DNA of 51,547 nt, from contig VBEF01000027.1 in the NCBI GenBank assembly GCA_005881275.1, positions 1 through 51,547 on the forward strand, given 5' to 3'. Below are positions 1 through 51,547 of the stretch, in pieces. The stretch comes from Chloroflexota bacterium. GTDB lineage: Bacteria > Chloroflexota > Dormibacteria > Dormibacterales > Dormibacteraceae. The notes under the pieces were generated by a model that did no database searches, had not been told where the DNA came from, and saw only the letters and a list, made by a program, of their open reading frames with translations. Both the position numbers and the translations under genes were made by a program. Position 1 is the stretch's first letter. Every line of letters starts with the position of its first letter.

Positions 1-2
1 CC

Positions 3-176
3 AACGGCGGCGGTTCGGGCTTGAGCAACCTCGGCGCGACCCTGGCTGCGAACCGCACCCCGCTGGCCTTCATGTTCCTCACCCTCGAGGCGCTGCTGCT
101 TGCGGCGGCGGCCGCGTGGGTTTGGTCCCGCAACACGCCCGTGGACATGGTGCCCGACGAGGTGCTGTCGCCATGA
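3..176 (+). CDS. C-terminal end of an integral membrane protein (partial)
   Basis: The reading frame is open from the window edge to a TGA at 174-176, giving 57 visible residues. It contains one strongly hydrophobic segment (LAFMFLTLEALLLAAAAAWV, about residues 20-39) followed by a short polar tail ending DEVLSP. This is typical of the last transmembrane helix of a polytopic transporter, but the family cannot be named from so little. The next gene starts with an ATG inside this stop (ATGA), so the two are probably translationally coupled. Confidence 0.6.
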   Translation, partial: NGGGSGLSNLGATLAANRTPLAFMFLTLEALLLAAAAAWVWSRNTPVDMVPDEVLSP

Positions 177-511
177 TCGCCAGGCTCCGGCTGCCAAGGT
201 CCAGCCCTCGTGTGCGACGCTCCGCCCGCGCCTACTGCGAGGCCGACAACTGGAGCTTCGACTCACGCTACACGCAGGGCAAGTGCCCGATCTGCGGCTG
301 GCAGCCCGAGGGAGCGCCCAACGCCCCGGACTGGCTGGCGCTGGTCAACCGCGTCGACTGGCAGATCGTGGGGTTGTTCCTGCTCGTCGACGTCTTGTTC
401 CTGCTGGGCCTCGTGGTGGCCAACGCGGCCGGACTTCTTCCTGTCGGTCATCCGCCACTGGGCGGGCCGTCGACGCTGGGCGGAGTTGCGAGCGGGGTGC
501 GCGGGCCCTAA
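173..511 (+). CDS. Small zinc-ribbon membrane protein, possibly frameshifted at its end
   Basis: The 112-residue protein starts at the ATGA overlap with the upstream membrane gene. It has a Cys pair in KCPICGW near residue 40, a nearby YC that could complete a zinc site, and one transmembrane helix (IVGLFLLVDVLFLLGLVVAN, about residues 67-86). I do not recognise the family. After the helix this frame gives a low-complexity Gly/Pro tail, whereas the adjacent frame from about 430 reads DFFLSVIRHWAGRRRWAELR. That looks more like a natural cytoplasmic tail and suggests a frameshift or sequence error. The stop overlaps the stop of the convergent response regulator. Confidence 0.55.
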   Translation: MIARLRLPRSSPRVRRSARAYCEADNWSFDSRYTQGKCPICGWQPEGAPNAPDWLALVNRVDWQIVGLFLLVDVLFLLGLVVANAAGLLPVGHPPLGGPSTLGGVASGVRGP

Positions 512-1200
512 AGAGGAGACGGGATCGCGGTCACGAGGCGATAGCGGTGCTCGGGCCGGCCGGGGGATCCGTAGCGCATCGTCACCTCGACGCGGCCGAG
601 GTTGCACAGATGGTCCAGGTAGCGCCGAGCAGTGACCCGGCTCACACCGGCCTCCTCGGCTACGGCAGCCGCCGGCAGGCCTGACTGCGAACGGCCCAGC
701 GCCGACACGACCAGGTCAAGCGTTGCGTCGGAAAGGCCTTTGGGCAGCGCCTCGGCGCGCGCGGTGCGCAAGGCGCCGAAGATGCGGTCCACGTCGCCCT
801 GCTCGGCACGGTTCAGGCGTGTCATCCGGTCGCGGGCAGCCGCGTACGAGAGCAGCTTTGCCTCGAACGCCGGAAACAGAAACGGCTTGATCAAGTAGTG
901 GACGACGCCTCCGCGCATCGCCGCGCGCAAGCTGTCGACGTCGCGCGCCGCCGTGATCGCGATCACATCGACTGGCGTCTTTTCTTCCTCGCGCAGGTGC
1001 TGCAGCACCTCGAGGCCGCTCATGTCAGGCAGGTAGATGTCGAGCAGGACCAGGTCGGGCTGGAGCTGCTCGACGTCTCGCAGCGCCTCACCGCCGGCGT
1101 GAGCCCGTCCGATGACCTGGAACCCGGGGATGCGTTCGACGTAGGCGCAGTGGAGGTCGGCGACGCGAAAGTCATCGTCGACGACCAGGGTGCGGATCAT
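508..1200 (-). CDS. CitB/DcuR-type response regulator
   Basis: This 230-residue protein has a receiver domain (about 1-120) with the acidic pocket VVDDD, phospho-acceptor Asp54 in LLDIYLPD and conserved Lys105 in LIKPF. A linker leads to a C-terminal helix-turn-helix (about 165-215; VAEEAGVSRVTARRYLDHL) of the kind in citrate/C4-dicarboxylate regulators CitB, DpiA and DcuR. The start ATG overlaps the stop of the histidine kinase by 4 bases, so the two form an operon transcribed leftward. Its target is unknown. The divergent ABC importer at 2928 is the obvious candidate, with tandem 9-bp repeats between them. Confidence 0.92.
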   Translation of the reverse strand: MIRTLVVDDDFRVADLHCAYVERIPGFQVIGRAHAGGEALRDVEQLQPDLVLLDIYLPDMSGLEVLQHLREEEKTPVDVIAITAARDVDSLRAAMRGGVVHYLIKPFLFPAFEAKLLSYAAARDRMTRLNRAEQGDVDRIFGALRTARAEALPKGLSDATLDLVVSALGRSQSGLPAAAVAEEAGVSRVTARRYLDHLCNLGRVEVTMRYGSPGRPEHRYRLVTAIPSPL

Positions 1201-2804
1201 CGCCCGGCCGTGACCTTGAGCGGAATACGAACAGTGAACAGCGCGCCGCCGTTGTTGACCGCGGTCACGTCTCCGCCATTGCGGCGGGCGACCTGGCGCA
1301 CGAGCGCAAGTCCGAAACCGCGACGCTTCCGATTCGGCCCCGCCTTGGTGCTGAAGCCCTCCTGGAAGATCTGTCCGCCGACGCCCTCGGGAATGCCTGA
1401 GCCCGAGTCCTGAACCTCGAGCACCAGCTCATCGTCCTGCTCGGTGACCGACACGCTGACCCAGCGTTCGTCGCTCGACGATGCCGCCGCGTCGAGGGCG
1501 TTGTCGATGAGGTTGCCGAGAAGGGTGATGAGGTCCTCGCTGTCTAATGAAGAAGCGCCGTGCGCGCGCCCGGACGCGCTTCGAGTCATCACAGTGTCTT
1601 CGCTCACGCGAAGGTCGATACCACGCTCCGAAGCGATCGCCGCCTTGGCCAGCAGCAGCGCGCCGAGCACTGGGTCGCCGACACGCTCGAGCAGCGCCTC
1701 GGTAAGCTCCTGATGCACGCCGGAAGTCTGCGCGATCAGGTTCATGGCCTCCTCCGCGCGTCCGACCTGCATCAGGCCGGCGATCGTGTGGAGGCGGTTC
1801 GCGAACTCATGCGCCTGCGCGCGTAGGGCGTCGGTCAGGCTATCGACGCCGAGGCCCCGCGCCAGCCCGGTGAGCTCGGTGGTGTCACGCAGTGTCGCCA
1901 CATGGCCGACCTCGTGGCCGCGGACCAGGATCGCCCGGCGGCTCGCGACCAGCACCCGGTCGCCCGCGAGCAGCACCTCGTCCTCGTCTTTGAGCCCGCC
2001 CGAGAGGAACTTCAGAAGCCGGCCTTGGGGCAGCACCTGACCGACACGGCGTCCCACGCAGTCGTCGGGCAGTGTGAGCAGCCGCCTCGCCTCGTCGTTC
2101 GCGAGCGTGATGGTGCCGTCGCGGTCGGTCGCGATCGCGCCTTCGTGGATGCCCTGAAGGCTTGCCTCCCGCTCCTCGAGGAGCCCCGCGATCTCGTACG
2201 GCTCGAGCCCAAAGGTCTGGCGCTTCAGGCGCCAGGCCAGGAGCCACGAGGCGATCACGCCGATCGCAAGCGAAGGCAGCAGCGTGGTCGCAAAACCGGG
2301 CAGCTCGCTGAGCCACCGCTGGCCGAGAGGCGGTTCCAGGAATCCGACGGAGACCATGCCGATCACCTGGCTCTGGAAGAAGATCGGCGCTTTGCCCCGG
2401 GCCGATACGCCGAGCGTGCCGCGCTGCACGCCCACCCACGTCTGGCCGGCGAGGACGACGGCCGGCGACTCGTCGACCGGCTTGCCGATGAGGGCCGGGT
2501 TGGGGTGGGAGTAGCGGATGCCGCTTGAGTCGGTCACGACCACGTAGCTCGCCCCGGTGGAGCGGCGGATCTGTTCCGCGGTCCGCTGGATCAGCGCGTC
2601 CGGGTCGCCCACCAGCAGTGCCTGCTGGATCGAGTCGCTGTTGGCGACGGCCTGGGCGATGGCGAGCGAGCGCTGCTCAGACTGCCGGTCCAGCTCCTGG
2701 CTTGCTTGCCAGACGGCCGCGGCGGCTCCGATGAGCGCGGACAGCAGGATGATCGCAACCTGGAAAACCAGGATCTGGTACGCGAGCGGTAACCGAGTTT
2801 TCAA
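1197..2804 (-). CDS. CitA/DcuS-type sensor histidine kinase
   Basis: The 535-residue membrane kinase has TM1 at about residues 8-31, an extracytoplasmic single-Cache/PAS-like sensor domain (with YVVVTDSSGIRYSHPNP), TM2 at about 170-190 and a cytoplasmic PAS domain. A SpoOB-like dimerisation helix carries the probable phospho-His332 (QAHEFANRLHTI). The HATPase domain shows an N box (NLIDNALDAA), a G1 box (DSGSGIPEG) and a G2 box (GFGLALV). Members of this family sense extracellular carboxylates such as citrate, fumarate or malate; the ligand here is not determinable. It pairs with the overlapping downstream response regulator. Confidence 0.93.
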   Translation of the reverse strand: MKTRLPLAYQILVFQVAIILLSALIGAAAAVWQASQELDRQSEQRSLAIAQAVANSDSIQQALLVGDPDALIQRTAEQIRRSTGASYVVVTDSSGIRYSHPNPALIGKPVDESPAVVLAGQTWVGVQRGTLGVSARGKAPIFFQSQVIGMVSVGFLEPPLGQRWLSELPGFATTLLPSLAIGVIASWLLAWRLKRQTFGLEPYEIAGLLEEREASLQGIHEGAIATDRDGTITLANDEARRLLTLPDDCVGRRVGQVLPQGRLLKFLSGGLKDEDEVLLAGDRVLVASRRAILVRGHEVGHVATLRDTTELTGLARGLGVDSLTDALRAQAHEFANRLHTIAGLMQVGRAEEAMNLIAQTSGVHQELTEALLERVGDPVLGALLLAKAAIASERGIDLRVSEDTVMTRSASGRAHGASSLDSEDLITLLGNLIDNALDAAASSSDERWVSVSVTEQDDELVLEVQDSGSGIPEGVGGQIFQEGFSTKAGPNRKRRGFGLALVRQVARRNGGDVTAVNNGGALFTVRIPLKVTAGR

Positions 2805-2851
2805 CGTCTGAATAACACGAGATCGTAGTACCTATCCGGGATCGGATTGGG

Positions 2852-2887
2852 CGACCAAAACGACCAAAACGGCCACAACGACCGCAT
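2852..2887. repeat. Four tandem 9-bp units between sensor kinase and ABC importer
   Basis: Two exact copies of CGACCAAAA are followed by CGGCCACAA and CGACCGCAT, in phase at 9-bp spacing. They sit in the 123-bp divergent intergenic region, 40 bp upstream of the ABC transporter ATG and 48 bp from the kinase start. Direct-repeat operators are usual for response regulators, so this is a candidate binding site for the adjacent regulator. That function is inferred from position only. Confidence 0.45.
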
Positions 2888-2927
2888 CCGTTGCCGGCGC
2901 TGCAGATTCCGAAGAAAGTCCGATTGA

Positions 2928-3734
2928 ATGACTCCAGCCATCGACCTTCGCGGTGTCACGAAGCGCTTCCTGACCCCCTCGGGCGGCGTGTACACGGCGC
3001 TGCGCGACCTCAATCTGACGGTTCAGGCAGGCGAGTTCTGCGCCGTGGTCGGACCTACAGGCTGCGGCAAGTCGACCACCCTGGCGTTGATCTCCGGCCT
3101 GGAGCCGGCCAGCGAAGGCGAGGTTGAAGTCCTCGGCAAGCCGGTGCGCGGCATCGCGGAACAGATCGGATACGTCTTTCAAACCGATGCGGTCTTTCCG
3201 TGGAAGACGGTGCTCGACAACGTGGCGGCCGGACCGCGCTACCACGGCCGGCCAACCAGCGAGGCTCGGTCGACGGCACGCGAGTGGATATCGCGCGTTG
3301 GCCTGTCCGGCTTCGAGGACCGCTACCCGTATCAGCTGTCAGGCGGCATGCGCAAGCGTGTCGCCCTCGCCCAGAGCCTGATCAACGAGCCGCGGATCCT
3401 GCTCATGGACGAGCCGTTCAGCGCCCTCGACGTCCAGACGCGATCGCTGATGGAAAACGAGCTCCTCTCATTGTGGGCGAACACTCGCGCCTCGGTTGTG
3501 TTCGTCACACACGATCTCGAGGAAGCGATCGCGCTGGCCGACCGCGTCTTCGTGATCAGCGCCGGGCCAGGCACGGTGAAGGCCAACTACCCGGTGCCCC
3601 TGACTCGGCCACGCAACGTGACCGAGATTCGGATGCAGCCGCAATTCAGCCAGATCTACGGCGAGATCTGGAATGACTTGAAGGACGAAGTCCTCGTGAG
3701 CTATGAGCGCCAGAAACGCAGCGGCGCGGCTTGA
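2928..3734 (+). CDS. ABC transporter ATP-binding protein (SsuB/TauB/NrtD class)
   Basis: The 268-residue nucleotide-binding subunit has Walker A GPTGCGKST (residues 42-50), a Q-loop (VFQ, about 83-85), the signature LSGGMRKR (about 137-144), Walker B ILLMDEP (157-163) and a switch His in VTHD. Sequence style and partners place it in the nitrate/sulfonate/taurine/thiamine-precursor importer class. The permease gene starts inside its 3' end (32-base overlap), so it is the first gene of a three-gene operon with the permease and lipoprotein. Confidence 0.93.
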   Translation: MTPAIDLRGVTKRFLTPSGGVYTALRDLNLTVQAGEFCAVVGPTGCGKSTTLALISGLEPASEGEVEVLGKPVRGIAEQIGYVFQTDAVFPWKTVLDNVAAGPRYHGRPTSEARSTAREWISRVGLSGFEDRYPYQLSGGMRKRVALAQSLINEPRILLMDEPFSALDVQTRSLMENELLSLWANTRASVVFVTHDLEEAIALADRVFVISAGPGTVKANYPVPLTRPRNVTEIRMQPQFSQIYGEIWNDLKDEVLVSYERQKRSGAA

Positions 3735-4605
3735 CGTGACGGCGCCCATCAGCGCGCCAGGAACCCCCGCCCCAATCACGGACCTTGCGGCCCAACGTAT
3801 TCGCGCGCGACGCAGGCGCGAGCTCAACATCTATGGGCTGCGCGTGCTGGTCGCGGTCATCGTGCTCGGCAGCTGGGAGCTGACGACCCGCATCGGCATC
3901 GTCGACCAGTTCTTCTTCGGTCAGCCCTCCGGGATAGCCAAGCAGCTGTGGATCTGGATCACCGAGGAAACCGCGTTGGGTCCGCTCTGGGAGCAGGTGC
4001 TGGTAACGATGGAGGAGACGGTCCTCGGCTTCATCGTCGGCACGGTGCTGGGCGTGGTGATCGGCGTGCTGCTGGGCCGGAACAGGCTCCTGGCCGACGT
4101 CTTCTCGATCTACATCAAAGCCGCGAACGCGATACCGCGGGTGGTCCTGGGAGCTCTGTTCGCCATCTCGCTCGGGTTGGACATTCGCTCCAAGGTTGCG
4201 ACCGCGGCGATCCTCGTCTTCTTCGTCGTCTTCTTCAACGCGTTCCAGGGCGTCCGTGAAGTCGAACGCAACCTGATCGCCAACGCACGCATCCTCGGCG
4301 CTGACGATCGAAGGCTGACCACCGAGGTGATCGTTCCCTCGGCGCTCAGCTGGATCATCGCGAGCCTTCACATCAGCTTCGGCCTGGCCTTGGTCGGAGC
4401 GGTCGTAGGCGAGCTCTTTGGCGCAACCCAGGGAGTCGGGGAGCTGATCTACAGCGCCGAACACAACTTCAACGCCAACGGTGTTTTCGCGGGGATGTTG
4501 CTGCTGGCCGCCATGGCGCTGCTGGCGGAAGCATTCATCACCGCGCTCGAGAACCGCCTGGTCCGATGGCGGCCCCCAGCAGTCGGCAGCGAAATCCAGA
4601 TTTAG
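3703..4605 (+). CDS. ABC transporter permease (SsuC/TauC class)
   Basis: The 300-residue protein has a basic cytoplasmic N-terminus and about six transmembrane helices. It carries a binding-protein-dependent permease coupling loop around EVERNLIANARILGADDRRL, which matches the EAA motif that docks on the ATPase. The chosen ATG overlaps the ATPase gene by 32 bases. The stop lies 13 bases before the binding-protein ATG, with a strong AGGAGG-type ribosome-binding site between. It works with the flanking genes as a high-affinity importer of a small organic or inorganic anion or a vitamin precursor; the substrate is unknown. Confidence 0.93.
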   Translation: MSARNAAARLDVTAPISAPGTPAPITDLAAQRIRARRRRELNIYGLRVLVAVIVLGSWELTTRIGIVDQFFFGQPSGIAKQLWIWITEETALGPLWEQVLVTMEETVLGFIVGTVLGVVIGVLLGRNRLLADVFSIYIKAANAIPRVVLGALFAISLGLDIRSKVATAAILVFFVVFFNAFQGVREVERNLIANARILGADDRRLTTEVIVPSALSWIIASLHISFGLALVGAVVGELFGATQGVGELIYSAEHNFNANGVFAGMLLLAAMALLAEAFITALENRLVRWRPPAVGSEIQI

Positions 4606-4618
4606 GAGGAGGAGGCGT

Positions 4619-5647
4619 ATGCGCATATTCATCCGTCCGTTGTTATTCGTCCTGACTGCGGTGTTCGTCCTCACCGCGTGTGGAGGCAGCACGGCCGCGC
4701 CGGCGACCGACAACTCACCAGCCGACGTGAAGATCATGGTCGGCGGCCTCAACAAGCAGATCTACATCCCGAACAAGCTGGCCGAGCTCCTCGGATATTT
4801 CAAGGAACAGAACCTCAACGTCACGCTGATCGACGAAGGCTCAGGCCAGGCGTCCGAGGAAGAGGTCATCGCCGGCAACGTCGATGGCGGCTCTGGCTCA
4901 TACAGCCACGTCCTCGAGCTGCAGCCCAAGGGCAAGTACATGCAACAGGTCATTCAGTTCCAGATCGCCCCGGGCGAGGCGGAGATGGTCGACGCGAAGA
5001 AGGCGGATTCGATCAAGACAGCCGCCGACCTCAAAGGCAAGAATCTCGGCGTGACCTCGATCGGATCAGGCACGCACACGATCAGCCTCGCGCTGTTGGG
5101 ACGCGCGGGTCTCACCGGCACCGACGCCAAGTTCGTGGCCGTGGGCGCGGGCAACACTTTCATCGCGGCCATGCAGCAGCACGTGATAGACGCCGGAATG
5201 ACGACTGAGCCGACGATCTCGCGCCTGGTCAAGAGTGGCATCGGCAAAGTCCTCATCGACCTGCGCACGCCGACATCCACGCGCGCCGCTCTCGGCGCGG
5301 ACTATCCGTTCATCGGCATCTTCATGATGTCCACCTACGTAAGCAGCCACAAAGGCGTCGTCCAGCGTCTGGTCAATGCTTACGTCAAGACGCTGAAATG
5401 GATGAAGGCGCACACCGCTGCCGAGATTACGGACAAGATGCCGACCGACTACTACGCCGGCGACAAGGAAGGGTACGTGGCCGCTCTTGACGGTCAGAAG
5501 GACTCGTTCACGGCTGACGGCAAGATGCCGGCCGCGGGCGCGCAGAATGCGCTTGACATCGAGCTCAAGTACGTGAAGGACATGAAGGGAGCCACGGTGG
5601 ACCTCTCCAAGACCTACACCAACGACTTCGCCAACAACGCGAAGTAA
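4619..5647 (+). CDS. NMT1/SsuA-like substrate-binding lipoprotein
   Basis: The 342-residue protein begins with a signal peptide and lipobox (VLTACGG), so it should be lipid-anchored outside the membrane. The mature part has the NMT1/THI5/SsuA pattern, including YIPNKLAELLGYFKEQNLNV near the start and GVTSIGSGTHT in the middle. I chose ATG 4619 over the longer open frame because it follows AGGAGGAGGAGG and gives a proper signal peptide. Such proteins bind sulfonates, nitrate, riboflavin or pyrimidine precursors. A terminator follows directly. Confidence 0.93.
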   Translation: MRIFIRPLLFVLTAVFVLTACGGSTAAPATDNSPADVKIMVGGLNKQIYIPNKLAELLGYFKEQNLNVTLIDEGSGQASEEEVIAGNVDGGSGSYSHVLELQPKGKYMQQVIQFQIAPGEAEMVDAKKADSIKTAADLKGKNLGVTSIGSGTHTISLALLGRAGLTGTDAKFVAVGAGNTFIAAMQQHVIDAGMTTEPTISRLVKSGIGKVLIDLRTPTSTRAALGADYPFIGIFMMSTYVSSHKGVVQRLVNAYVKTLKWMKAHTAAEITDKMPTDYYAGDKEGYVAALDGQKDSFTADGKMPAAGAQNALDIELKYVKDMKGATVDLSKTYTNDFANNAK

Positions 5648-5658
5648 CAGCACTCACC

Positions 5659-5694
5659 AAGGGGCCGGATTGATGTCCGGCCCCTTACTTTTTC
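5659..5694 (+). terminator. Rho-independent terminator after the ABC importer operon
   Basis: A perfect 10-bp stem (AAGGGGCCGG at 5659-5668 with CCGGCCCCTT at 5677-5686) encloses an 8-base loop and is followed by TTACTTTTTCTT. It lies 11 bases after the lipoprotein stop. The opposite-strand gene that ends at 5685 overlaps it, so it may also help end that transcript. Confidence 0.85.
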
Positions 5695-6287
5695 TTGAGC
5701 TGAACCTCGAATCCGTGGTCGGATTGGGTCACCTCGACATCGCCCGCCTTGATCCTTACCCCGCCAGGGGTTCGCGTTGCGACGACGGAACCTTCGAATA
5801 CCAGCTCGTCAAATCGCCACTCCTTGCCGTGCTTGCGCATGCGGACGATGGCGCCCTGCGGGCTTCGCCACACGCCCTCGCCGGACGGTTTGAAGCCTCG
5901 CGTGACCAGCTCGCCCAGCTGGTCCGGGATTGCTTCGGGCGGAGGTTTCGCCGCCGGCCAGACCACTGGCTTTTCTCTGGAACTGCCTGGCTGGGGAAGC
6001 ACACGGAGATTTGGCTTTTTCTCTCTCGCCTGCTCCAGCGACAGCCGGAGCAGCTCGGAGCCCTCTTCCTGGGCAAAGAAAGCTCCGGAGATGCGCGCCC
6101 GGTCCTTCGAGCGACGGATGCAGTTCGCGCAATCTGGCTCGGAATCGACAGCCGCGTATGAGCCTTCGCCGAGCGTCTGGCCGCACAGGGTCGTGACCGG
6201 TCCCGAGCGGGGGACCCTGGGGGTTAGATGGATCCGTCCGCCAGACTTGCGGCCGACGGACTCGAGCTTGATCGTGTGCACCCCCAA
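5685..6287 (-). CDS. Hypothetical protein with possible zinc-binding cysteines
   Basis: This 200-residue protein is not recognised. The N-terminal part (GGRIHLTP, TTLCGQTL, CANC) holds three cysteines in a pattern that could bind metal. The middle is Pro-rich and charged, and the C-terminal 80 residues look like a compact beta-rich domain ending in KKK. The frame starts with TTG; a GTG six bases downstream (6281) is an equally plausible start. It converges on the ABC operon and shares its terminator region. Confidence 0.55.
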   Translation of the reverse strand: MGVHTIKLESVGRKSGGRIHLTPRVPRSGPVTTLCGQTLGEGSYAAVDSEPDCANCIRRSKDRARISGAFFAQEEGSELLRLSLEQAREKKPNLRVLPQPGSSREKPVVWPAAKPPPEAIPDQLGELVTRGFKPSGEGVWRSPQGAIVRMRKHGKEWRFDELVFEGSVVATRTPGGVRIKAGDVEVTQSDHGFEVQLKKK

Positions 6288-6317
6288 ATCATGGAGGTGT
6301 TACCGCTCTTCTTGTTT

Positions 6318-6443
6318 TTATCTGCTCTTTTTGGCTTGCGCGTTGGAGATGCGCGCCGCCCGAGCCTTGCTCATACCCTTCTTCTTGAGGGCTTCATAAA
6401 CCTTGGGCTTCTTCACCGACGGCCCGTGCTTCTTACCGGGCAC
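6318..6443 (-). CDS. Small basic DUF7218-like protein
   Basis: A 41-residue Lys/Arg-rich protein matches my memory of a widespread small bacterial family with the pattern KGPSVK.P..YEAL...GMSK..AARI.NA; here it reads KHGPSVKKPKVYEALKKKG then MSKARAARISNA. The longer open frame starts at 6524, but GTG 6443 is preceded at the right distance by GGAGG and begins at the conserved part, so I chose it. Function is unknown; the composition suggests nucleic-acid binding. Confidence 0.65.
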   Translation of the reverse strand: MPGKKHGPSVKKPKVYEALKKKGMSKARAARISNAQAKKSR

Positions 6444-6544
6444 ACTTCCACCTCCCTTGCGCTTCTTGCGCTCGATTTCGCGGGCAAAACACCCACCCTT
6501 AGAACGCCTGCCTCGCGACAACAACTCGGTCGCGCGACCACGGG

Positions 6545-6572
6545 TAGACGCCGAGCAGTGGGCGCTTATCTA
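6545..6572 (+). promoter_or_regulatory. Candidate promoter of the zincin-like gene
   Basis: TAGACG (6545-6550), a 16-base spacer and TATCTA (6567-6572) resemble -35 and -10 elements. The -10 ends only 7 bases before ATG 6580 and no ribosome-binding site is visible, so the transcript would be leaderless. Confidence 0.3.
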
Positions 6573-6579
6573 GCAGCCC

Positions 6580-7221
6580 ATGAGTCTGTTGATCATGCCT
6601 CCAGCCCGTACAAACCCGCGGCGGTCGGTGCTTCAGCTAGCCGAGGAGCTGCACTTCGACCACAGAGCCGTTCGCCGCGCGGTCGCGGCCCTGGAACGGG
6701 ACGCCGGCCGGGCGCCGTCGCAAGGGCTCCTCGTGCGCAGCGATCTGCATGGGCTGAAGGTCGCCGACGTGCGCCGGGCGCTGTCAGGCCTACCCTCGCC
6801 TGGCGATTACCGACTCGTGGTCAAGCCTCTGCGGTACCGCACCCGGCCCCATCTCTCGGGCCTGTGCGAGTTCGACGTCGGCCGGATCATCGTCCGCGTC
6901 CCGGAGCCATTCCGCCCGTTCTCCGAGCTCGTGTACGTCAACGCCAGGCGTAAGCCGGGTGCGGGCATGAGGTTTGCCTGGCTGTCCGAAAAGGTCAGGT
7001 TTCGCACCCGACGCGACGTGCTGCGTTTCGTCTATCTCCACGAATGGCTCCATTGGTACTTGCGCGAGATGCAGGGGTTGCGCGCGGGCGCCGAGACGGC
7101 GTGCGACCGGTTTGCGCTGCGCAACTTTCGCCGCCGGCAGGTCAGCGTCGACGACGCTCTGGAGGCGCTGGAGGGAACCCGGATGCAGGCGGTGCCGGAG
7201 CTGTTCCGGCTGGTCGCCTAG
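6580..7221 (+). CDS. Zincin-like metalloprotease candidate with N-terminal helical domain
   Basis: The 213-residue protein contains HEWLH at residues 154-158, an HEXXH zinc and catalytic motif within a predicted helix, with possible third ligands Glu172 or Asp176. The first 45 residues (SVLQLAEELHFDHRAVRRAV) look like a small helix-turn-helix. The central region is beta-rich (RLVVKPLRYR, RIIVRVPEPF). No signal peptide is seen, so it should be cytoplasmic. I do not recognise a named family; SprT-like or minigluzincin-type peptidases are possible relatives. An unrelated fold with a chance HEXXH remains possible. Confidence 0.65.
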   Translation: MSLLIMPPARTNPRRSVLQLAEELHFDHRAVRRAVAALERDAGRAPSQGLLVRSDLHGLKVADVRRALSGLPSPGDYRLVVKPLRYRTRPHLSGLCEFDVGRIIVRVPEPFRPFSELVYVNARRKPGAGMRFAWLSEKVRFRTRRDVLRFVYLHEWLHWYLREMQGLRAGAETACDRFALRNFRRRQVSVDDALEALEGTRMQAVPELFRLVA

Positions 7222-7365
7222 CTTTTTCTTCTGCGGGATCGCCAACCGGGCACAGTTGGCTGCACCGCGGGCGATGGATACAGCCAATCGGGCGCACTTG
7301 GCTCACATGGGAGCCGCTCGGCCCCGCGACGAGCGAAGAGCTGAGCGCGCTGCGCGACCAGGTGT
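7222..7365. other. Intergenic region without recognised gene
   Basis: This 144-bp stretch lies between convergent genes. Short stretches of similar sequence (CCAACCGGGCACAGTTGGC, then CCAATCGGGCGCACTTGGC about 40 bases on) form an imperfect direct repeat, each copy with inverted ends (CCAA and TTGG). It may act as a termination or structural element. I see no promoter or RNA gene. Confidence 0.4.
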
Positions 7366-8301
7366 CTATCTAACCGGGCTTTTCTCCCGCGGGTTAGGCA
7401 GCGGCGTGAGGTTCGGCTCGATCTGAGCGCGCAGGTGCTCAAAGGCCGGCGGCAGCGACAGACGCTCCCCGAGGTGCTCCTTCGCCTCGTCGGTCGCGAA
7501 TCCCGGGCCCACGGTGGCGATCTCGAACAGCACTCCGCTCGGCTCCCTGAAGTAGATCGAGCGGAAGTAGAAGCGGTCGATCACTGGAGTCGGGTCGCCG
7601 CCGCCTTCGACGACGCGGTCGCGCCACGCGACGTGGTCCTCCAACGTCGAGGACCAGGCGACGTGGTGGACGGTGCCGGAGCCACCCAGGCCCCGGGCTT
7701 CGGGGGCGGCATCGTAAACGTAGAACGAGCCGCGCGAATCGCCCCGGGACTCGTACGCGTCAGGGCCGGTGCCCTCGAAGCCCAGCGTGTCAGCCAGGAA
7801 CTGGTGGCTGGCACCGCGCCGGCGCTCAAAAGCCCGAACGCCGGCAAAGCCCTGGAGGGCGAACTTCTCGGGAATCTCGGGATGGCGCGCGACGAGTGGC
7901 GCATCCTCGGTCGGTGCAGCGATGAGCTCGAATCCGAGCCCCTCCGGATCATCGAAGCGGAGACGGTCACCCTCGACCGTGGACTCGAGCCCGGCTGACC
8001 CCAGCCGTTGTGCCCAGAACCCGAGCGCGGCCTCAGAAGCCACGCGAAAGCCAATCCGGTGGACCATCCCGGCGCCTGCACGGCCCCGCACCAGGCCTGG
8101 ATATTCAAAGAAGGTGAGGTCGGCCCCGGGGCTTCCGTCCTCGTCCGCGTAGAAGAGGTGGTAGACGGTGGGGTTGTCCTGGTTGACCGTCTTCTTGACC
8201 AGGCGCATGCCCATGACGCCGGCGTAGAAGCGGACATTCTTGGTTGCGTCGGCCGTGATCGCGCTGATGTGATGGATGCCGTTGAGCTCTTTCATTGCCA
8301 T
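7366..8301 (-). CDS. Ring-cleaving dioxygenase of the glyoxalase/VOC superfamily (MhqO/MhqA-like)
   Basis: The 311-residue protein carries two tandem vicinal-oxygen-chelate modules. The first opens with IHHISAITADATKNVRFYAG and has FFEYPG. The second has TVHHVAWS and ends with the metal-ligand region LFEIATVGPGF. The metal ligands (His near residue 11, His near 215, Glu near 265) fit family members such as MhqO that act on hydroquinones or quinones. It is a single-gene unit reading towards the zincin-like gene. Substrate is unknown; detoxification of quinones or aromatic degradation are both possible. Confidence 0.85.
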   Translation of the reverse strand: MAMKELNGIHHISAITADATKNVRFYAGVMGMRLVKKTVNQDNPTVYHLFYADEDGSPGADLTFFEYPGLVRGRAGAGMVHRIGFRVASEAALGFWAQRLGSAGLESTVEGDRLRFDDPEGLGFELIAAPTEDAPLVARHPEIPEKFALQGFAGVRAFERRRGASHQFLADTLGFEGTGPDAYESRGDSRGSFYVYDAAPEARGLGGSGTVHHVAWSSTLEDHVAWRDRVVEGGGDPTPVIDRFYFRSIYFREPSGVLFEIATVGPGFATDEAKEHLGERLSLPPAFEHLRAQIEPNLTPLPNPREKSPVR

Positions 8302-8347
8302 CGGTTTCCAACACGGGTCCTACCCAGTTTTGTTCCCGGCGTAACAG

Positions 8348-8866
8348 ATGCCCCGGTCCCTGCGTAGAACCGTTGGAGGCGTGAGTGACAACCGGACGTT
8401 TGAAGAGCTGCTTTCCACCGTGCTCGATCCGGCGTTTCGACTTGCGATGACGATGCTGAACGACCGAACCGCGGCGGAGGACGCGGTGCAGGAAGCCGCG
8501 GTCAAGGCCTGGCGCAGCTTCGGCAGGTTCCGCGCCGGCGCCGAAATGCGTCCATGGTTCTTGACCATAGTCGCCAACGAGTGCCGCAGCGCCCGGCGCT
8601 CTCGGTGGTGGCATGTGTGGCGATTCCCCGAAATCGCATCGCACTCGATCGCTGACGAGTCATCGGCTGACCGCATCGATCTCGATAAGGCGCTCGACCG
8701 CCTGGCGCCGCAGCATCTGCTCGTGTTGTCGCTGTACTACCACCTCGACCTGCCGATCACAGAAGTCGCCCGCGTCCTCGGGTGCTCCGAAGGCGCGGCG
8801 AGGCAGAGGGTCCATCGGGCGCTCGCCGCCCTGCGGCCGGGCATGAAGCTCGAGGTGGACACATGA
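8348..8866 (+). CDS. ECF RNA polymerase sigma factor
   Basis: The 172-residue protein has sigma region 2 (about 25-95; DPAFRLAMTMLNDRTAAEDA, then VQEAAVKAWRSF) and region 4 (about 115-165; LPITEVARVLGCSEGAARQR). ATG 8348 is used; a GTG at 8381 lies too close to a GGAGG to be favoured. The stop overlaps the start of the next gene (ATGA), which encodes a membrane protein with an exported beta-propeller. That arrangement is typical of a sigma factor followed by its membrane-bound regulator. Confidence 0.9.
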   Translation: MPRSLRRTVGGVSDNRTFEELLSTVLDPAFRLAMTMLNDRTAAEDAVQEAAVKAWRSFGRFRAGAEMRPWFLTIVANECRSARRSRWWHVWRFPEIASHSIADESSADRIDLDKALDRLAPQHLLVLSLYYHLDLPITEVARVLGCSEGAARQRVHRALAALRPGMKLEVDT

Positions 8867-9993
8867 CCCCCGATGAGCGTGAGCTTCGCCGCGCTCTGGA
8901 TGCACGCAGCGGCGCGCCGTCGCCCGACTTCGGCGCGCGCGTCGGCAAGGCGTTGAGCGCCGGCCAGCAGCACCCGAACCTGATGCCCGCGGTCGCTGCA
9001 TTTGTCGTCGCCGTCCTCACCGTGGCGACCGTAGGTGTTCTGGTCTACACGCGGAGCAGCAGACCACCGTCCCATGTCGGCCCGGCGAGCGCCTCGCGCA
9101 CCACCTCACCCGCCCCTAGCCCGCCCGGGCCCTATTACCCGACGACAACGCAGCTGAGCGCGCCCTCGCACAACGTGGTCTGGGCGTTTGTCGCCGACAC
9201 GTTCCTCTACGTGTCGACCGACAGAGGCGATGCGTGGGCGCAGCGCGCGCTGCCGGCGGTCGAGGGCGGCGGCCCGCTCGAGGTTTCCTTCGTTGACGCC
9301 AACCAGGGGTGGCTTTCGGTGCCGGGGATTCCGGAGACCCAATGCAACGCGGCCGGCATTGCGATCTGGCACACGTCCGACGGCGCCAGGACGTGGGAGC
9401 GTCTGACGACCACCGGCATCGCAGACCGCCAATGCAAGCAGGGGCTCTCGTTCACCGACGCCAGGCACGGGTTCATCAGCGGATGGGACGACAACAATCC
9501 GCCCGTTGTCTATCGGACGGCCGACGGGGGCTTGACCTGGAAGGCATCGGCGCCGATTCCGGATCCGCCTGGATTCAAGACCTCCGGCGGCGGCGACGCG
9601 TTGAGAGTCCACCAGGTTTGGGGATCTGGCGGCGCTTACCTGATGACCGCCTACGGGACCCAGCCGACCGGGGGCCGGGCGTACGTGTTCAGGTCTGGCG
9701 ATGGGGGTGCAACGTGGACATACGCTGCGGACGTGCCGAACCCTGCTGTTTCTGTCGCCTTTATCACCGCCTCGCATTGGTTGCAGGTCGGCGCACCCGG
9801 TCAATCGGTCGAGACGACGGATGGAGGCAAGAGCTGGCACGCCTATGCGTCGGACTACTCGCAGGCGGCTCCCATCGCACCCGAGGTCGTGTTCGGCGAC
9901 GCGATGGTGGGTTATGCGACCGTGCGCGGCGCCATCCAGAGGACCGTGGACGGCGGACTGCACTGGACGCCGATACGGGCGCCCGGCACGTAG
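8863..9993 (+). CDS. Membrane-anchored Asp-box beta-propeller protein, candidate anti-sigma partner
   Basis: The 376-residue protein has a short cytoplasmic segment (about 1-43), a transmembrane helix (about 44-65; AVAAFVVAVLTVATVGVLVY), a Pro/Ser linker and an extracytoplasmic YCF48/BNR-type propeller. Six Asp boxes are visible: STDRGDAW, TSDGARTW, TADGGLTW, SGDGGATW, TTDGGKSW and TVDGGLHW. The ATG overlaps the sigma-factor stop. The cytoplasmic part is short and lacks the HxxxCxxC zinc motif of ZAS anti-sigma factors. If it regulates the sigma factor, it does so through an unfamiliar domain. Confidence 0.82.
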   Translation: MTPDERELRRALDARSGAPSPDFGARVGKALSAGQQHPNLMPAVAAFVVAVLTVATVGVLVYTRSSRPPSHVGPASASRTTSPAPSPPGPYYPTTTQLSAPSHNVVWAFVADTFLYVSTDRGDAWAQRALPAVEGGGPLEVSFVDANQGWLSVPGIPETQCNAAGIAIWHTSDGARTWERLTTTGIADRQCKQGLSFTDARHGFISGWDDNNPPVVYRTADGGLTWKASAPIPDPPGFKTSGGGDALRVHQVWGSGGAYLMTAYGTQPTGGRAYVFRSGDGGATWTYAADVPNPAVSVAFITASHWLQVGAPGQSVETTDGGKSWHAYASDYSQAAPIAPEVVFGDAMVGYATVRGAIQRTVDGGLHWTPIRAPGT

Positions 9994-10017
9994 CAACCCG
10001 GATAATCGGGCGGCGCG

Positions 10018-10713
10018 ATGCCGGTCCGAGTGGTGGGGTTCGACGGCGACGACACGCTGTGGCACAGCGAGACGCGGTTCCATGTCACTCAAGGTGAGTT
10101 TCACGAGCTGCTGGAGCGGCACGTGCCTGAGGCGGACGCAGACAGGCGCCTGGCCGAGATGGAGCTGAAGAACCTCGGCATCTACGGCTACGGCGTCAAG
10201 TCGTTCACGCTGTCGATGCTCGAGACCGCGATCGAGCTCACCGAGGGACAGATTCCCGCATCAGACCTGAAGGTGATCCTCGGCTGGGGCAAGCGCATGC
10301 TGATGGAGCCCACCGAGCTGCTGGAAGGCGTCGAGGAAACGCTTCACAAGCTCAGCCCAAGCTACGACTTGCTGCTCATCACCAAGGGTGACCTGTTCGA
10401 TCAGGAGAGCAAGCTCGCGCAGTCAGGCCTGGGCGACCTTTTCCTCGGCGTCGAGATCCTCACCGAGAAGAATGTCGATTCCTACCGCGGCGTGTTCAGA
10501 CGCCGTTCAATTCAGCCGGAGGACTTCGTGATGGTCGGGAACTCGCTTCGCTCGGACGTCGTTCCAGTGGTCAGCCTCGGCGGCCACGCCGTCCACATCC
10601 CGTACGAGGTGACCTGGGATCACGAGCACGTCCCCGAGGAAGAAATGCCGAAGGGGGGCTGGCGGCGCATCGCGAGCATCCGCGAGCTGCCCGGGCTGCT
10701 GGAAGAGCTCTAG
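10018..10713 (+). CDS. HAD-superfamily hydrolase
   Basis: This 231-residue phosphatase-like protein has motif I FDGDDT (nucleophile Asp9, general acid Asp11), motif II Thr in LLITKGD, a Lys in LTEKN consistent with motif III, and motif IV as GNSLRSDV. A helical cap lies between motifs I and II. The DxDDT variant and size match HAD family members acting on small phosphorylated metabolites. Substrate cannot be deduced. It stands alone and converges on the nucleoside ABC transporter operon, with overlapping stop codons at 10710-10713. Confidence 0.88.
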   Translation: MPVRVVGFDGDDTLWHSETRFHVTQGEFHELLERHVPEADADRRLAEMELKNLGIYGYGVKSFTLSMLETAIELTEGQIPASDLKVILGWGKRMLMEPTELLEGVEETLHKLSPSYDLLLITKGDLFDQESKLAQSGLGDLFLGVEILTEKNVDSYRGVFRRRSIQPEDFVMVGNSLRSDVVPVVSLGGHAVHIPYEVTWDHEHVPEEEMPKGGWRRIASIRELPGLLEEL

Positions 10714-12248
10714 GCCGCCCCTTCGCGAGGGGCGCCGCCTCCGGTCATCAACAGTCCGAGTCTTTCTTCTGCTGCGTCCGGCGGCTCGATGCTGACGATT
10801 CGGCCTTCGTACATGACCGCGATCCGGTCCGACAGCGAGCGCACCTCATCCAGCTCGGCGGAAACCAGGAGCACCGCGGTTCCCTCGTCGCGCTCCTGGA
10901 CGATCCGCCGGTGGATGAATTCGATCGCCCCGATGTCGACGCCGCGCGTGGGCTGCGCGGCCAGCAGGACTTTCGGCTTGCTGCCCATCTCGCGCGCGAC
11001 GATCACCTTCTGCTGATTGCCGCCGGAGAGGTTGCGCGCGGCCACTTCGATGCTCGGCGTCCGGATGTCGAACTCTTTGACCAGCCGGCGTGCCCATTCT
11101 TTGATCGCGACCAGCTTCAGCACGAACTCGTTCCAGGAGAAGGTCGGTGAGCGCTCGCGGCCCAGGATGGAGTTCTCGGCGATCGAGAAGCTCAGGACAA
11201 GACCGGTGCCGCGCCTGTCCTCGGGAATGAAGGCGACGCCGGCGCCGCGCTCGGTCCTGGCGTCGTAGGTGGTGATGTCTCGGTCGCCCAGCAGGACCCG
11301 CCCGCCGGTCACTTGGCGCGTTCCCGCCAGGACCTCCATCAGCTCGCTCTGGCCGTTGCCCTCGACACCGGCGATGCCCAGGATCTCTCCCTGGCGCAGC
11401 TCGAAGGAGACGCCCTTCAGCGCCGGGACGCCCCGGTCGGTGTTGGCGCTGATGTTCTCGACCCGCATGACAACGGCGCCAGGCGTTGCCGGCTTCTTGT
11501 CGACGCGCAGAAGCACCTCGCGGCCGACCATCATGGTGGCGATCTCCTCCTCGTTGGTTTGCTTGGTGGTCAGGTGGCCGACCACCTTGCCGCGCCGCAT
11601 CACCGTGATTCGGTCGGAAATCTCGAGGACCTCCTTCAGCTTGTGGCTGATGAAGATGATGGTCTTGCCTGACTTGACCAGGTCCCGCAGCACGACGAAG
11701 AGCTCCTTCGTCTCCTGAGGTGTCAGCACTCCGGTCGGTTCGTCGAGGATAAGGATGTTCGCGCCGCGGTAGAGCACCTTGACGATCTCGGCTCGCTGCT
11801 GCAGGCCGACGGGAAGGTCCCCCATCCGCGCGTCGGGATTCAACGCGAGCCCATAACGCTTGGTCAGCTCATTGATCGCCGTCCGGGCTCGCGCGTGGTC
11901 ATAGAAGTCCGGCCCGGCCACCGGCTCGCGCCCCAACATGATGTTCTCGCCGACGGAGAACACAGGAATCAGCATGAAGTGCTGATGCACCATGCCGATG
12001 CCAAGGGCGATGGCGTCGCGGGGACCACCGATATGCGCCTGCTTGCCGTTGATGTGAATCTCACCGGAATCGGGCGGAAACAGGCCGTACAGGATGTTCA
12101 TCAGCGTCGACTTGCCCGCTCCGTTCTCGCCGACTAGCGCGTGGATCTCGCCCGGCCTGACGCTGAAGTCCACGTGGTTGTTGGCGAGCACTCCTGGAAA
12201 CTGCTTGGTGATGCCGCGCATGTCGACCGCGAGCTGTTCGTCGCTCAT
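10710..12248 (-). CDS. Nucleoside/simple-sugar ABC transporter, double ATP-binding protein (YufO/NupA-like)
   Basis: The 512-residue protein has two fused nucleotide-binding domains. The first has Walker A GENGAGKST (about 41-49) and Walker B ILILDEPTG. The second has the degenerate P-loop GVEGNGQSE typical of this family and signature LSGGNQQK (about 405). With two permeases and a BMP lipoprotein upstream it forms a complete nucleoside-type importer of the BmpA-NupABC class. Start overlaps the preceding permease stop (ATGA). It is the last gene of the leftward operon. Confidence 0.95.
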   Translation of the reverse strand: MSDEQLAVDMRGITKQFPGVLANNHVDFSVRPGEIHALVGENGAGKSTLMNILYGLFPPDSGEIHINGKQAHIGGPRDAIALGIGMVHQHFMLIPVFSVGENIMLGREPVAGPDFYDHARARTAINELTKRYGLALNPDARMGDLPVGLQQRAEIVKVLYRGANILILDEPTGVLTPQETKELFVVLRDLVKSGKTIIFISHKLKEVLEISDRITVMRRGKVVGHLTTKQTNEEEIATMMVGREVLLRVDKKPATPGAVVMRVENISANTDRGVPALKGVSFELRQGEILGIAGVEGNGQSELMEVLAGTRQVTGGRVLLGDRDITTYDARTERGAGVAFIPEDRRGTGLVLSFSIAENSILGRERSPTFSWNEFVLKLVAIKEWARRLVKEFDIRTPSIEVAARNLSGGNQQKVIVAREMGSKPKVLLAAQPTRGVDIGAIEFIHRRIVQERDEGTAVLLVSAELDEVRSLSDRIAVMYEGRIVSIEPPDAAEERLGLLMTGGGAPREGAA

Positions 12249-13195
12249 TCGGAACCCGGCACGTAGGGAAGGCCGTCGGCGGCGGGCGGCGTGCTGCGGC
12301 CGACGAGGCCGGCGAGCACGACGAGGGTGAGTATGTAGGGCAGCATGCTCAGCAGATAAGGCGACACGTGGATGATCGAGTTGTTGTCATAGATCGCCTC
12401 GCCCAGTCCGAAGATCACGCACGCGATGAACGCGCCGACTGGCGTCCACTTGCCGAAGATCATCGCGGCAAGTGCGATGTAGCCCCGGCCGTCGGTCATG
12501 TTGGGTACGAACGTGTTCGAGACGCCGATGGCGAGGAACGCACCGGCGAGGCCCGAGAGCAGGCCGCTCGTGATCACCGCGCTGTAACGGATGAGGTAGA
12601 CGTTGATCCCGGCGGTGTCCGCGGCCTGGGGATGCTCGCCGACCGCGCGGATGCGCAGGCCCAGTCGCGTCCGGAACAGCACGACGTGGACCAGGACCAG
12701 CAGCACCAGCGCCATGTAGACGACCACGTTCTGCTGGAACAGCACCTTGCCGACGAACGGAATCTGGTCGAGACCGCCGACGTTGATGTACGGGAGGCTC
12801 TCGCTCGGCGTCACGTGCCCGATGTCCTGAATTCCGTAGATGCGGTTGACCAGGAAGACCGTCAGGCCTGCCGCGAAGATGTTGATCGCGATGCCGCTCA
12901 CGATCTGATCGGCGCGGAACTGGATCGACACCACTGCGTGGATCGTGGCCATCAAAGCGCCCGCCAGGACAGCGACGCCGGTGGCAAGCCAGGCATTGTG
13001 CCAGGCCAGGTCCGCCACCACGGCAAAGAACGCCCCGGTGAGCATCATGCCCTCCATCGCGATGTTCACGACGCCGCTGCGCTCCGAGATCACGCCCCCA
13101 AGGGCGGGCAGAAGCAGCAAGACGGCGGCGGCGAGGGTCGCCTGCCAGAGGTTGGCGGTGAAAAGCAGGCGGAAGATGTCTTCGACGCCGCTCAT
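12245..13195 (-). CDS. Nucleoside ABC transporter permease (YufQ/NupC-like)
   Basis: The 316-residue polytopic protein (about 8-9 helices) belongs to the BPD_transp_2 family. It has the typical N-terminal stretch LPALGGVISERSGVVNIAME and the cytoplasmic coupling region RAVGEHPQAADTAGINV. It overlaps both neighbouring genes by 4 bases (ATGA junctions), so transporter subunits are translationally coupled. It pairs with the larger permease to form the membrane channel for purine or pyrimidine nucleosides. Confidence 0.93.
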   Translation of the reverse strand: MSGVEDIFRLLFTANLWQATLAAAVLLLLPALGGVISERSGVVNIAMEGMMLTGAFFAVVADLAWHNAWLATGVAVLAGALMATIHAVVSIQFRADQIVSGIAINIFAAGLTVFLVNRIYGIQDIGHVTPSESLPYINVGGLDQIPFVGKVLFQQNVVVYMALVLLVLVHVVLFRTRLGLRIRAVGEHPQAADTAGINVYLIRYSAVITSGLLSGLAGAFLAIGVSNTFVPNMTDGRGYIALAAMIFGKWTPVGAFIACVIFGLGEAIYDNNSIIHVSPYLLSMLPYILTLVVLAGLVGRSTPPAADGLPYVPGSE

Positions 13196-14382
13196 GCCGT
13201 CTCGGGGGGCGCGGTCGCCGCCTCCGACATCAAGCCCGCGGCCGGGGGCAGCTCAGGAGGCAGGGCGGATGGCTTCCGGCCGATCGGCAGTCCTCTTCGG
13301 ATCGCGCCGACGAAGTTCGCGGCGATGCTGAACAGGATCAGCGCCTGCAGGACCAGCACCAGGTTGCTCGAGATGCCCGCGTCGCTCTGCATGATGGCGC
13401 CTCCCGAGTGCAGGGCACCAAATAGCACCGAGGCGAGCACGATGCCGACCGCGCTGCCCAGGCCGAGCAGGGCGACCGCGATGGCGTCGAAGCCGGTGGT
13501 GTCGCTGAAGTACTTGTCGGTCAGGTTGTGGTCGACGCCGGCGATCTGGATCGCGCCGGCCAGGCCCGAGAAGGCGCCGGCGATGAGCATCGTGAGGATG
13601 ATCGTCCGGCGGACGCTGACTCCGGCATAACGGGCGGCCTTCTGGCTCTGTCCGACGGCACGGATCTCGTAGCCGAACGACGTTCGCCACAACAGAAAGG
13701 CGAACAGCGCGGCCGCGGCGAGAGCGATCAGCAGCCCCGTGTGGACGCGAAACACGCTGGACGGCAGGCCGAGGACGATCAGCGAGTTGTCCGCCGGCAG
13801 CAGCGTGGCGAGACGCGCTCCGTCGCCGATGGGCAGCGACTTCGAGGTACCCGGCCCCAGCTGCAGCGGGCCTCCGATGATGAGGAAGCGCAGCAGCCAC
13901 TGCGCGACGTAGTTGAGCATGATCGTGGTCACGACCTCATGCGCGCCGACGACCGCCTTAAGGACCCCGGGGATTCCGGCCCACACGGCACCTGCGGCCA
14001 TGCCGCCCAGCAGCACCATGGGCAGAAGGATCGGAGAGGGCAGGGTGTTGAACTTGATGCCGATGGCGGCGCAGGCCATCGATCCCGCGAGCAGCTGGCC
14101 CTCAGCGCCAATGTTGAACAGGCCGGCTCGAAACGGTAAAGCCACTGCGACCCCGGTGGTGATCAGCGGGATGACGAAGACGATCGTGTTGGAGATCTCG
14201 AGCGCCGGGTTCTCGCCCTGGGTGCAGCCGATGCCGAGCCCGCCGCAAATCAAACCCGCGTAGGCGCTGAATGGATTTGCCCCCGTGACGCCGACGATCA
14301 GCGCACCGACAACGAAGGCAAAGACAACCGAGCCGAACGGCATCGCGAGCCCGCCGGCGAGGCGCCGGACGATCGGCGGCAA
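13192..14382 (-). CDS. Nucleoside ABC transporter permease (YufP/NupB-like)
   Basis: The 396-residue permease of the BPD_transp_2 family has about ten helices. It includes PFRAGLFNIGAEGQLLAGSM, a hallmark of the sugar/nucleoside permease family, and the coupling motif RAVGQSQKAARYAGVSV. A C-terminal Pro/Ala-rich cytoplasmic tail of about 30 residues is extra. It lies 50 bp downstream of the BMP lipoprotein gene, separated by a GC hairpin. Confidence 0.93.
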   Translation of the reverse strand: MPPIVRRLAGGLAMPFGSVVFAFVVGALIVGVTGANPFSAYAGLICGGLGIGCTQGENPALEISNTIVFVIPLITTGVAVALPFRAGLFNIGAEGQLLAGSMACAAIGIKFNTLPSPILLPMVLLGGMAAGAVWAGIPGVLKAVVGAHEVVTTIMLNYVAQWLLRFLIIGGPLQLGPGTSKSLPIGDGARLATLLPADNSLIVLGLPSSVFRVHTGLLIALAAAALFAFLLWRTSFGYEIRAVGQSQKAARYAGVSVRRTIILTMLIAGAFSGLAGAIQIAGVDHNLTDKYFSDTTGFDAIAVALLGLGSAVGIVLASVLFGALHSGGAIMQSDAGISSNLVLVLQALILFSIAANFVGAIRRGLPIGRKPSALPPELPPAAGLMSEAATAPPETA

Positions 14383-14395
14383 GCCCGGCGGTCGA

Positions 14396-14420
14396 GGACG
14401 GGCGCTACCAGCACCCGTCC
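14396..14420 (-). promoter_or_regulatory. Intercistronic GC hairpin between the BMP gene and permease genes
   Basis: GGACGGG (14396-14402) and CCCGTCC (14414-14420) form a 7-bp stem with an 11-base loop in the 50-bp gap after the binding-protein gene. There is no T-run, so complete termination is unlikely. Such hairpins commonly stabilise the upstream mRNA or cause partial termination, so the binding protein is made in excess over the membrane subunits. Confidence 0.5.
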
Positions 14421-14432
14421 CCGAGGTTGTGG

Positions 14433-15464
14433 CTATGGAATGTCCGCGGGTGGGGTCAGAGCGCCGGACTTGATCTGAGCCTGGATCTTGTCCAGCTCGG
14501 TTTTGAGCTCGGCGGGCGGGTCGAAGTTGTCGATCGCGTACCCGGCGCCCTCATTGGCGATGCTGAACGTGAGCGCCCCGCTCTGGAACTGACCGTTCAC
14601 GACATTCTTGATCGCGGTGTAGGTCGCCACGTCAACTTTCTTGAGCGCGCTGGCGATAACGGACGCGTCGGCGTCCTTCTGGTCTGCGTCCACGCCGACG
14701 CTGTAGACGCCGCCTTGGCCGGCGGCCTGCAGCGCGCCAAGCCCGCAGCCGCCCGCAACCTGAAAGATGACGTCAGCGCCCTGCCCGATCTGGGTCTGAG
14801 CCTGACCCTTGCACTTGGCCGGGTCGGTGAAGTTGTTCGAGTAACCGACGAGGACGTTGACCGAAGGGTCTTCCATCTTCGCCGCCCACTTGTAGCCCGC
14901 GATGTAGTGGTTGACCGGGGGGATGCTGATGCCGCCGACCGCGCCGACCACGTGCTTGTTCTTCTTGGCCTTGCCATTCTTTTCGAGCCACCCGGCGATC
15001 ACGCCAACCATGGCACCTGCGTCCTGCTCTTTGAAGAAGAGGGACTGGACGTTGCTGTGCTTCAGGTCGACGCCCTTGGCGTCGGTGCCGGCGCCGTCGA
15101 TGATGGAGAAATGCACGTTTGGAAACGTGCCTGACACGGTGCCAACCGCTTCCTGCATCAGGAAGCCGACCCCGATCACGAGGTCGTAGCTCTTGGTCGC
15201 GAAGTCGGTGAGATTGGGGACGTAGTCGTCGCCGCTCTTCGACTCCTTGACGTCCGCCTGGATCTTGAACTCGGCCTTGGCCTTCTCGAGGCCGACGTCC
15301 GCCAGGTGGTTGAAGCTCTTGTCGTTGAGGCCGCCGATGTCGGTGACCAACCCGATCTTGAACGTCTTCGTCGGAGTGCCCCCGCCCGAGGTCCCGCCGC
15401 ACGCCACGGCCAGGACCATCGCAGCGGCAACCACACCAAGGAACCTGAACTGCTTATGCGCCAT
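14433..15464 (-). CDS. BMP-family nucleoside-binding lipoprotein
   Basis: The 343-residue protein starts with a lipoprotein signal (FLGVVAAAMVLAVACGG) and then the BMP/PnrA pattern, including KIGLVTDIGGLNDKSFNH and IGVGFLMQEAV. It should capture purine or pyrimidine nucleosides outside the cell and deliver them to the two permeases. I chose ATG 15464 rather than the longer frame (15503). It gives a normal signal peptide and has a GA-rich ribosome-binding region in front. It is the first gene of the operon and is divergent from the pyrimidine-nucleoside phosphorylase. Confidence 0.93.
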   Translation of the reverse strand: MAHKQFRFLGVVAAAMVLAVACGGTSGGGTPTKTFKIGLVTDIGGLNDKSFNHLADVGLEKAKAEFKIQADVKESKSGDDYVPNLTDFATKSYDLVIGVGFLMQEAVGTVSGTFPNVHFSIIDGAGTDAKGVDLKHSNVQSLFFKEQDAGAMVGVIAGWLEKNGKAKKNKHVVGAVGGISIPPVNHYIAGYKWAAKMEDPSVNVLVGYSNNFTDPAKCKGQAQTQIGQGADVIFQVAGGCGLGALQAAGQGGVYSVGVDADQKDADASVIASALKKVDVATYTAIKNVVNGQFQSGALTFSIANEGAGYAIDNFDPPAELKTELDKIQAQIKSGALTPPADIP

Positions 15465-15491
15465 CCTTGTCGCTCCCTTCACAACTGAAAA

Positions 15492-15537
15492 GCCCAGTAC
15501 CAAACTGGGCGCGAACCGCTCGGTCGCGCGGATTGTA
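15492..15537 (-). promoter_or_regulatory. Inverted repeat and weak -10 in front of the nucleoside importer
   Basis: GCCCAGT (15492-15498) and ACTGGGC (15504-15510) form a perfect 7-bp inverted repeat with a 5-base spacer, 27 bp before the BMP ATG. On the minus strand TACAAT lies at 15537-15532 and could be a -10 element, although no good -35 is seen. The repeat would fall in the early transcribed region, as an operator or 5'UTR hairpin. Confidence 0.35.
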
Positions 15538-15581
15538 CACCTGCATTATGTGACGGCCGGAATGTGGAACGATGTCCCGCG

Positions 15582-16874
<1,293 letters not shown>

Positions 16875-16885
16875 TATTCGGGCCG

Positions 16886-17656
16886 ATGGCTGTGAGTGAG
16901 AAGAAGTATCACGTTGGGCTCGGTCCCGGAGACGTCGGCGACTATGTGCTCGTTCCAGGCGACCCGTTTCGAACACCGCTGGTCGCCAGGCATCTGGAGG
17001 GAGCGCGTGAGGTTGCCTTCAGCCGCGAGTACCGTACTTTCACCGGCAAGGTCGACGGGGTGCCTGTATCCACGATGTCGACGGGGATGGGCGGGCCATC
17101 GGTCGCGATCGGGGTCGAGGAGCTCCACGAGCTAGGGGTGCATACGCTGCTTCGTGTTGGGACATGCGGCGCTTCGCAACCAGAGATCAAGATGGGCGAT
17201 CTCGTCATCGCCATCGGCGCCGTGCGGAGCGAGGGAACCCCCGACGGTTATGTGCCGAAGGAGTACCCGGCGATAGCCTCCCTGGACGTCGTCAACGCGC
17301 TCATCGCGGCGGCGCAGGCATCAGGCGCGCCGTATCACGTGGGTCTGCTGCGCTCGGTCGACGCGCTGTACTCCGACCTGCTGCCCGACGAGATGCCGCG
17401 GCCTCACCTCCGCGACGAGCTCGCGATGTGGTCGAAGGCCGGGATCATCAGCAACGATATGGAGACGTCAACCCTGCTGATCGTCTCGCGGCTTCGGAAG
17501 ATGCGTGCGGGGACGATCAACCTCTGCGTCGACGAGCTCGGTGCCGGCGAGATCCACCACCTCGACCCGTCCTACATGGACCGCATGCTGACGGTCGCCG
17601 TCGACGCCATCCGGCGGTTGATCAAAAGCGATGCCAGTGCCTCTAAGCGTCAGTAA
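16886..17656 (+). CDS. udp: Uridine phosphorylase family nucleoside phosphorylase
   Basis: The 256-residue protein matches uridine phosphorylase throughout: VLVPGDPFRTPLVARHL near the start, the phosphate-site pattern STGMGGPSVAIGVEELHELG, LRVGTCGASQPEIKMGDL and NDMETSTLL near the ribose site. It should catalyse phosphorolysis of uridine, or other nucleosides, to base and ribose-1-phosphate. No separate purine-nucleoside phosphorylase is in the locus, so it may be broader than uridine. Start ATG 16886 gives the usual N-terminus. The 3' end overlaps upp by 26 bases. Confidence 0.9.
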   Translation: MAVSEKKYHVGLGPGDVGDYVLVPGDPFRTPLVARHLEGAREVAFSREYRTFTGKVDGVPVSTMSTGMGGPSVAIGVEELHELGVHTLLRVGTCGASQPEIKMGDLVIAIGAVRSEGTPDGYVPKEYPAIASLDVVNALIAAAQASGAPYHVGLLRSVDALYSDLLPDEMPRPHLRDELAMWSKAGIISNDMETSTLLIVSRLRKMRAGTINLCVDELGAGEIHHLDPSYMDRMLTVAVDAIRRLIKSDASASKRQ

Positions 17657-18260
17657 GCATCCGCTCGTCGCGGACAGCCTGCGCGGCTTGCGCGACAGCA
17701 GCACACCGCCGGACGAGTTTCGGGTCCTGGCGCGCAAGGTGATCAGCCTTCTTCTCTATGAAGCGACCCTCGACCTGCCGGTGCGCCACGGCAAGGTGCG
17801 CACGCCGCTGGCCGAGGCCGATTCCATCGCGGTCGAGACCGAGGTCGTCGCCATCCCGGTGCTCCGCGCGGGCTTAGGCCTGCTCGGCCCCGTGCTCGAG
17901 CTTCTGCCTCGGGTGAGCGTCGGCTACATCGGCCTGGAACGCGACGAGGAGACCGCGGTGGCGCGGATCTACTACAAGAAGCTGCCGAGGCTGGAGGGCA
18001 AGATCCCTCTTCTTCTGGACCCGATGCTCGCCACCGGGGGCTCGGCGGCCCAGGCGCTCGACCTGATCAAGGAGGCGGGCGGACGCGACACGCGGATGGT
18101 CTGCATCGTGGCCGCGCCGGAAGGCGTGAAGGTCCTCGAGGAACGCCATGCGGAGGTCGATGTCTACACCGCGGCGCTCGATGAGCGCCTCAACGATAAG
18201 GCGTACATCGTGCCGGGCCTGGGTGATTTCGGCGACCGATTGTTCGGGACTGGGAACTAG
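17631..18260 (+). CDS. upp: Uracil phosphoribosyltransferase
   Basis: The 209-residue enzyme makes UMP from uracil and PRPP. It shows the N-terminal SVSKHPLVADSLRGLRD, the conserved AIPVLRAGLGLL, the PRPP-binding loop LLLDPMLATGGSA (about 126-138) and the C-terminal LDERLNDKAYIVPGLGDFGD that binds uracil. It follows and overlaps the uridine-phosphorylase-family gene, so uracil released there can be captured directly. A 22-bp palindrome follows the stop. Confidence 0.96.
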   Translation: MPVPLSVSKHPLVADSLRGLRDSSTPPDEFRVLARKVISLLLYEATLDLPVRHGKVRTPLAEADSIAVETEVVAIPVLRAGLGLLGPVLELLPRVSVGYIGLERDEETAVARIYYKKLPRLEGKIPLLLDPMLATGGSAAQALDLIKEAGGRDTRMVCIVAAPEGVKVLEERHAEVDVYTAALDERLNDKAYIVPGLGDFGDRLFGTGN

Positions 18261-18271
18261 GCGCGACCCAT

Positions 18272-18329
18272 CCGGATAGTCCGGACTATCCGGGGTTGGG
18301 GCGAGCGATGGGCCCACAAAGTCCGGACT
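18272..18329. repeat. 22-bp perfect palindrome plus half-copy between upp and add
   Basis: 18272-18293 is a perfect 22-bp palindrome built from CCGGATAGTCC and its complement. Its central 10-mer AGTCCGGACT (18278-18287) recurs exactly at 18320-18329, 42 bp away or about four helical turns. The stretch lies between the convergent ends of upp and add. No T-run follows, so it is not a classic terminator; a bidirectional terminator or protein-binding site is possible. Confidence 0.6.
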
Positions 18330-18350
18330 AACCGCGTTTGTGGCTAGGGG

Positions 18351-19259
18351 CTAGCCGAACTTCGCCGCGTAGGCCGTGCGATTGCAGAGCTGGAGCTCTT
18401 CGTCCGTCATTCCGATGCCGGCCATCAGCTCGAACTCGTGAGTGAGCGTCGTGTTCGCAACCGTGCGCGAGTCGGTGCTGATGGTGCAGCGCAGGCCGGC
18501 GCGCACCAGTCGCGGCAGTGGGTGGTGGGCGAGCGTGCGGACCGCCTTCGTCTTCCAGTTCGCGGTCGGACACATGTCCAGCACCACTCCTTCAGCCTGA
18601 ACCCGCTGGACGATGCGCGGATCGCGGGCGCCGGTCACGCCATGGGCGATGCGCTCGACGCCGAGGTTCAATGCCTCCTGGACGTGCGATGGATCGCCGG
18701 CCTCGCCGGCGTGACACGTGAGATGGAGTCCCGCCGCCCGCGCGGCGTCGAACGCCGGGCGTTGGGGTGCCGCCGGAAAGCGCACCTCATCGCCCGCCAG
18801 GTCGAAGCCGACCACGCCGCGCCCGGCGAAGCTCCCAGCGATGCGCGCCAGCTCCACGTTGTCCTCGGGGGCGTGCTGGCGCATCGCGCAGACGATCGCC
18901 ACCGCCTCGATCGGGCCGGAGTCGAGTCCCGAGAGAACCGCGCCGATCACCTGTTCCACGGTGAGCTCTTGCCGCAGGTGCAGGCGGGGTGCCCAACGCA
19001 CCTCGAGGTAGTCGACGTTCTCGTCAGCGGAGTCGACGCACAGCTCGAGCGCTATGCGTTCGAGCGCTTCTTCGGTCTGCATGACAGCGATCGCAGGCTC
19101 GAAATACTTGATGTAGTCGGCCTGGCTGGGGCAGTCGTCCGGGGCGACCATGGAGAGCCCCTTGCTGCCGCCCAGCTCTTCGGCGGTCGACACGCGCACC
19201 GCACCGTCGAGGTGCGAGTGCAACTCGGCTTTCTTCCAGCCGAGGTACGGGGAGGCTAT
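18351..19259 (-). CDS. add: Adenosine deaminase, start codon non-canonical
   Basis: The enzyme converts (deoxy)adenosine to (deoxy)inosine. The zinc ligands HSHLDG, the HxGE-type CHAGE, the catalytic His region RIAHGV and the metal Asp in ISTDS are all visible. The residues WKKAEL directly before HSHLDG match the conserved LPKAEL of the family, so translation must begin upstream of TTG 19223, the first canonical start in the frame. The only plausible start is ATA 19259-19257, which overlaps the stop of the phosphoribosyltransferase gene. From there the protein is 302 residues. The C-terminus (AYAAKFG) is about 20-30 residues shorter than usual. Confidence 0.88.
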   Translation of the reverse strand: MASPYLGWKKAELHSHLDGAVRVSTAEELGGSKGLSMVAPDDCPSQADYIKYFEPAIAVMQTEEALERIALELCVDSADENVDYLEVRWAPRLHLRQELTVEQVIGAVLSGLDSGPIEAVAIVCAMRQHAPEDNVELARIAGSFAGRGVVGFDLAGDEVRFPAAPQRPAFDAARAAGLHLTCHAGEAGDPSHVQEALNLGVERIAHGVTGARDPRIVQRVQAEGVVLDMCPTANWKTKAVRTLAHHPLPRLVRAGLRCTISTDSRTVANTTLTHEFELMAGIGMTDEELQLCNRTAYAAKFG

Positions 19260-19831
19260 GTCAGCGAATAGATGTGGGGTAGCTCGCGGTACAGGCCGGC
19301 GTAATCAAGGCCGTAGCCGATCACGAAACGGTCCGGGATGACGAATCCGGTGAAGTCGATCTTCACCTCCACCTGCCGCCTCGCCGGGCGATCGAGCAGC
19401 GCGGCGAGCTTCACCGATGCTGCCCCGAGCTTGCGGATGCGCCTGGCCACCGCGTTGACCGTGACACCGGAGTCGATGATGTCCTCGACCAGCAGCACGT
19501 GCCTGCCCACGAGCGGACCCTCGACCATATGCGCGAGGCGCAGGCGCCCGTTGCTCGAGGTGCCGGTCGGGTAGCTGGACGCGCGTACGAACTCCAGCTC
19601 GGCGGGGATGCTGAGGCTGCGTAGGAGATCGGCGGCGAACACCGTCGCGCCCTTCAGGATCACGACCATCACCAGCGGGGTGTCGATATCCGCGTAAACC
19701 TCGGAGATCTGTCTTCCCAGCCTTCGGACGCGGCGCGCGATCTGAGCTGACGAGATCATCGGCTTGCTGGGCCTGTCCAGTCCGAGTCCCGAAGTCTCGC
19801 TCGGGGCCGGCCGGGTCAGCACCTCAGTCAT
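19256..19831 (-). CDS. hpt: Hypoxanthine-guanine phosphoribosyltransferase
   Basis: The 191-residue enzyme converts hypoxanthine or guanine plus PRPP to IMP or GMP. It has the PRPP motif VLLVEDIIDSGVT (about 107-119), the flexible-loop Ser-Tyr (RASSYPTGT), the purine-binding Lys region VEVKIDFTGFVIPDRFVIGY and the C-terminal LYRELPHIYSL. The first about 20 residues are an unconserved extension. It lies in the minus-strand salvage operon upstream of adenosine deaminase, which feeds it inosine-derived hypoxanthine. Confidence 0.95.
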   Translation of the reverse strand: MTEVLTRPAPSETSGLGLDRPSKPMISSAQIARRVRRLGRQISEVYADIDTPLVMVVILKGATVFAADLLRSLSIPAELEFVRASSYPTGTSSNGRLRLAHMVEGPLVGRHVLLVEDIIDSGVTVNAVARRIRKLGAASVKLAALLDRPARRQVEVKIDFTGFVIPDRFVIGYGLDYAGLYRELPHIYSLT

Positions 19832-19853
19832 GCAAGTGCAATTCTAAGTGCCG

Positions 19854-20660
19854 TCAAACACCGATTGGGTGCCAGACGGTTTTCATTTCCATGAAAGCAG
19901 CGACGAGATAAGGACTCTGCTCGTCCTGCGTAACTTTGATCACACGCTTCACGTTCCCCGCGGCTGCTTCCTCGATCCCTTTGATTTCCTCGGGCGTGCA
20001 TCCGGCCGTGTCGATTGCGTTGATGTCCATGTGATTGGCGAGCCACGGCAGAAGCTCCTTCCGCTGCCCGCTGATGATGTTGATCACCCCTGCCGGCACA
20101 TCGCTCGTGGCCACGACCTCGGCCAAGGTCAGCGCGGCCAGCGGGTGCGATTCCGCGGCCAGCGCGACGACCACGTTGCCGCCGCACAGCGCCGGCGCCA
20201 GCCTCCGCACGAACCCGCTCAGCGGGGTCTCCTCGGGTGCAACAACGGCGACCACGCCGGTTGGCTCCGGGATCGTGAAGTTGAAGTAGGGTCCCGCGAC
20301 CGGGTTCACGGTGCCGGTGACCTGGGACAGCTTGTCGGTCCAGCCCGCGTACCACACGAGCGTCTCCACGGATTGGTCCAGCTCTCGGCGGGCCCGCGCA
20401 CCGCCACCGAGCAGCTCCACGAACTGCGCCGCGCGTCCGTCCAGCATCTCCGCGGCGCGGTAGAGGATCTGGCCGCGGTTCATCGCGGTACGTCCGGCCC
20501 AACCCGGAAAAGCCGTGCGCGCGGCACGAACCGCGTCGCGCAGGTCCTTGCGCGAGCCGCGCGGCACGTTGACCTTGCCATCAGGCCGGTAGGCCCGGCC
20601 GGACTCGGAGCGCACGAACTCCCCGTTCACAAACAGCTTGTAGGTCTTGCGCACGTCCAT
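19854..20660 (-). CDS. Truncated non-catalytic aldehyde dehydrogenase domain protein (ALDH16-like C-terminal half)
   Basis: The 268-residue protein aligns with the N-terminal, coenzyme-binding part of aldehyde dehydrogenases: YKLFVNGEFVRSESGRAY, then FNFTIPEPTGVVAVVAPEE. It ends before the catalytic cysteine domain, and the residues equivalent to the catalytic Asn are changed. Its ATG overlaps the stop of the full-length ALDH by one base (TGATG), and together they total 758 residues. ALDH16 enzymes combine a full ALDH domain with a second, non-catalytic ALDH-like domain in one chain, so this looks like the split counterpart. Confidence 0.8.
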   Translation of the reverse strand: MDVRKTYKLFVNGEFVRSESGRAYRPDGKVNVPRGSRKDLRDAVRAARTAFPGWAGRTAMNRGQILYRAAEMLDGRAAQFVELLGGGARARRELDQSVETLVWYAGWTDKLSQVTGTVNPVAGPYFNFTIPEPTGVVAVVAPEETPLSGFVRRLAPALCGGNVVVALAAESHPLAALTLAEVVATSDVPAGVINIISGQRKELLPWLANHMDINAIDTAGCTPEEIKGIEEAAAGNVKRVIKVTQDEQSPYLVAAFMEMKTVWHPIGV

Positions 20661-22132
20661 CAGTTCAGGTCCACGTACGGAAGGAGGCCGTGCACGCCGC
20701 CCTCGCGGCCGAAGCCAGATTCCTTGTAGCCGCCGAAAGGCGAAGTCGGGTCGAAGCGGTTGAACGTGTTCGCCCACACGACGCCGGCGCGCATGCGCTC
20801 CGCCATCCAAAGGATGCGCGAGCCCTTGTCCGTCCAGACGCCGGCGGACAGCCCGTACGGCGTGTTGTTCGCCTTTTCCACAGCCTCGTTCGGAGTCCGG
20901 AACGTGAGAACAGAGAGCACCGGGCCGAATATCTCTTCCCGCGCGATGCGGTACGACTGCGACACATTGGTGAAAAGCGAAGGCGGGAACCAGAATCCGC
21001 GCTCGGGCAAGACGCACTCGGGCTGGTACAGCTCGGCGCCTTCTTCAATCCCCGACTCGACCAGGCCCTTGATCTTTTCCAGCTGGGCGCGCGAGTTGAT
21101 GGCGCCGATGTCGGTGTTCTTGTCAAGTGGGTCGCCCAGGCGAAGGGTCGAGAGCCGTCGCTTCAGCTTCTCGAGGAGCGGCTCGGCAATCGACTCCTGC
21201 ACCAGCAAGCGGCTGCCTGCGCAGCACACGTGACCCTGGTTGAAATAGATGCCGTTGACGATGCCCTCGACCGCCTGGTCGAGCGGTGCGTCGTCGAAGA
21301 CGATATTCGCGGCCTTGCCGCCGAGCTCGAGCGTCAACCGCTTGCCCGAGCCGGCGATTGCGCGCTGAATGGACTTGCCCACCTCGGTCGAGCCGGTGAA
21401 CGCGACCTTATTCACGTCCGGGTGCGAGACGAGAAGCGATCCCGTCTTGCCCGCGCCCGTGATGATGTTGACCACGCCGGGCGGCAGCTCCGCCTGCATG
21501 CAGATCTCGGCGAACAACATCGCGGACAGCGGGGTCGTCTCGGCCGGTTTCAAAACGACGGTGTTGCCGGCCGCGAGCGCGGGTGCGATCTTCCACGCGA
21601 GCATCAACAGGGGGAAGTTCCACGGGATCACCTGGCCAGCGACACCAAGGGGCCGCGCCTTGCGGTTGGGGAAGGCCCACTCGAGCTTGTCCGCCCAGCC
21701 TGCGTAATAGAAGAAGTGCGCAGCGCTCAGCGGGATGTCGACGTCGCGCGATTCCTTGATGGGCTTGCCTCCGTCCATCGTCTCCACGACTGCGAGCTCG
21801 CGCGAACGCTCCTGGAGCAGGCGCGAGATGCGGAACAGAAACCTCGCGCGGCGCGATGGCGATAGGCGAGCCCACGAATCGAAAGCCTTGCTCGCTGCTT
21901 TGACGGCGCGGTCGACATCGACCTCATCCGCCTCCACAACCTCGGCCAGCTTCTTCTCGGTGGCCGGGTTGATGGTCGGGAAATGTTTCTTGCTGTGGCC
22001 CTCGACCATACGCCCGCCGATGAACAGGCCATAACGGGGCTGGATCTTGACGTGGTCTATCGCCTCGGGTGCCGGCGCGTACTCGAAGACCTGCTTGGCG
22101 AGTGCGTCGGATTGTTTCTTGGTGATTGCCAT
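20660..22132 (-). CDS. NAD(P)-dependent aldehyde dehydrogenase
   Basis: The 490-residue full-length ALDH has VIPWNFP (oxyanion Asn), the coenzyme motif FTGSTEVG, the general base Glu in LELGGK and the catalytic Cys in NQGHVCCAGSR. In this operon it most likely oxidises the acetaldehyde released by deoC to acetate. It overlaps deoC by one base (TGATG) and the short ALDH-like gene by one base. The gene order deoC-ALDH-ALDH-like supports a joint role in deoxyribose catabolism. Confidence 0.92.
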   Translation of the reverse strand: MAITKKQSDALAKQVFEYAPAPEAIDHVKIQPRYGLFIGGRMVEGHSKKHFPTINPATEKKLAEVVEADEVDVDRAVKAASKAFDSWARLSPSRRARFLFRISRLLQERSRELAVVETMDGGKPIKESRDVDIPLSAAHFFYYAGWADKLEWAFPNRKARPLGVAGQVIPWNFPLLMLAWKIAPALAAGNTVVLKPAETTPLSAMLFAEICMQAELPPGVVNIITGAGKTGSLLVSHPDVNKVAFTGSTEVGKSIQRAIAGSGKRLTLELGGKAANIVFDDAPLDQAVEGIVNGIYFNQGHVCCAGSRLLVQESIAEPLLEKLKRRLSTLRLGDPLDKNTDIGAINSRAQLEKIKGLVESGIEEGAELYQPECVLPERGFWFPPSLFTNVSQSYRIAREEIFGPVLSVLTFRTPNEAVEKANNTPYGLSAGVWTDKGSRILWMAERMRAGVVWANTFNRFDPTSPFGGYKESGFGREGGVHGLLPYVDLN

Positions 22133-23055
22133 CAGTCGATCGTGAAGTAGTCAGGGGACTGGTACGCGCCGGTCCGCTCCTTATCGATCTGCATCAGGAC
22201 ATCGTTGAGAAGCGTCGAGGCACCCAGGCGCAACCGTTCCGGTGTCATCCAGTCGGGTCCGAGGGTCTCGTAGGTCAGCACCAGATATGCAATCGCCTGC
22301 TTCGCGGTGCGAATTCCGCCCGCCGCCTTGAAGCCGACGGGCCGGCCGGTTTCGCGAACGAAGTCGCGGATGGATTCCATCATGACCAGGGCGACCGGCA
22401 GGGTAGCGGCGGGCTGCACCTTTCCGGTCGATGTCTTGATGAAGTCGGCGCCGGCGGCCATCGCCAGGATGCTCGCGCGCCTCACCGCGTCGTACGTGCC
22501 CAGCTCGCCGGTCTCGAGGATGACCTTGAGGTGGGCCGCGCCGCACGCTTCTTTCACGGCGACGATCTCGTCGTACACGCGCTGATAGTCGCCGGCGAGG
22601 AACGCGCCTCGGTCGATCACCATGTCGATCTCGTGCGCGCCGGCCCGGACCGCCTGCTCGGTCTCCGCGAGCTTGATCGGCGTGAAGCTCTGGCCCGACG
22701 GAAAGGCCGTCGCCACGGAGGCGATCCTTACATCGCTGCCGCGCAGGTGCTCCACGCAGTCGGCGATGCGCAACGGATACACGCAGACGGCCGCCACCGA
22801 CGGGATGGTCGAGTCGCCGGGCTTGGGCCGGATGGCCTTGGCGCACATCGCGGCGACCTTGCCAGGGGTGTCCGCGCCCTCCAGCGTGGTGAGGTCCATG
22901 CAGCGGATCGCCAGGTCTAGGGCCCACAGCTTGGAGGACTTCTTGATCGACCGCTTGGCCAGCGAGGCCGCCCGCTCGTCGGCCCCAACCTCGTCGACGC
23001 TCCGGACGCCGCGCATCAGCGATCCGAGGTGGGTGAGGGAGAGGGCGGTCGCCAT
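22132..23055 (-). CDS. deoC: Deoxyribose-phosphate aldolase
   Basis: The 307-residue class I aldolase cleaves 2-deoxyribose-5-phosphate to acetaldehyde and glyceraldehyde-3-phosphate. The Schiff-base Lys is in FIKTSTGK, the second active-site Lys in GFKAAGGIRT and the Asp in EIDMVID. It carries about 50 extra N-terminal residues compared with short bacterial DeoC, as in the longer actinobacterial type. I chose ATG 23055; the frame is open to 23103. It is the first gene of a minus-strand operon running deoC-ALDH-ALDH-like-hpt-add. The divergent kelch gene starts only 19 bp away. Confidence 0.93.
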   Translation of the reverse strand: MATALSLTHLGSLMRGVRSVDEVGADERAASLAKRSIKKSSKLWALDLAIRCMDLTTLEGADTPGKVAAMCAKAIRPKPGDSTIPSVAAVCVYPLRIADCVEHLRGSDVRIASVATAFPSGQSFTPIKLAETEQAVRAGAHEIDMVIDRGAFLAGDYQRVYDEIVAVKEACGAAHLKVILETGELGTYDAVRRASILAMAAGADFIKTSTGKVQPAATLPVALVMMESIRDFVRETGRPVGFKAAGGIRTAKQAIAYLVLTYETLGPDWMTPERLRLGASTLLNDVLMQIDKERTGAYQSPDYFTID

Positions 23056-23074
23056 GCTGGGATTATGCGACGGG

Positions 23075-24079
23075 ATGAAAGGCGTCAGCCTCGTAGCGGG
23101 CATCGCGTGTTTGGTGGCTTTGGCGGGATGCCGCCCGAACCAGGTTGCGCAGCCGACCAGCCCGGCGCGATCCCCATCCGCCTCGCCGAGCCCCTCGCCC
23201 TCACCTTCGCCACTGCCTCCGCAGCGACTGGAGGCTGCGTTGCCGGCGCCGATCGAGGAGACCGGCGCGGCGACCGCCGCGGGCAGGCTTTACGTGATGG
23301 GCGGATTCAATGCGGCCGGGGTGAGTCTGGCCTCGGTTTATGTGTTCGACGGCAACACGTGGGCAGCCGGTCCGCCCCTGCCGCTTGCGGTCGACCATCC
23401 CTCCGCGGCGACTCTTGACGATCACGTTTACGTGGCGGGCGGGCACAGCTACGGCAGGGACAGCGCGCGTCTGTTCAGGCTCGACTCTGACCACTGGACC
23501 GAGCTGGCCTCGATGCACTTCGCCCGTGGCGGCCACGGGTTGGTCGCGGCGCAGGGGCGCCTTTACGCCATCGGCGGCAACAACAGCCGTGGCAACGTCG
23601 GACCGCTCGAGGCCTACGATCCCGGCTCCAACACGTGGTCGGTGCTCACCGCGTTGCCAGCAGCGCGTAACCACGTGTCCGGCTTCGTCGCCAACGGTGC
23701 GGCATGCGTCGCGGGAGGCCGCTCGCCCACGACCGGCCGCGTCGACTGCTTCGATCCGGCCTCGGGCGCCTGGTCGCGGTTGCCTGATCTCCCGCTGCCC
23801 ACGAGTGGCGGCGGGGCAACCTCGTTCGTCAGCGGCGACGTGGTGATGACAGGCGGCCAGGACGCCAGCGAGACCGGAATTGTCGATCAGCTCGTCTTCT
23901 ACTCGCAGGGCGGCGCCTGGACGGGCAGCGAAAAGATGATGTCGCCGCGACACGGGTTCGAGCTCGCCACATTCGAAGGACGCGCGTGGGCCTGTGGCGG
24001 AGGCAGCGCGCCGGGTCTTCACCCGGTCGCAACATGCACCTCAGTCGGGGATGGGCCGGCCGCGTCCCTGAACAATTGA
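23075..24079 (+). CDS. Kelch-repeat propeller lipoprotein
   Basis: The 334-residue protein begins with a lipoprotein signal (LVAGIACLVALAGC) and a Ser/Pro linker of SP repeats, followed by six kelch motifs. Their double-Gly cores read YVMGG, YVAGG, YAIGG, CVAGG, VMTGG and ACGG. It should be an extracytoplasmic six-bladed propeller, of a type often used for binding. ATG 23075 was chosen for the signal peptide although the frame extends upstream over deoC. The last 39 bases overlap the convergent metalloprotease-like gene. Confidence 0.88.
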   Translation: MKGVSLVAGIACLVALAGCRPNQVAQPTSPARSPSASPSPSPSPSPLPPQRLEAALPAPIEETGAATAAGRLYVMGGFNAAGVSLASVYVFDGNTWAAGPPLPLAVDHPSAATLDDHVYVAGGHSYGRDSARLFRLDSDHWTELASMHFARGGHGLVAAQGRLYAIGGNNSRGNVGPLEAYDPGSNTWSVLTALPAARNHVSGFVANGAACVAGGRSPTTGRVDCFDPASGAWSRLPDLPLPTSGGGATSFVSGDVVMTGGQDASETGIVDQLVFYSQGGAWTGSEKMMSPRHGFELATFEGRAWACGGGSAPGLHPVATCTSVGDGPAASLNN

Positions 24080-24538
24080 CATGACCGCAACGCTCAGTGT
24101 CGTCAGCACGATGACAAGCAATGGGACGCCGTAGTTGAACTCAGGGGTGGTCAGGAGTGGAAGGTCTGTCTTCCACACCACCTCGAGCAGAAGGTCGCCC
24201 AGCTCGATGATCGCGAAGAAGATCAAGATCACGACATTGGCGGCCAGGGCCGCGAACGGGATCGGCTGCCGGACATAAAGAAGAAGGGCGGCCAGTGGAA
24301 TCGCCGCCAGGAAAGGCCCGAAGAAGTTCACAATCGCCTGCCGCACGACATCAAGCTCGTGCGCAGGTTGCGCGTGCAGCGCATAGATCGTGAAGTTCAC
24401 GTAGCCGAGACGCCACGGACGAACGATGATCGAGCCGTCGACGCCGACCGCGTAGATCAAGAGCAGGTGCATCACCTCGTGGGCGCCGAAGCCCAGCATG
24501 AAGATGAGCAGTGAAAGCACGAGAACTCGAATGACCAA
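24041..24538 (-). CDS. Small membrane protein with HEXXH motif (M50-like candidate)
   Basis: The 165-residue, four- to five-helix membrane protein has HEVMH at residues 20-24 in its first helix, the placement seen in intramembrane site-2-type metalloproteases. NFFGPFLAAIP in a later helix faintly resembles the family's second motif, but no clear third metal ligand (NPDG-like) is found. Activity is therefore uncertain. The frame starts with TTG 24538 close behind a GAGG. It is divergent from csoR, so the copper operator may affect it too. Confidence 0.65.
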   Translation of the reverse strand: MVIRVLVLSLLIFMLGFGAHEVMHLLLIYAVGVDGSIIVRPWRLGYVNFTIYALHAQPAHELDVVRQAIVNFFGPFLAAIPLAALLLYVRQPIPFAALAANVVILIFFAIIELGDLLLEVVWKTDLPLLTTPEFNYGVPLLVIVLTTLSVAVMSIVQGRGRPIPD

Positions 24539-24578
24539 ATTGCCTCAACCCTATTACAGCCCAGGGTTTCAGGAGCAC

Positions 24579-24600
24579 ATACCCCGAGGGGGTATACAAT
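24579..24600 (+). promoter_or_regulatory. CsoR-type operator overlapping the csoR -10 element
   Basis: ATACCCC (24579-24585) and GGGGTAT (24589-24595) form a 17-bp G/C-rich inverted repeat like known CsoR operators, which are A/T-flanked runs of C and G. It runs directly into TACAAT (24595-24600), a -10 element whose end is 8 bases before ATG 24609. No ribosome-binding site is present, so the mRNA should be leaderless. Repressor binding here would cover the promoter. Confidence 0.8.
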
Positions 24601-24608
24601 CCTAACTC

Positions 24609-24884
24609 ATGCCAGGCTATACGACCCACAAGAGAGCGGTTCAGGGAAGGCTGCGTCGTGTCGAGGGGCAGGTCCGGGGCATCCAGAAGATGGTTGAGGA
24701 CGATCGCTACTGCATCGACGTACTCACGCAGGTGAGCGCCGCCAAAGCTGCTCTGGACGGCATCGCGCTGCTGCTGCTCGCCGACCACACGGAGCACTGC
24801 GTCGCCGAGGCGATCCGTGCCGGAAGGGGCGGCGCCAAGGTCAAGGAGCTGAACGGCGCCGTCGAGAGACTGGTGAAGGCATAA
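24609..24884 (+). CDS. csoR: Copper-sensing repressor, CsoR/DUF156 family
   Basis: The 91-residue four-helix repressor has the three Cu(I) ligands of true CsoR proteins: Cys35 (RYCIDVL), His60 and Cys64 (DHTEHC). Basic helix 1 reads HKRAVQGRLRRVEGQVRGI. Copper binding in this family releases DNA. The gene is first in a tight plus-strand run and carries a CsoR-like operator over its promoter, so it probably represses itself and the downstream permease and ligase genes until copper rises. Confidence 0.93.
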   Translation: MPGYTTHKRAVQGRLRRVEGQVRGIQKMVEDDRYCIDVLTQVSAAKAALDGIALLLLADHTEHCVAEAIRAGRGGAKVKELNGAVERLVKA

Positions 24885-24885
24885 C

Positions 24886-26082
24886 GTGTTCGTCCTCTTG
24901 GCGATCTGGGACGCGCTGCAGATGGCCTTCTTCATGTTCTGGGAGGTCCTGTGGCCGCTCGTCCTGGGCTTCCTGATCTCGGCCGTCGTCCAATCGCTCG
25001 TCCCGCGAGAGGCGGTGGTGAGGGTGTTGGGCAGAGACGACCTGCGGAGCGTGACTTTCGCCACGCTGCTCGGTGCGGCAAGCTCCAGTTGTTCTTACGC
25101 CGCGGTCGCGGTGGGGCGCAGCCTCTTTCGCAAGGGCGCCACGTTTGCCAACGCCATCCTCTTCGAGTTCGCGAGCACGAACCTGGTGTTCGAGCTCGGG
25201 CTCGTCCTCCTCATCTTGCTGGGCTGGCAGTTCCTGGCCGCCGAGTTCGCCGGTGGGCTCCTGATGATCGCGATCCTCGCCGTGATCTTCAAGTACACCC
25301 TCCGCGCCCGCATGGTCGACGCCGCGCGGGTCCAGGCTGAGAGGGGGCTGCGGGGACGGATGGAAGGCCACGGCGAGATGGATATGTCAGTCACGGGAGG
25401 GCCCTTCCTGGCGCGGCTCTTCTCAACCCGCGGCGTCACCGCGGTCAGCCATTACTTCTATGGGGACGTGGCCAGCGTGGCCCAGGACCTCCTACTCGGC
25501 TTCCTCATCGCCGGCGCCCTGGCCGCCTGGGTGCCCAACAGCTTCTGGCAGGCACTGTTCATCTCAGGCAACCCAACGCTCGGCACGATCTGGGGGCCGA
25601 TCATCGGCCCGGTGATAGCGATGCTCAGCTTCGTCTGCTCAGTGGGCAACGTCCCGCTGGCGGCGGTCCTCTGGAGTGGGGGAATCAGCTTCGGCGGAGT
25701 GATCAGCTTCATCTTTGCCGACCTGCTCATCCTTCCCATCCTCAACATCTACCGGAAGTACTACGGCGGCCGGATGAGCCTCTACCTGCTCGGCACCTCA
25801 TATCTCGCGATGGTGCTGGCCGGGTTGATCATCGGCGGCCTGTTCCAGCTGCTCGGTCTCGTCCCTGCCCACCAACATATCGAGGCGTTTCAGGCCCGAC
25901 CATCCTGGAACTACACGACATTTCTCGATGTCGCCGCGCTTGCGCTCGCCGGCGTCCTCGGCTGGAGGTTCCTGCGCACCGGCGGCCGTGAGATGCTGCG
26001 GATGATGGAAGCCGCGCCAACGGGTGGCCACGAGATGGCTCACCATGACCACCATGGCGACCACGACCATCACCACCGCTGA
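24886..26082 (+). CDS. DUF318-family metal permease with histidine-rich tail
   Basis: The 398-residue membrane protein (about 8-9 helices) matches the permease family that includes ArsP and the SO_0444-type Cu/Zn efflux proteins. Its repeat-related motifs are GAASSSCSYAAVAVGRSLF and ISGNPTLGTIWGP. The last 20 residues contain many His (HDHHGDHDHHH), a likely metal-binding tail facing the cytoplasm. GTG start is one base after the csoR stop. CsoR control, the His tail and family membership point to copper or another soft-metal export, but transport of a metal-organic complex made by the downstream enzymes is also possible. Confidence 0.85.
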   Translation: MFVLLAIWDALQMAFFMFWEVLWPLVLGFLISAVVQSLVPREAVVRVLGRDDLRSVTFATLLGAASSSCSYAAVAVGRSLFRKGATFANAILFEFASTNLVFELGLVLLILLGWQFLAAEFAGGLLMIAILAVIFKYTLRARMVDAARVQAERGLRGRMEGHGEMDMSVTGGPFLARLFSTRGVTAVSHYFYGDVASVAQDLLLGFLIAGALAAWVPNSFWQALFISGNPTLGTIWGPIIGPVIAMLSFVCSVGNVPLAAVLWSGGISFGGVISFIFADLLILPILNIYRKYYGGRMSLYLLGTSYLAMVLAGLIIGGLFQLLGLVPAHQHIEAFQARPSWNYTTFLDVAALALAGVLGWRFLRTGGREMLRMMEAAPTGGHEMAHHDHHGDHDHHHR

Positions 26083-26785
26083 GGTGCAGCGGGACTACAT
26101 CAAGGAATACAGCCATTCACTGGGCCGAGACATGGAGCTGCTCCACTTCGGCCATGTCGGCAGGCCGCTGCTCGTGTTCCCGACCTCGATGGGCCGCTTC
26201 TACCAGTGGGAGGACTTCGGCCTCATCGGGGGTCTGAGCGATTTCATCGAGTCGGGCGCGGTCCAGCTCATCTGTGTCGACAGCGTCGACGGCGAATCCT
26301 GGTACGCGAAGGACCGTCCGGTCGCTGACCGGGTCAGGCGGCACCTCCAGTACGAGGCCTACATCGTGGATGAGATCCTGCCCCGGATCCCCGAGCGCCC
26401 GGTGGCCTGCGGCGCGTCCTTCGGGGCGCTGCACGCGGTGCTGTTGGCGGCTCGCCATCCCACCAGGCTCGGCGGGTTCATCGCCCTCAGCGGGGCCTTT
26501 GACACGGCGCAATGGCTCGACGGCTACCACGACGACAACACGTACTTCACCAACCTCATGGCCTTCCTCCCAGGCTTGATCGACGAGGCGTACCTCGGTC
26601 CGCTGCGGGCGATGCGTCCCAAGGTGGTGGCGACCGGCGAGCAGGACCCCAACGTCGACGACTCGAGAAAGCTCGCGGCGCTCCTGAGGGACAAGGGCGT
26701 CGATGTAGGGCTCGATATCTGGCCCGGATGGGCGCACGATTGGCCCTACTGGACGGACATGATGCGTCGCTACCTCGCCGGCTGA
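26045..26785 (+). CDS. Alpha/beta-hydrolase esterase (COG4947-like)
   Basis: The 246-residue protein looks like the esterase family COG4947. It has PLLVFPTSMGRFYQWEDFGL near the start, the nucleophile elbow region CGASFGALHAVL, Asp in ATGEQDPNVDD and catalytic His in WAHDW. The nucleophile elbow reads G-A-S-F-G, with Ser as nucleophile. ATG 26045 or 26054 both lie inside the permease's His-tail coding region, so translation is coupled. Esterases of this type are recurrent neighbours of ATP-grasp and GCS2 ligases, where they may release or trim a peptide or ester product. Confidence 0.82.
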   Translation: MTTMATTTITTAEVQRDYIKEYSHSLGRDMELLHFGHVGRPLLVFPTSMGRFYQWEDFGLIGGLSDFIESGAVQLICVDSVDGESWYAKDRPVADRVRRHLQYEAYIVDEILPRIPERPVACGASFGALHAVLLAARHPTRLGGFIALSGAFDTAQWLDGYHDDNTYFTNLMAFLPGLIDEAYLGPLRAMRPKVVATGEQDPNVDDSRKLAALLRDKGVDVGLDIWPGWAHDWPYWTDMMRRYLAG

Positions 26786-26813
26786 CCCGATTCACCAATC
26801 AAGAGGAAAGAAG

Positions 26814-27791
26814 ATGGCTCCAAAGAAGATCGTCGGACTCCTGGTCGGACGCGAGAACACCTTTCCGGGCCCGTTCCTCGAGATGGTCAACCAGAAGGGA
26901 AAGGCGGATGGCATCACTGGCGAGCTCGCCGTCCTGGGCGGCACGCCTGAGCTGGCGGAGCCGTACCACGCGGTGCTCGTCGACCGGATCTCGCACGAGG
27001 TGCCGTACTACAGAGCTCACCTCAAGAGCGCGGTGCTGATGGGGGCCGTGGTCGTCAACGACCCGTTCTGGTGGGAGGCTGACGAGAAGTTCTTCGAGTG
27101 CACGCTGGCCCGCAAGCTCGGAGTTGCGGTGCCGAAGACGGTCGTGCTGCCCAACAAGCAGTACATCCCAGACATCGACCACGTCCGCTCCCTCCGCAAC
27201 CTGCAGTTTCCCCTCGACTGGGAGCACATCGTTTCGTACACCGGCTTGCCGGCCGTGCTCAAGCCCAACACGGGGGGAGGCTGGAAGGACGTCTTCATCG
27301 TGCACACCATGGAGGAGCTCATCACCGCTTACGACCAGACCGGCTTGAAGACGATGATCCTGCAGGAGTTCATCGACTGGGACGACTACGTCCGATGCAT
27401 CTGCATCGGCCGCGAGCACGTCATGCCGATCCGCTACAACCCCAAGGCCCCATTCGAAGCGCGCTACCAGATCTCGCAGCCGGTGGAGGGCACCCTACGG
27501 GATCAAGCAATAAAGGACGCGCGAACTCTGGTCGAGGCCCTCGGTTATGACATGGACACCGTCGAGTTCGCGATCAAGGGCGATGTCCTCTACGCCATCG
27601 ACTTCCTGAACCCCGCTCCCGATTTCGACAACTTTTCCATCAAAGAGGACAGCTTCCGCTGGGTGGTGGACAAGATGAGCGACCTGGTGCTCGCGTACGC
27701 GCGGGGCGAGGCCACTCCGCCGTGGCGTGAGGAATACCGCTGGTGGAAGTACGTGAAGAAGACACCCGTGCCGAATCCCGTAGGGACTTGA
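26814..27791 (+). CDS. ATP-grasp ligase (RimK/glutathione-synthetase-like)
   Basis: The 325-residue protein has an N-terminal pre-ATP-grasp domain (KKIVGLLVGRENTFPGPF), an ATP-grasp core with substrate/ATP loop PAVLKPNTGGGWKDVFIV, LQEFIDWDDYVRCI, and a metal-binding DFLNPAPDFDN near the C-terminus. These enzymes join a carboxylate to an amine through an acyl phosphate. A good AAGAGGAAAG ribosome-binding site precedes ATG 26814. It is followed, with a 4-base overlap, by a second ATP-grasp gene. Substrate unknown. Confidence 0.88.
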   Translation: MAPKKIVGLLVGRENTFPGPFLEMVNQKGKADGITGELAVLGGTPELAEPYHAVLVDRISHEVPYYRAHLKSAVLMGAVVVNDPFWWEADEKFFECTLARKLGVAVPKTVVLPNKQYIPDIDHVRSLRNLQFPLDWEHIVSYTGLPAVLKPNTGGGWKDVFIVHTMEELITAYDQTGLKTMILQEFIDWDDYVRCICIGREHVMPIRYNPKAPFEARYQISQPVEGTLRDQAIKDARTLVEALGYDMDTVEFAIKGDVLYAIDFLNPAPDFDNFSIKEDSFRWVVDKMSDLVLAYARGEATPPWREEYRWWKYVKKTPVPNPVGT

Positions 27792-29107
27792 GTGATGCGG
27801 GCGTGAAGGACCCCGTCGTCGCCTTCCACGCCCTCCTTCAAGACGAGCGGCTTGCGGCCGACAGCGCTCAAGCCCTGGCCGACGGCCAGCGCGAAAAGCA
27901 ATTGATGTTCGGGGAGCGTCCGCTTTGTGTCGCCCTGCGGCCGCAGCTGCTCACGCGCCGCCGCTTTGAGCAGGCCGTTTCGGCCGCGGAGGGGGTCGCT
28001 TCAGCGCTTTCCGCCCTGGAAAAAGCGGTGCTTGATGACGCCGTGCTTCGCGCCGAGCTGGCTCTCGAGTCAGAGGAGGAGCGGCTGGCGATGGCCGACC
28101 CAGGCTTCAGGTTCTCGTCGCCCTCGGTCCGGCTCGACAGCTTTTTCGCGGATCAGGTCCGGTTCGTCGAGTACAACGCCGAATCGCCGGCGGGCATGGC
28201 CTACAGCGATAACCTGACCGAGGTCTTCAAACGGCTGCCGGTGATGCAGGCCTTCCGCAAACGGTTTCGAGGCAAATTCATGCCGACCCGCCGCCGTCAG
28301 CTGAGCGCGATGTTGGGGGCATTCAAGCAGTGGGGGAAGAGCACGACGCCGGTCATCGCGATTGTGGATTGGGAAGGCCTGCCGACCGCGCCGGAGTTCG
28401 AGATGTTCAAGGCTTTCTTCGAGGAGGCCGGGATCAGGACGTTGATCTGCGACCCGCGGACGCTGGAGTTCACCCGCGGCAAGCTCCACTCCCAGGGGAC
28501 CGCCGTCAACCTCGTCTACCGACGCGTCCTGACGAGCGAACTCCTCGCCCGGGGCGATGACACCCGCGCCCTGCGCGACGCTTACATGGCGGGCGCCGTT
28601 TGCGTGGTCAACAGTTTTCGGGCCAAGCTCCTGCACAAGAAGATGAGCCTCGCGCTGCTCTCCGATGAGCGGTACGAGCGTCTGTACACGCCCGCCCAGC
28701 GAGCGGCCGTCCGGCGCCACATCCCCTGGACCCGGCAGGTCCGCCCCGAGCTGGCCGAGGACATCGCGCGGCGCCGCCAGACCCTGGTCCTCAAGCCGAA
28801 CGACGAATACGGAGGCAAGGGCGTCGTGCTCGGCTGGACAGTGGACCAGGCGGAGTGGGAGGCGGCGATCGATGTCGCCACCAGGCAGAGCTACGTCGTC
28901 CAGGAGGCGGTCGAGATCCCTCGGGTCCCGTTTCCGATCGCTCTCGACGGCATCCGTTACCTCGACCTGGCCGTCGACCTCGACCCCTACCTCTTCAACG
29001 GCCGCGCCGGCGGCTTCATGACCCGCGTCTCGGCGGCCGCCCTCCTCAACGTGACGGCCGGTGCGGGCAGCGTCGTGCCAACATTCGTGGTCGAGGGGCC
29101 AGCATGA
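27788..29107 (+). CDS. Second ATP-grasp-fold ligase, possibly circularly permuted type
   Basis: The protein is 439 residues from TTG 27788, which overlaps the preceding stop (TTGA); GTG 27803 is an alternative start. The Gly-rich ATP loop LKPNDEYGGKGVVLGW lies near residue 340, unusually close to the C-terminus. The acidic/Asn motif FVEYNAESPAGMAYSD lies near residue 125, ahead of it. That order suggests a circularly permuted ATP-grasp fold, or one related to glutathionylspermidine-synthetase-like ligases. It is coupled to the GCS2 gene by an ATGA overlap. Likely a second amide-bond-forming step; substrate unknown. Confidence 0.8.
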   Translation: MSDAGVKDPVVAFHALLQDERLAADSAQALADGQREKQLMFGERPLCVALRPQLLTRRRFEQAVSAAEGVASALSALEKAVLDDAVLRAELALESEEERLAMADPGFRFSSPSVRLDSFFADQVRFVEYNAESPAGMAYSDNLTEVFKRLPVMQAFRKRFRGKFMPTRRRQLSAMLGAFKQWGKSTTPVIAIVDWEGLPTAPEFEMFKAFFEEAGIRTLICDPRTLEFTRGKLHSQGTAVNLVYRRVLTSELLARGDDTRALRDAYMAGAVCVVNSFRAKLLHKKMSLALLSDERYERLYTPAQRAAVRRHIPWTRQVRPELAEDIARRRQTLVLKPNDEYGGKGVVLGWTVDQAEWEAAIDVATRQSYVVQEAVEIPRVPFPIALDGIRYLDLAVDLDPYLFNGRAGGFMTRVSAAALLNVTAGAGSVVPTFVVEGPA

Positions 29108-30216
29108 GTAGAGAAGGCTTGCTCACGATCGGCGTCGAGGAGGAGTACCAGATCATCGACGCGACAGGTCAGCTCCACGCGCACATCGACACCCTGCTCG
29201 CGAAAGCCGCGCCGCGCCTGGGCGACAAGGTGAAGCGGGAGATGATGCAGTCGGTGGTCGAGGTGGGCACCACCATTTGCGAAAACGTCGACGAGGCTCG
29301 CGACCAGCTCGGCGAGATGAGGCGCACTCTGTCGGAGCTGCTGCAGCCCGAAGGCCTGCGCATCGCCTGCGCAGGCACGCACCCGTTCTCGCGCTGGCAG
29401 GAACAGCAGATCACAGACAACGAGCGTTACAAGATGCTCGAGGAGGAGCTGCAGGACGTCGTCCGCTCGCTCGTGATCTTCGGCCTCCACGTCCACGTCG
29501 CGATTCCGAATCCGGAGCTGCGTATCGAGGTGCTCAACGAGGCGCGCTACTTCCTGCCCCACCTCCTTGCGCTCAGCACCTCGAGCCCGTTCTGGATGGG
29601 GCGCAACACTGGCCTTAAGTCGTACCGCAGCGTGGTCTGGTCGAACTTTCCGCGCACCGGCATTCCACCGGACATCAGCTCTTTCGACGAGTACCAGAAC
29701 TACGTTGAGCTGCTGGTGAAGACAGGCTCCATCGACAACGGGAAGAAGATCTGGTGGGATCTTCGCGCCCACCCCAGCTTCCCGACCCTCGAGTTTCGCG
29801 TTTGCGATATGCCGACCCGGCTGGAGGAGACGATCTGCCTCGCCGGGCTGATGCAGGCGATCTGCGCCAAGCTGCTGAAGCTACGCGCCGGGAACCTCGG
29901 ATTCCGCAAGTACATGCCCGCCCTGATCGCAGAGAACAAATGGAGGGCGATCCGGTATGGCATCGACGGCATGCTCATCGATTTCGGCAAGCAGGCTGAG
30001 GTCCCGATGCGAGACCTGGCGCTCGAGCTGCTGGAATTCATCGACGACGTGGTCGACGAGCTGGGGTCGCGCCAGGCGGTGGAGTACGTGCATACGATCC
30101 TGGCCGGCGGGACGAGCGCGGATCGGCAGCTGCGGGTGCTGAAGAACGGCGGCGACACCAGAGCGGTGGTTGAGCTGCTGGCGGCGGAGACGATGGGGAT
30201 CGCCGTCCCGGATTAG
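29104..30216 (+). CDS. GCS2-type carboxylate-amine ligase (YbdK/EgtA-like)
   Basis: The 370-residue enzyme of the gamma-glutamylcysteine-ligase-2 family has the Glu-rich metal/ATP motif GVEEEYQII at the N-terminus, FGLHVHVAI, RAHPSFPTLEFRVCDMPTR and the usual length. Family members ligate the side-chain carboxylate of glutamate or another acid to an amine using ATP. It ends the csoR-led run. The ATG overlaps the ATP-grasp stop by 4 bases, so it is very likely part of the same pathway. Confidence 0.9.
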   Translation: MSREGLLTIGVEEEYQIIDATGQLHAHIDTLLAKAAPRLGDKVKREMMQSVVEVGTTICENVDEARDQLGEMRRTLSELLQPEGLRIACAGTHPFSRWQEQQITDNERYKMLEEELQDVVRSLVIFGLHVHVAIPNPELRIEVLNEARYFLPHLLALSTSSPFWMGRNTGLKSYRSVVWSNFPRTGIPPDISSFDEYQNYVELLVKTGSIDNGKKIWWDLRAHPSFPTLEFRVCDMPTRLEETICLAGLMQAICAKLLKLRAGNLGFRKYMPALIAENKWRAIRYGIDGMLIDFGKQAEVPMRDLALELLEFIDDVVDELGSRQAVEYVHTILAGGTSADRQLRVLKNGGDTRAVVELLAAETMGIAVPD

Positions 30217-30244
30217 CGCCGCCTGGTATCCGGTTCTTGTCTAA

Positions 30245-30574
30245 ATGAAGACCGCGAGCGCGTTGATCCGGGAGTCGGTCGGATCGTGGCCGGGAGTCAG
30301 CGCGGTGCCGCATCGTTTCGGCGGCACCGAATACATGTACGGCAAGAAGGAGATGGGGCACGTGCACGGCGACCGCCTTGCCGACCTGCCGGTTCCGCGC
30401 AGGCTGCACGACGAGCTGATCGCGGCTGGGCGCGCCCAACCGCATCACATCCTGCCTGAGACAGGCTGGATCAGCGTCTGGATCGAAAGCCCGGACGACA
30501 TCGCCGGCGTGATCGAGCTGTTCCGGATGCAGTACGACCGATACGCGAAGACTCCGACCCCATCAAGCGTTTAA
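30245..30574 (+). CDS. DUF5519 (luciferase-domain) family protein
   Basis: The 109-residue protein matches the DUF5519 pattern: FGGTEYMYGKKEMGHVHG, LPVPRRLHDELIAAGRA, HHILPETGWISVWI. Function of the family is unknown despite the luciferase label. It lies 28 bp after the GCS2 gene on the same strand and may share its transcript, or belong with the following TetR and reductase genes. Confidence 0.8.
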   Translation: MKTASALIRESVGSWPGVSAVPHRFGGTEYMYGKKEMGHVHGDRLADLPVPRRLHDELIAAGRAQPHHILPETGWISVWIESPDDIAGVIELFRMQYDRYAKTPTPSSV

Positions 30575-30579
30575 TTAGC

Positions 30580-30595
30580 CCCGTGTCGACACGGG
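30580..30595. promoter_or_regulatory. 16-bp perfect palindrome over the TetR start codon
   Basis: CCCGTGTCGACACGGG is self-complementary and contains the presumed GTG start (30583) of the TetR gene. It could be an autoregulatory operator or an mRNA hairpin that limits initiation. No supporting second copy was found. Confidence 0.4.
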
Positions 30596-31209
30596 CTGCG
30601 CCGCGCCATCCGGGAGCGGTTAGCGAGCGGAGGCGTCAGGATCTGGTGGTGGCCGCGTACCGCCAGATAGCCGAGCACGGATTCGAGGGCCTGCGCACTC
30701 GCGAGGTTGCAGCTGTGGTGGGGGTCAACATTGCAACGCTGCACTACTACTTCCCAACGAAGGAATCCTTGATTCGCGCAGTCCTCGACCACGCGATGGG
30801 CCGGTTTCGCACCACCCTGGCCCCGCACGGATCGCCCGCTGACCAGGTGCGCAACTACCTGCGCGCGACGCGGAAGCTGATGCTCGACGAACCAGAGCTC
30901 GGCGCGGTCATGGCCGAGCTTGCTCTTCGTTCCGTCCGCGACGATCAGATCGGTTCGATCATGAACGAGATGTACGACCTGTGGCACGTCACGGTGCGCG
31001 GACTCCTGCGCAGGTCGGTTCGCGAGGGCAAGCTGCGGCCTGAGGTCGACAGCGACGCCGTCGCGGCGCTGATCATCGCCACCCTTACCTCGATGACGCT
31101 GCCCGTCATGAGCGACGCGAGCCGAGGCGACCAGGCGCTCCGCCAACTGGAACGGTGGCTTGGAATCTCTGCTCCGAGGTCGGGACGCGCAACTCAAGCA
31201 ACTGATTGA
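30583..31209 (+). CDS. TetR-family transcriptional regulator
   Basis: The 208-residue protein has an N-terminal helix-turn-helix (about 25-70; VVAAYRQIAEHGFEGLRTRE and GVNIATLHYYFPTKESLIRA) and a ligand-binding C-terminal helical domain. GTG 30583 is the first start in the frame. It sits 52 bp upstream of the Ddn-like reductase gene, with an inverted-repeat operator between them, so it probably controls that gene and perhaps itself. Confidence 0.9.
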   Translation: MSTRAAPRHPGAVSERRRQDLVVAAYRQIAEHGFEGLRTREVAAVVGVNIATLHYYFPTKESLIRAVLDHAMGRFRTTLAPHGSPADQVRNYLRATRKLMLDEPELGAVMAELALRSVRDDQIGSIMNEMYDLWHVTVRGLLRRSVREGKLRPEVDSDAVAALIIATLTSMTLPVMSDASRGDQALRQLERWLGISAPRSGRATQATD

Positions 31210-31227
31210 TTAGCGTGCTATCCTGAA

Positions 31228-31247
31228 ACTCAATCAAATGATTGGGT
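31228..31247. promoter_or_regulatory. TetR-type operator before the Ddn-like reductase
   Basis: ACTCAATCA (31228-31236) and TGATTGGGT (31239-31247) form an inverted repeat matching at 8 of 9 positions with a 2-base centre; the inner CAATCA/TGATTG is perfect. It lies 14 bp before the reductase ATG, overlapping the region just upstream of its AGGAGG. A related TGATTGAT occurs about 25 bp upstream. Confidence 0.55.
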
Positions 31248-31261
31248 TCAGGAGGCAGAAG

Positions 31262-31729
31262 ATGGCTGCTTACGTCGAATCGACTCGCGTTCCCGCCCTG
31301 GTGGGTTTCTTCAACCCTCTGGCGCGTCGAATCTTGAGGGTGGGCGCCCTCCTCGGTCCGAATGCCCTTATCACCGTTCGCGGACGCAAGACGGGCCTGC
31401 CGCGGACGACCCCGGTCGCGCTGGTGGACCTGGACGGCCGGCGGTGGGTGATCGGGACCTTCGGCGAGACCAACTGGGTCCGGAACCTCCGGAGTGCGGG
31501 CGAAGCGACGCTGACGGTTGGGCGGCGCAAGGAGGACGTAAGGGCGAACGAGCTGACAGGGGAGGCTAGGGTGGCCTTCTTCCGTGACACGCTCGGGCCG
31601 TATGTCCGCCGGCTGCCGGTCGGGGTCGGGCCTGTCTTGCTCTCGATTCTGGGCGCCAAGGACATCCTCCAGGATCCTGCGGGCGCCGCGGAGCACAGGC
31701 CGGTGTTCGAGCTGGAGGCCGCGGCCTAG
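31262..31729 (+). CDS. Deazaflavin (F420)-dependent nitroreductase-like protein (Ddn/DUF385)
   Basis: The 155-residue split-beta-barrel protein has the family pattern: NPLARRILRVGALLGPNALI, TVRGRKTGLPRTTPVALVDL, RWVIGTFGETNWVRNLR. Relatives in actinobacteria use F420H2 to reduce quinones or nitro compounds. ATG 31262 follows a perfect AGGAGG with good spacing, so I prefer it to the longer frame from 31238. It is probably repressed by the upstream TetR protein. Confidence 0.88.
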   Translation: MAAYVESTRVPALVGFFNPLARRILRVGALLGPNALITVRGRKTGLPRTTPVALVDLDGRRWVIGTFGETNWVRNLRSAGEATLTVGRRKEDVRANELTGEARVAFFRDTLGPYVRRLPVGVGPVLLSILGAKDILQDPAGAAEHRPVFELEAAA

Positions 31730-31749
31730 GGAGCCGCGACACACCGGGT

Positions 31750-34368
31750 CTATCCCTGGTCGAGGGCGTACGCCACCGCATCTTCAGGGGTCATCGCCTG
31801 GCCGGCCTCGAACGCTTTCCTCTCCTCCGCGTCCTCGGCCACGGCAACGGGCCGTCCCCCGATCGCGTTGGCCAGCGTCGCCAGCTGCGCCCCGCTCCTG
31901 GCCTGCATCCCGGCCGCCGCACCCGCGAGCCGGAGGGAGCGGAGACGCTGCTCGCGCAGCCGGGCAATCTGCGCTGAGTCATCGAGCAGGATCATGATGC
32001 CGGATACATCACCTGCTTTTGAGAACAGCCCCAACGCTTCGGTGACGAGTGGCTGTGCGGTCGTCGGGTCGCCGAGATTGATCGCGACCAGGGCCCGAGT
32101 GTGCAGCGACCATCCAAGCCCGAAGCCTTGCCCGAGCTTCCGGAAGAGCTCGATCGACTCCTCGAGCGGAGGTACGGCCGCGTCGTAGTCCTGAAGGAAA
32201 TGGTGGACGTTGCCGATGCCCCACAGGCAGCGGGCAATCCCCGGTGCGTCGTCCAGCTCCCGGAACAAGCCCAAAGCCTCGTCGAGCAATGGGAGCGCTC
32301 TGGCCATATCGGTTCTTCCGACGACCAAAGGAAACGAGTCGTTGTAAATCGCATTAGCAATCGCGTTCTTGTCGCCGGTTGCCCTGGTCAGGACGAGGCA
32401 GTCGTCGTACCAGGCCTGCGCGGCGTGCATATCGGCCTGCCAGTAGGCGATGCCACCGGCCGCCTCGAGCGCGCGCCGGTGCGCGGCCGGGTGTTTGTCC
32501 ACGCCCGGCAGGTCGAGTACCGCTTCGATCCTCGACCGCCCTTCGTGCAGGTGACCGCGCATCTGCCAGAACCGCCACATCGCCGAGGCGAGGCGGAGCG
32601 CGAGCTCGGTCCGGTGACCGGAGATACACCAGTCGAGTGCGGCGCGCAAGTTGTCGTGGTCCCGCGCCAGGCGGTCGAGCTGCGCTTTGCGCTCGCTGCC
32701 GAGCAGCCGTCCTTCAACCTCTTCGGCCATCGCTGCGAACGCCTCCGCGTGACGGTCACGGATCACCTCCGCTTCGCCGCTCTCCTGAAGGCGCTCAGCG
32801 CCGAATTCACGGATGGTCTGCAGCATGAGCAGACGAGGCTCCTCGACGTCGGGCACCCGGCGAAGCAGGCTCTGGTCCGCGAGCTCATCGAGGCCAGTGA
32901 CGACGTCATCGCCGACCTCCTCGGCAGGCCCGCACACGGCGCCGGCCTGCTCGAGCCCGGCGCCCCGGGCAAACACCGAAAAGCGCGCGAGGAGACGGCG
33001 GCCTGGGGCATCCAGCATGTCGTAGCTCCACGCGATCGCACCGGTGAGCGTCTGCTGACGGCTGGGCAGGTCGCGCGCCCCGACTCCGAGGGCGCTGAAG
33101 CTCTTCTCAAGCCGGCTGTAGAGCGCCTGTGGCGAGAAGAGCTTGATCCGGGCCGCCGCGAGCTCGATCGCGAGGGGCAGGCCGTCGACGCGCTCGCATA
33201 TGCCCGCGATGGCGGGAGCGTTCTCGTTGGTGGCGTAGAAGTCCGGCTTCGCCGCCGTTGCGCGTTCGATGAACAGCTTGACCGCCTCGTATTGGGAGAG
33301 GATGTCCAGCGATGGGTGTGTGGTGGAATCGGGGATCAGCAGCGGCTCGACCGGAAACTCGTGCTCGCCATAGGCGCGAAGAGGGGCGCGGCTGCTGACT
33401 ATCACTTTCAGGTTCGGGCTGGCCTGGAGCAGCGTCGAGGGAAAGCCCGCCGCCTCCGGCAGCAGCTGTTCGAAGTTATCTATCACGAGCAGGGTCTTCC
33501 TGTTGCGCAGATGCTCGATCACCATGTCCAGCGGCAACCGGTTGCCTGTCATCGGAATCCCGATCGCTTGCGCGATAACGGATGGAATCACTTCGGGATC
33601 GCGGACCGCGGAGAGCGCGATGAAGTAGACACCATCCGGAAACTGGTCGAAGGTCTCAGCTGCGACCTGCAGGCTCAAACGGGTCTTACCGATGCCGCCA
33701 GGTCCGGTCAGCGTGAGCAGGCGCGACGTCTCGACCAGCCGCTTCGCGCGCGCCACCATCTCCGAGCGGCCCACAAAGCTGGTCAGCTGGGTCGGAAGGT
33801 TATTGGGTGTGCCGTCGAGCGTGCGCAGCGCCGGAAATACATCTGGAACTCCCTCCACGAGAAGCTGATAAAGGTGCTCCGTCCCTGCGAGATCACGCAG
33901 GCGGTGCAGGCCCAGGTCGCGCAGCTGCAGCCGCTCCGGAAGACGGCCGGCCACCAGCGCCTGGGTGGCCTCGGACACCAGCACCTGGCCGCCGTAGGCC
34001 GCCCCCGCGATCCGCGCGGCATGATGGACGTCGAGCCCGATGTATTCGTCGCCCATCAGCGGCGCTTCGCCCGTGTGGAGGCCGATCCGGACGCGAAGCG
34101 CGCCACCTTCCGGCCATCGGTGCTCCGCGAACGACTGCTGTGCCGCGGCGGCGGCGTGGCAGGCGTCGAGCGCGCTCGCAAAGACGCAGAAGAACGAGTC
34201 GCCTTCGGTCCGCAGCTCGCGACCTTCGTTGCTGCGAAAAGCCTCGCGCAGCAGCTCGTGGTGGACCATCTGCAGCTCGACGTATCCCTGACCGAGCTGC
34301 TGCATCAGACGCGTCGATCCCTCGATGTCTGTGAAAAGAAACGTGACTGTCCCGGTGGGGAGGGTCAA
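31750..34368 (-). CDS. Class III cyclase domain - NB-ARC ATPase - TPR signalling protein
   Basis: The 872-residue protein has three parts. Residues about 1-165 are a class III nucleotidyl cyclase domain with metal Asp in FLFTDIEGSTRL and a second acidic site in RTEGDSFFCVF; the transition-state Asn position reads His (DVHHAARI), so activity is uncertain. Residues about 195-500 form an NB-ARC/AAA switch ATPase with Walker A LTGPGGIGKT and Walker B LLVIDNFEQ. The remainder holds TPR-like helical repeats (ALPLLDEALGLFRELDDAPG). No LuxR helix-turn-helix is present. Its ATG overlaps the monooxygenase stop by 4 bases. Confidence 0.9.
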   Translation of the reverse strand: MTLPTGTVTFLFTDIEGSTRLMQQLGQGYVELQMVHHELLREAFRSNEGRELRTEGDSFFCVFASALDACHAAAAAQQSFAEHRWPEGGALRVRIGLHTGEAPLMGDEYIGLDVHHAARIAGAAYGGQVLVSEATQALVAGRLPERLQLRDLGLHRLRDLAGTEHLYQLLVEGVPDVFPALRTLDGTPNNLPTQLTSFVGRSEMVARAKRLVETSRLLTLTGPGGIGKTRLSLQVAAETFDQFPDGVYFIALSAVRDPEVIPSVIAQAIGIPMTGNRLPLDMVIEHLRNRKTLLVIDNFEQLLPEAAGFPSTLLQASPNLKVIVSSRAPLRAYGEHEFPVEPLLIPDSTTHPSLDILSQYEAVKLFIERATAAKPDFYATNENAPAIAGICERVDGLPLAIELAAARIKLFSPQALYSRLEKSFSALGVGARDLPSRQQTLTGAIAWSYDMLDAPGRRLLARFSVFARGAGLEQAGAVCGPAEEVGDDVVTGLDELADQSLLRRVPDVEEPRLLMLQTIREFGAERLQESGEAEVIRDRHAEAFAAMAEEVEGRLLGSERKAQLDRLARDHDNLRAALDWCISGHRTELALRLASAMWRFWQMRGHLHEGRSRIEAVLDLPGVDKHPAAHRRALEAAGGIAYWQADMHAAQAWYDDCLVLTRATGDKNAIANAIYNDSFPLVVGRTDMARALPLLDEALGLFRELDDAPGIARCLWGIGNVHHFLQDYDAAVPPLEESIELFRKLGQGFGLGWSLHTRALVAINLGDPTTAQPLVTEALGLFSKAGDVSGIMILLDDSAQIARLREQRLRSLRLAGAAAGMQARSGAQLATLANAIGGRPVAVAEDAEERKAFEAGQAMTPEDAVAYALDQG

Positions 34369-35891
34369 CGTTGGGGCTTGGCCAGCGATGGGCTGAGCAA
34401 TGGCTCGAGCGCTGCCGTAATCGCCGCGCGGTGCTCGTCGCGCTCGAAGTCAAGGAGCGGATCTGGTGGCAGCAAATGCTCAGTCACGACATTGTTGCGC
34501 CGCACGTACACGATCGGATAGAGATCTTCGCGCCCGTTCGATTCGAGCGCGATGGCGGCGCCGTCATGACCTGCGCTGTCGACGAACGTCGCCAGCGGGG
34601 TGATCCCCTGATCCACGATTCCGCGGTCGGAATCAATCGCGACAACGTGTGCCAGATACGAGCGCTGATGCCACAGCTCCGGTCCGTACCTCGCCTCAGC
34701 GAGCAACAACGGAATCACGTCGTCCGCCGCGATCTGGCGCCGTGGCGGCTGGATGCCGAAGTGCGCTTCAGCCAGATGACGGGCCAGCACGCGAGCGTTA
34801 TACCGGTAACCCTGCACCGCACCCGAGTTGCTCGGGATGCCGTGCTTCATCATGCCCTGAGACCCCTGGTTGATCGTGCCCGCAAAGTAAATCCCCGGTG
34901 TGGAGGCGCTCTCCCAGAACGGAGTCTGGACCGGCAGCCGGCTCTGGCCGACCGTCCGTACGCCCAGGTCGGGCAGGTCGCGCAGTGGAGAGGTGAATCC
35001 CGTGGCGGCGATCACATCATCGACCTCGACCACGAGGCTGACATTCTCGCGAGCGTTTCGCGTACTCACCTGGTAGGTGTTGCCGGCTCGTTTCACCTCC
35101 TCGATCGACGCGTCGAGGATGATCACGCCGCCCGCGAGGACCGAATCCTCGTAGGGCTGGACGTAGCGCGCGCGCACGCCGACGAGGGAATGAGTGTTGA
35201 CCGAAAGCTTGGCCGGGCTGGGCGACGCGAGGATGATCTGCCTGGCCCACGGCAGCAGGCCGGAGGCGATCTCGAATCCCGAGTTTTGCTTGCCGATGAT
35301 GAAGACGCGGCGGTCGGCATAGGTCTCGACCGCACGCAGCTCGCCGTAGTGCGGGACCTCGGCAACTCCCGGAATCGGGGGGCGAAACGGCTGCGCCACG
35401 CCGACCGCGAAGACCAGGATCGGAGCGCGGTATTCGCCGTCCGTCGTGCCAAGTACGAAGTCGCCGGCGCTGTCCTTGCGGGTCGTCTCCCATCCGCATC
35501 TGTACCTGACCCTCAGGCCGGTCCGTCCTGCGAACAAGGCCAGCCCGCGTTCCATCTCGGGGCGGGACGGAAAGTAAGAGCTGCCATCCATGACCTCGGG
35601 CATGACCCCGCGATGCATTTCCTCTTCTGCCAGGAGGCTGTTCCAGTCGTAGCGCTCGTACTCACGCGAGTGGCGGTCGAAACCGGTGAATGGCTTGGTC
35701 CAGCTCAGCATCCGCTGGAAGACAGGCCAGCGCCGGAACATGCCGCCGGGTGCCTCGTCCTGCGAAAGCACCGCGTGCTCGATGCCGAGACGGCGGAGGC
35801 AGTAGGTGAGCTGCAGCCCGCCCGGCCCACTGCCGACGACGATGAGCGGATAGCGGCCCGGCGGAAAGGGTTGCGGCTCTAGCTCAGCCAC
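34365..35891 (-). CDS. FAD-dependent monooxygenase-like oxidoreductase
   Basis: The 508-residue flavoprotein has an N-terminal FAD Rossmann motif (LIVVGSGPGGLQLTYCL, about 17-33), a second nucleotide-binding motif that is degenerate (VFIIGKQNSGFEIA, about 195) and the C-terminal FAD motif GIYFAGTINQGSQG. It resembles flavin monooxygenase/lysine N-hydroxylase-like enzymes. It overlaps the cyclic-nucleotide-binding-fold gene upstream by 13 bases and the cyclase/NB-ARC gene downstream by 4, so it is in their operon. Substrate unknown. Confidence 0.85.
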   Translation of the reverse strand: MAELEPQPFPPGRYPLIVVGSGPGGLQLTYCLRRLGIEHAVLSQDEAPGGMFRRWPVFQRMLSWTKPFTGFDRHSREYERYDWNSLLAEEEMHRGVMPEVMDGSSYFPSRPEMERGLALFAGRTGLRVRYRCGWETTRKDSAGDFVLGTTDGEYRAPILVFAVGVAQPFRPPIPGVAEVPHYGELRAVETYADRRVFIIGKQNSGFEIASGLLPWARQIILASPSPAKLSVNTHSLVGVRARYVQPYEDSVLAGGVIILDASIEEVKRAGNTYQVSTRNARENVSLVVEVDDVIAATGFTSPLRDLPDLGVRTVGQSRLPVQTPFWESASTPGIYFAGTINQGSQGMMKHGIPSNSGAVQGYRYNARVLARHLAEAHFGIQPPRRQIAADDVIPLLLAEARYGPELWHQRSYLAHVVAIDSDRGIVDQGITPLATFVDSAGHDGAAIALESNGREDLYPIVYVRRNNVVTEHLLPPDPLLDFERDEHRAAITAALEPLLSPSLAKPQR

Positions 35892-36205
35892 TTGGTCACG
35901 AGGCAGCGCAGCGGCCCGATCGCGACGATGTCCGCGGTGGGCGCCTCGCCGAGCAGGACGGAGATCTCGCCGAAGTAGTCCCCGGCCCTCAACGTCGCGC
36001 GGTCGACGCCGTCGATGCGAATCGCGGCGGTCCCGTCAAGGACGATGTACAGGCCCGATCCGCTGAGCCCCTGACGGAGAACCTTCTCGCCGTCGGCGAA
36101 CCACTGCTCCGCAAACACGTCGACGACGTTCTCGCGCTGCGGAGTCGTCAGGTCCGCGAAGAGGGCGAATCCGGCGATCGTGTCCGCGAGCTCACCTACC
36201 GCCAC
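35879..36205 (-). CDS. Stand-alone cyclic-nucleotide-binding-fold protein
   Basis: The 108-residue protein is only a cyclic-nucleotide-binding beta-roll (FALFADLTTPQRENVVDVFA; GLYIVLDGTAAIRIDG; AGDYFGEISVLLGEAPTADI) without a DNA-binding domain. The phosphate cassette keeps the GEISVL part but lacks the Arg normally found in the PR(T/S)A position (here EAPTA), so classical cAMP binding is doubtful. GTG 36205 is one base after the zinc-finger stop, and the 3' end overlaps the monooxygenase gene. Confidence 0.85.
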   Translation of the reverse strand: MAVGELADTIAGFALFADLTTPQRENVVDVFAEQWFADGEKVLRQGLSGSGLYIVLDGTAAIRIDGVDRATLRAGDYFGEISVLLGEAPTADIVAIGPLRCLVTKWLS

Positions 36206-36206
36206 G

Positions 36207-36470
36207 TCATGCCTCTCCGACCATCTCGTCGTCTGCGAAGCAGTACAGCCAGCGTTCGCCGGGCTCGAACGACCTGACGATGGGATGGGAGTCGTGGCGG
36301 AAGTGAGCCCTCGCGTGCCGGTTTATCGAATCGTCGCAGCAGCCGACGTGGCCGCAGGTCATGCAGAGCCGCAGGTGCACCCACTCGCCTCCGGTCGCCA
36401 GGCATTCCGCGCAGCCGTCCGGGGTGCCCGGCGCAACGTCGCGGATCATGCTCAAGTGCCGGCATGTCAC
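36207..36470 (-). CDS. Stand-alone UBP-type zinc-finger protein
   Basis: The 87-residue protein is a complete UBP-type (ubiquitin-C-terminal-hydrolase) zinc finger: CAEC, CMTCGHVGCCDDS, HARAHFRHDSHPIVRS, then EPGERWLYCF. All Cys/His metal ligands of the family are present. In eukaryotes this finger binds the free ubiquitin C-terminus; in bacteria it is found alone or fused to cyclic-nucleotide-binding and thioredoxin-reductase-like domains. It is the first gene of the overlapping operon with those kinds of partners. Confidence 0.9.
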   Translation of the reverse strand: MTCRHLSMIRDVAPGTPDGCAECLATGGEWVHLRLCMTCGHVGCCDDSINRHARAHFRHDSHPIVRSFEPGERWLYCFADDEMVGEA

Positions 36471-36509
36471 TGCGCGATCATGATGACACTCACCCGGACG
36501 AGCGGCGGC

Positions 36510-36944
36510 TCAGGTCCCGACCTGCTCCTGGCACCATGCGTAGAGCGCGTCGTACATCGGCATCTGCGCCTCCAGCTTGTCGTGGTCATGGTCGCCGTAG
36601 GCGCGGCGGAACCCCATCGCGATAGCGCGGAGGCCCGCGGCTTCAGCCGTCTGGCCGACATCCGAGTCGATATCGGCGCCGTGCACGATTCTGGCCATGC
36701 GGTCGAGTGCGGCGTCGTCCAGACCGTACTTGACCAGGATCGACTCAAATGAGCACCGGCCGTCGACATGGCCAAGCTCGACTCCCTCGACGTCGAATGG
36801 CACAGCATCCTTCTCCCTGGCCACGCGAAAGACCTCATGCGGATCCACATAGAGGAACTCGGCCTCATTGTCGAGAAACCGGCGGATCAACCACGGGCAG
36901 GCGATCCGGTCCACGGCGGCATTCTTCCGGGTCACAAATCGCAT
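36510..36944 (-). CDS. ChrB C-terminal-domain protein (chromate-resistance-like)
   Basis: The 144-residue protein matches the ChrB C-terminal domain: MRFVTRKNAAVDRIACPWLI, EFLYVDPHEV, then GHVDGRCSFESIL and a His/Asp-rich GDHDHDKL. The domain accompanies chromate and other oxyanion resistance genes, but its activity is unclear. The frame runs upstream to 37382, but ATG 36944 has a GAGG ribosome-binding site and starts at the conserved motif. It ends 39 bp before the UBP-finger gene, so it may lead that operon. Confidence 0.85.
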   Translation of the reverse strand: MRFVTRKNAAVDRIACPWLIRRFLDNEAEFLYVDPHEVFRVAREKDAVPFDVEGVELGHVDGRCSFESILVKYGLDDAALDRMARIVHGADIDSDVGQTAEAAGLRAIAMGFRRAYGDHDHDKLEAQMPMYDALYAWCQEQVGT

Positions 36945-37054
36945 CGGCTTTGTCCTCACTTGCTCTCCTGGCTGTCCCCGCGCCGGTATTCCTCGGGTCG
37001 CCTGCCGGTCACCGGTCCAGCTCGTTCCCCGAGGCGATTTTGCGCCACGACCGA

Positions 37055-37669
37055 TCAGCGGCGCCGGCGCGACGGCCCCCGGGCGGTCACGTTGGGATCT
37101 GTGAGGTAGCGCTGAATCGTGGGGCCGATCCATCGCGCAAGCTCCTCGCGAGACGCCGACGACAAAGGTTCGACTTTGATCACGTAGCGGAGAAGTGCGA
37201 GCCCGACCAGCTGCGTCGCCACCAGGCTCGCACGCAGCTGTGGATGGTCGAGCTTGATCGCCTCGGCAATGCGGCCAAGGACCTCGCGGGTGACGAACTC
37301 GCGCATCAGGTCTGCGGCCAGCTCGCTGCTCACGACCGACCTGATGAGGCCCAGCAACGAGGAACCGGCGGCAGAATCCCATGTCTCGAGAAAGAACATG
37401 ACCATGCGCTCGCCCAGCCCGTCGATCCCCGGCTCGAGCAGGCGAGGGATGAACTCCGCCGGGTCGACCGGAAACTGGACCGCGGCGAGGAACACGCCCT
37501 CCTTCGACCCGAAATAGTGGGGAATCATCGCGGGGTCGACACCCGCCCCCGCGGCGATGCCGCGCATCGTCGCGCCGTCGTAGCCCTCCTCGCCGAAGTG
37601 GGAGCGGGCGGCCGCCAGGATCTTCTCCCGCGTGCCGCCTGCGCCGGGCCGGCGGCCGGTTCGTGGCAT
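37055..37669 (-). CDS. TetR-family transcriptional regulator
   Basis: The 204-residue regulator has an N-terminal helix-turn-helix (KILAAARSHFGEEGYDGATM, GVDPAMIPHYFGSKEGVF) and a C-terminal domain of the type with VSSELAADLMREFV. ATG 37669 begins at MPRTGRRPGAGG, the normal start of this subfamily; the longer frame from 37741 is not needed. It lies 10 bp downstream of the membrane protein gene and probably represses that two-gene operon through the operator at 38700. Confidence 0.9.
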   Translation of the reverse strand: MPRTGRRPGAGGTREKILAAARSHFGEEGYDGATMRGIAAGAGVDPAMIPHYFGSKEGVFLAAVQFPVDPAEFIPRLLEPGIDGLGERMVMFFLETWDSAAGSSLLGLIRSVVSSELAADLMREFVTREVLGRIAEAIKLDHPQLRASLVATQLVGLALLRYVIKVEPLSSASREELARWIGPTIQRYLTDPNVTARGPSRRRR

Positions 37670-37679
37670 CCGAGAAGAG

Positions 37680-38678
37680 TTAGCGAGCCACGGCCGGCAT
37701 CGCGGCCGCGGCACGGACACGATTCCGAACGGCCTCTGCAACCAGCATCAACACGAGGCCCGCCAGCAGCCAGGCGCCCAGGACGAAGACCGGTGTCGCC
37801 ACGCCGCTGCCATCGAAATACAGGGCGCCGCGAAACGCGCTGAACAGCTGTCCCGCCGGCATCCACGGCGATAGCGCCCGGTAGGCGTCCGGCAAGAATT
37901 CCTGGCCGGCCGGACCGCCTGACGAGATCAAGTCGAGCAGCACGACAACCAGACCGGCGAGGCCGAGGCCCGGCTCGGCGAGCAATCGAGTCAAGCCGGC
38001 GGTCACACTACCCGTGGCCAGGGCGGCGAGTGCGATCAGGCCCGCCATCGCGGCCGCGCCTGTGAAGTCGTACCCGCCAACGATCCAGGCCGACATTCCG
38101 ACGCCGGTGAGCCCGGCCGCCAGCGCCCAACCAACCACCACGCCCAGCCATGTCGAAAGGCGCGCCGCGCGACCGCGGGCAAGCAGGATCGCCTGCACGA
38201 CGAAAGTCGCCACGATCGTGGCGAGGACCAGGAAGAACAGGACGAGACCGTGCGGGTCACCGGAAGCGAACGGATGAGTCACCTCCACCGCAAGCTGCGC
38301 GCCTTGAGCCGAAAACACTTGCGTGAACACCGCCGTCGTCAAACCTGTGATCGCGTCGCCGGCGGCGCCCGCGACGATCAGCTTCGGCGCGCCGGCGGTG
38401 AGCACCAGCGCAGCGTCGACGTCCCTTGCATCCAGAGCCGCCCGCGCCTGGTCCTCGGAGGTGTAGGCCGTGAACTGGAAAGTGCCCGGGGCTTTGGAGC
38501 TGAACGCGTCGGTGATCTGAGCCACCGCGGGCGGCGGTCCGGCTACGCCGACCGGAATGTGGTGCGGTCGCGGGTCACGGATTGCAGTCCCGATCAGCCC
38601 GAGCAGCGTGACCAGCACCAAGAGCCCGGCCGCAATCGGGGCCAACACTGATTCCACTGCTTGGCTTCGGTCTTTCAT
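37680..38678 (-). CDS. YhgE/ABC-2-like membrane protein
   Basis: The 332-residue protein has an N-terminal helix (about 12-33), a soluble extracytoplasmic domain of about 110 residues and five or six C-terminal helices. This is the topology of YhgE/Pip and ABC-2-type export proteins. No ATPase accompanies it. It is followed by a TetR regulator and preceded by a strong promoter/operator, an arrangement typical of inducible efflux or membrane-stress proteins. Confidence 0.8.
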   Translation of the reverse strand: MKDRSQAVESVLAPIAAGLLVLVTLLGLIGTAIRDPRPHHIPVGVAGPPPAVAQITDAFSSKAPGTFQFTAYTSEDQARAALDARDVDAALVLTAGAPKLIVAGAAGDAITGLTTAVFTQVFSAQGAQLAVEVTHPFASGDPHGLVLFFLVLATIVATFVVQAILLARGRAARLSTWLGVVVGWALAAGLTGVGMSAWIVGGYDFTGAAAMAGLIALAALATGSVTAGLTRLLAEPGLGLAGLVVVLLDLISSGGPAGQEFLPDAYRALSPWMPAGQLFSAFRGALYFDGSGVATPVFVLGAWLLAGLVLMLVAEAVRNRVRAAAAMPAVAR

Positions 38679-38699
38679 CGCCCATCCCTCACCTTGCGC

Positions 38700-38746
38700 G
38701 AATTCACCCTGCGTTGAATTCTACGATCGTTGAATTATGGAGTCAA
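38700..38746 (-). promoter_or_regulatory. Near-consensus promoter with TetR-type operator
   Basis: On the minus strand TTGACT (38746-38741), a 17-base spacer and TAGAAT (38723-38718) form an excellent promoter. A perfect inverted repeat, GAATTCA (38700-38706) and TGAATTC (38715-38721) with an 8-base spacer, covers the -10 and start site. A further TTGAATT occurs at 38730-38736 in the spacer. Binding of the TetR protein encoded downstream would block polymerase. Confidence 0.72.
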
Positions 38747-38800
38747 GAGGCGCCCTCTGAAATCACAAGTGGCGGACTGCGGTTCCCTTACAAATAGGTA

Positions 38801-40087
38801 ATGAAGCGCGTCCACTACGCCTGGATCGTCGCGGCGGTCACGTTCATTGCACTGATGGGCGCGGCCGGCTTTCGCGCCACACCAAGCGTGCTCATCGTGC
38901 CGCTGCAGAACGAGTTCGGATGGAACCGCGCCGTCATCTCCGTGGCGGTGTCGATCAACCTCATCCTCTTCGGACTCACCGGCCCGTTTGCCGCGGCCCT
39001 CATGGACCGATTCGGCCTGCGCGCCGTGACGGTGGGCGCTTTGATCACGGTCGCCACAGGCGCCCTGCTGACCACGGTCATGACCTCGCCGTGGCAGCTG
39101 TATTTGCTGTGGGGACTGGTGGTCGGTCTGGGCACCGGATGCATGGCGTCCGTCCTGGCCGCCACCGTCGCGGGACGTTGGTTCGTCCATCGCCGAGGTC
39201 TTGTGCTGGGCGCGTTGACCGCCGCCGGCGCGACCGGGCAGCTCATCTTCCTGCCGGGACTTGGATATCTCGCTCAGTACCAGGGTTGGCGCTGGGCCGC
39301 GATCACCGTCGGGGTCGCGGCGCTCGCCGTCGTGCCGATCGTCGCGCTCTTCCTTCGCAACCGGCCAAGCGACCTGGGGCTGCGAGCCTACGGCGCAACG
39401 GAGGCTGACAGCGCTCCGCTGACCACCGGAAGTCCGATCCGCAACGCATTCGGCGGCCTTCGCCTCGGCGTCCGCTCACGCGACTTCTGGCTTCTCGCGG
39501 GCAGCTTTTTCATCTGCGGCGCCTCGACCAACGGACTCATCGGGACCCACCTGATCCCGGCCTCGATCGACCACGGCATGGCGGAGGTCACGGCGGCGAG
39601 CCTTCTTGCCGTGATCGGGATCTTCGACGTCATCGGGACGCTTGCGTCCGGCTACCTGACCGACCGCTTCGACAGCCGCTGGCTGCTCTTCTTCTACTAC
39701 GGCCTGCGCGGGCTCTCGCTTCTGCTTCTTCCTTATGTGTTCGGCAGCGCGCAGTTCGGGCTGATCCTGTTCATCGTCTTCTACGGACTGGATTGGGTTG
39801 CGACCGTCCCGCCGACGGTGCAGCTGGCGCGTCGCGCCTTCGGGCAGCAGAATTTCGCCATCGTCTACGGCTGGATCTTTGCTGCGCACCAGCTGGGCGC
39901 GGCTTCGATCGCGTTCGCGGCAGGCGCGGTGCGCACCTTCTTCGGCGACTATCAGCTCGCGTTCATGAGCTCGGGCTTGTTGTGCCTCCTTGCGGCGGGA
40001 CTCGTGCTGCGCATCGCGCGACCGTCGCCTGGGCCTGTTCCGGTGGTCGAACCCGGCGTGGGTGCTGAGGCCCCGGCCTACTCCTGA
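38801..40087 (+). CDS. MFS transporter
   Basis: The 428-residue, 12-helix major facilitator shows the loop 2-3 motif ALMDRFGLRAVTV, RWFVHRRGLVLGALTAAG after helix 4, and YLTDRFDSRW in the second half. The style resembles OFA/monocarboxylate-type members. Substrate unknown. It ends in an overlap with the CopC-CopD gene (CTGA), so both may be co-translated. Confidence 0.9.
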   Translation: MKRVHYAWIVAAVTFIALMGAAGFRATPSVLIVPLQNEFGWNRAVISVAVSINLILFGLTGPFAAALMDRFGLRAVTVGALITVATGALLTTVMTSPWQLYLLWGLVVGLGTGCMASVLAATVAGRWFVHRRGLVLGALTAAGATGQLIFLPGLGYLAQYQGWRWAAITVGVAALAVVPIVALFLRNRPSDLGLRAYGATEADSAPLTTGSPIRNAFGGLRLGVRSRDFWLLAGSFFICGASTNGLIGTHLIPASIDHGMAEVTAASLLAVIGIFDVIGTLASGYLTDRFDSRWLLFFYYGLRGLSLLLLPYVFGSAQFGLILFIVFYGLDWVATVPPTVQLARRAFGQQNFAIVYGWIFAAHQLGAASIAFAAGAVRTFFGDYQLAFMSSGLLCLLAAGLVLRIARPSPGPVPVVEPGVGAEAPAYS

Positions 40088-41217
40088 GCCTCGCCCGATG
40101 GCTGGCCGCTGCAGGTTTCGCAATCGCTGTTGCGCTGCTTCCCCAGACGGCATCCGCCCACGCGCAGCTGTTGCAATCGGATCCCGCGCCAGGATCGGTG
40201 CTCGAGTCCCCTCCGTCATCGATCACGCTGATCTTCAGCGAGCCGGTCACACCCGCCGGCGCGGGCATCAAGGTCTTCAGCCCCGCGGGCGGTCAGGTCG
40301 CGGGGAACGTCGTGGCGCGCGGTCCAATTCTGTCGGCGCCGATCAACTCCGGCGAGAGCGGGACCTATGTCGTGAGCTGGCAGGTGCTCGCCGCTGACAC
40401 ACATCCGTCACGCGGCGCCTTTCGGTTCGTGGTGGGCGCGCCAAGCGCCAATCCATACTCGGCGCTCCTCGGCACGCCTCAGCTGGGGACCGCGACCCCC
40501 ATGGGGCTTGCCCTGCAGGCCGTCGCGCGCTGGGTCCACTTCGCCGGGTTCGCCCTCGTCTTCGGCGTCGCCGGCTACTGCTTGCTGACGCGGCGAGCGC
40601 CAGGTTTCGGCCGGTTGGTTGGAGCCGGGGTCGTCCTCCTGATCGTGGCCGAGCCACTTGCATTGGTGGGTCAGCTGGCGAGCCTCTCGTTGGACTGGGA
40701 CACCGCACTGGCGGTGCTCGGGTCAGGTTCCGGCCGCATCATCGGGCTGCGCCTCGGCGCTGCAATCCTCGCGTGGACAGTCCTTCCGGCGGCCCGGGCA
40801 TGGCCCCTGATCGCGATTGGCGGCGTGGTCGCGTTGCTGGACGGCGCGAGTGCTCACGCCATCCCCGGGCTACCCGCCGTGGGCCAGCTGCTGGTGGCCG
40901 CGCACGTGATCACGATGGGGCTGTGGGTGGGTGGACTTGCCGCCTTCCTGAGCGCGCCAGACCGTCGCTTCGGGCTCTACGCGCTACCGCTGGTCGCGAT
41001 CACCGTGGTCAGCGGAGTGCTCCTTGCCTTCGCGCACACCAGGTTCGGAGGTGCGCTCTTCACGACCGATTACGGCCGCGTGCTGCTGCTCAAGGTCGTG
41101 ATCGCCGGCGCGGCGTTGGGGACGGCTGCGCTGCGAAGGCACCGGGCCGAGTTTGCGATCGTGATGATCGTCCTCGCCGGCGCGACTCTGCTGGCGGTGC
41201 TTCCTCCTCCATTCTGA
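40084..41217 (+). CDS. CopC-CopD fusion, copper import/resistance protein with CTG start
   Basis: A CopC domain (about 28-125) is followed by an eight-helix CopD domain. The first canonical start in the frame is TTG 40171, but that would remove the export signal and the essential N-terminal His. From CTG 40084, which overlaps the upstream stop as CTGA, the protein (377 residues) has a signal peptide. It ends at ASA, giving a mature N-terminus HAQLLQSDPAPGSV as in CopC. The second copper-site motif DTHPSRGAF is present. The CTG start is inferred from these features. Confidence 0.88.
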   Translation: MSLARWLAAAGFAIAVALLPQTASAHAQLLQSDPAPGSVLESPPSSITLIFSEPVTPAGAGIKVFSPAGGQVAGNVVARGPILSAPINSGESGTYVVSWQVLAADTHPSRGAFRFVVGAPSANPYSALLGTPQLGTATPMGLALQAVARWVHFAGFALVFGVAGYCLLTRRAPGFGRLVGAGVVLLIVAEPLALVGQLASLSLDWDTALAVLGSGSGRIIGLRLGAAILAWTVLPAARAWPLIAIGGVVALLDGASAHAIPGLPAVGQLLVAAHVITMGLWVGGLAAFLSAPDRRFGLYALPLVAITVVSGVLLAFAHTRFGGALFTTDYGRVLLLKVVIAGAALGTAALRRHRAEFAIVMIVLAGATLLAVLPPPF

Positions 41218-41224
41218 GGTGCGG

Positions 41225-42064
41225 TTACTGGCCGACCTGATCCGCGAGACGCGCGGGGTCGGCGATCAGCTCGATGGCCGTCACCGTCCCGCCCCGGATC
41301 GTGAAGGCGAAGGCGACGCGAGGACTGCTTCCATGTGACCACAGGAGCCCGGGCACTCCGTTGACGAGTGCGGGCTGCGCCGCCCGGGCGCGACCCGCGA
41401 ACGTGCGAGCGGCCGCCGCCGCGCCGCGGACCTCCCTCTCCGCGCCCAGCTTCACCGCCGCCTCGTCTGCTCGGACGACGACGTCCGGGTCGAGCATGGC
41501 CAGCAGGCCCTCGAAGTCGCCCCCGCGTGAGGCCGCGAGGAAGGCATCGACGATCTCGCGATGCAGGGTGAGATCGCCCGTTGCGGGGTCCGCCCCGCGC
41601 ACACGGCGGCGTCCGCGGCTGGCCAGCTGCCTGGCGGCAGATGGCGTCCGGCCCACGATGGGAGCGATTTCGTCAAAGGGAAGTCCGAACAGGTCGTGCA
41701 GCACGAATGCGACGCGCTCCGCGGGCGCAAGCGTTTCGAGCACGACCAGCATCGCCAGGCCGACCGAATCGGCCAGCAGAACCTCGTGTTCAGGGTCGTT
41801 GCCGGCGACGTGATGCAGAGACAGCGGCTCTTCCCGCCGAGATTTGCGCGAACGAAGCATGTCCAGGCATACGCGTGCTACGACGGTGGTCAACCAGCCG
41901 GCGAGGTTGTCGACGCGTCCTGCGTCCGCGCGGCTCAGCCGGATCCATGCCTCCTGCACCGCGTCGTCGGCCTCGTCGGCCGAGCCCAGCATGCGGTACG
42001 CCACGGCCCTCAGGTGGGCGCGATGCGTCTCGAAACGCTCGGCCAGATACTCGTGCTCAGTCAT
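41225..42064 (-). CDS. SigJ/ECF41-like sigma factor with C-terminal SnoaL-like domain
   Basis: The 279-residue sigma factor has region 2 (YLAERFETHRAHLRAVAYRM; DDAVQEAWIRL), region 4 (LFGLPFDEIAPIVGRTPSAA) and a C-terminal domain of about 110 residues (ATGDLTLHREIVDAFLAASR) of the SnoaL/NTF2 type. In ECF41-type factors that domain controls activity in place of an anti-sigma protein. The conserved WLPEP linker of ECF41 is not evident. It is a single-gene unit convergent with the CopC-CopD gene. Confidence 0.9.
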   Translation of the reverse strand: MTEHEYLAERFETHRAHLRAVAYRMLGSADEADDAVQEAWIRLSRADAGRVDNLAGWLTTVVARVCLDMLRSRKSRREEPLSLHHVAGNDPEHEVLLADSVGLAMLVVLETLAPAERVAFVLHDLFGLPFDEIAPIVGRTPSAARQLASRGRRRVRGADPATGDLTLHREIVDAFLAASRGGDFEGLLAMLDPDVVVRADEAAVKLGAEREVRGAAAAARTFAGRARAAQPALVNGVPGLLWSHGSSPRVAFAFTIRGGTVTAIELIADPARLADQVGQ

Positions 42065-42111
42065 AGACCTTCAGATGGATGACGAAACCAGGCCCGGCGA
42101 TGTGACGACGG

Positions 42112-42996
42112 TCATGCCAGCTCCTTTTCAAACCAGTGGTGCGCATACGGCTCGTCGTTGAAGGCGGGCACCTCGCGGTAGCCGCTGCTTCGGTAGAGCC
42201 GGATCGCCTCGACGAGCGCGCGGTTCGTCTCGAGGCGCACGACCCGCGCGCCGGCTCTTCCAGCCTGCCGCTCCAGCTCCCCCAGCAGCCGGCGGCCAAG
42301 TCCGAGGCCGCGCGCTTCCGGATCCACCCACATTCGTTTCAGCTCCGCGGGGGCTCCCGGATGAAACTTCAGCGCGCCGCATCCGAGCGGGCGATCGTGT
42401 AGCCGTGCGATGAGGAAGGCGCCGCGTGGCGGCATCAGGTCGTGTGCGTCGGCGGGGATCGTGTTGGAAGGATCGAAGCCGGCCTCGAAGCGGACAACCA
42501 GCTCGGCAAAATACTGTCCGATGCACCATCGCGCGTCGGTGGTGGTCGGATCCTCCACCGCAATCGTGATGAGTGACGCGCGCAGAAGCCGCCCGACCTC
42601 GGCCATCGCGGCCACCAGGGTCGCTCGCTGCTGGTCCGTCAGCGGCTCGAGGAAGCCCCATGCAACTCTGTCCGCGCGCTGATCGAGCACGGCGCGCTCG
42701 GCGCGGCCTGTCCTGGTGAGCCGCGCGAACCGAACCCGCCCATCGTCAGGACTCGTCTCGACCTTGATCAACCGTTCACGTTCGAGGGCTCGCAAAACGC
42801 GGCTCATGTATCCGGAATCCAGGCCGAGCCGGGCTCGCAGCTCCCGGACCTCGGCCCCCTCGAGGCCGATCTCCCACAGCGTCCGCGATTCCACCATCGG
42901 CCGGCCGCGCCCGAGAAACCCATCGTTCAGCGCGCCGATTCGCTCGGCGACGGTGCGGTTGAAGGCGCGCACGGCGCTTACGGCTGGCCCGTCCAT
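42112..42996 (-). CDS. MarR regulator fused to GNAT acetyltransferase
   Basis: The 294-residue fusion has a MarR winged helix (about 1-145; LRARLGLDSGYMSRVLRALE, SPDDGRVRFARLTRTG) and a GNAT domain (about 150-294) with the acetyl-CoA loop EARGLGLGRRLLGELE and a typical C-terminal YRSSGYREV. MarR-GNAT fusions are common in soil bacteria; the acetylated substrate is unknown. A 22-bp palindrome ends one base before its ATG, on top of its promoter, indicating autoregulation. Confidence 0.92.
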   Translation of the reverse strand: MDGPAVSAVRAFNRTVAERIGALNDGFLGRGRPMVESRTLWEIGLEGAEVRELRARLGLDSGYMSRVLRALERERLIKVETSPDDGRVRFARLTRTGRAERAVLDQRADRVAWGFLEPLTDQQRATLVAAMAEVGRLLRASLITIAVEDPTTTDARWCIGQYFAELVVRFEAGFDPSNTIPADAHDLMPPRGAFLIARLHDRPLGCGALKFHPGAPAELKRMWVDPEARGLGLGRRLLGELERQAGRAGARVVRLETNRALVEAIRLYRSSGYREVPAFNDEPYAHHWFEKELA

Positions 42997-42997
42997 G

Positions 42998-43033
42998 TTC
43001 TCTGACTTTAGTCAGAGAATTGTCTGGTGTCAA
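42998..43033 (-). promoter_or_regulatory. Promoter with 22-bp palindromic operator of the MarR-GNAT gene
   Basis: A perfect inverted repeat with 10-base arms TTCTCTGACT and AGTCAGAGAA and a 2-base centre spans 42998-43019. On the minus strand a consensus -35 TTGACA (43033-43028) is followed after 16 bases by TAAAGT (43011-43006), which lies in the palindrome centre. The expected start site is a few bases before ATG 42996, so the mRNA is nearly leaderless. Confidence 0.75.
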
Positions 43034-43134
43034 ACCCGATGCGCTGATGGCGTAACGCCGCTACCCGCTGCGCGTTTTCTTGATAGTCGCCTTCGTCCGT
43101 AGGACCGGATCTTTTGGCCAAGGAGGTGTTGAAG

Positions 43135-43245
43135 GTGGGGAGCGGATATCGGTGGATCCAGGTTCTGATCATTCTTTCTGCGGTTGCCGGTTTGGTCGCT
43201 GTAGGCTCCACGCGCTCACGGCAGGGCGTTCTTACCAAGGCCTGA
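43135..43245 (+). CDS. 36-residue single-helix membrane protein
   Basis: GTG 43135 is preceded by AAGGAGGT with 7-base spacing, one of the best ribosome-binding sites in the window. The product has a short polar/basic start (GSGYRW), one hydrophobic helix (IQVLIILSAVAGLVAVG) and a basic tail (STRSRQGVLTKA). It is in a different frame from the MOSC gene and otherwise unexplained. No family is recognised. It lies between the MarR-GNAT gene and the MOSC gene. Confidence 0.5.
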   Translation: MGSGYRWIQVLIILSAVAGLVAVGSTRSRQGVLTKA

Positions 43246-43257
43246 AGCACAGGCCTT
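43237..43257 (+). terminator. Hairpin overlapping the small membrane gene's stop
   Basis: AAGGCCT (43237-43243) and AGGCCTT (43251-43257) form a perfect 7-bp stem with a 7-base loop. It overlaps the stop codon of the 36-residue gene. Only a short A-rich stretch follows, so termination is possible but not clear. Confidence 0.35.
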
Positions 43258-43262
43258 CAAAA

Positions 43263-43298
43263 TTGCCTGTTTGGCCGGGACGCAGGCCAAACGGGCAA
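43263..43298. repeat. Long 14-bp-arm hairpin upstream of the MOSC gene
   Basis: TTGCCTGTTTGGCC (43263-43276) and GGCCAAACGGGCAA (43285-43298) pair at 13 of 14 positions with an 8-base loop. It ends 15 bp before the MOSC ATG and has no T-run on the plus strand. It could be a terminator for the upstream small gene, an mRNA structure controlling MOSC translation or a protein-binding palindrome. Confidence 0.55.
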
Positions 43299-43313
43299 CA
43301 ATATGGAGTGGAG

Positions 43314-43799
43314 ATGGACGGACCGAACGGCAGAGTAGAAGCGATTTACCTTGCGGCCGCGCACGGGGAGGCGCCGCATTCGGTGGAGCGGGCGATCGGG
43401 CACGCGGGAAAAGGTCTCGAGGGGGATCGCAACTTTGGCGACCCCGACCCGGATTCGTGCGATATCACGCTGATCGAAGCCGAAATCTTCGAGAGTCAAG
43501 CCGCGCAGCACGGCCTCGATCTCAACCCGTGGGAGGCTCGACGCCAGGTATTGGTGCGCGGCATCGACCTCGGCGACTTCATCGGCCGGCGTTTTCAGGT
43601 TGGCGATCTGGAATGCGAAGGCGAAGAGCGATGCGAACCGTGCAACCACCTCGCCAAGCTTGTCGGCACGCAGGTCGTGCTCAAGGGCCTGCTCCACTCA
43701 GGGCTGCGCGCCAGGATTCTGAAAGGCGGAACGATCCGGATCGGTGACGAAGTCCAGCTGAGCGCCGAGCAATCCCGAGCCGTGCCGCTTTCCTACTGA
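43314..43799 (+). CDS. MOSC-domain protein
   Basis: The 161-residue single-domain MOSC protein has GKGLEGDRNFG near residue 33, LIEAEIFE, and the conserved Cys region EERCEPCNHLAKLV that binds the sulfur/molybdenum ligand in relatives. MOSC proteins handle molybdenum-cofactor sulfur or act as YiiM-like reductase components. ATG 43314 follows a GGAG; GTG 43308 is an alternative. The open frame further upstream covers the small membrane gene in another frame and is not used. Confidence 0.88.
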   Translation: MDGPNGRVEAIYLAAAHGEAPHSVERAIGHAGKGLEGDRNFGDPDPDSCDITLIEAEIFESQAAQHGLDLNPWEARRQVLVRGIDLGDFIGRRFQVGDLECEGEERCEPCNHLAKLVGTQVVLKGLLHSGLRARILKGGTIRIGDEVQLSAEQSRAVPLSY

Positions 43800-43808
43800 G
43801 CGGTGGCG

Positions 43809-44588
43809 CTACGCCGTGAGGCGCCGAAACGCCCACAAGGTGGCGGACTGAAGCACCAGGCCCAGCACCGCAATGGCAATCAATGCCTTGCCGATCGCGG
43901 CCCAGTCATAGCCGCTCACCATGAGGGGACGAATCGCTTCGATCAGGAATGTAATCGGATTCCAGCTGTTCACGGTCTGCAGCCAACCGGGCATCAGCGC
44001 CGGCGGCACAAAGGCGGTCGACATGAAGGCGATTGGAAAAAAGACGAGCGAAAGCGTGCCGGTGGCCTGTTCGCTCTTGGTCAGGAGCGCGGGCACGAAT
44101 GACGTTCCAGCCCAGGCCATGCCAAACAGCCCGGACAGAACAAGGATCAACGCCGCGCCGATCAGACCGGTCTTGATGGTCGCGCCCAACAGGACGCTCA
44201 GGAGGAGGATGCCTCCGGCCATGATCGCGGACTCGATGAACAGCGGCGCAAGCTCACCGACAAGAATCGACACGCGGAATATCGGCGTCGCCCGCAGCTT
44301 GTCCATGTAGCCGTTGCGGTATTCGACCAGGATCGCGCTTCCGGACCATGCCACGGCGAAAAACGCCGTGAATGCAATCTGTCCTGGAGCAAGGTAGGCC
44401 AGGTAGCTCCCACTCCCGCTGGAACGAAATCCAGGCAGCTGGATGATGTCTTTGAACAGCTGGCTGAAAACGAAGAGCTGGATCAGCGGAAAGAAAATGA
44501 TTCCGATCCAGTTGGCGGGAACGCGGAAAAAGCGGCGCAGCGTGCGCAGACTCAGGTACCAGGCCTCGTAAAAGAAGTCGCCGATCAT
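43809..44588 (-). CDS. ABC-2 type exporter permease (DrrB-like)
   Basis: The 259-residue protein with six helices belongs to the ABC-2 family: PANWIGIIFFPLIQLFVFSQ near the start, EYRNGYMDKLRATPI after helix 2 and the C-terminal NSWNPITFLIEAIRPLM. It follows its ATPase gene by 4 bases. The pair resembles the daunorubicin-resistance DrrAB exporters, so it probably exports a drug or lipid. Confidence 0.92.
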   Translation of the reverse strand: MIGDFFYEAWYLSLRTLRRFFRVPANWIGIIFFPLIQLFVFSQLFKDIIQLPGFRSSGSGSYLAYLAPGQIAFTAFFAVAWSGSAILVEYRNGYMDKLRATPIFRVSILVGELAPLFIESAIMAGGILLLSVLLGATIKTGLIGAALILVLSGLFGMAWAGTSFVPALLTKSEQATGTLSLVFFPIAFMSTAFVPPALMPGWLQTVNSWNPITFLIEAIRPLMVSGYDWAAIGKALIAIAVLGLVLQSATLWAFRRLTA

Positions 44589-44592
44589 GCGG

Positions 44593-45597
44593 TCACCAAC
44601 CCAGAATGAGCGGCTGGTCTGCCGCCTCGGTCCGGATGCGCCGGCCCGTGTACTTGACGAAAACGTCGTCGAGCGAGGGCCGTCCGACAGCCAGTCCGAT
44701 CACATGCACGTCGTGCCCGTTGCGATCCAGACGGCGCATCAGCTCCGGAATGGCCCGACCCGCATCGCGAATGGCGAGGCGGACTCCGAACGGTTCGGGT
44801 GTCACGGATTCCAGGGACTCGAAGCCGGCCAGCAAGCCCCGTACCTCTTCGTGGAGGCGAGCCATGTCTTCAGATCCGCTTGCTTCGAGCTGGAGCGTGA
44901 CGGAATCGGCCCCGATTCCTGCCTTGAGATTCGCCGGCGTGCCATCGACGACGATCCGTCCGTTATCGATGATCGCAACCCGGTTGCAGAGGCGATCGGC
45001 TTCCTCCATGTAGTGCGTGGTCAGCAACATAGTCGTACCGTCGCGGCTGATCCGTTCCAGCTCCTCCCACAACGCGATGCGGCTCTGGGGATCAAGGCCC
45101 TCCGTCGGCTCGTCGAGAATCAGAACCCGCGGTCGATGCACGAGCGCGCACGCAAGGTCGAGCCGGCGGCGCATCCCGCCCGAATAGGTGCCGGCCAGCT
45201 TGCGCGCCACGTCCGTTAGACCCATGAGCTCGAGCAGCTCGTCGGTTCTCCGTTTCAGCTCGGCTCGGCCCACTCGATGCATGCGGCCGATGAGCTCGAT
45301 GTTCTCGCGACCGGTGGCAAACGCGTCGAGCGTCGGAGTTTGCATGGCGAGTCCGAGCCGGCGGCGCACGTCGGCCGCCTGCGTCGTGACGTCGAAGCCG
45401 GCGACCCTCGCCGTGCCACTGGTCGCCGCCAGAAGAGTTGCGAGAATGCGGATGGTCGTGGTCTTTCCGGCGCCGTTGGGGCCGAGGAAACCCAGGAGCT
45501 CACCCGGCTCGACGTTGAAGCTGATGCCGTCTACGGCCCGGGTGCCGCCGGGATAAACCTTGACCAGGTTCTCGACTTCGATGATCGGGCTAATCAC
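44593..45597 (-). CDS. ABC exporter ATP-binding protein (DrrA-like)
   Basis: The 334-residue ATPase has Walker A GPNGAGKTT (about 38-46), signature YSGGMRRRLDLA, Walker B VLILDEPTEGLD, the switch His in TTHYMEEADRLC and a C-terminal DUF4162-like domain typical of DrrA. It is transcribed with the downstream ABC-2 permease. Confidence 0.94.
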   Translation of the reverse strand: MISPIIEVENLVKVYPGGTRAVDGISFNVEPGELLGFLGPNGAGKTTTIRILATLLAATSGTARVAGFDVTTQAADVRRRLGLAMQTPTLDAFATGRENIELIGRMHRVGRAELKRRTDELLELMGLTDVARKLAGTYSGGMRRRLDLACALVHRPRVLILDEPTEGLDPQSRIALWEELERISRDGTTMLLTTHYMEEADRLCNRVAIIDNGRIVVDGTPANLKAGIGADSVTLQLEASGSEDMARLHEEVRGLLAGFESLESVTPEPFGVRLAIRDAGRAIPELMRRLDRNGHDVHVIGLAVGRPSLDDVFVKYTGRRIRTEAADQPLILGW

Positions 45598-45635
45598 GGG
45601 TTGACCTCGTCACAGGTAACCAGACTCGAGCGGAG

Positions 45636-45858
45636 CTACGCCGAACCTCCGGGCAGCGTTGGCCTCTTGGAGCTGTGGTCGTTGTTCGCCCCGAACGATT
45701 CATCGGCGGTCGAGACCAGCGCTTCGAGGTTGGCGATCCTCCTGGGCGGAGAAGACCTCCTGCCAGGCCGAGTAGGCCGCATTCTTCGTCAACAGGTTGG
45801 CGAGCTGGGTTTGAGCCCGGATTTCGGCACGCCCACCCCGCGCCCTGCGATCCGCGGC
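45636..45858 (-). pseudogene. Possible frameshifted coding remnant
   Basis: The 263-bp gap between the ABC ATPase and the cyclic-nucleotide-binding-fold gene has no intact gene. On the minus strand one frame (45858 to a TGA at 45700) reads natural-looking residues AEIRAQTQLANLLTKNAAYS. An adjacent frame continues with RIANLEALVSTADESFG to a TAG at 45636. Joined, they resemble a short helical protein broken by one frameshift. No start codon is evident and no family is recognised. Confidence 0.3.
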
Positions 45859-45860
45859 GG

Positions 45861-46283
45861 CTAGGTCTTGTGGTGTTCCAGGTAATCACGGCGGAGCCGG
45901 CCGGCGGCGACGCTCAACACATGTGACAGCAGCTGATCGTTGCCTTTGACCGCGTCTCGGAACTGGGCGTGACTCATGACCATCAGCCGGACCGGCGTCC
46001 TGGCGACGACAGTTGCCGTCGCGGGACCGCGGTCGAGCATGCTGATTTCGCCGAAAAAGCTCCCTGGCCGTAAGGGCGGCCTGGCCTTGCCATCGACCTC
46101 AACCTCGGCTTCGCCGTCCAGCACTACATAGAAAGTGTCGCTTGGAGTGCCTTGCCGGATCAGGGTTCGACCGGCTTCCACGTCCACTTCGTCAGTACGC
46201 GAGGCGAGAAACTCGAGCTCCTTTCGAGGACTGTTCGCAAACAACGGAACCCGGCTCAGTGCGTCGACCTTGGGATCACTCAA
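45861..46283 (-). CDS. Cyclic-nucleotide-binding-fold protein without effector domain
   Basis: The 140-residue protein consists of a cyclic-nucleotide-binding beta-roll (SRVPLFANSPRKELEFLASR; DTFYVVLDGEAEVEVDG; PGSFFGEISMLDRGPATATV) plus a C-terminal helix, with no helix-turn-helix. The phosphate cassette lacks the usual Arg (GPATA in place of PRTA/PRSA), like the other stand-alone copy at 35879, so ligand binding is uncertain. It is followed by a possible gene remnant. Confidence 0.85.
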   Translation of the reverse strand: MSDPKVDALSRVPLFANSPRKELEFLASRTDEVDVEAGRTLIRQGTPSDTFYVVLDGEAEVEVDGKARPPLRPGSFFGEISMLDRGPATATVVARTPVRLMVMSHAQFRDAVKGNDQLLSHVLSVAAGRLRRDYLEHHKT

Positions 46284-46352
46284 CGAGCGCAGGATAACCC
46301 GACTCCGGGCCTTTCTGGCCGGTGTCAGGGCGAGCCATAGTATGGGACGCGC

Positions 46353-46442
46353 ATGGAGCGGAAGTTGGTCACCATCCTCTTCGGGTTCGGGGCGCTCCAG
46401 GCGGGCGCGGAAGCTACAGCTATCCGCAAGCTGTTGGCTTAG
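46353..46442 (+). pseudogene. Truncated 5' end of a class III cyclase gene, now a short upstream ORF
   Basis: The 29-residue ORF begins MERKLVTILFGFGA. MERKLVT(I/V)LF is the characteristic N-terminus of class III adenylate cyclase proteins, which normally continues into ADxVGFT. Here the match stops after LF and the ORF ends at TAG 46440, two bases before the GTG of the alcohol dehydrogenase. It looks like a deletion remnant that may now couple translation to the dehydrogenase. The similarity is short and could be chance. Confidence 0.4.
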
Positions 46443-46444
46443 CC

Positions 46445-47497
46445 GTGCGCGCCGCCATCTACAACGGACCTCGTTCGATCGAGGTCGGAGAGCGGCCAGA
46501 CCCGGTTGTCGCCGCGCCCACCGACGCGGTCGTCCGCGTCGTGCTGGGCTGCGTCTGCGGGTCCGACCTCTGGTACTACCGAGGGGAGACGCCTCACGCC
46601 GTGGGCTCGATCGGTCATGAGTTCATCGGCGTGGTGGAGGGCATCGGCACCGACGTGCGCGGCATCGCCGTCGGAGATCTCGTGATCGCCCCTTTCAAGT
46701 ACTGCGACGGCACGTGCCCGCACTGCCGTGCGGGAGTCACATCGCAGTGCGTCGCCGGGGGTGCGTTTGGGAACGGCGAGATCGACGGAGGCCAGGGGGA
46801 GGCTGTCCGTGTCCCCCTCGCCGGCGCCACCCTCGTCCCGGTGCCCGGCTCCAGGCATTCGGACGAAATGATGCGGTCGTTCCTCGCCCTCTCCGACGTG
46901 ATGAGCACCGGCCACCATGCCGCGGTGAGTGCCGGTGTTCGGTCGGGCAGCGTCGTCGCTGTCGTGGGTGACGGCGCGGTGGGTCTGTGCGCGGTCCTTG
47001 CAGCGCATCGCCTGGGTGCCGCGCGAATCATCGCCCTCAGCCGACACCCGGCCCGTCAGGAGGTCGCCCGTTCTTTCGGTGCCACGGACATCCGTGCCGA
47101 GCGCGGCGACGCCGCGATCGGGGCGATCCTCGAGTTGACCGATGGCGTTGGCGTCGACGCCGCCCTCGAATGCGTCGGCACGGGCCAGTCGATGGCGACG
47201 GCGTTGGGCATCGCGCGACCCGGTTCGGTCGTTGGCGTTGTCGGGGTTCCCCACGACATCGAGAACCCGATGGAGACCGTGATCTTTCGCAACATCGGGT
47301 TGCGCGGCGGGGTGTCGCCGGCGCGCGCCTACATTCCTGAGCTGCTTGACGATGTCCTCGATGGCCGCATCAATCCCGGGCGAGTCTTTGATTTCGAGAC
47401 CGACCTCGACCATATCGCGGAGGCCTACAAGGCGATGGACGAACGGCGCGCGATCAAGTCGCTCATACGGATCGGGGCCAAGGAGGATGGCCGATGA
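46445..47497 (+). CDS. Zinc-dependent alcohol dehydrogenase (MDR superfamily)
   Basis: The 350-residue enzyme has the catalytic-zinc Cys in GCVCGSDLW, His-Glu in GHEFIGVVEG, four structural-zinc cysteines in KYCDGTCPHCRAGVTSQC and the NAD(P) motif VVGDGAVGLCAVL. GTG 46445 begins the normal N-terminus MRAAIYNGPRSIE and lies two bases after the small upstream ORF. Its stop overlaps the DUF2255 gene (ATGA). Substrate unknown. Confidence 0.93.
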   Translation: MRAAIYNGPRSIEVGERPDPVVAAPTDAVVRVVLGCVCGSDLWYYRGETPHAVGSIGHEFIGVVEGIGTDVRGIAVGDLVIAPFKYCDGTCPHCRAGVTSQCVAGGAFGNGEIDGGQGEAVRVPLAGATLVPVPGSRHSDEMMRSFLALSDVMSTGHHAAVSAGVRSGSVVAVVGDGAVGLCAVLAAHRLGAARIIALSRHPARQEVARSFGATDIRAERGDAAIGAILELTDGVGVDAALECVGTGQSMATALGIARPGSVVGVVGVPHDIENPMETVIFRNIGLRGGVSPARAYIPELLDDVLDGRINPGRVFDFETDLDHIAEAYKAMDERRAIKSLIRIGAKEDGR

Positions 47498-47880
47498 GTG
47501 CGTGGGACAACGAGGCGCTCGCCAAGATCGCAGCGGCTGAAGAGGTGCGGATCGCCTCGGTCCGGCCCGACGGCACGCTGCGGAAACCCGTGACCGTCTG
47601 GGTGGTCCGACACGGCGACGACCTGTACGTCCGATCCGTTAGGGGACGCGGTGGTCAGTGGTTCCGTGGTACCCAGGAAAGGCACGAGGGTCGGATACGG
47701 GCGGGCGCTGTTCAGCAAGACGTCACGTTCGTCGACGCCGCTCGCGACATCGACGACGAGATCGATGCTGCGTACCGCGCCAAGTACCGCCGATACGCCG
47801 GCAGCATCCTCAACAGCGTGCTCACGCCCGAGGCGCGATCGTCGACGACGAAGATCGAGCCACGCTCGACCAGCGCCTAG
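47494..47880 (+). CDS. DUF2255 family protein
   Basis: The 128-residue protein matches DUF2255: EVRIASVRPDGTLRKPVTVW, DLYVRSVRGRGGQWFRG, DAAYRAKYRRYAGSI. The domain has a split-barrel, flavin-reductase-like look, but no function is established. The ATGA overlap with the alcohol dehydrogenase suggests a functional pair, as seen in many actinobacteria. Confidence 0.85.
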   Translation: MSAWDNEALAKIAAAEEVRIASVRPDGTLRKPVTVWVVRHGDDLYVRSVRGRGGQWFRGTQERHEGRIRAGAVQQDVTFVDAARDIDDEIDAAYRAKYRRYAGSILNSVLTPEARSSTTKIEPRSTSA

Positions 47881-47909
47881 TCCGAAAGAGTCCTGGACGG
47901 CGCAGCGCC

Positions 47910-48623
47910 ATGAGCGATCTGGGAGAGGTTCTCGAACTGATGCACACGAGCTCGGACCGCTGGAGCTCACTACGGCTCCGCGGCCACGAATGGCGGCATT
48001 TGGAGACGTTCAGTCGAGCGTGGGAACACGCCTTCGGCGAGTTGAGAAAGAGCGCATCGGCAACTGTGATGTCGTTTCGGTTCGACAAGCCTGATGAACC
48101 TCATGAAGAGAGCCGCGAAGACTGGCGCGTATGGCTCGCGAAACCCGACAAGAGGAGGACCCAGTTTCTGGTCGGTGACCAGTTCGTTACGGCCGTGTTC
48201 ATCGGAGACCACTGGTGGAGTTGGTCACCTGACGCCTTCAGGACAAACGACGGAGCGCTGAACATCAACCATGGCTTCGGCCCGGCCGAAGGCCTGGTCA
48301 ACCCAGCCCGCCGCCTCGCTTCATTGCATTTGCGCTTCGAGGGACGGACGAGTCTGCTGTCTCGGCCCGCCTTTCTTGTCACCGCACTGCCTCATGTCGT
48401 CGAGCCGCAGGCTTTTGATCCCACGTTCCATTTGTTGGGCACCGGCGCGGATGTGTACAGACTGATCGTGGACGCCGAGGTTGGCATCTTGCTCCGCTGC
48501 CAAGCAGAGTTCGATGGCGAGCCGTTTCGCGTCATCGAGGTGGACGAGATCGGCGTCAATGAAATCCTTGCGAGAGAGACGTTCGACCCGGATCTTCTCC
48601 GCGCGGGCGTTATCGAATTCTGA
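47910..48623 (+). CDS. Hypothetical protein, possibly LolA/RseB-like fold
   Basis: The 237-residue protein begins MSDLGEVLELMHTSSDRWSS and is rich in beta-strand patterns (RTQFLVGDQFVTAVFIGDHW; VYRLIVDAEVGILLRCQAEF). Alternation of strands and the closing DGEPFRVIEVDEIGVNEI recall lipoprotein-localisation-factor-like folds. There is no signal peptide and the assignment is weak. ATG 47910 lies 29 bp after the DUF2255 gene. It converges on the VOC gene. Confidence 0.65.
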   Translation: MSDLGEVLELMHTSSDRWSSLRLRGHEWRHLETFSRAWEHAFGELRKSASATVMSFRFDKPDEPHEESREDWRVWLAKPDKRRTQFLVGDQFVTAVFIGDHWWSWSPDAFRTNDGALNINHGFGPAEGLVNPARRLASLHLRFEGRTSLLSRPAFLVTALPHVVEPQAFDPTFHLLGTGADVYRLIVDAEVGILLRCQAEFDGEPFRVIEVDEIGVNEILARETFDPDLLRAGVIEF

Positions 48624-48639
48624 TTGTCGTGACATAGAA

Positions 48640-49011
48640 CTATGCCCGCGCTGGCGCCTGCTGCACCGCCCACGAGTTCCCATCGGGGTCGCTGAAGAAG
48701 ATGAATGAACCCCAGGGATGTACCTGGACTTCGCTGGCTTTCACGCCGCGGCCCAATAGCTCCCGGCGAACAGCTTCGACGTCGTCTACGACAACCTGAA
48801 GCCCCTTCTGGGATCCAGGGGGCATCTCAGTAATGCCCACTCCCATCACGATTGAGCATGCCGATCCAGGCGGGGTGAGCTGCACGAAGCGCAGTTGATC
48901 GTTGACCTGGTGATCGTGGTCCAGATTGAAGCCGACCATGTCGACGTAGAACGATTTGGCGCGGTCGACATCGGTGACGGGCACGGGAACGAGTTCGAGC
49001 TTCATGTCCAT
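48640..49011 (-). CDS. VOC-superfamily (glyoxalase-like) protein
   Basis: The 123-residue single VOC module contains LVPVPVTDVDRAKSFYVDMV at the start, HPWGSFIFFSDPDGNSWAVQ at the end and GLQVVVDDVEAVRRELLGRG between. It resembles the bacterial glyoxalase/bleomycin-resistance-like group. Substrate unknown. ATG 49011 is used; ATG 49005 is an alternative. Confidence 0.88.
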   Translation of the reverse strand: MDMKLELVPVPVTDVDRAKSFYVDMVGFNLDHDHQVNDQLRFVQLTPPGSACSIVMGVGITEMPPGSQKGLQVVVDDVEAVRRELLGRGVKASEVQVHPWGSFIFFSDPDGNSWAVQQAPARA

Positions 49012-49032
49012 GACCCAAATCTAGTTGCTCAC

Positions 49033-49061
49033 GTGCGAACGTGTCCGAGACACGGCCGCAC
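49033..49061 (-). promoter_or_regulatory. Nested inverted repeat between VOC and carotenoid-like genes
   Basis: GTGCG (49033-49037) pairs with CGCAC (49057-49061) and inside it GTGTC (49041-49045) pairs with GACAC (49049-49053) around CGA. The two stems are separated by a 3-base internal loop. It lies 6 bp after the carotenoid-like gene's stop and 21 bp before the VOC start; it may be a weak terminator or an operator. Confidence 0.4.
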
Positions 49062-49067
49062 GCTCGT

Positions 49068-49583
49068 CTAGCGCGCTGCGGTCAATGCCTCTCTCGTTAC
49101 GGGCGTCGCTCCTTGAGCTGCTGTTTCGGGAGCTGTAGCTGGGGCTTGGATCAACCTCACCGCCGACAGGGCAACAGCAAAGAGTATCGTGTAGAGGCTA
49201 ACGATCGCAACAGATTCGGCGATGTTCCTTGTCTGCCAGACCACTCCGGCCGCATCGGTGACCTGCGAATTGCGTCCGCCTATCACGAACGTAAGAACGG
49301 GCGTCAGGCCCATAACCGCATACCAGGAAGACTTCGGTCCGAGAGCATCGGTGTAGTGGTAGTGACCGAAGGGAAAGCCGGTCAGGATGCTCGTGTTTTC
49401 CAGTATGTTGCTCACGGCGAGACAGATGGCGACGAATGCCACGATGCCGCTCCAGCCGTAGCGGACGGCTCCGTGAACGAGCGCAAAGGCAACCGAGATC
49501 AACAGCACGACGGCGATGGGGATGCCGAGCCCGAACGTGATGTTCGCAACCAGGGTTACGACGTAAGCTGCAGCGGTATCCAG
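49068..49583 (-). CDS. Carotenoid-biosynthesis-like (DUF422/CruF-type) membrane protein, start uncertain
   Basis: The frame encodes several transmembrane helices and the family-like motif ILENTSILTGFPFGHYHYTD. Conserved-looking sequence (DPLDTAAAYVVTLVAN) extends upstream of the first canonical start, GTG 49508, but the frame back to the NmrA gene's TGA (49616-49614) contains no ATG, GTG or TTG. CTG 49583 is the best candidate and gives 171 residues. The C-terminal half of CruF-type proteins is missing or divergent, so this could be a shortened or decaying gene. Confidence 0.6.
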   Translation of the reverse strand: MDTAAAYVVTLVANITFGLGIPIAVVLLISVAFALVHGAVRYGWSGIVAFVAICLAVSNILENTSILTGFPFGHYHYTDALGPKSSWYAVMGLTPVLTFVIGGRNSQVTDAAGVVWQTRNIAESVAIVSLYTILFAVALSAVRLIQAPATAPETAAQGATPVTREALTAAR

Positions 49584-49613
49584 AGGATCGCTGTAATCAG
49601 CCCCTTGTTTCTC

Positions 49614-50270
49614 TCAGCCACGTTCGACCACCTCCAACGAGACCTCTTCTTGGGTTCGAGTCCGCTCGGTGATCCCGACGCTGCGATGGTTGAATTGGAT
49701 GTTGGTGGCAGCCCTGACCATCCACCCTGCCGCGTCCGCGCGCGAGACCCTGTCTGAAATCCTGCGCTTCGCGCCCACGGAAAGCACCTCCACCGATCCG
49801 CTCGCAGGGCCGTCCTTGAGCACGCTCGCGTAGATGATCGTCCAATCGAGGTCGCTCTGCCGGAGCAGTTGCTCGCCGGCGGTCTTGTCCTTGATGACGG
49901 CGCCCATGGCGACTCCGGTGAGCAACCGAGTCACAGCGCCGAGGCGTTCCCGTTCGACGAAAAAGGACGACAGGACGACGACTCGTCTGAGTCCCGTCAT
50001 GTGGGCGGCTTCGACGATTGCCCGGGTTGAGTCGACGATCACCGATCCCGCGCCGCCGAGCGTGCTCAGCACCGCGTCAGCGCCCTCGAGCGCCCTCGCG
50101 ACATCTGCTGCATCAGTGGCCTTGCCCGCGAGCACGCGAAGGCTGGAGTCGCGAAACGTCAGCTTCTCGGGCGTGCGGACAAGCGCGGTGACGGTGTGGC
50201 CGGTGGCGAGCGCCTGCTCGACCACGAGGCGGCCAGTACGGCCGGTGGCTCCAAGGACTACGAGATTCAT
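49614..50270 (-). CDS. NAD(P)-binding NmrA/SDR-like protein
   Basis: The 218-residue Rossmann protein starts MNLVVLGATGRTGRLVVEQA with the GxxGxxG dinucleotide motif, followed by VLSTLGGAG and RVVVLSSFFV. It lacks the YxxxK catalytic pair of classical SDRs and is similar to NmrA/YwnB-like redox or quinone-response proteins. It is divergent from a MarR regulator, with two operator copies between them, so it is probably induced by a small molecule sensed by MarR. Confidence 0.9.
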   Translation of the reverse strand: MNLVVLGATGRTGRLVVEQALATGHTVTALVRTPEKLTFRDSSLRVLAGKATDAADVARALEGADAVLSTLGGAGSVIVDSTRAIVEAAHMTGLRRVVVLSSFFVERERLGAVTRLLTGVAMGAVIKDKTAGEQLLRQSDLDWTIIYASVLKDGPASGSVEVLSVGAKRRISDRVSRADAAGWMVRAATNIQFNHRSVGITERTRTQEEVSLEVVERG

Positions 50271-50293
50271 CGATTTCCGTCTGACCCCATTTC

Positions 50294-50344
50294 TTGAAGT
50301 TGAAGCTTCAAGTTGCTAGCCTGAATAAGTTGAAACGTCAAGTT
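50294..50344. promoter_or_regulatory. Overlapping divergent promoters with twin MarR operators
   Basis: Two 18-bp inverted repeats of form AAGTTGAAnCnTCAAGTT lie at 50297-50314 and 50327-50344, identical at 16 of 18 positions and 30 bp apart. Plus strand: TTGAAG (50294-50299), 17 bases, TAGCCT (50317-50322), leading to a start at about TTG 50330. Minus strand: TTGACG (50341-50336), 17 bases, TAGCAA (50318-50313), towards the NmrA-like gene. Each operator covers a promoter. Confidence 0.75.
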
Positions 50345-50866
50345 ATTCCAGCCGCCAAGCCGGTCCGGTGGCTGAACAACCACGAATGGAGCGCCTGGCT
50401 GCACCTGATGGCCACGTTCACCCTGCTGCCTGCGGCAATTGATTCCCAGCTGGAGCGAGAAGCCGGCATGAGCCACTTCGAGTTCGGCGTGATGGCGGCG
50501 CTGTCCCGGCAGCCTGGTCGGCGTCTTCAACTCAAAGACCTGGCTGTGGTCGCCAACGGGTCCCTGTCTCGGCTATCCCATGTGATCTCGCGACTCGAGC
50601 GGCAGGGATGGGTGCGCCGAATGAGCGGGGCCAACGGCCGCGCGACAAACGCCGAATTGACCGACAAGGGATACAGCAAGCTGATGAAGGCGGGTCCGAT
50701 TCACTTCGCGGAGGTTCGCCGGCTCGTATTCGACGTGCTGACGCCGGAGGAGGTGAAAGAGCTCAGGCGAGTGACCAGCCGAATCAACGCCGCTCTCATT
50801 CCCGAGACGAATCTAGGACCACTGGCGCGCCGGACCCGAGCAGGCGCGCTGCGCCAGTCGAGCTAA
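50330..50866 (+). CDS. MarR-family transcriptional regulator
   Basis: The 178-residue regulator has a winged helix-turn-helix: MSHFEFGVMAALSRQPGRRL, LKDLAVVANGSLSRLSHVIS, wing RRMSGANGRATNAELTDKG. The frame is open from TTG 50294, but that codon lies in the putative -35. TTG 50330 gives the family-like start shortly before VRWLNNHEWSAW, and the predicted transcript starts there, so it would be leaderless. Its 3' end overlaps the convergent DnaJ gene by 4 bases. It likely represses itself and the NmrA-like gene. Confidence 0.88.
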   Translation: MKRQVIPAAKPVRWLNNHEWSAWLHLMATFTLLPAAIDSQLEREAGMSHFEFGVMAALSRQPGRRLQLKDLAVVANGSLSRLSHVISRLERQGWVRRMSGANGRATNAELTDKGYSKLMKAGPIHFAEVRRLVFDVLTPEEVKELRRVTSRINAALIPETNLGPLARRTRAGALRQSS

Positions 50867-51489
50867 TGGCGCCTTTCCTTCGCTACCGGCTTCAGCTCGC
50901 CCTTCAACGCATCCTCATACGCGGCCCACAGCACCCCATACGCCGCCACCAAACCTTCCGGGCGAGGCTGACTCAGGGCCGCTTCGAAACGCTTCGTGTA
51001 CGCATGGTCGCCCAGTTCATCCCGCAGCAAGGCCTGACTCTGTGCCTCCCATTTCGACGCCGACGCGAGGTCCTTGCGCTTCTCAATCATCAGCCGGCCT
51101 CGGTTCATCATCTCCTCCAGGCGCGCGACGAAACCGTGCCGGTCGAATCCCTCCGGCGCGCGGGGCGGGCCCTCGCGGCTTACCGTCTTCCACTGGACCG
51201 GGCGGCCGTATGCCGGGGCCGACGCGGAGGGGCGCCAGCCAACTGCTGCCCGCTGTCGGTCGTATCCCGCGCGCTTGCTGCTGTTGGTCAGAACGTCGTG
51301 CGCCAGGTTGATCAACTTCGCGTGCTCGAGCGCGTCGGGATGGTTGCCGCGGTCAGGATGCCAGTACTTGAGCTGCCGCCGCCAGGCGGCGTGCAGTTCC
51401 GCCTCGGTTGCGTCCGGCGGGACGCCAAGCACAAAGTAGTAGTCGGCTAAGGGACGGCGGTCGTCAGGCGAGGCCGCACCTCCTTCGTG
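50863..51489 (-). CDS. J-domain (DnaJ-like) protein, start obscured by in-frame TGA
   Basis: The N-terminal J-domain (ADYYFVLGVPPDATEAELHA, WHPDRG with the HPD triad, NLAHDVLTNSSKRAGYD) is followed by about 110 residues of unknown helical sequence. The first canonical start, GTG 51432, falls inside J-domain helix I. Conserved residues DYYFVLG extend upstream to a TGA at 51492-51490, and in the same frame eight codons before that is ATG 51516 (MTRRDAGL). Either a rare start codon is used, or the gene carries a nonsense mutation or sequence error. I mark the open frame after the TGA. Confidence 0.75.
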   Translation of the reverse strand, partial: HEGGAASPDDRRPLADYYFVLGVPPDATEAELHAAWRRQLKYWHPDRGNHPDALEHAKLINLAHDVLTNSSKRAGYDRQRAAVGWRPSASAPAYGRPVQWKTVSREGPPRAPEGFDRHGFVARLEEMMNRGRLMIEKRKDLASASKWEAQSQALLRDELGDHAYTKRFEAALSQPRPEGLVAAYGVLWAAYEDALKGELKPVAKERRH

Positions 51490-51547
51490 TCACAGGCCAG
51501 CATCGCGTCGCGTCATGGTGATCCAAACCACGTAGTCAGTGCATCGC

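Follow-up and report, generated by a model that had tools for sequence, protein, structure and literature searches.

The window, a 51,547-nucleotide stretch of contig VBEF01000027.1 from an uncultured Chloroflexota bacterium (GenBank assembly GCA_005881275.1), contains a gene run in which a CsoR-type operator is followed, all in one direction, by csoR, an ArsP_1 (DUF318) permease gene, an alpha/beta hydrolase gene, two ATP-grasp-type ligase genes and a GCS2 ligase gene. The intergenic gaps between the operator and the GCS2 gene are at most 28 bp, and the run that an earlier note had recognized in this DNA is confirmed. A small putative membrane protein is encoded divergently from the run (24041..24538, reverse strand). 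It gave no match in Pfam and NCBIfam searches, and adjoins the locus in relatives of the same genus, also where csoR and the permease are absent. Downstream of the run lies a gene for a Luciferase-domain protein (30245..30574, forward strand; PF17648, 76.3 bits), which is present at 11 of the 13 loci in the genus where the sequence is long enough to show it.

CsoR sensors have a pseudo-palindromic GC-rich operator beside their own gene, and a Cys-His-Cys ligand set is part of the definition of the Cu(I) sensors. The csoR gene (24609..24884, forward strand) encodes a protein that matches PF02583 with 104.6 bits (cut-off 22.8), has the CsoR 4m1p as its closest solved chain (E=4.6e-24) and, when aligned with CsoR structures, displays the ligand set Cys35, His60 and Cys64. 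It is the only CsoR-family match in the whole assembly. The operator, TACCCC-GAG-GGGGTA (TACCCCGAGGGGGTA, 24580..24594), is an exact pseudo-palindrome that ends 14 bp 5' of csoR; the 2.94 Mb assembly contains no other exact copy of TACCCCN3GGGGTA. With up to one mismatch the pattern has two sites, as does a backwards control pattern, and so the pattern by itself is weak evidence. Window position 5758 carries a looser site, ACCCC-GCCA-GGGGT. Conservation of the operator in front of csoR is stronger evidence than the pattern match alone. An operator-type site precedes csoR in all six genus loci that have csoR at the locus, and a search of the nine genus loci lacking csoR found none. These data support the assignment of the csoR product as a predicted Cu(I)-type repressor heading a metal-permease gene, in line with the ligands and operator put forward in the earlier note.

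The permease (24886..26082, forward strand), our proposed copper exporter, is a member of ArsP_1 (PF03773, 220.7 bits; cut-off 32.3). Its tail has nine histidines among the last 30 residues, and nine of 30 relatives carry a YHS-like C-terminal end instead of the His-rich tail. Local similarity to NF033936, the family of the Cu/Zn exporter SO_0444 from Shewanella oneidensis, is distant, and with 56.9 bits against a cut-off of 300 the protein falls outside that family. The report on SO_0444 describes the exporter as required for growth under copper or zinc stress and places it under a ZntR-like regulator, in contrast to the CsoR seen here (PMC3219624). Since the score is far below the SO_0444 cut-off, copper as the predicted substrate is inferred from CsoR, the tails and the genomic context. 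Known CsoR-controlled copper export operons combine csoR with copA/copZ. The present locus likewise has the Cys-His-Cys ligands, an operator just 5' and a transporter gene directly 3', but the target is an ArsP_1 permease rather than a P1B ATPase.

Four enzyme genes, all on the forward strand, form the ligase block. The hydrolase (26084..26785) starts with a GTG at 26084, 1 bp past the permease stop, with alternative ATG codons at 26045 and 26054. It matches PF00756 with 24.0 bits (cut-off 22), contains a GASFG nucleophile motif, and its Ser112, His218 and Asp219 are at least 95% conserved over 61 sequences. ATP-grasp ligase 1 (26814..27791) has no Pfam family of its own, a Pfam search returning no match. 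Its family profile finds the D-Ala-D-Ala ligase 3r23 at E=2.1e-7, with biotin-carboxylase domains close behind (E=3.7e-7), and the predicted metal-binding residues E251, D263 and N266 are invariant in 28 sequences, which identifies it as an ATP-grasp ligase. A search for this gene in plasmids gave no match. In-frame TGA recoding in its relatives was considered and rejected, as two of seven stretches contained a stop, both at the C-terminal end. ATP-grasp ligase 2 (27803..29107) is probably circularly permuted and its start is uncertain (27743, 27788 or the GTG at 27803, taken here). The profile of its family matches 3n6x (E=2.6e-11). The protein itself scores 27.2 bits against PF14403, below the gathering cut-off of 32; across the family, PF14403 is detected at E<=0.01 in 23 of the 25 members (34.2 bits for the relative L166), and E123, N125 and E127 are invariant over 25 sequences. 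The GCS2 protein (29104..30216), a YbdK-type carboxylate-amine ligase, matches PF04107 (216 bits) and belongs to PRK13515 (516.9 bits, cut-off 371). It resembles YbdK (1r8g, E=5.9e-54), although it is below the cut-off of the YbdK model PRK13516, and unlike YbdK it adjoins two ATP-grasp genes. Its sequence GVEEE corresponds to the GhExE signature shared with YbdK, given as the GCS2 carboxylate-amine ligase motif in PMC2588565. These family matches support the suggestion in the earlier note that the ligases would be suited to forming gamma-glutamyl or peptide-like amide bonds.

We compared the locus across 17 genomes of the genus, 63-96% complete, so that some absences may reflect missing sequence; 15 of them contain the locus. 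The hydrolase and ATP-grasp 1 are present in 15/15. The upstream region is variable: six loci have csoR and the permease, four have the permease alone, one has a broken permease and four contain only a scar. In two of the six, G404 and G406, the permease is split by frame breaks. Overall, the permease adjoins the block in 10 of the 15 loci, one of these being split by a contig end and two having split frames. The scar consists of the His-rich 3' end of the permease, kept before the hydrolase start in G095, G275, G402 and G409. This retained end rules out a primitive lack of the permease in these four genomes and indicates that it was deleted. On the tree, the unit was lost in G402 while its sister G404 keeps csoR, and lost in G095 while G261 and G406 retain it; within clade I, six of nine genomes retain csoR, permease and block together. 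With csoR at the block in only six of 15 genus loci, the copper sensor is not conserved with the biosynthetic genes.

The earlier note had called for a gene-neighborhood survey, and this revealed that the ligase genes mostly occur without csoR or this permease. We collected 80 named ATP-grasp 1 loci, mostly from Chloroflexota and Gemmatimonadota, 73 of them outside the genus. All three ligases are found in 40 of the 80, and all four block genes lie within the fetched sequence in 27, some loci being cut by contig ends. Within the fetched flanks, the permease is seen in six of the 80 and a clear csoR in three, all in this genus. None of the 73 outside loci, in 61 of which the sequence 5' of the block exceeds 2.5 kb, has a clear csoR adjoining the block; a 27% csoR match 6 kb away in L170 was not counted. 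Among 400 surveyed genomes, 92 have strong ATP-grasp 1 matches, 61 of these without such a permease at E<=1e-10, and 82 have the permease, 51 of these without a strong ATP-grasp 1. Of the 82 genomes with the permease, at least 20 have csoR within 0.5 kb of it. Among the matches listed, just two of 20 such pairs lie at the ligase block, and some pairs without the block carry a YHS-like metal domain. The permease and ATP-grasp 1 are adjacent on one contig in four genomes, each belonging to this genus; in a further genome, G207, a contig end separates them. Outside the genus, 24 genomes possess both, in every case on different contigs. The two genes co-occur in the phylum above expectation (odds ratio 2.6, p=0.0006), perhaps due to shared ancestry. 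In the literature matches listed, covering titles and abstract openings, we found no operon that joins CsoR to any of ATP-grasp, DUF318 and ArsP, and none joining ATP-grasp, carboxylate-amine ligase and copper.

The csoR-bearing members of the genus also differ in their complement of copper exporters. A P-type ATPase was detected in none of the six genus genomes with csoR at the locus versus 10 of the 11 others (Fisher p=0.0006, with no phylogenetic correction); searches of the present assembly for PF00122 and HMA gave no match, and G405 lacks csoR as well as a P-type ATPase. Furthermore, a YHS-tailed permease occurs elsewhere in each of the five genomes whose local permease is missing or broken, as opposed to 0/10 of the others. 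Within this one genus, copper exporters appear to have been exchanged naturally.

From the gene content, conserved operator, distribution, scars and replacement pattern, we consider it probable that the locus comprises two modules, a copper-export unit beside an older ligase cassette whose product is unrelated to copper. In the first module (operator, csoR and permease), Cu(I) bound by CsoR would free the operator and the His-tailed ArsP_1 permease would export copper in place of the P-type ATPase CopA. The second module (hydrolase, ATP-grasp 1, the probably permuted ATP-grasp 2 and GCS2) would make a small gamma-glutamyl-type amide or peptide. Within the genus, a member of Dormibacterota, the permease presumably came to sit 1 bp 5' of the hydrolase in the common ancestor. 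The 1 bp gap makes co-transcription of the permease and ligases likely at this locus; neither a promoter-like site nor a terminator was seen at the junction, although the promoter scan gave fewer sites than shuffled sequences and is therefore uninformative. Copper read-through may therefore induce the ligases in csoR-bearing species, possibly including this one, and would be a by-product of position, not a conserved function.

The earlier note had instead proposed a single pathway under Cu(I) induction: the ligases would build a gamma-glutamyl or other peptide-like ligand for copper, and the permease may then carry it out of the cell. The compact run behind one CsoR operator, the intact active-site motifs of the enzymes and the age of the permease-hydrolase junction, which dates to the genus ancestor, are what such a pathway would predict. 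It is, however, very unlikely, and we reject a dedicated copper-ligand pathway on distribution and scars: the ligases persist in nine genus loci without csoR at the locus and five without an intact permease, no clear csoR stands beside the block in the 73 named loci outside the genus, and permease loss is accompanied by another permease elsewhere, not by another ligase link. Retention of the enzymes where the copper genes were lost suggests two modules turned neighbors. The permease might alternatively export the ligase product, with CsoR being incidental or sensing something else, as its position beside the block in most genus loci would allow. We consider this very unlikely, since the permease and ATP-grasp 1 so often occur without one another across the 400 genomes and pairs of csoR and permease are found repeatedly away from the block, in some cases with the YHS-like metal domain.

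A recent co-option of the ligases for copper defence, for example via a thiol pool, in the csoR-bearing clade only would fit the six clade-I genomes that combine csoR, permease and block, all without a detected P-type ATPase. We regard this as unlikely, because two close relatives in this clade, G402 and G095, retain the ligases despite loss of the unit, and the block content is unchanged with or without csoR in the loci seen. Highly speculative, too, is a CopA-free defence of this one clade of csoR-bearing Dormibacterota, in which copper would induce a six-gene transcript, the gamma-glutamyl-type product would buffer Cu(I) and the His-tailed permease would export it. When relatives lose the sensor but retain the enzymes, close spacing after a copper sensor cannot be taken as evidence for a copper-made metabolite. 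What stands under the two-module reading is a predicted CsoR-ArsP_1 export unit, with csoR held in species without a detected P-type ATPase.

We know of no product for the four-enzyme cassette, which is widespread and merits study independent of copper. Iyer and colleagues reportedly predicted ATP-grasp/GCS2 amidoligase gene clusters in 2009, which likewise unite ATP-grasp and GCS2 ligases and a hydrolase in one conserved neighborhood. In 10 of 108 loci, a member of a family represented by a C26 (PuuD-like) hydrolase lies next to the block, in keeping with gamma-glutamyl logic, but this could be lineage chance.

The genes between 24579 and 30216 are as an earlier note had listed them, the list being borne out on re-examination of the gene content of the window: an operator (24580-24594) and csoR, then genes for an ArsP_1 family permease, a hydrolase, two ATP-grasp ligases and a GCS2 ligase. 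The window is one entire contig of 51,547 bases from an assembly of 2.94 Mb, 86% complete, whose closest named relatives are MAGs titled Chloroflexi bacterium or Candidatus Dormiibacterota. The permease starts 1 bp after the csoR stop, and the GTG of the hydrolase 1 bp after the permease stop. A gap of 28 bp separates the hydrolase from ATP-grasp 1, about 11 bp lie before ATP-grasp 2, the start of which is uncertain, and the GCS2 start overlaps the end of ATP-grasp 2. Downstream in the same direction follow a Luciferase-domain gene (PF17648) and then a TetR-family gene (30245-31209); the former is present in 11 of the 13 loci reaching that far in the genus (17 Dormibacterota genomes, including this one, G000). 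Next to the locus in the genus, and divergent from it, is a gene (24041-24538, minus strand) for a small putative membrane protein that contains HEVMH and has no match in Pfam or NCBIfam.

The reading of the first two genes as a copper sensor and permease stands. CsoR contains Cys35, His60 and Cys64, its nearest PDB chain is that of CsoR 4m1p, and the assembly has no other CsoR-family match. The exact operator pattern likewise occurs at a single site in the whole assembly; with one mismatch allowed, it is no commoner than a control pattern. In NCBIfam the permease scores best against the SO_0444 Cu/Zn efflux protein and the SaoE efflux protein, in both cases far below cut-off; SO_0444 is reported to be needed for growth under ZnSO4 or CuCl2 stress (PMC3219624). 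Searches of the assembly found no P-type ATPase (PF00122; controls positive in 14/14 genomes) and no HMA domain (controls positive in 13/14).

The locus was seen in 15 of the 17 genus genomes. Operator, csoR and permease occur together in six (G000, G261, G403, G404, G406 and G408), with the G404 and G406 permeases split by frame breaks that are perhaps assembly artefacts. A permease but no csoR is present in four (G405, G087, G289 and, by inference across a contig end, G207), the G400 permease is broken, its middle missing, and G402, G409, G095 and G275 have no permease at the locus. These last four nevertheless keep, just 5′ of the hydrolase, bases that encode the stop codon and His-rich C-terminus of the permease; an apparent permease N-terminus survives in G409 as well. 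In a tree built from the four proteins of the ligase block (hydrolase, ATP-grasp 1, ATP-grasp 2 and GCS2), all six csoR-bearing genomes fall among the nine of clade I, with G402 sister to G404 (support 100) and G095 grouped with G261 and G406 (supports 84 and 100). From the remnants and the placement of the permease-less genomes, the permease was lost at least three times. The drawn tree implies at least four losses, but two of its nodes, in the other clade, have support 56. The hydrolase and ATP-grasp 1 are present in 15/15 genus loci; ATP-grasp 2 and GCS2 are there in every locus whose contig extends to them. Of the four permeases found at the locus in genomes lacking csoR there, those of G087 and G207 sit on long branches, which may reflect relaxed constraint; those of G405 and G289 show no unusual branch length.

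In 9 of 30 permeases examined, matched by script and by eye, the C-terminus is of a GM.V...YYFC..C type instead of the His-rich tail, an ending we take to be a YHS-like metal-binding domain. A YHS-tailed permease is encoded elsewhere in 5/5 genomes without an intact local permease and in 0/10 others. One csoR was found per genome in 14/17, at the locus in six and elsewhere in eight. Away from the locus, csoR adjoins a CPC-motif P-type ATPase in G087, G289 and G207, a YHS-tailed permease in G095, G400, G402 and G407, where a P-type ATPase is also near, and a YHS-tailed permease alone in G275. A P-type ATPase is present in 0/6 genomes with csoR at the locus versus 10/11 others, the exception being G405 (Fisher p=0.0006, ignoring kinship and with some assemblies incomplete). 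The distribution of permease, csoR and P-type ATPase is the pattern to expect if a copper-export unit is exchanged for other exporters, and is not that expected of a ligase partner. As to motifs, the P-type ATPases by csoR are CPC in fetched loci L251 (G087), L252 (G289) and L253 (G207) and CPD in L255 (G095), L246 (G400) and L257 (G407); the CPD type is found near csoR with a YHS-tailed permease.

The earlier note had proposed a Cu(I)-induced operon whose ligases make a copper ligand. Because the permease-hydrolase junction is 1 bp, read-through of the ligases is likely in the csoR-bearing species, to which it may be useful. In a phylum sample of 400 genomes, permease and strong ATP-grasp 1 matches co-occur in 31 (ATP-grasp 1 only, 61; permease only, 51; odds ratio 2.6). 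Only four genomes, all from the genus (G000, G087, G261 and G289), have the two together on one contig, and in G207 they probably adjoin across a contig break. Separate contigs carry them in the genus members G095 and G275 and in the 24 non-genus genomes that encode both. When 84,980 species were scanned, one genome each, at least 589 ATP-grasp 1 stretches were confirmed. Among the best 80 of these loci, the permease occurs in six and a clear csoR in three, all in the genus (a csoR-like match in L170, 27% identical and about 6 kb off, was left out of the count). For 61 of the 73 non-genus loci, the available sequence extends over 2.5 kb 5′ of the block. A copper-induced metabolite is thus unsupported as a conserved function, since the block mostly occurs without csoR or permease and the losses in the genus spare the ligases. 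We found no paper on CsoR with an ArsP_1 permease or ATP-grasp ligases in open-access titles and abstracts, which is weak evidence of novelty.

The block enzymes retain catalytic motifs. The hydrolase keeps its GASFG motif, with Ser112, His218 and Asp219 each conserved to 95% or more among 61 hydrolases, and GCS2 keeps GhExE. E251, D263 and N266 are invariant in 28 ATP-grasp 1 sequences, as are E123, N125 and E127 in 25 of ATP-grasp 2, whose profile matches a putative glutathionylspermidine synthase structure (E=2.6e-11). The ATP-grasp 1 profile matches D-Ala-D-Ala ligase (E=2.1e-7) and biotin-carboxylase domains (E=3.7e-7). Pfam has no family for ATP-grasp 1 (26814-27791), although at least 589 relatives were confirmed; it represents an unnamed ATP-grasp family.

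ATP-grasp 1 is found in 99/400 genomes of the phylum sample, 92 of them strong matches. Within the fetched flanks of the best 80 of at least 589 loci, ATP-grasp 2 is present in 63, the hydrolase in 60 (five weak, at 31-35%, and one, in L168, on the opposite strand) and GCS2 in 44; all four genes occur in 27 and the three ligases in 40, contig ends hiding some. Among these 80, the four-gene set comes from Chloroflexota, Gemmatimonadota and one Terrabacteria group record, the Acidobacteriota loci L149, L169 and L176 have the three ligases without the hydrolase, and ATP-grasp 2 was found in 0/10 Myxococcota- or Deltaproteobacteria-titled loci.

Across 108 non-redundant loci, the commonest non-block neighbour families, named from one representative each, are a second esterase (15), a subtilase (12) and a C26 gamma-glutamyl hydrolase (10). 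The subtilase representative (L078:6663-7928) is mycosin-like by a below-cut-off match, with family members at eleven other loci. The C26 representative is PuuD-like (L166:10360-11190), with relatives at nine other loci, and fits a gamma-glutamyl chemistry. Two further families neighbour the block in 9 and 8 of the 108 loci, and a common regulator or transporter may exist at that lower frequency. An ABC-type ATPase family adjoins the block in 8/108.
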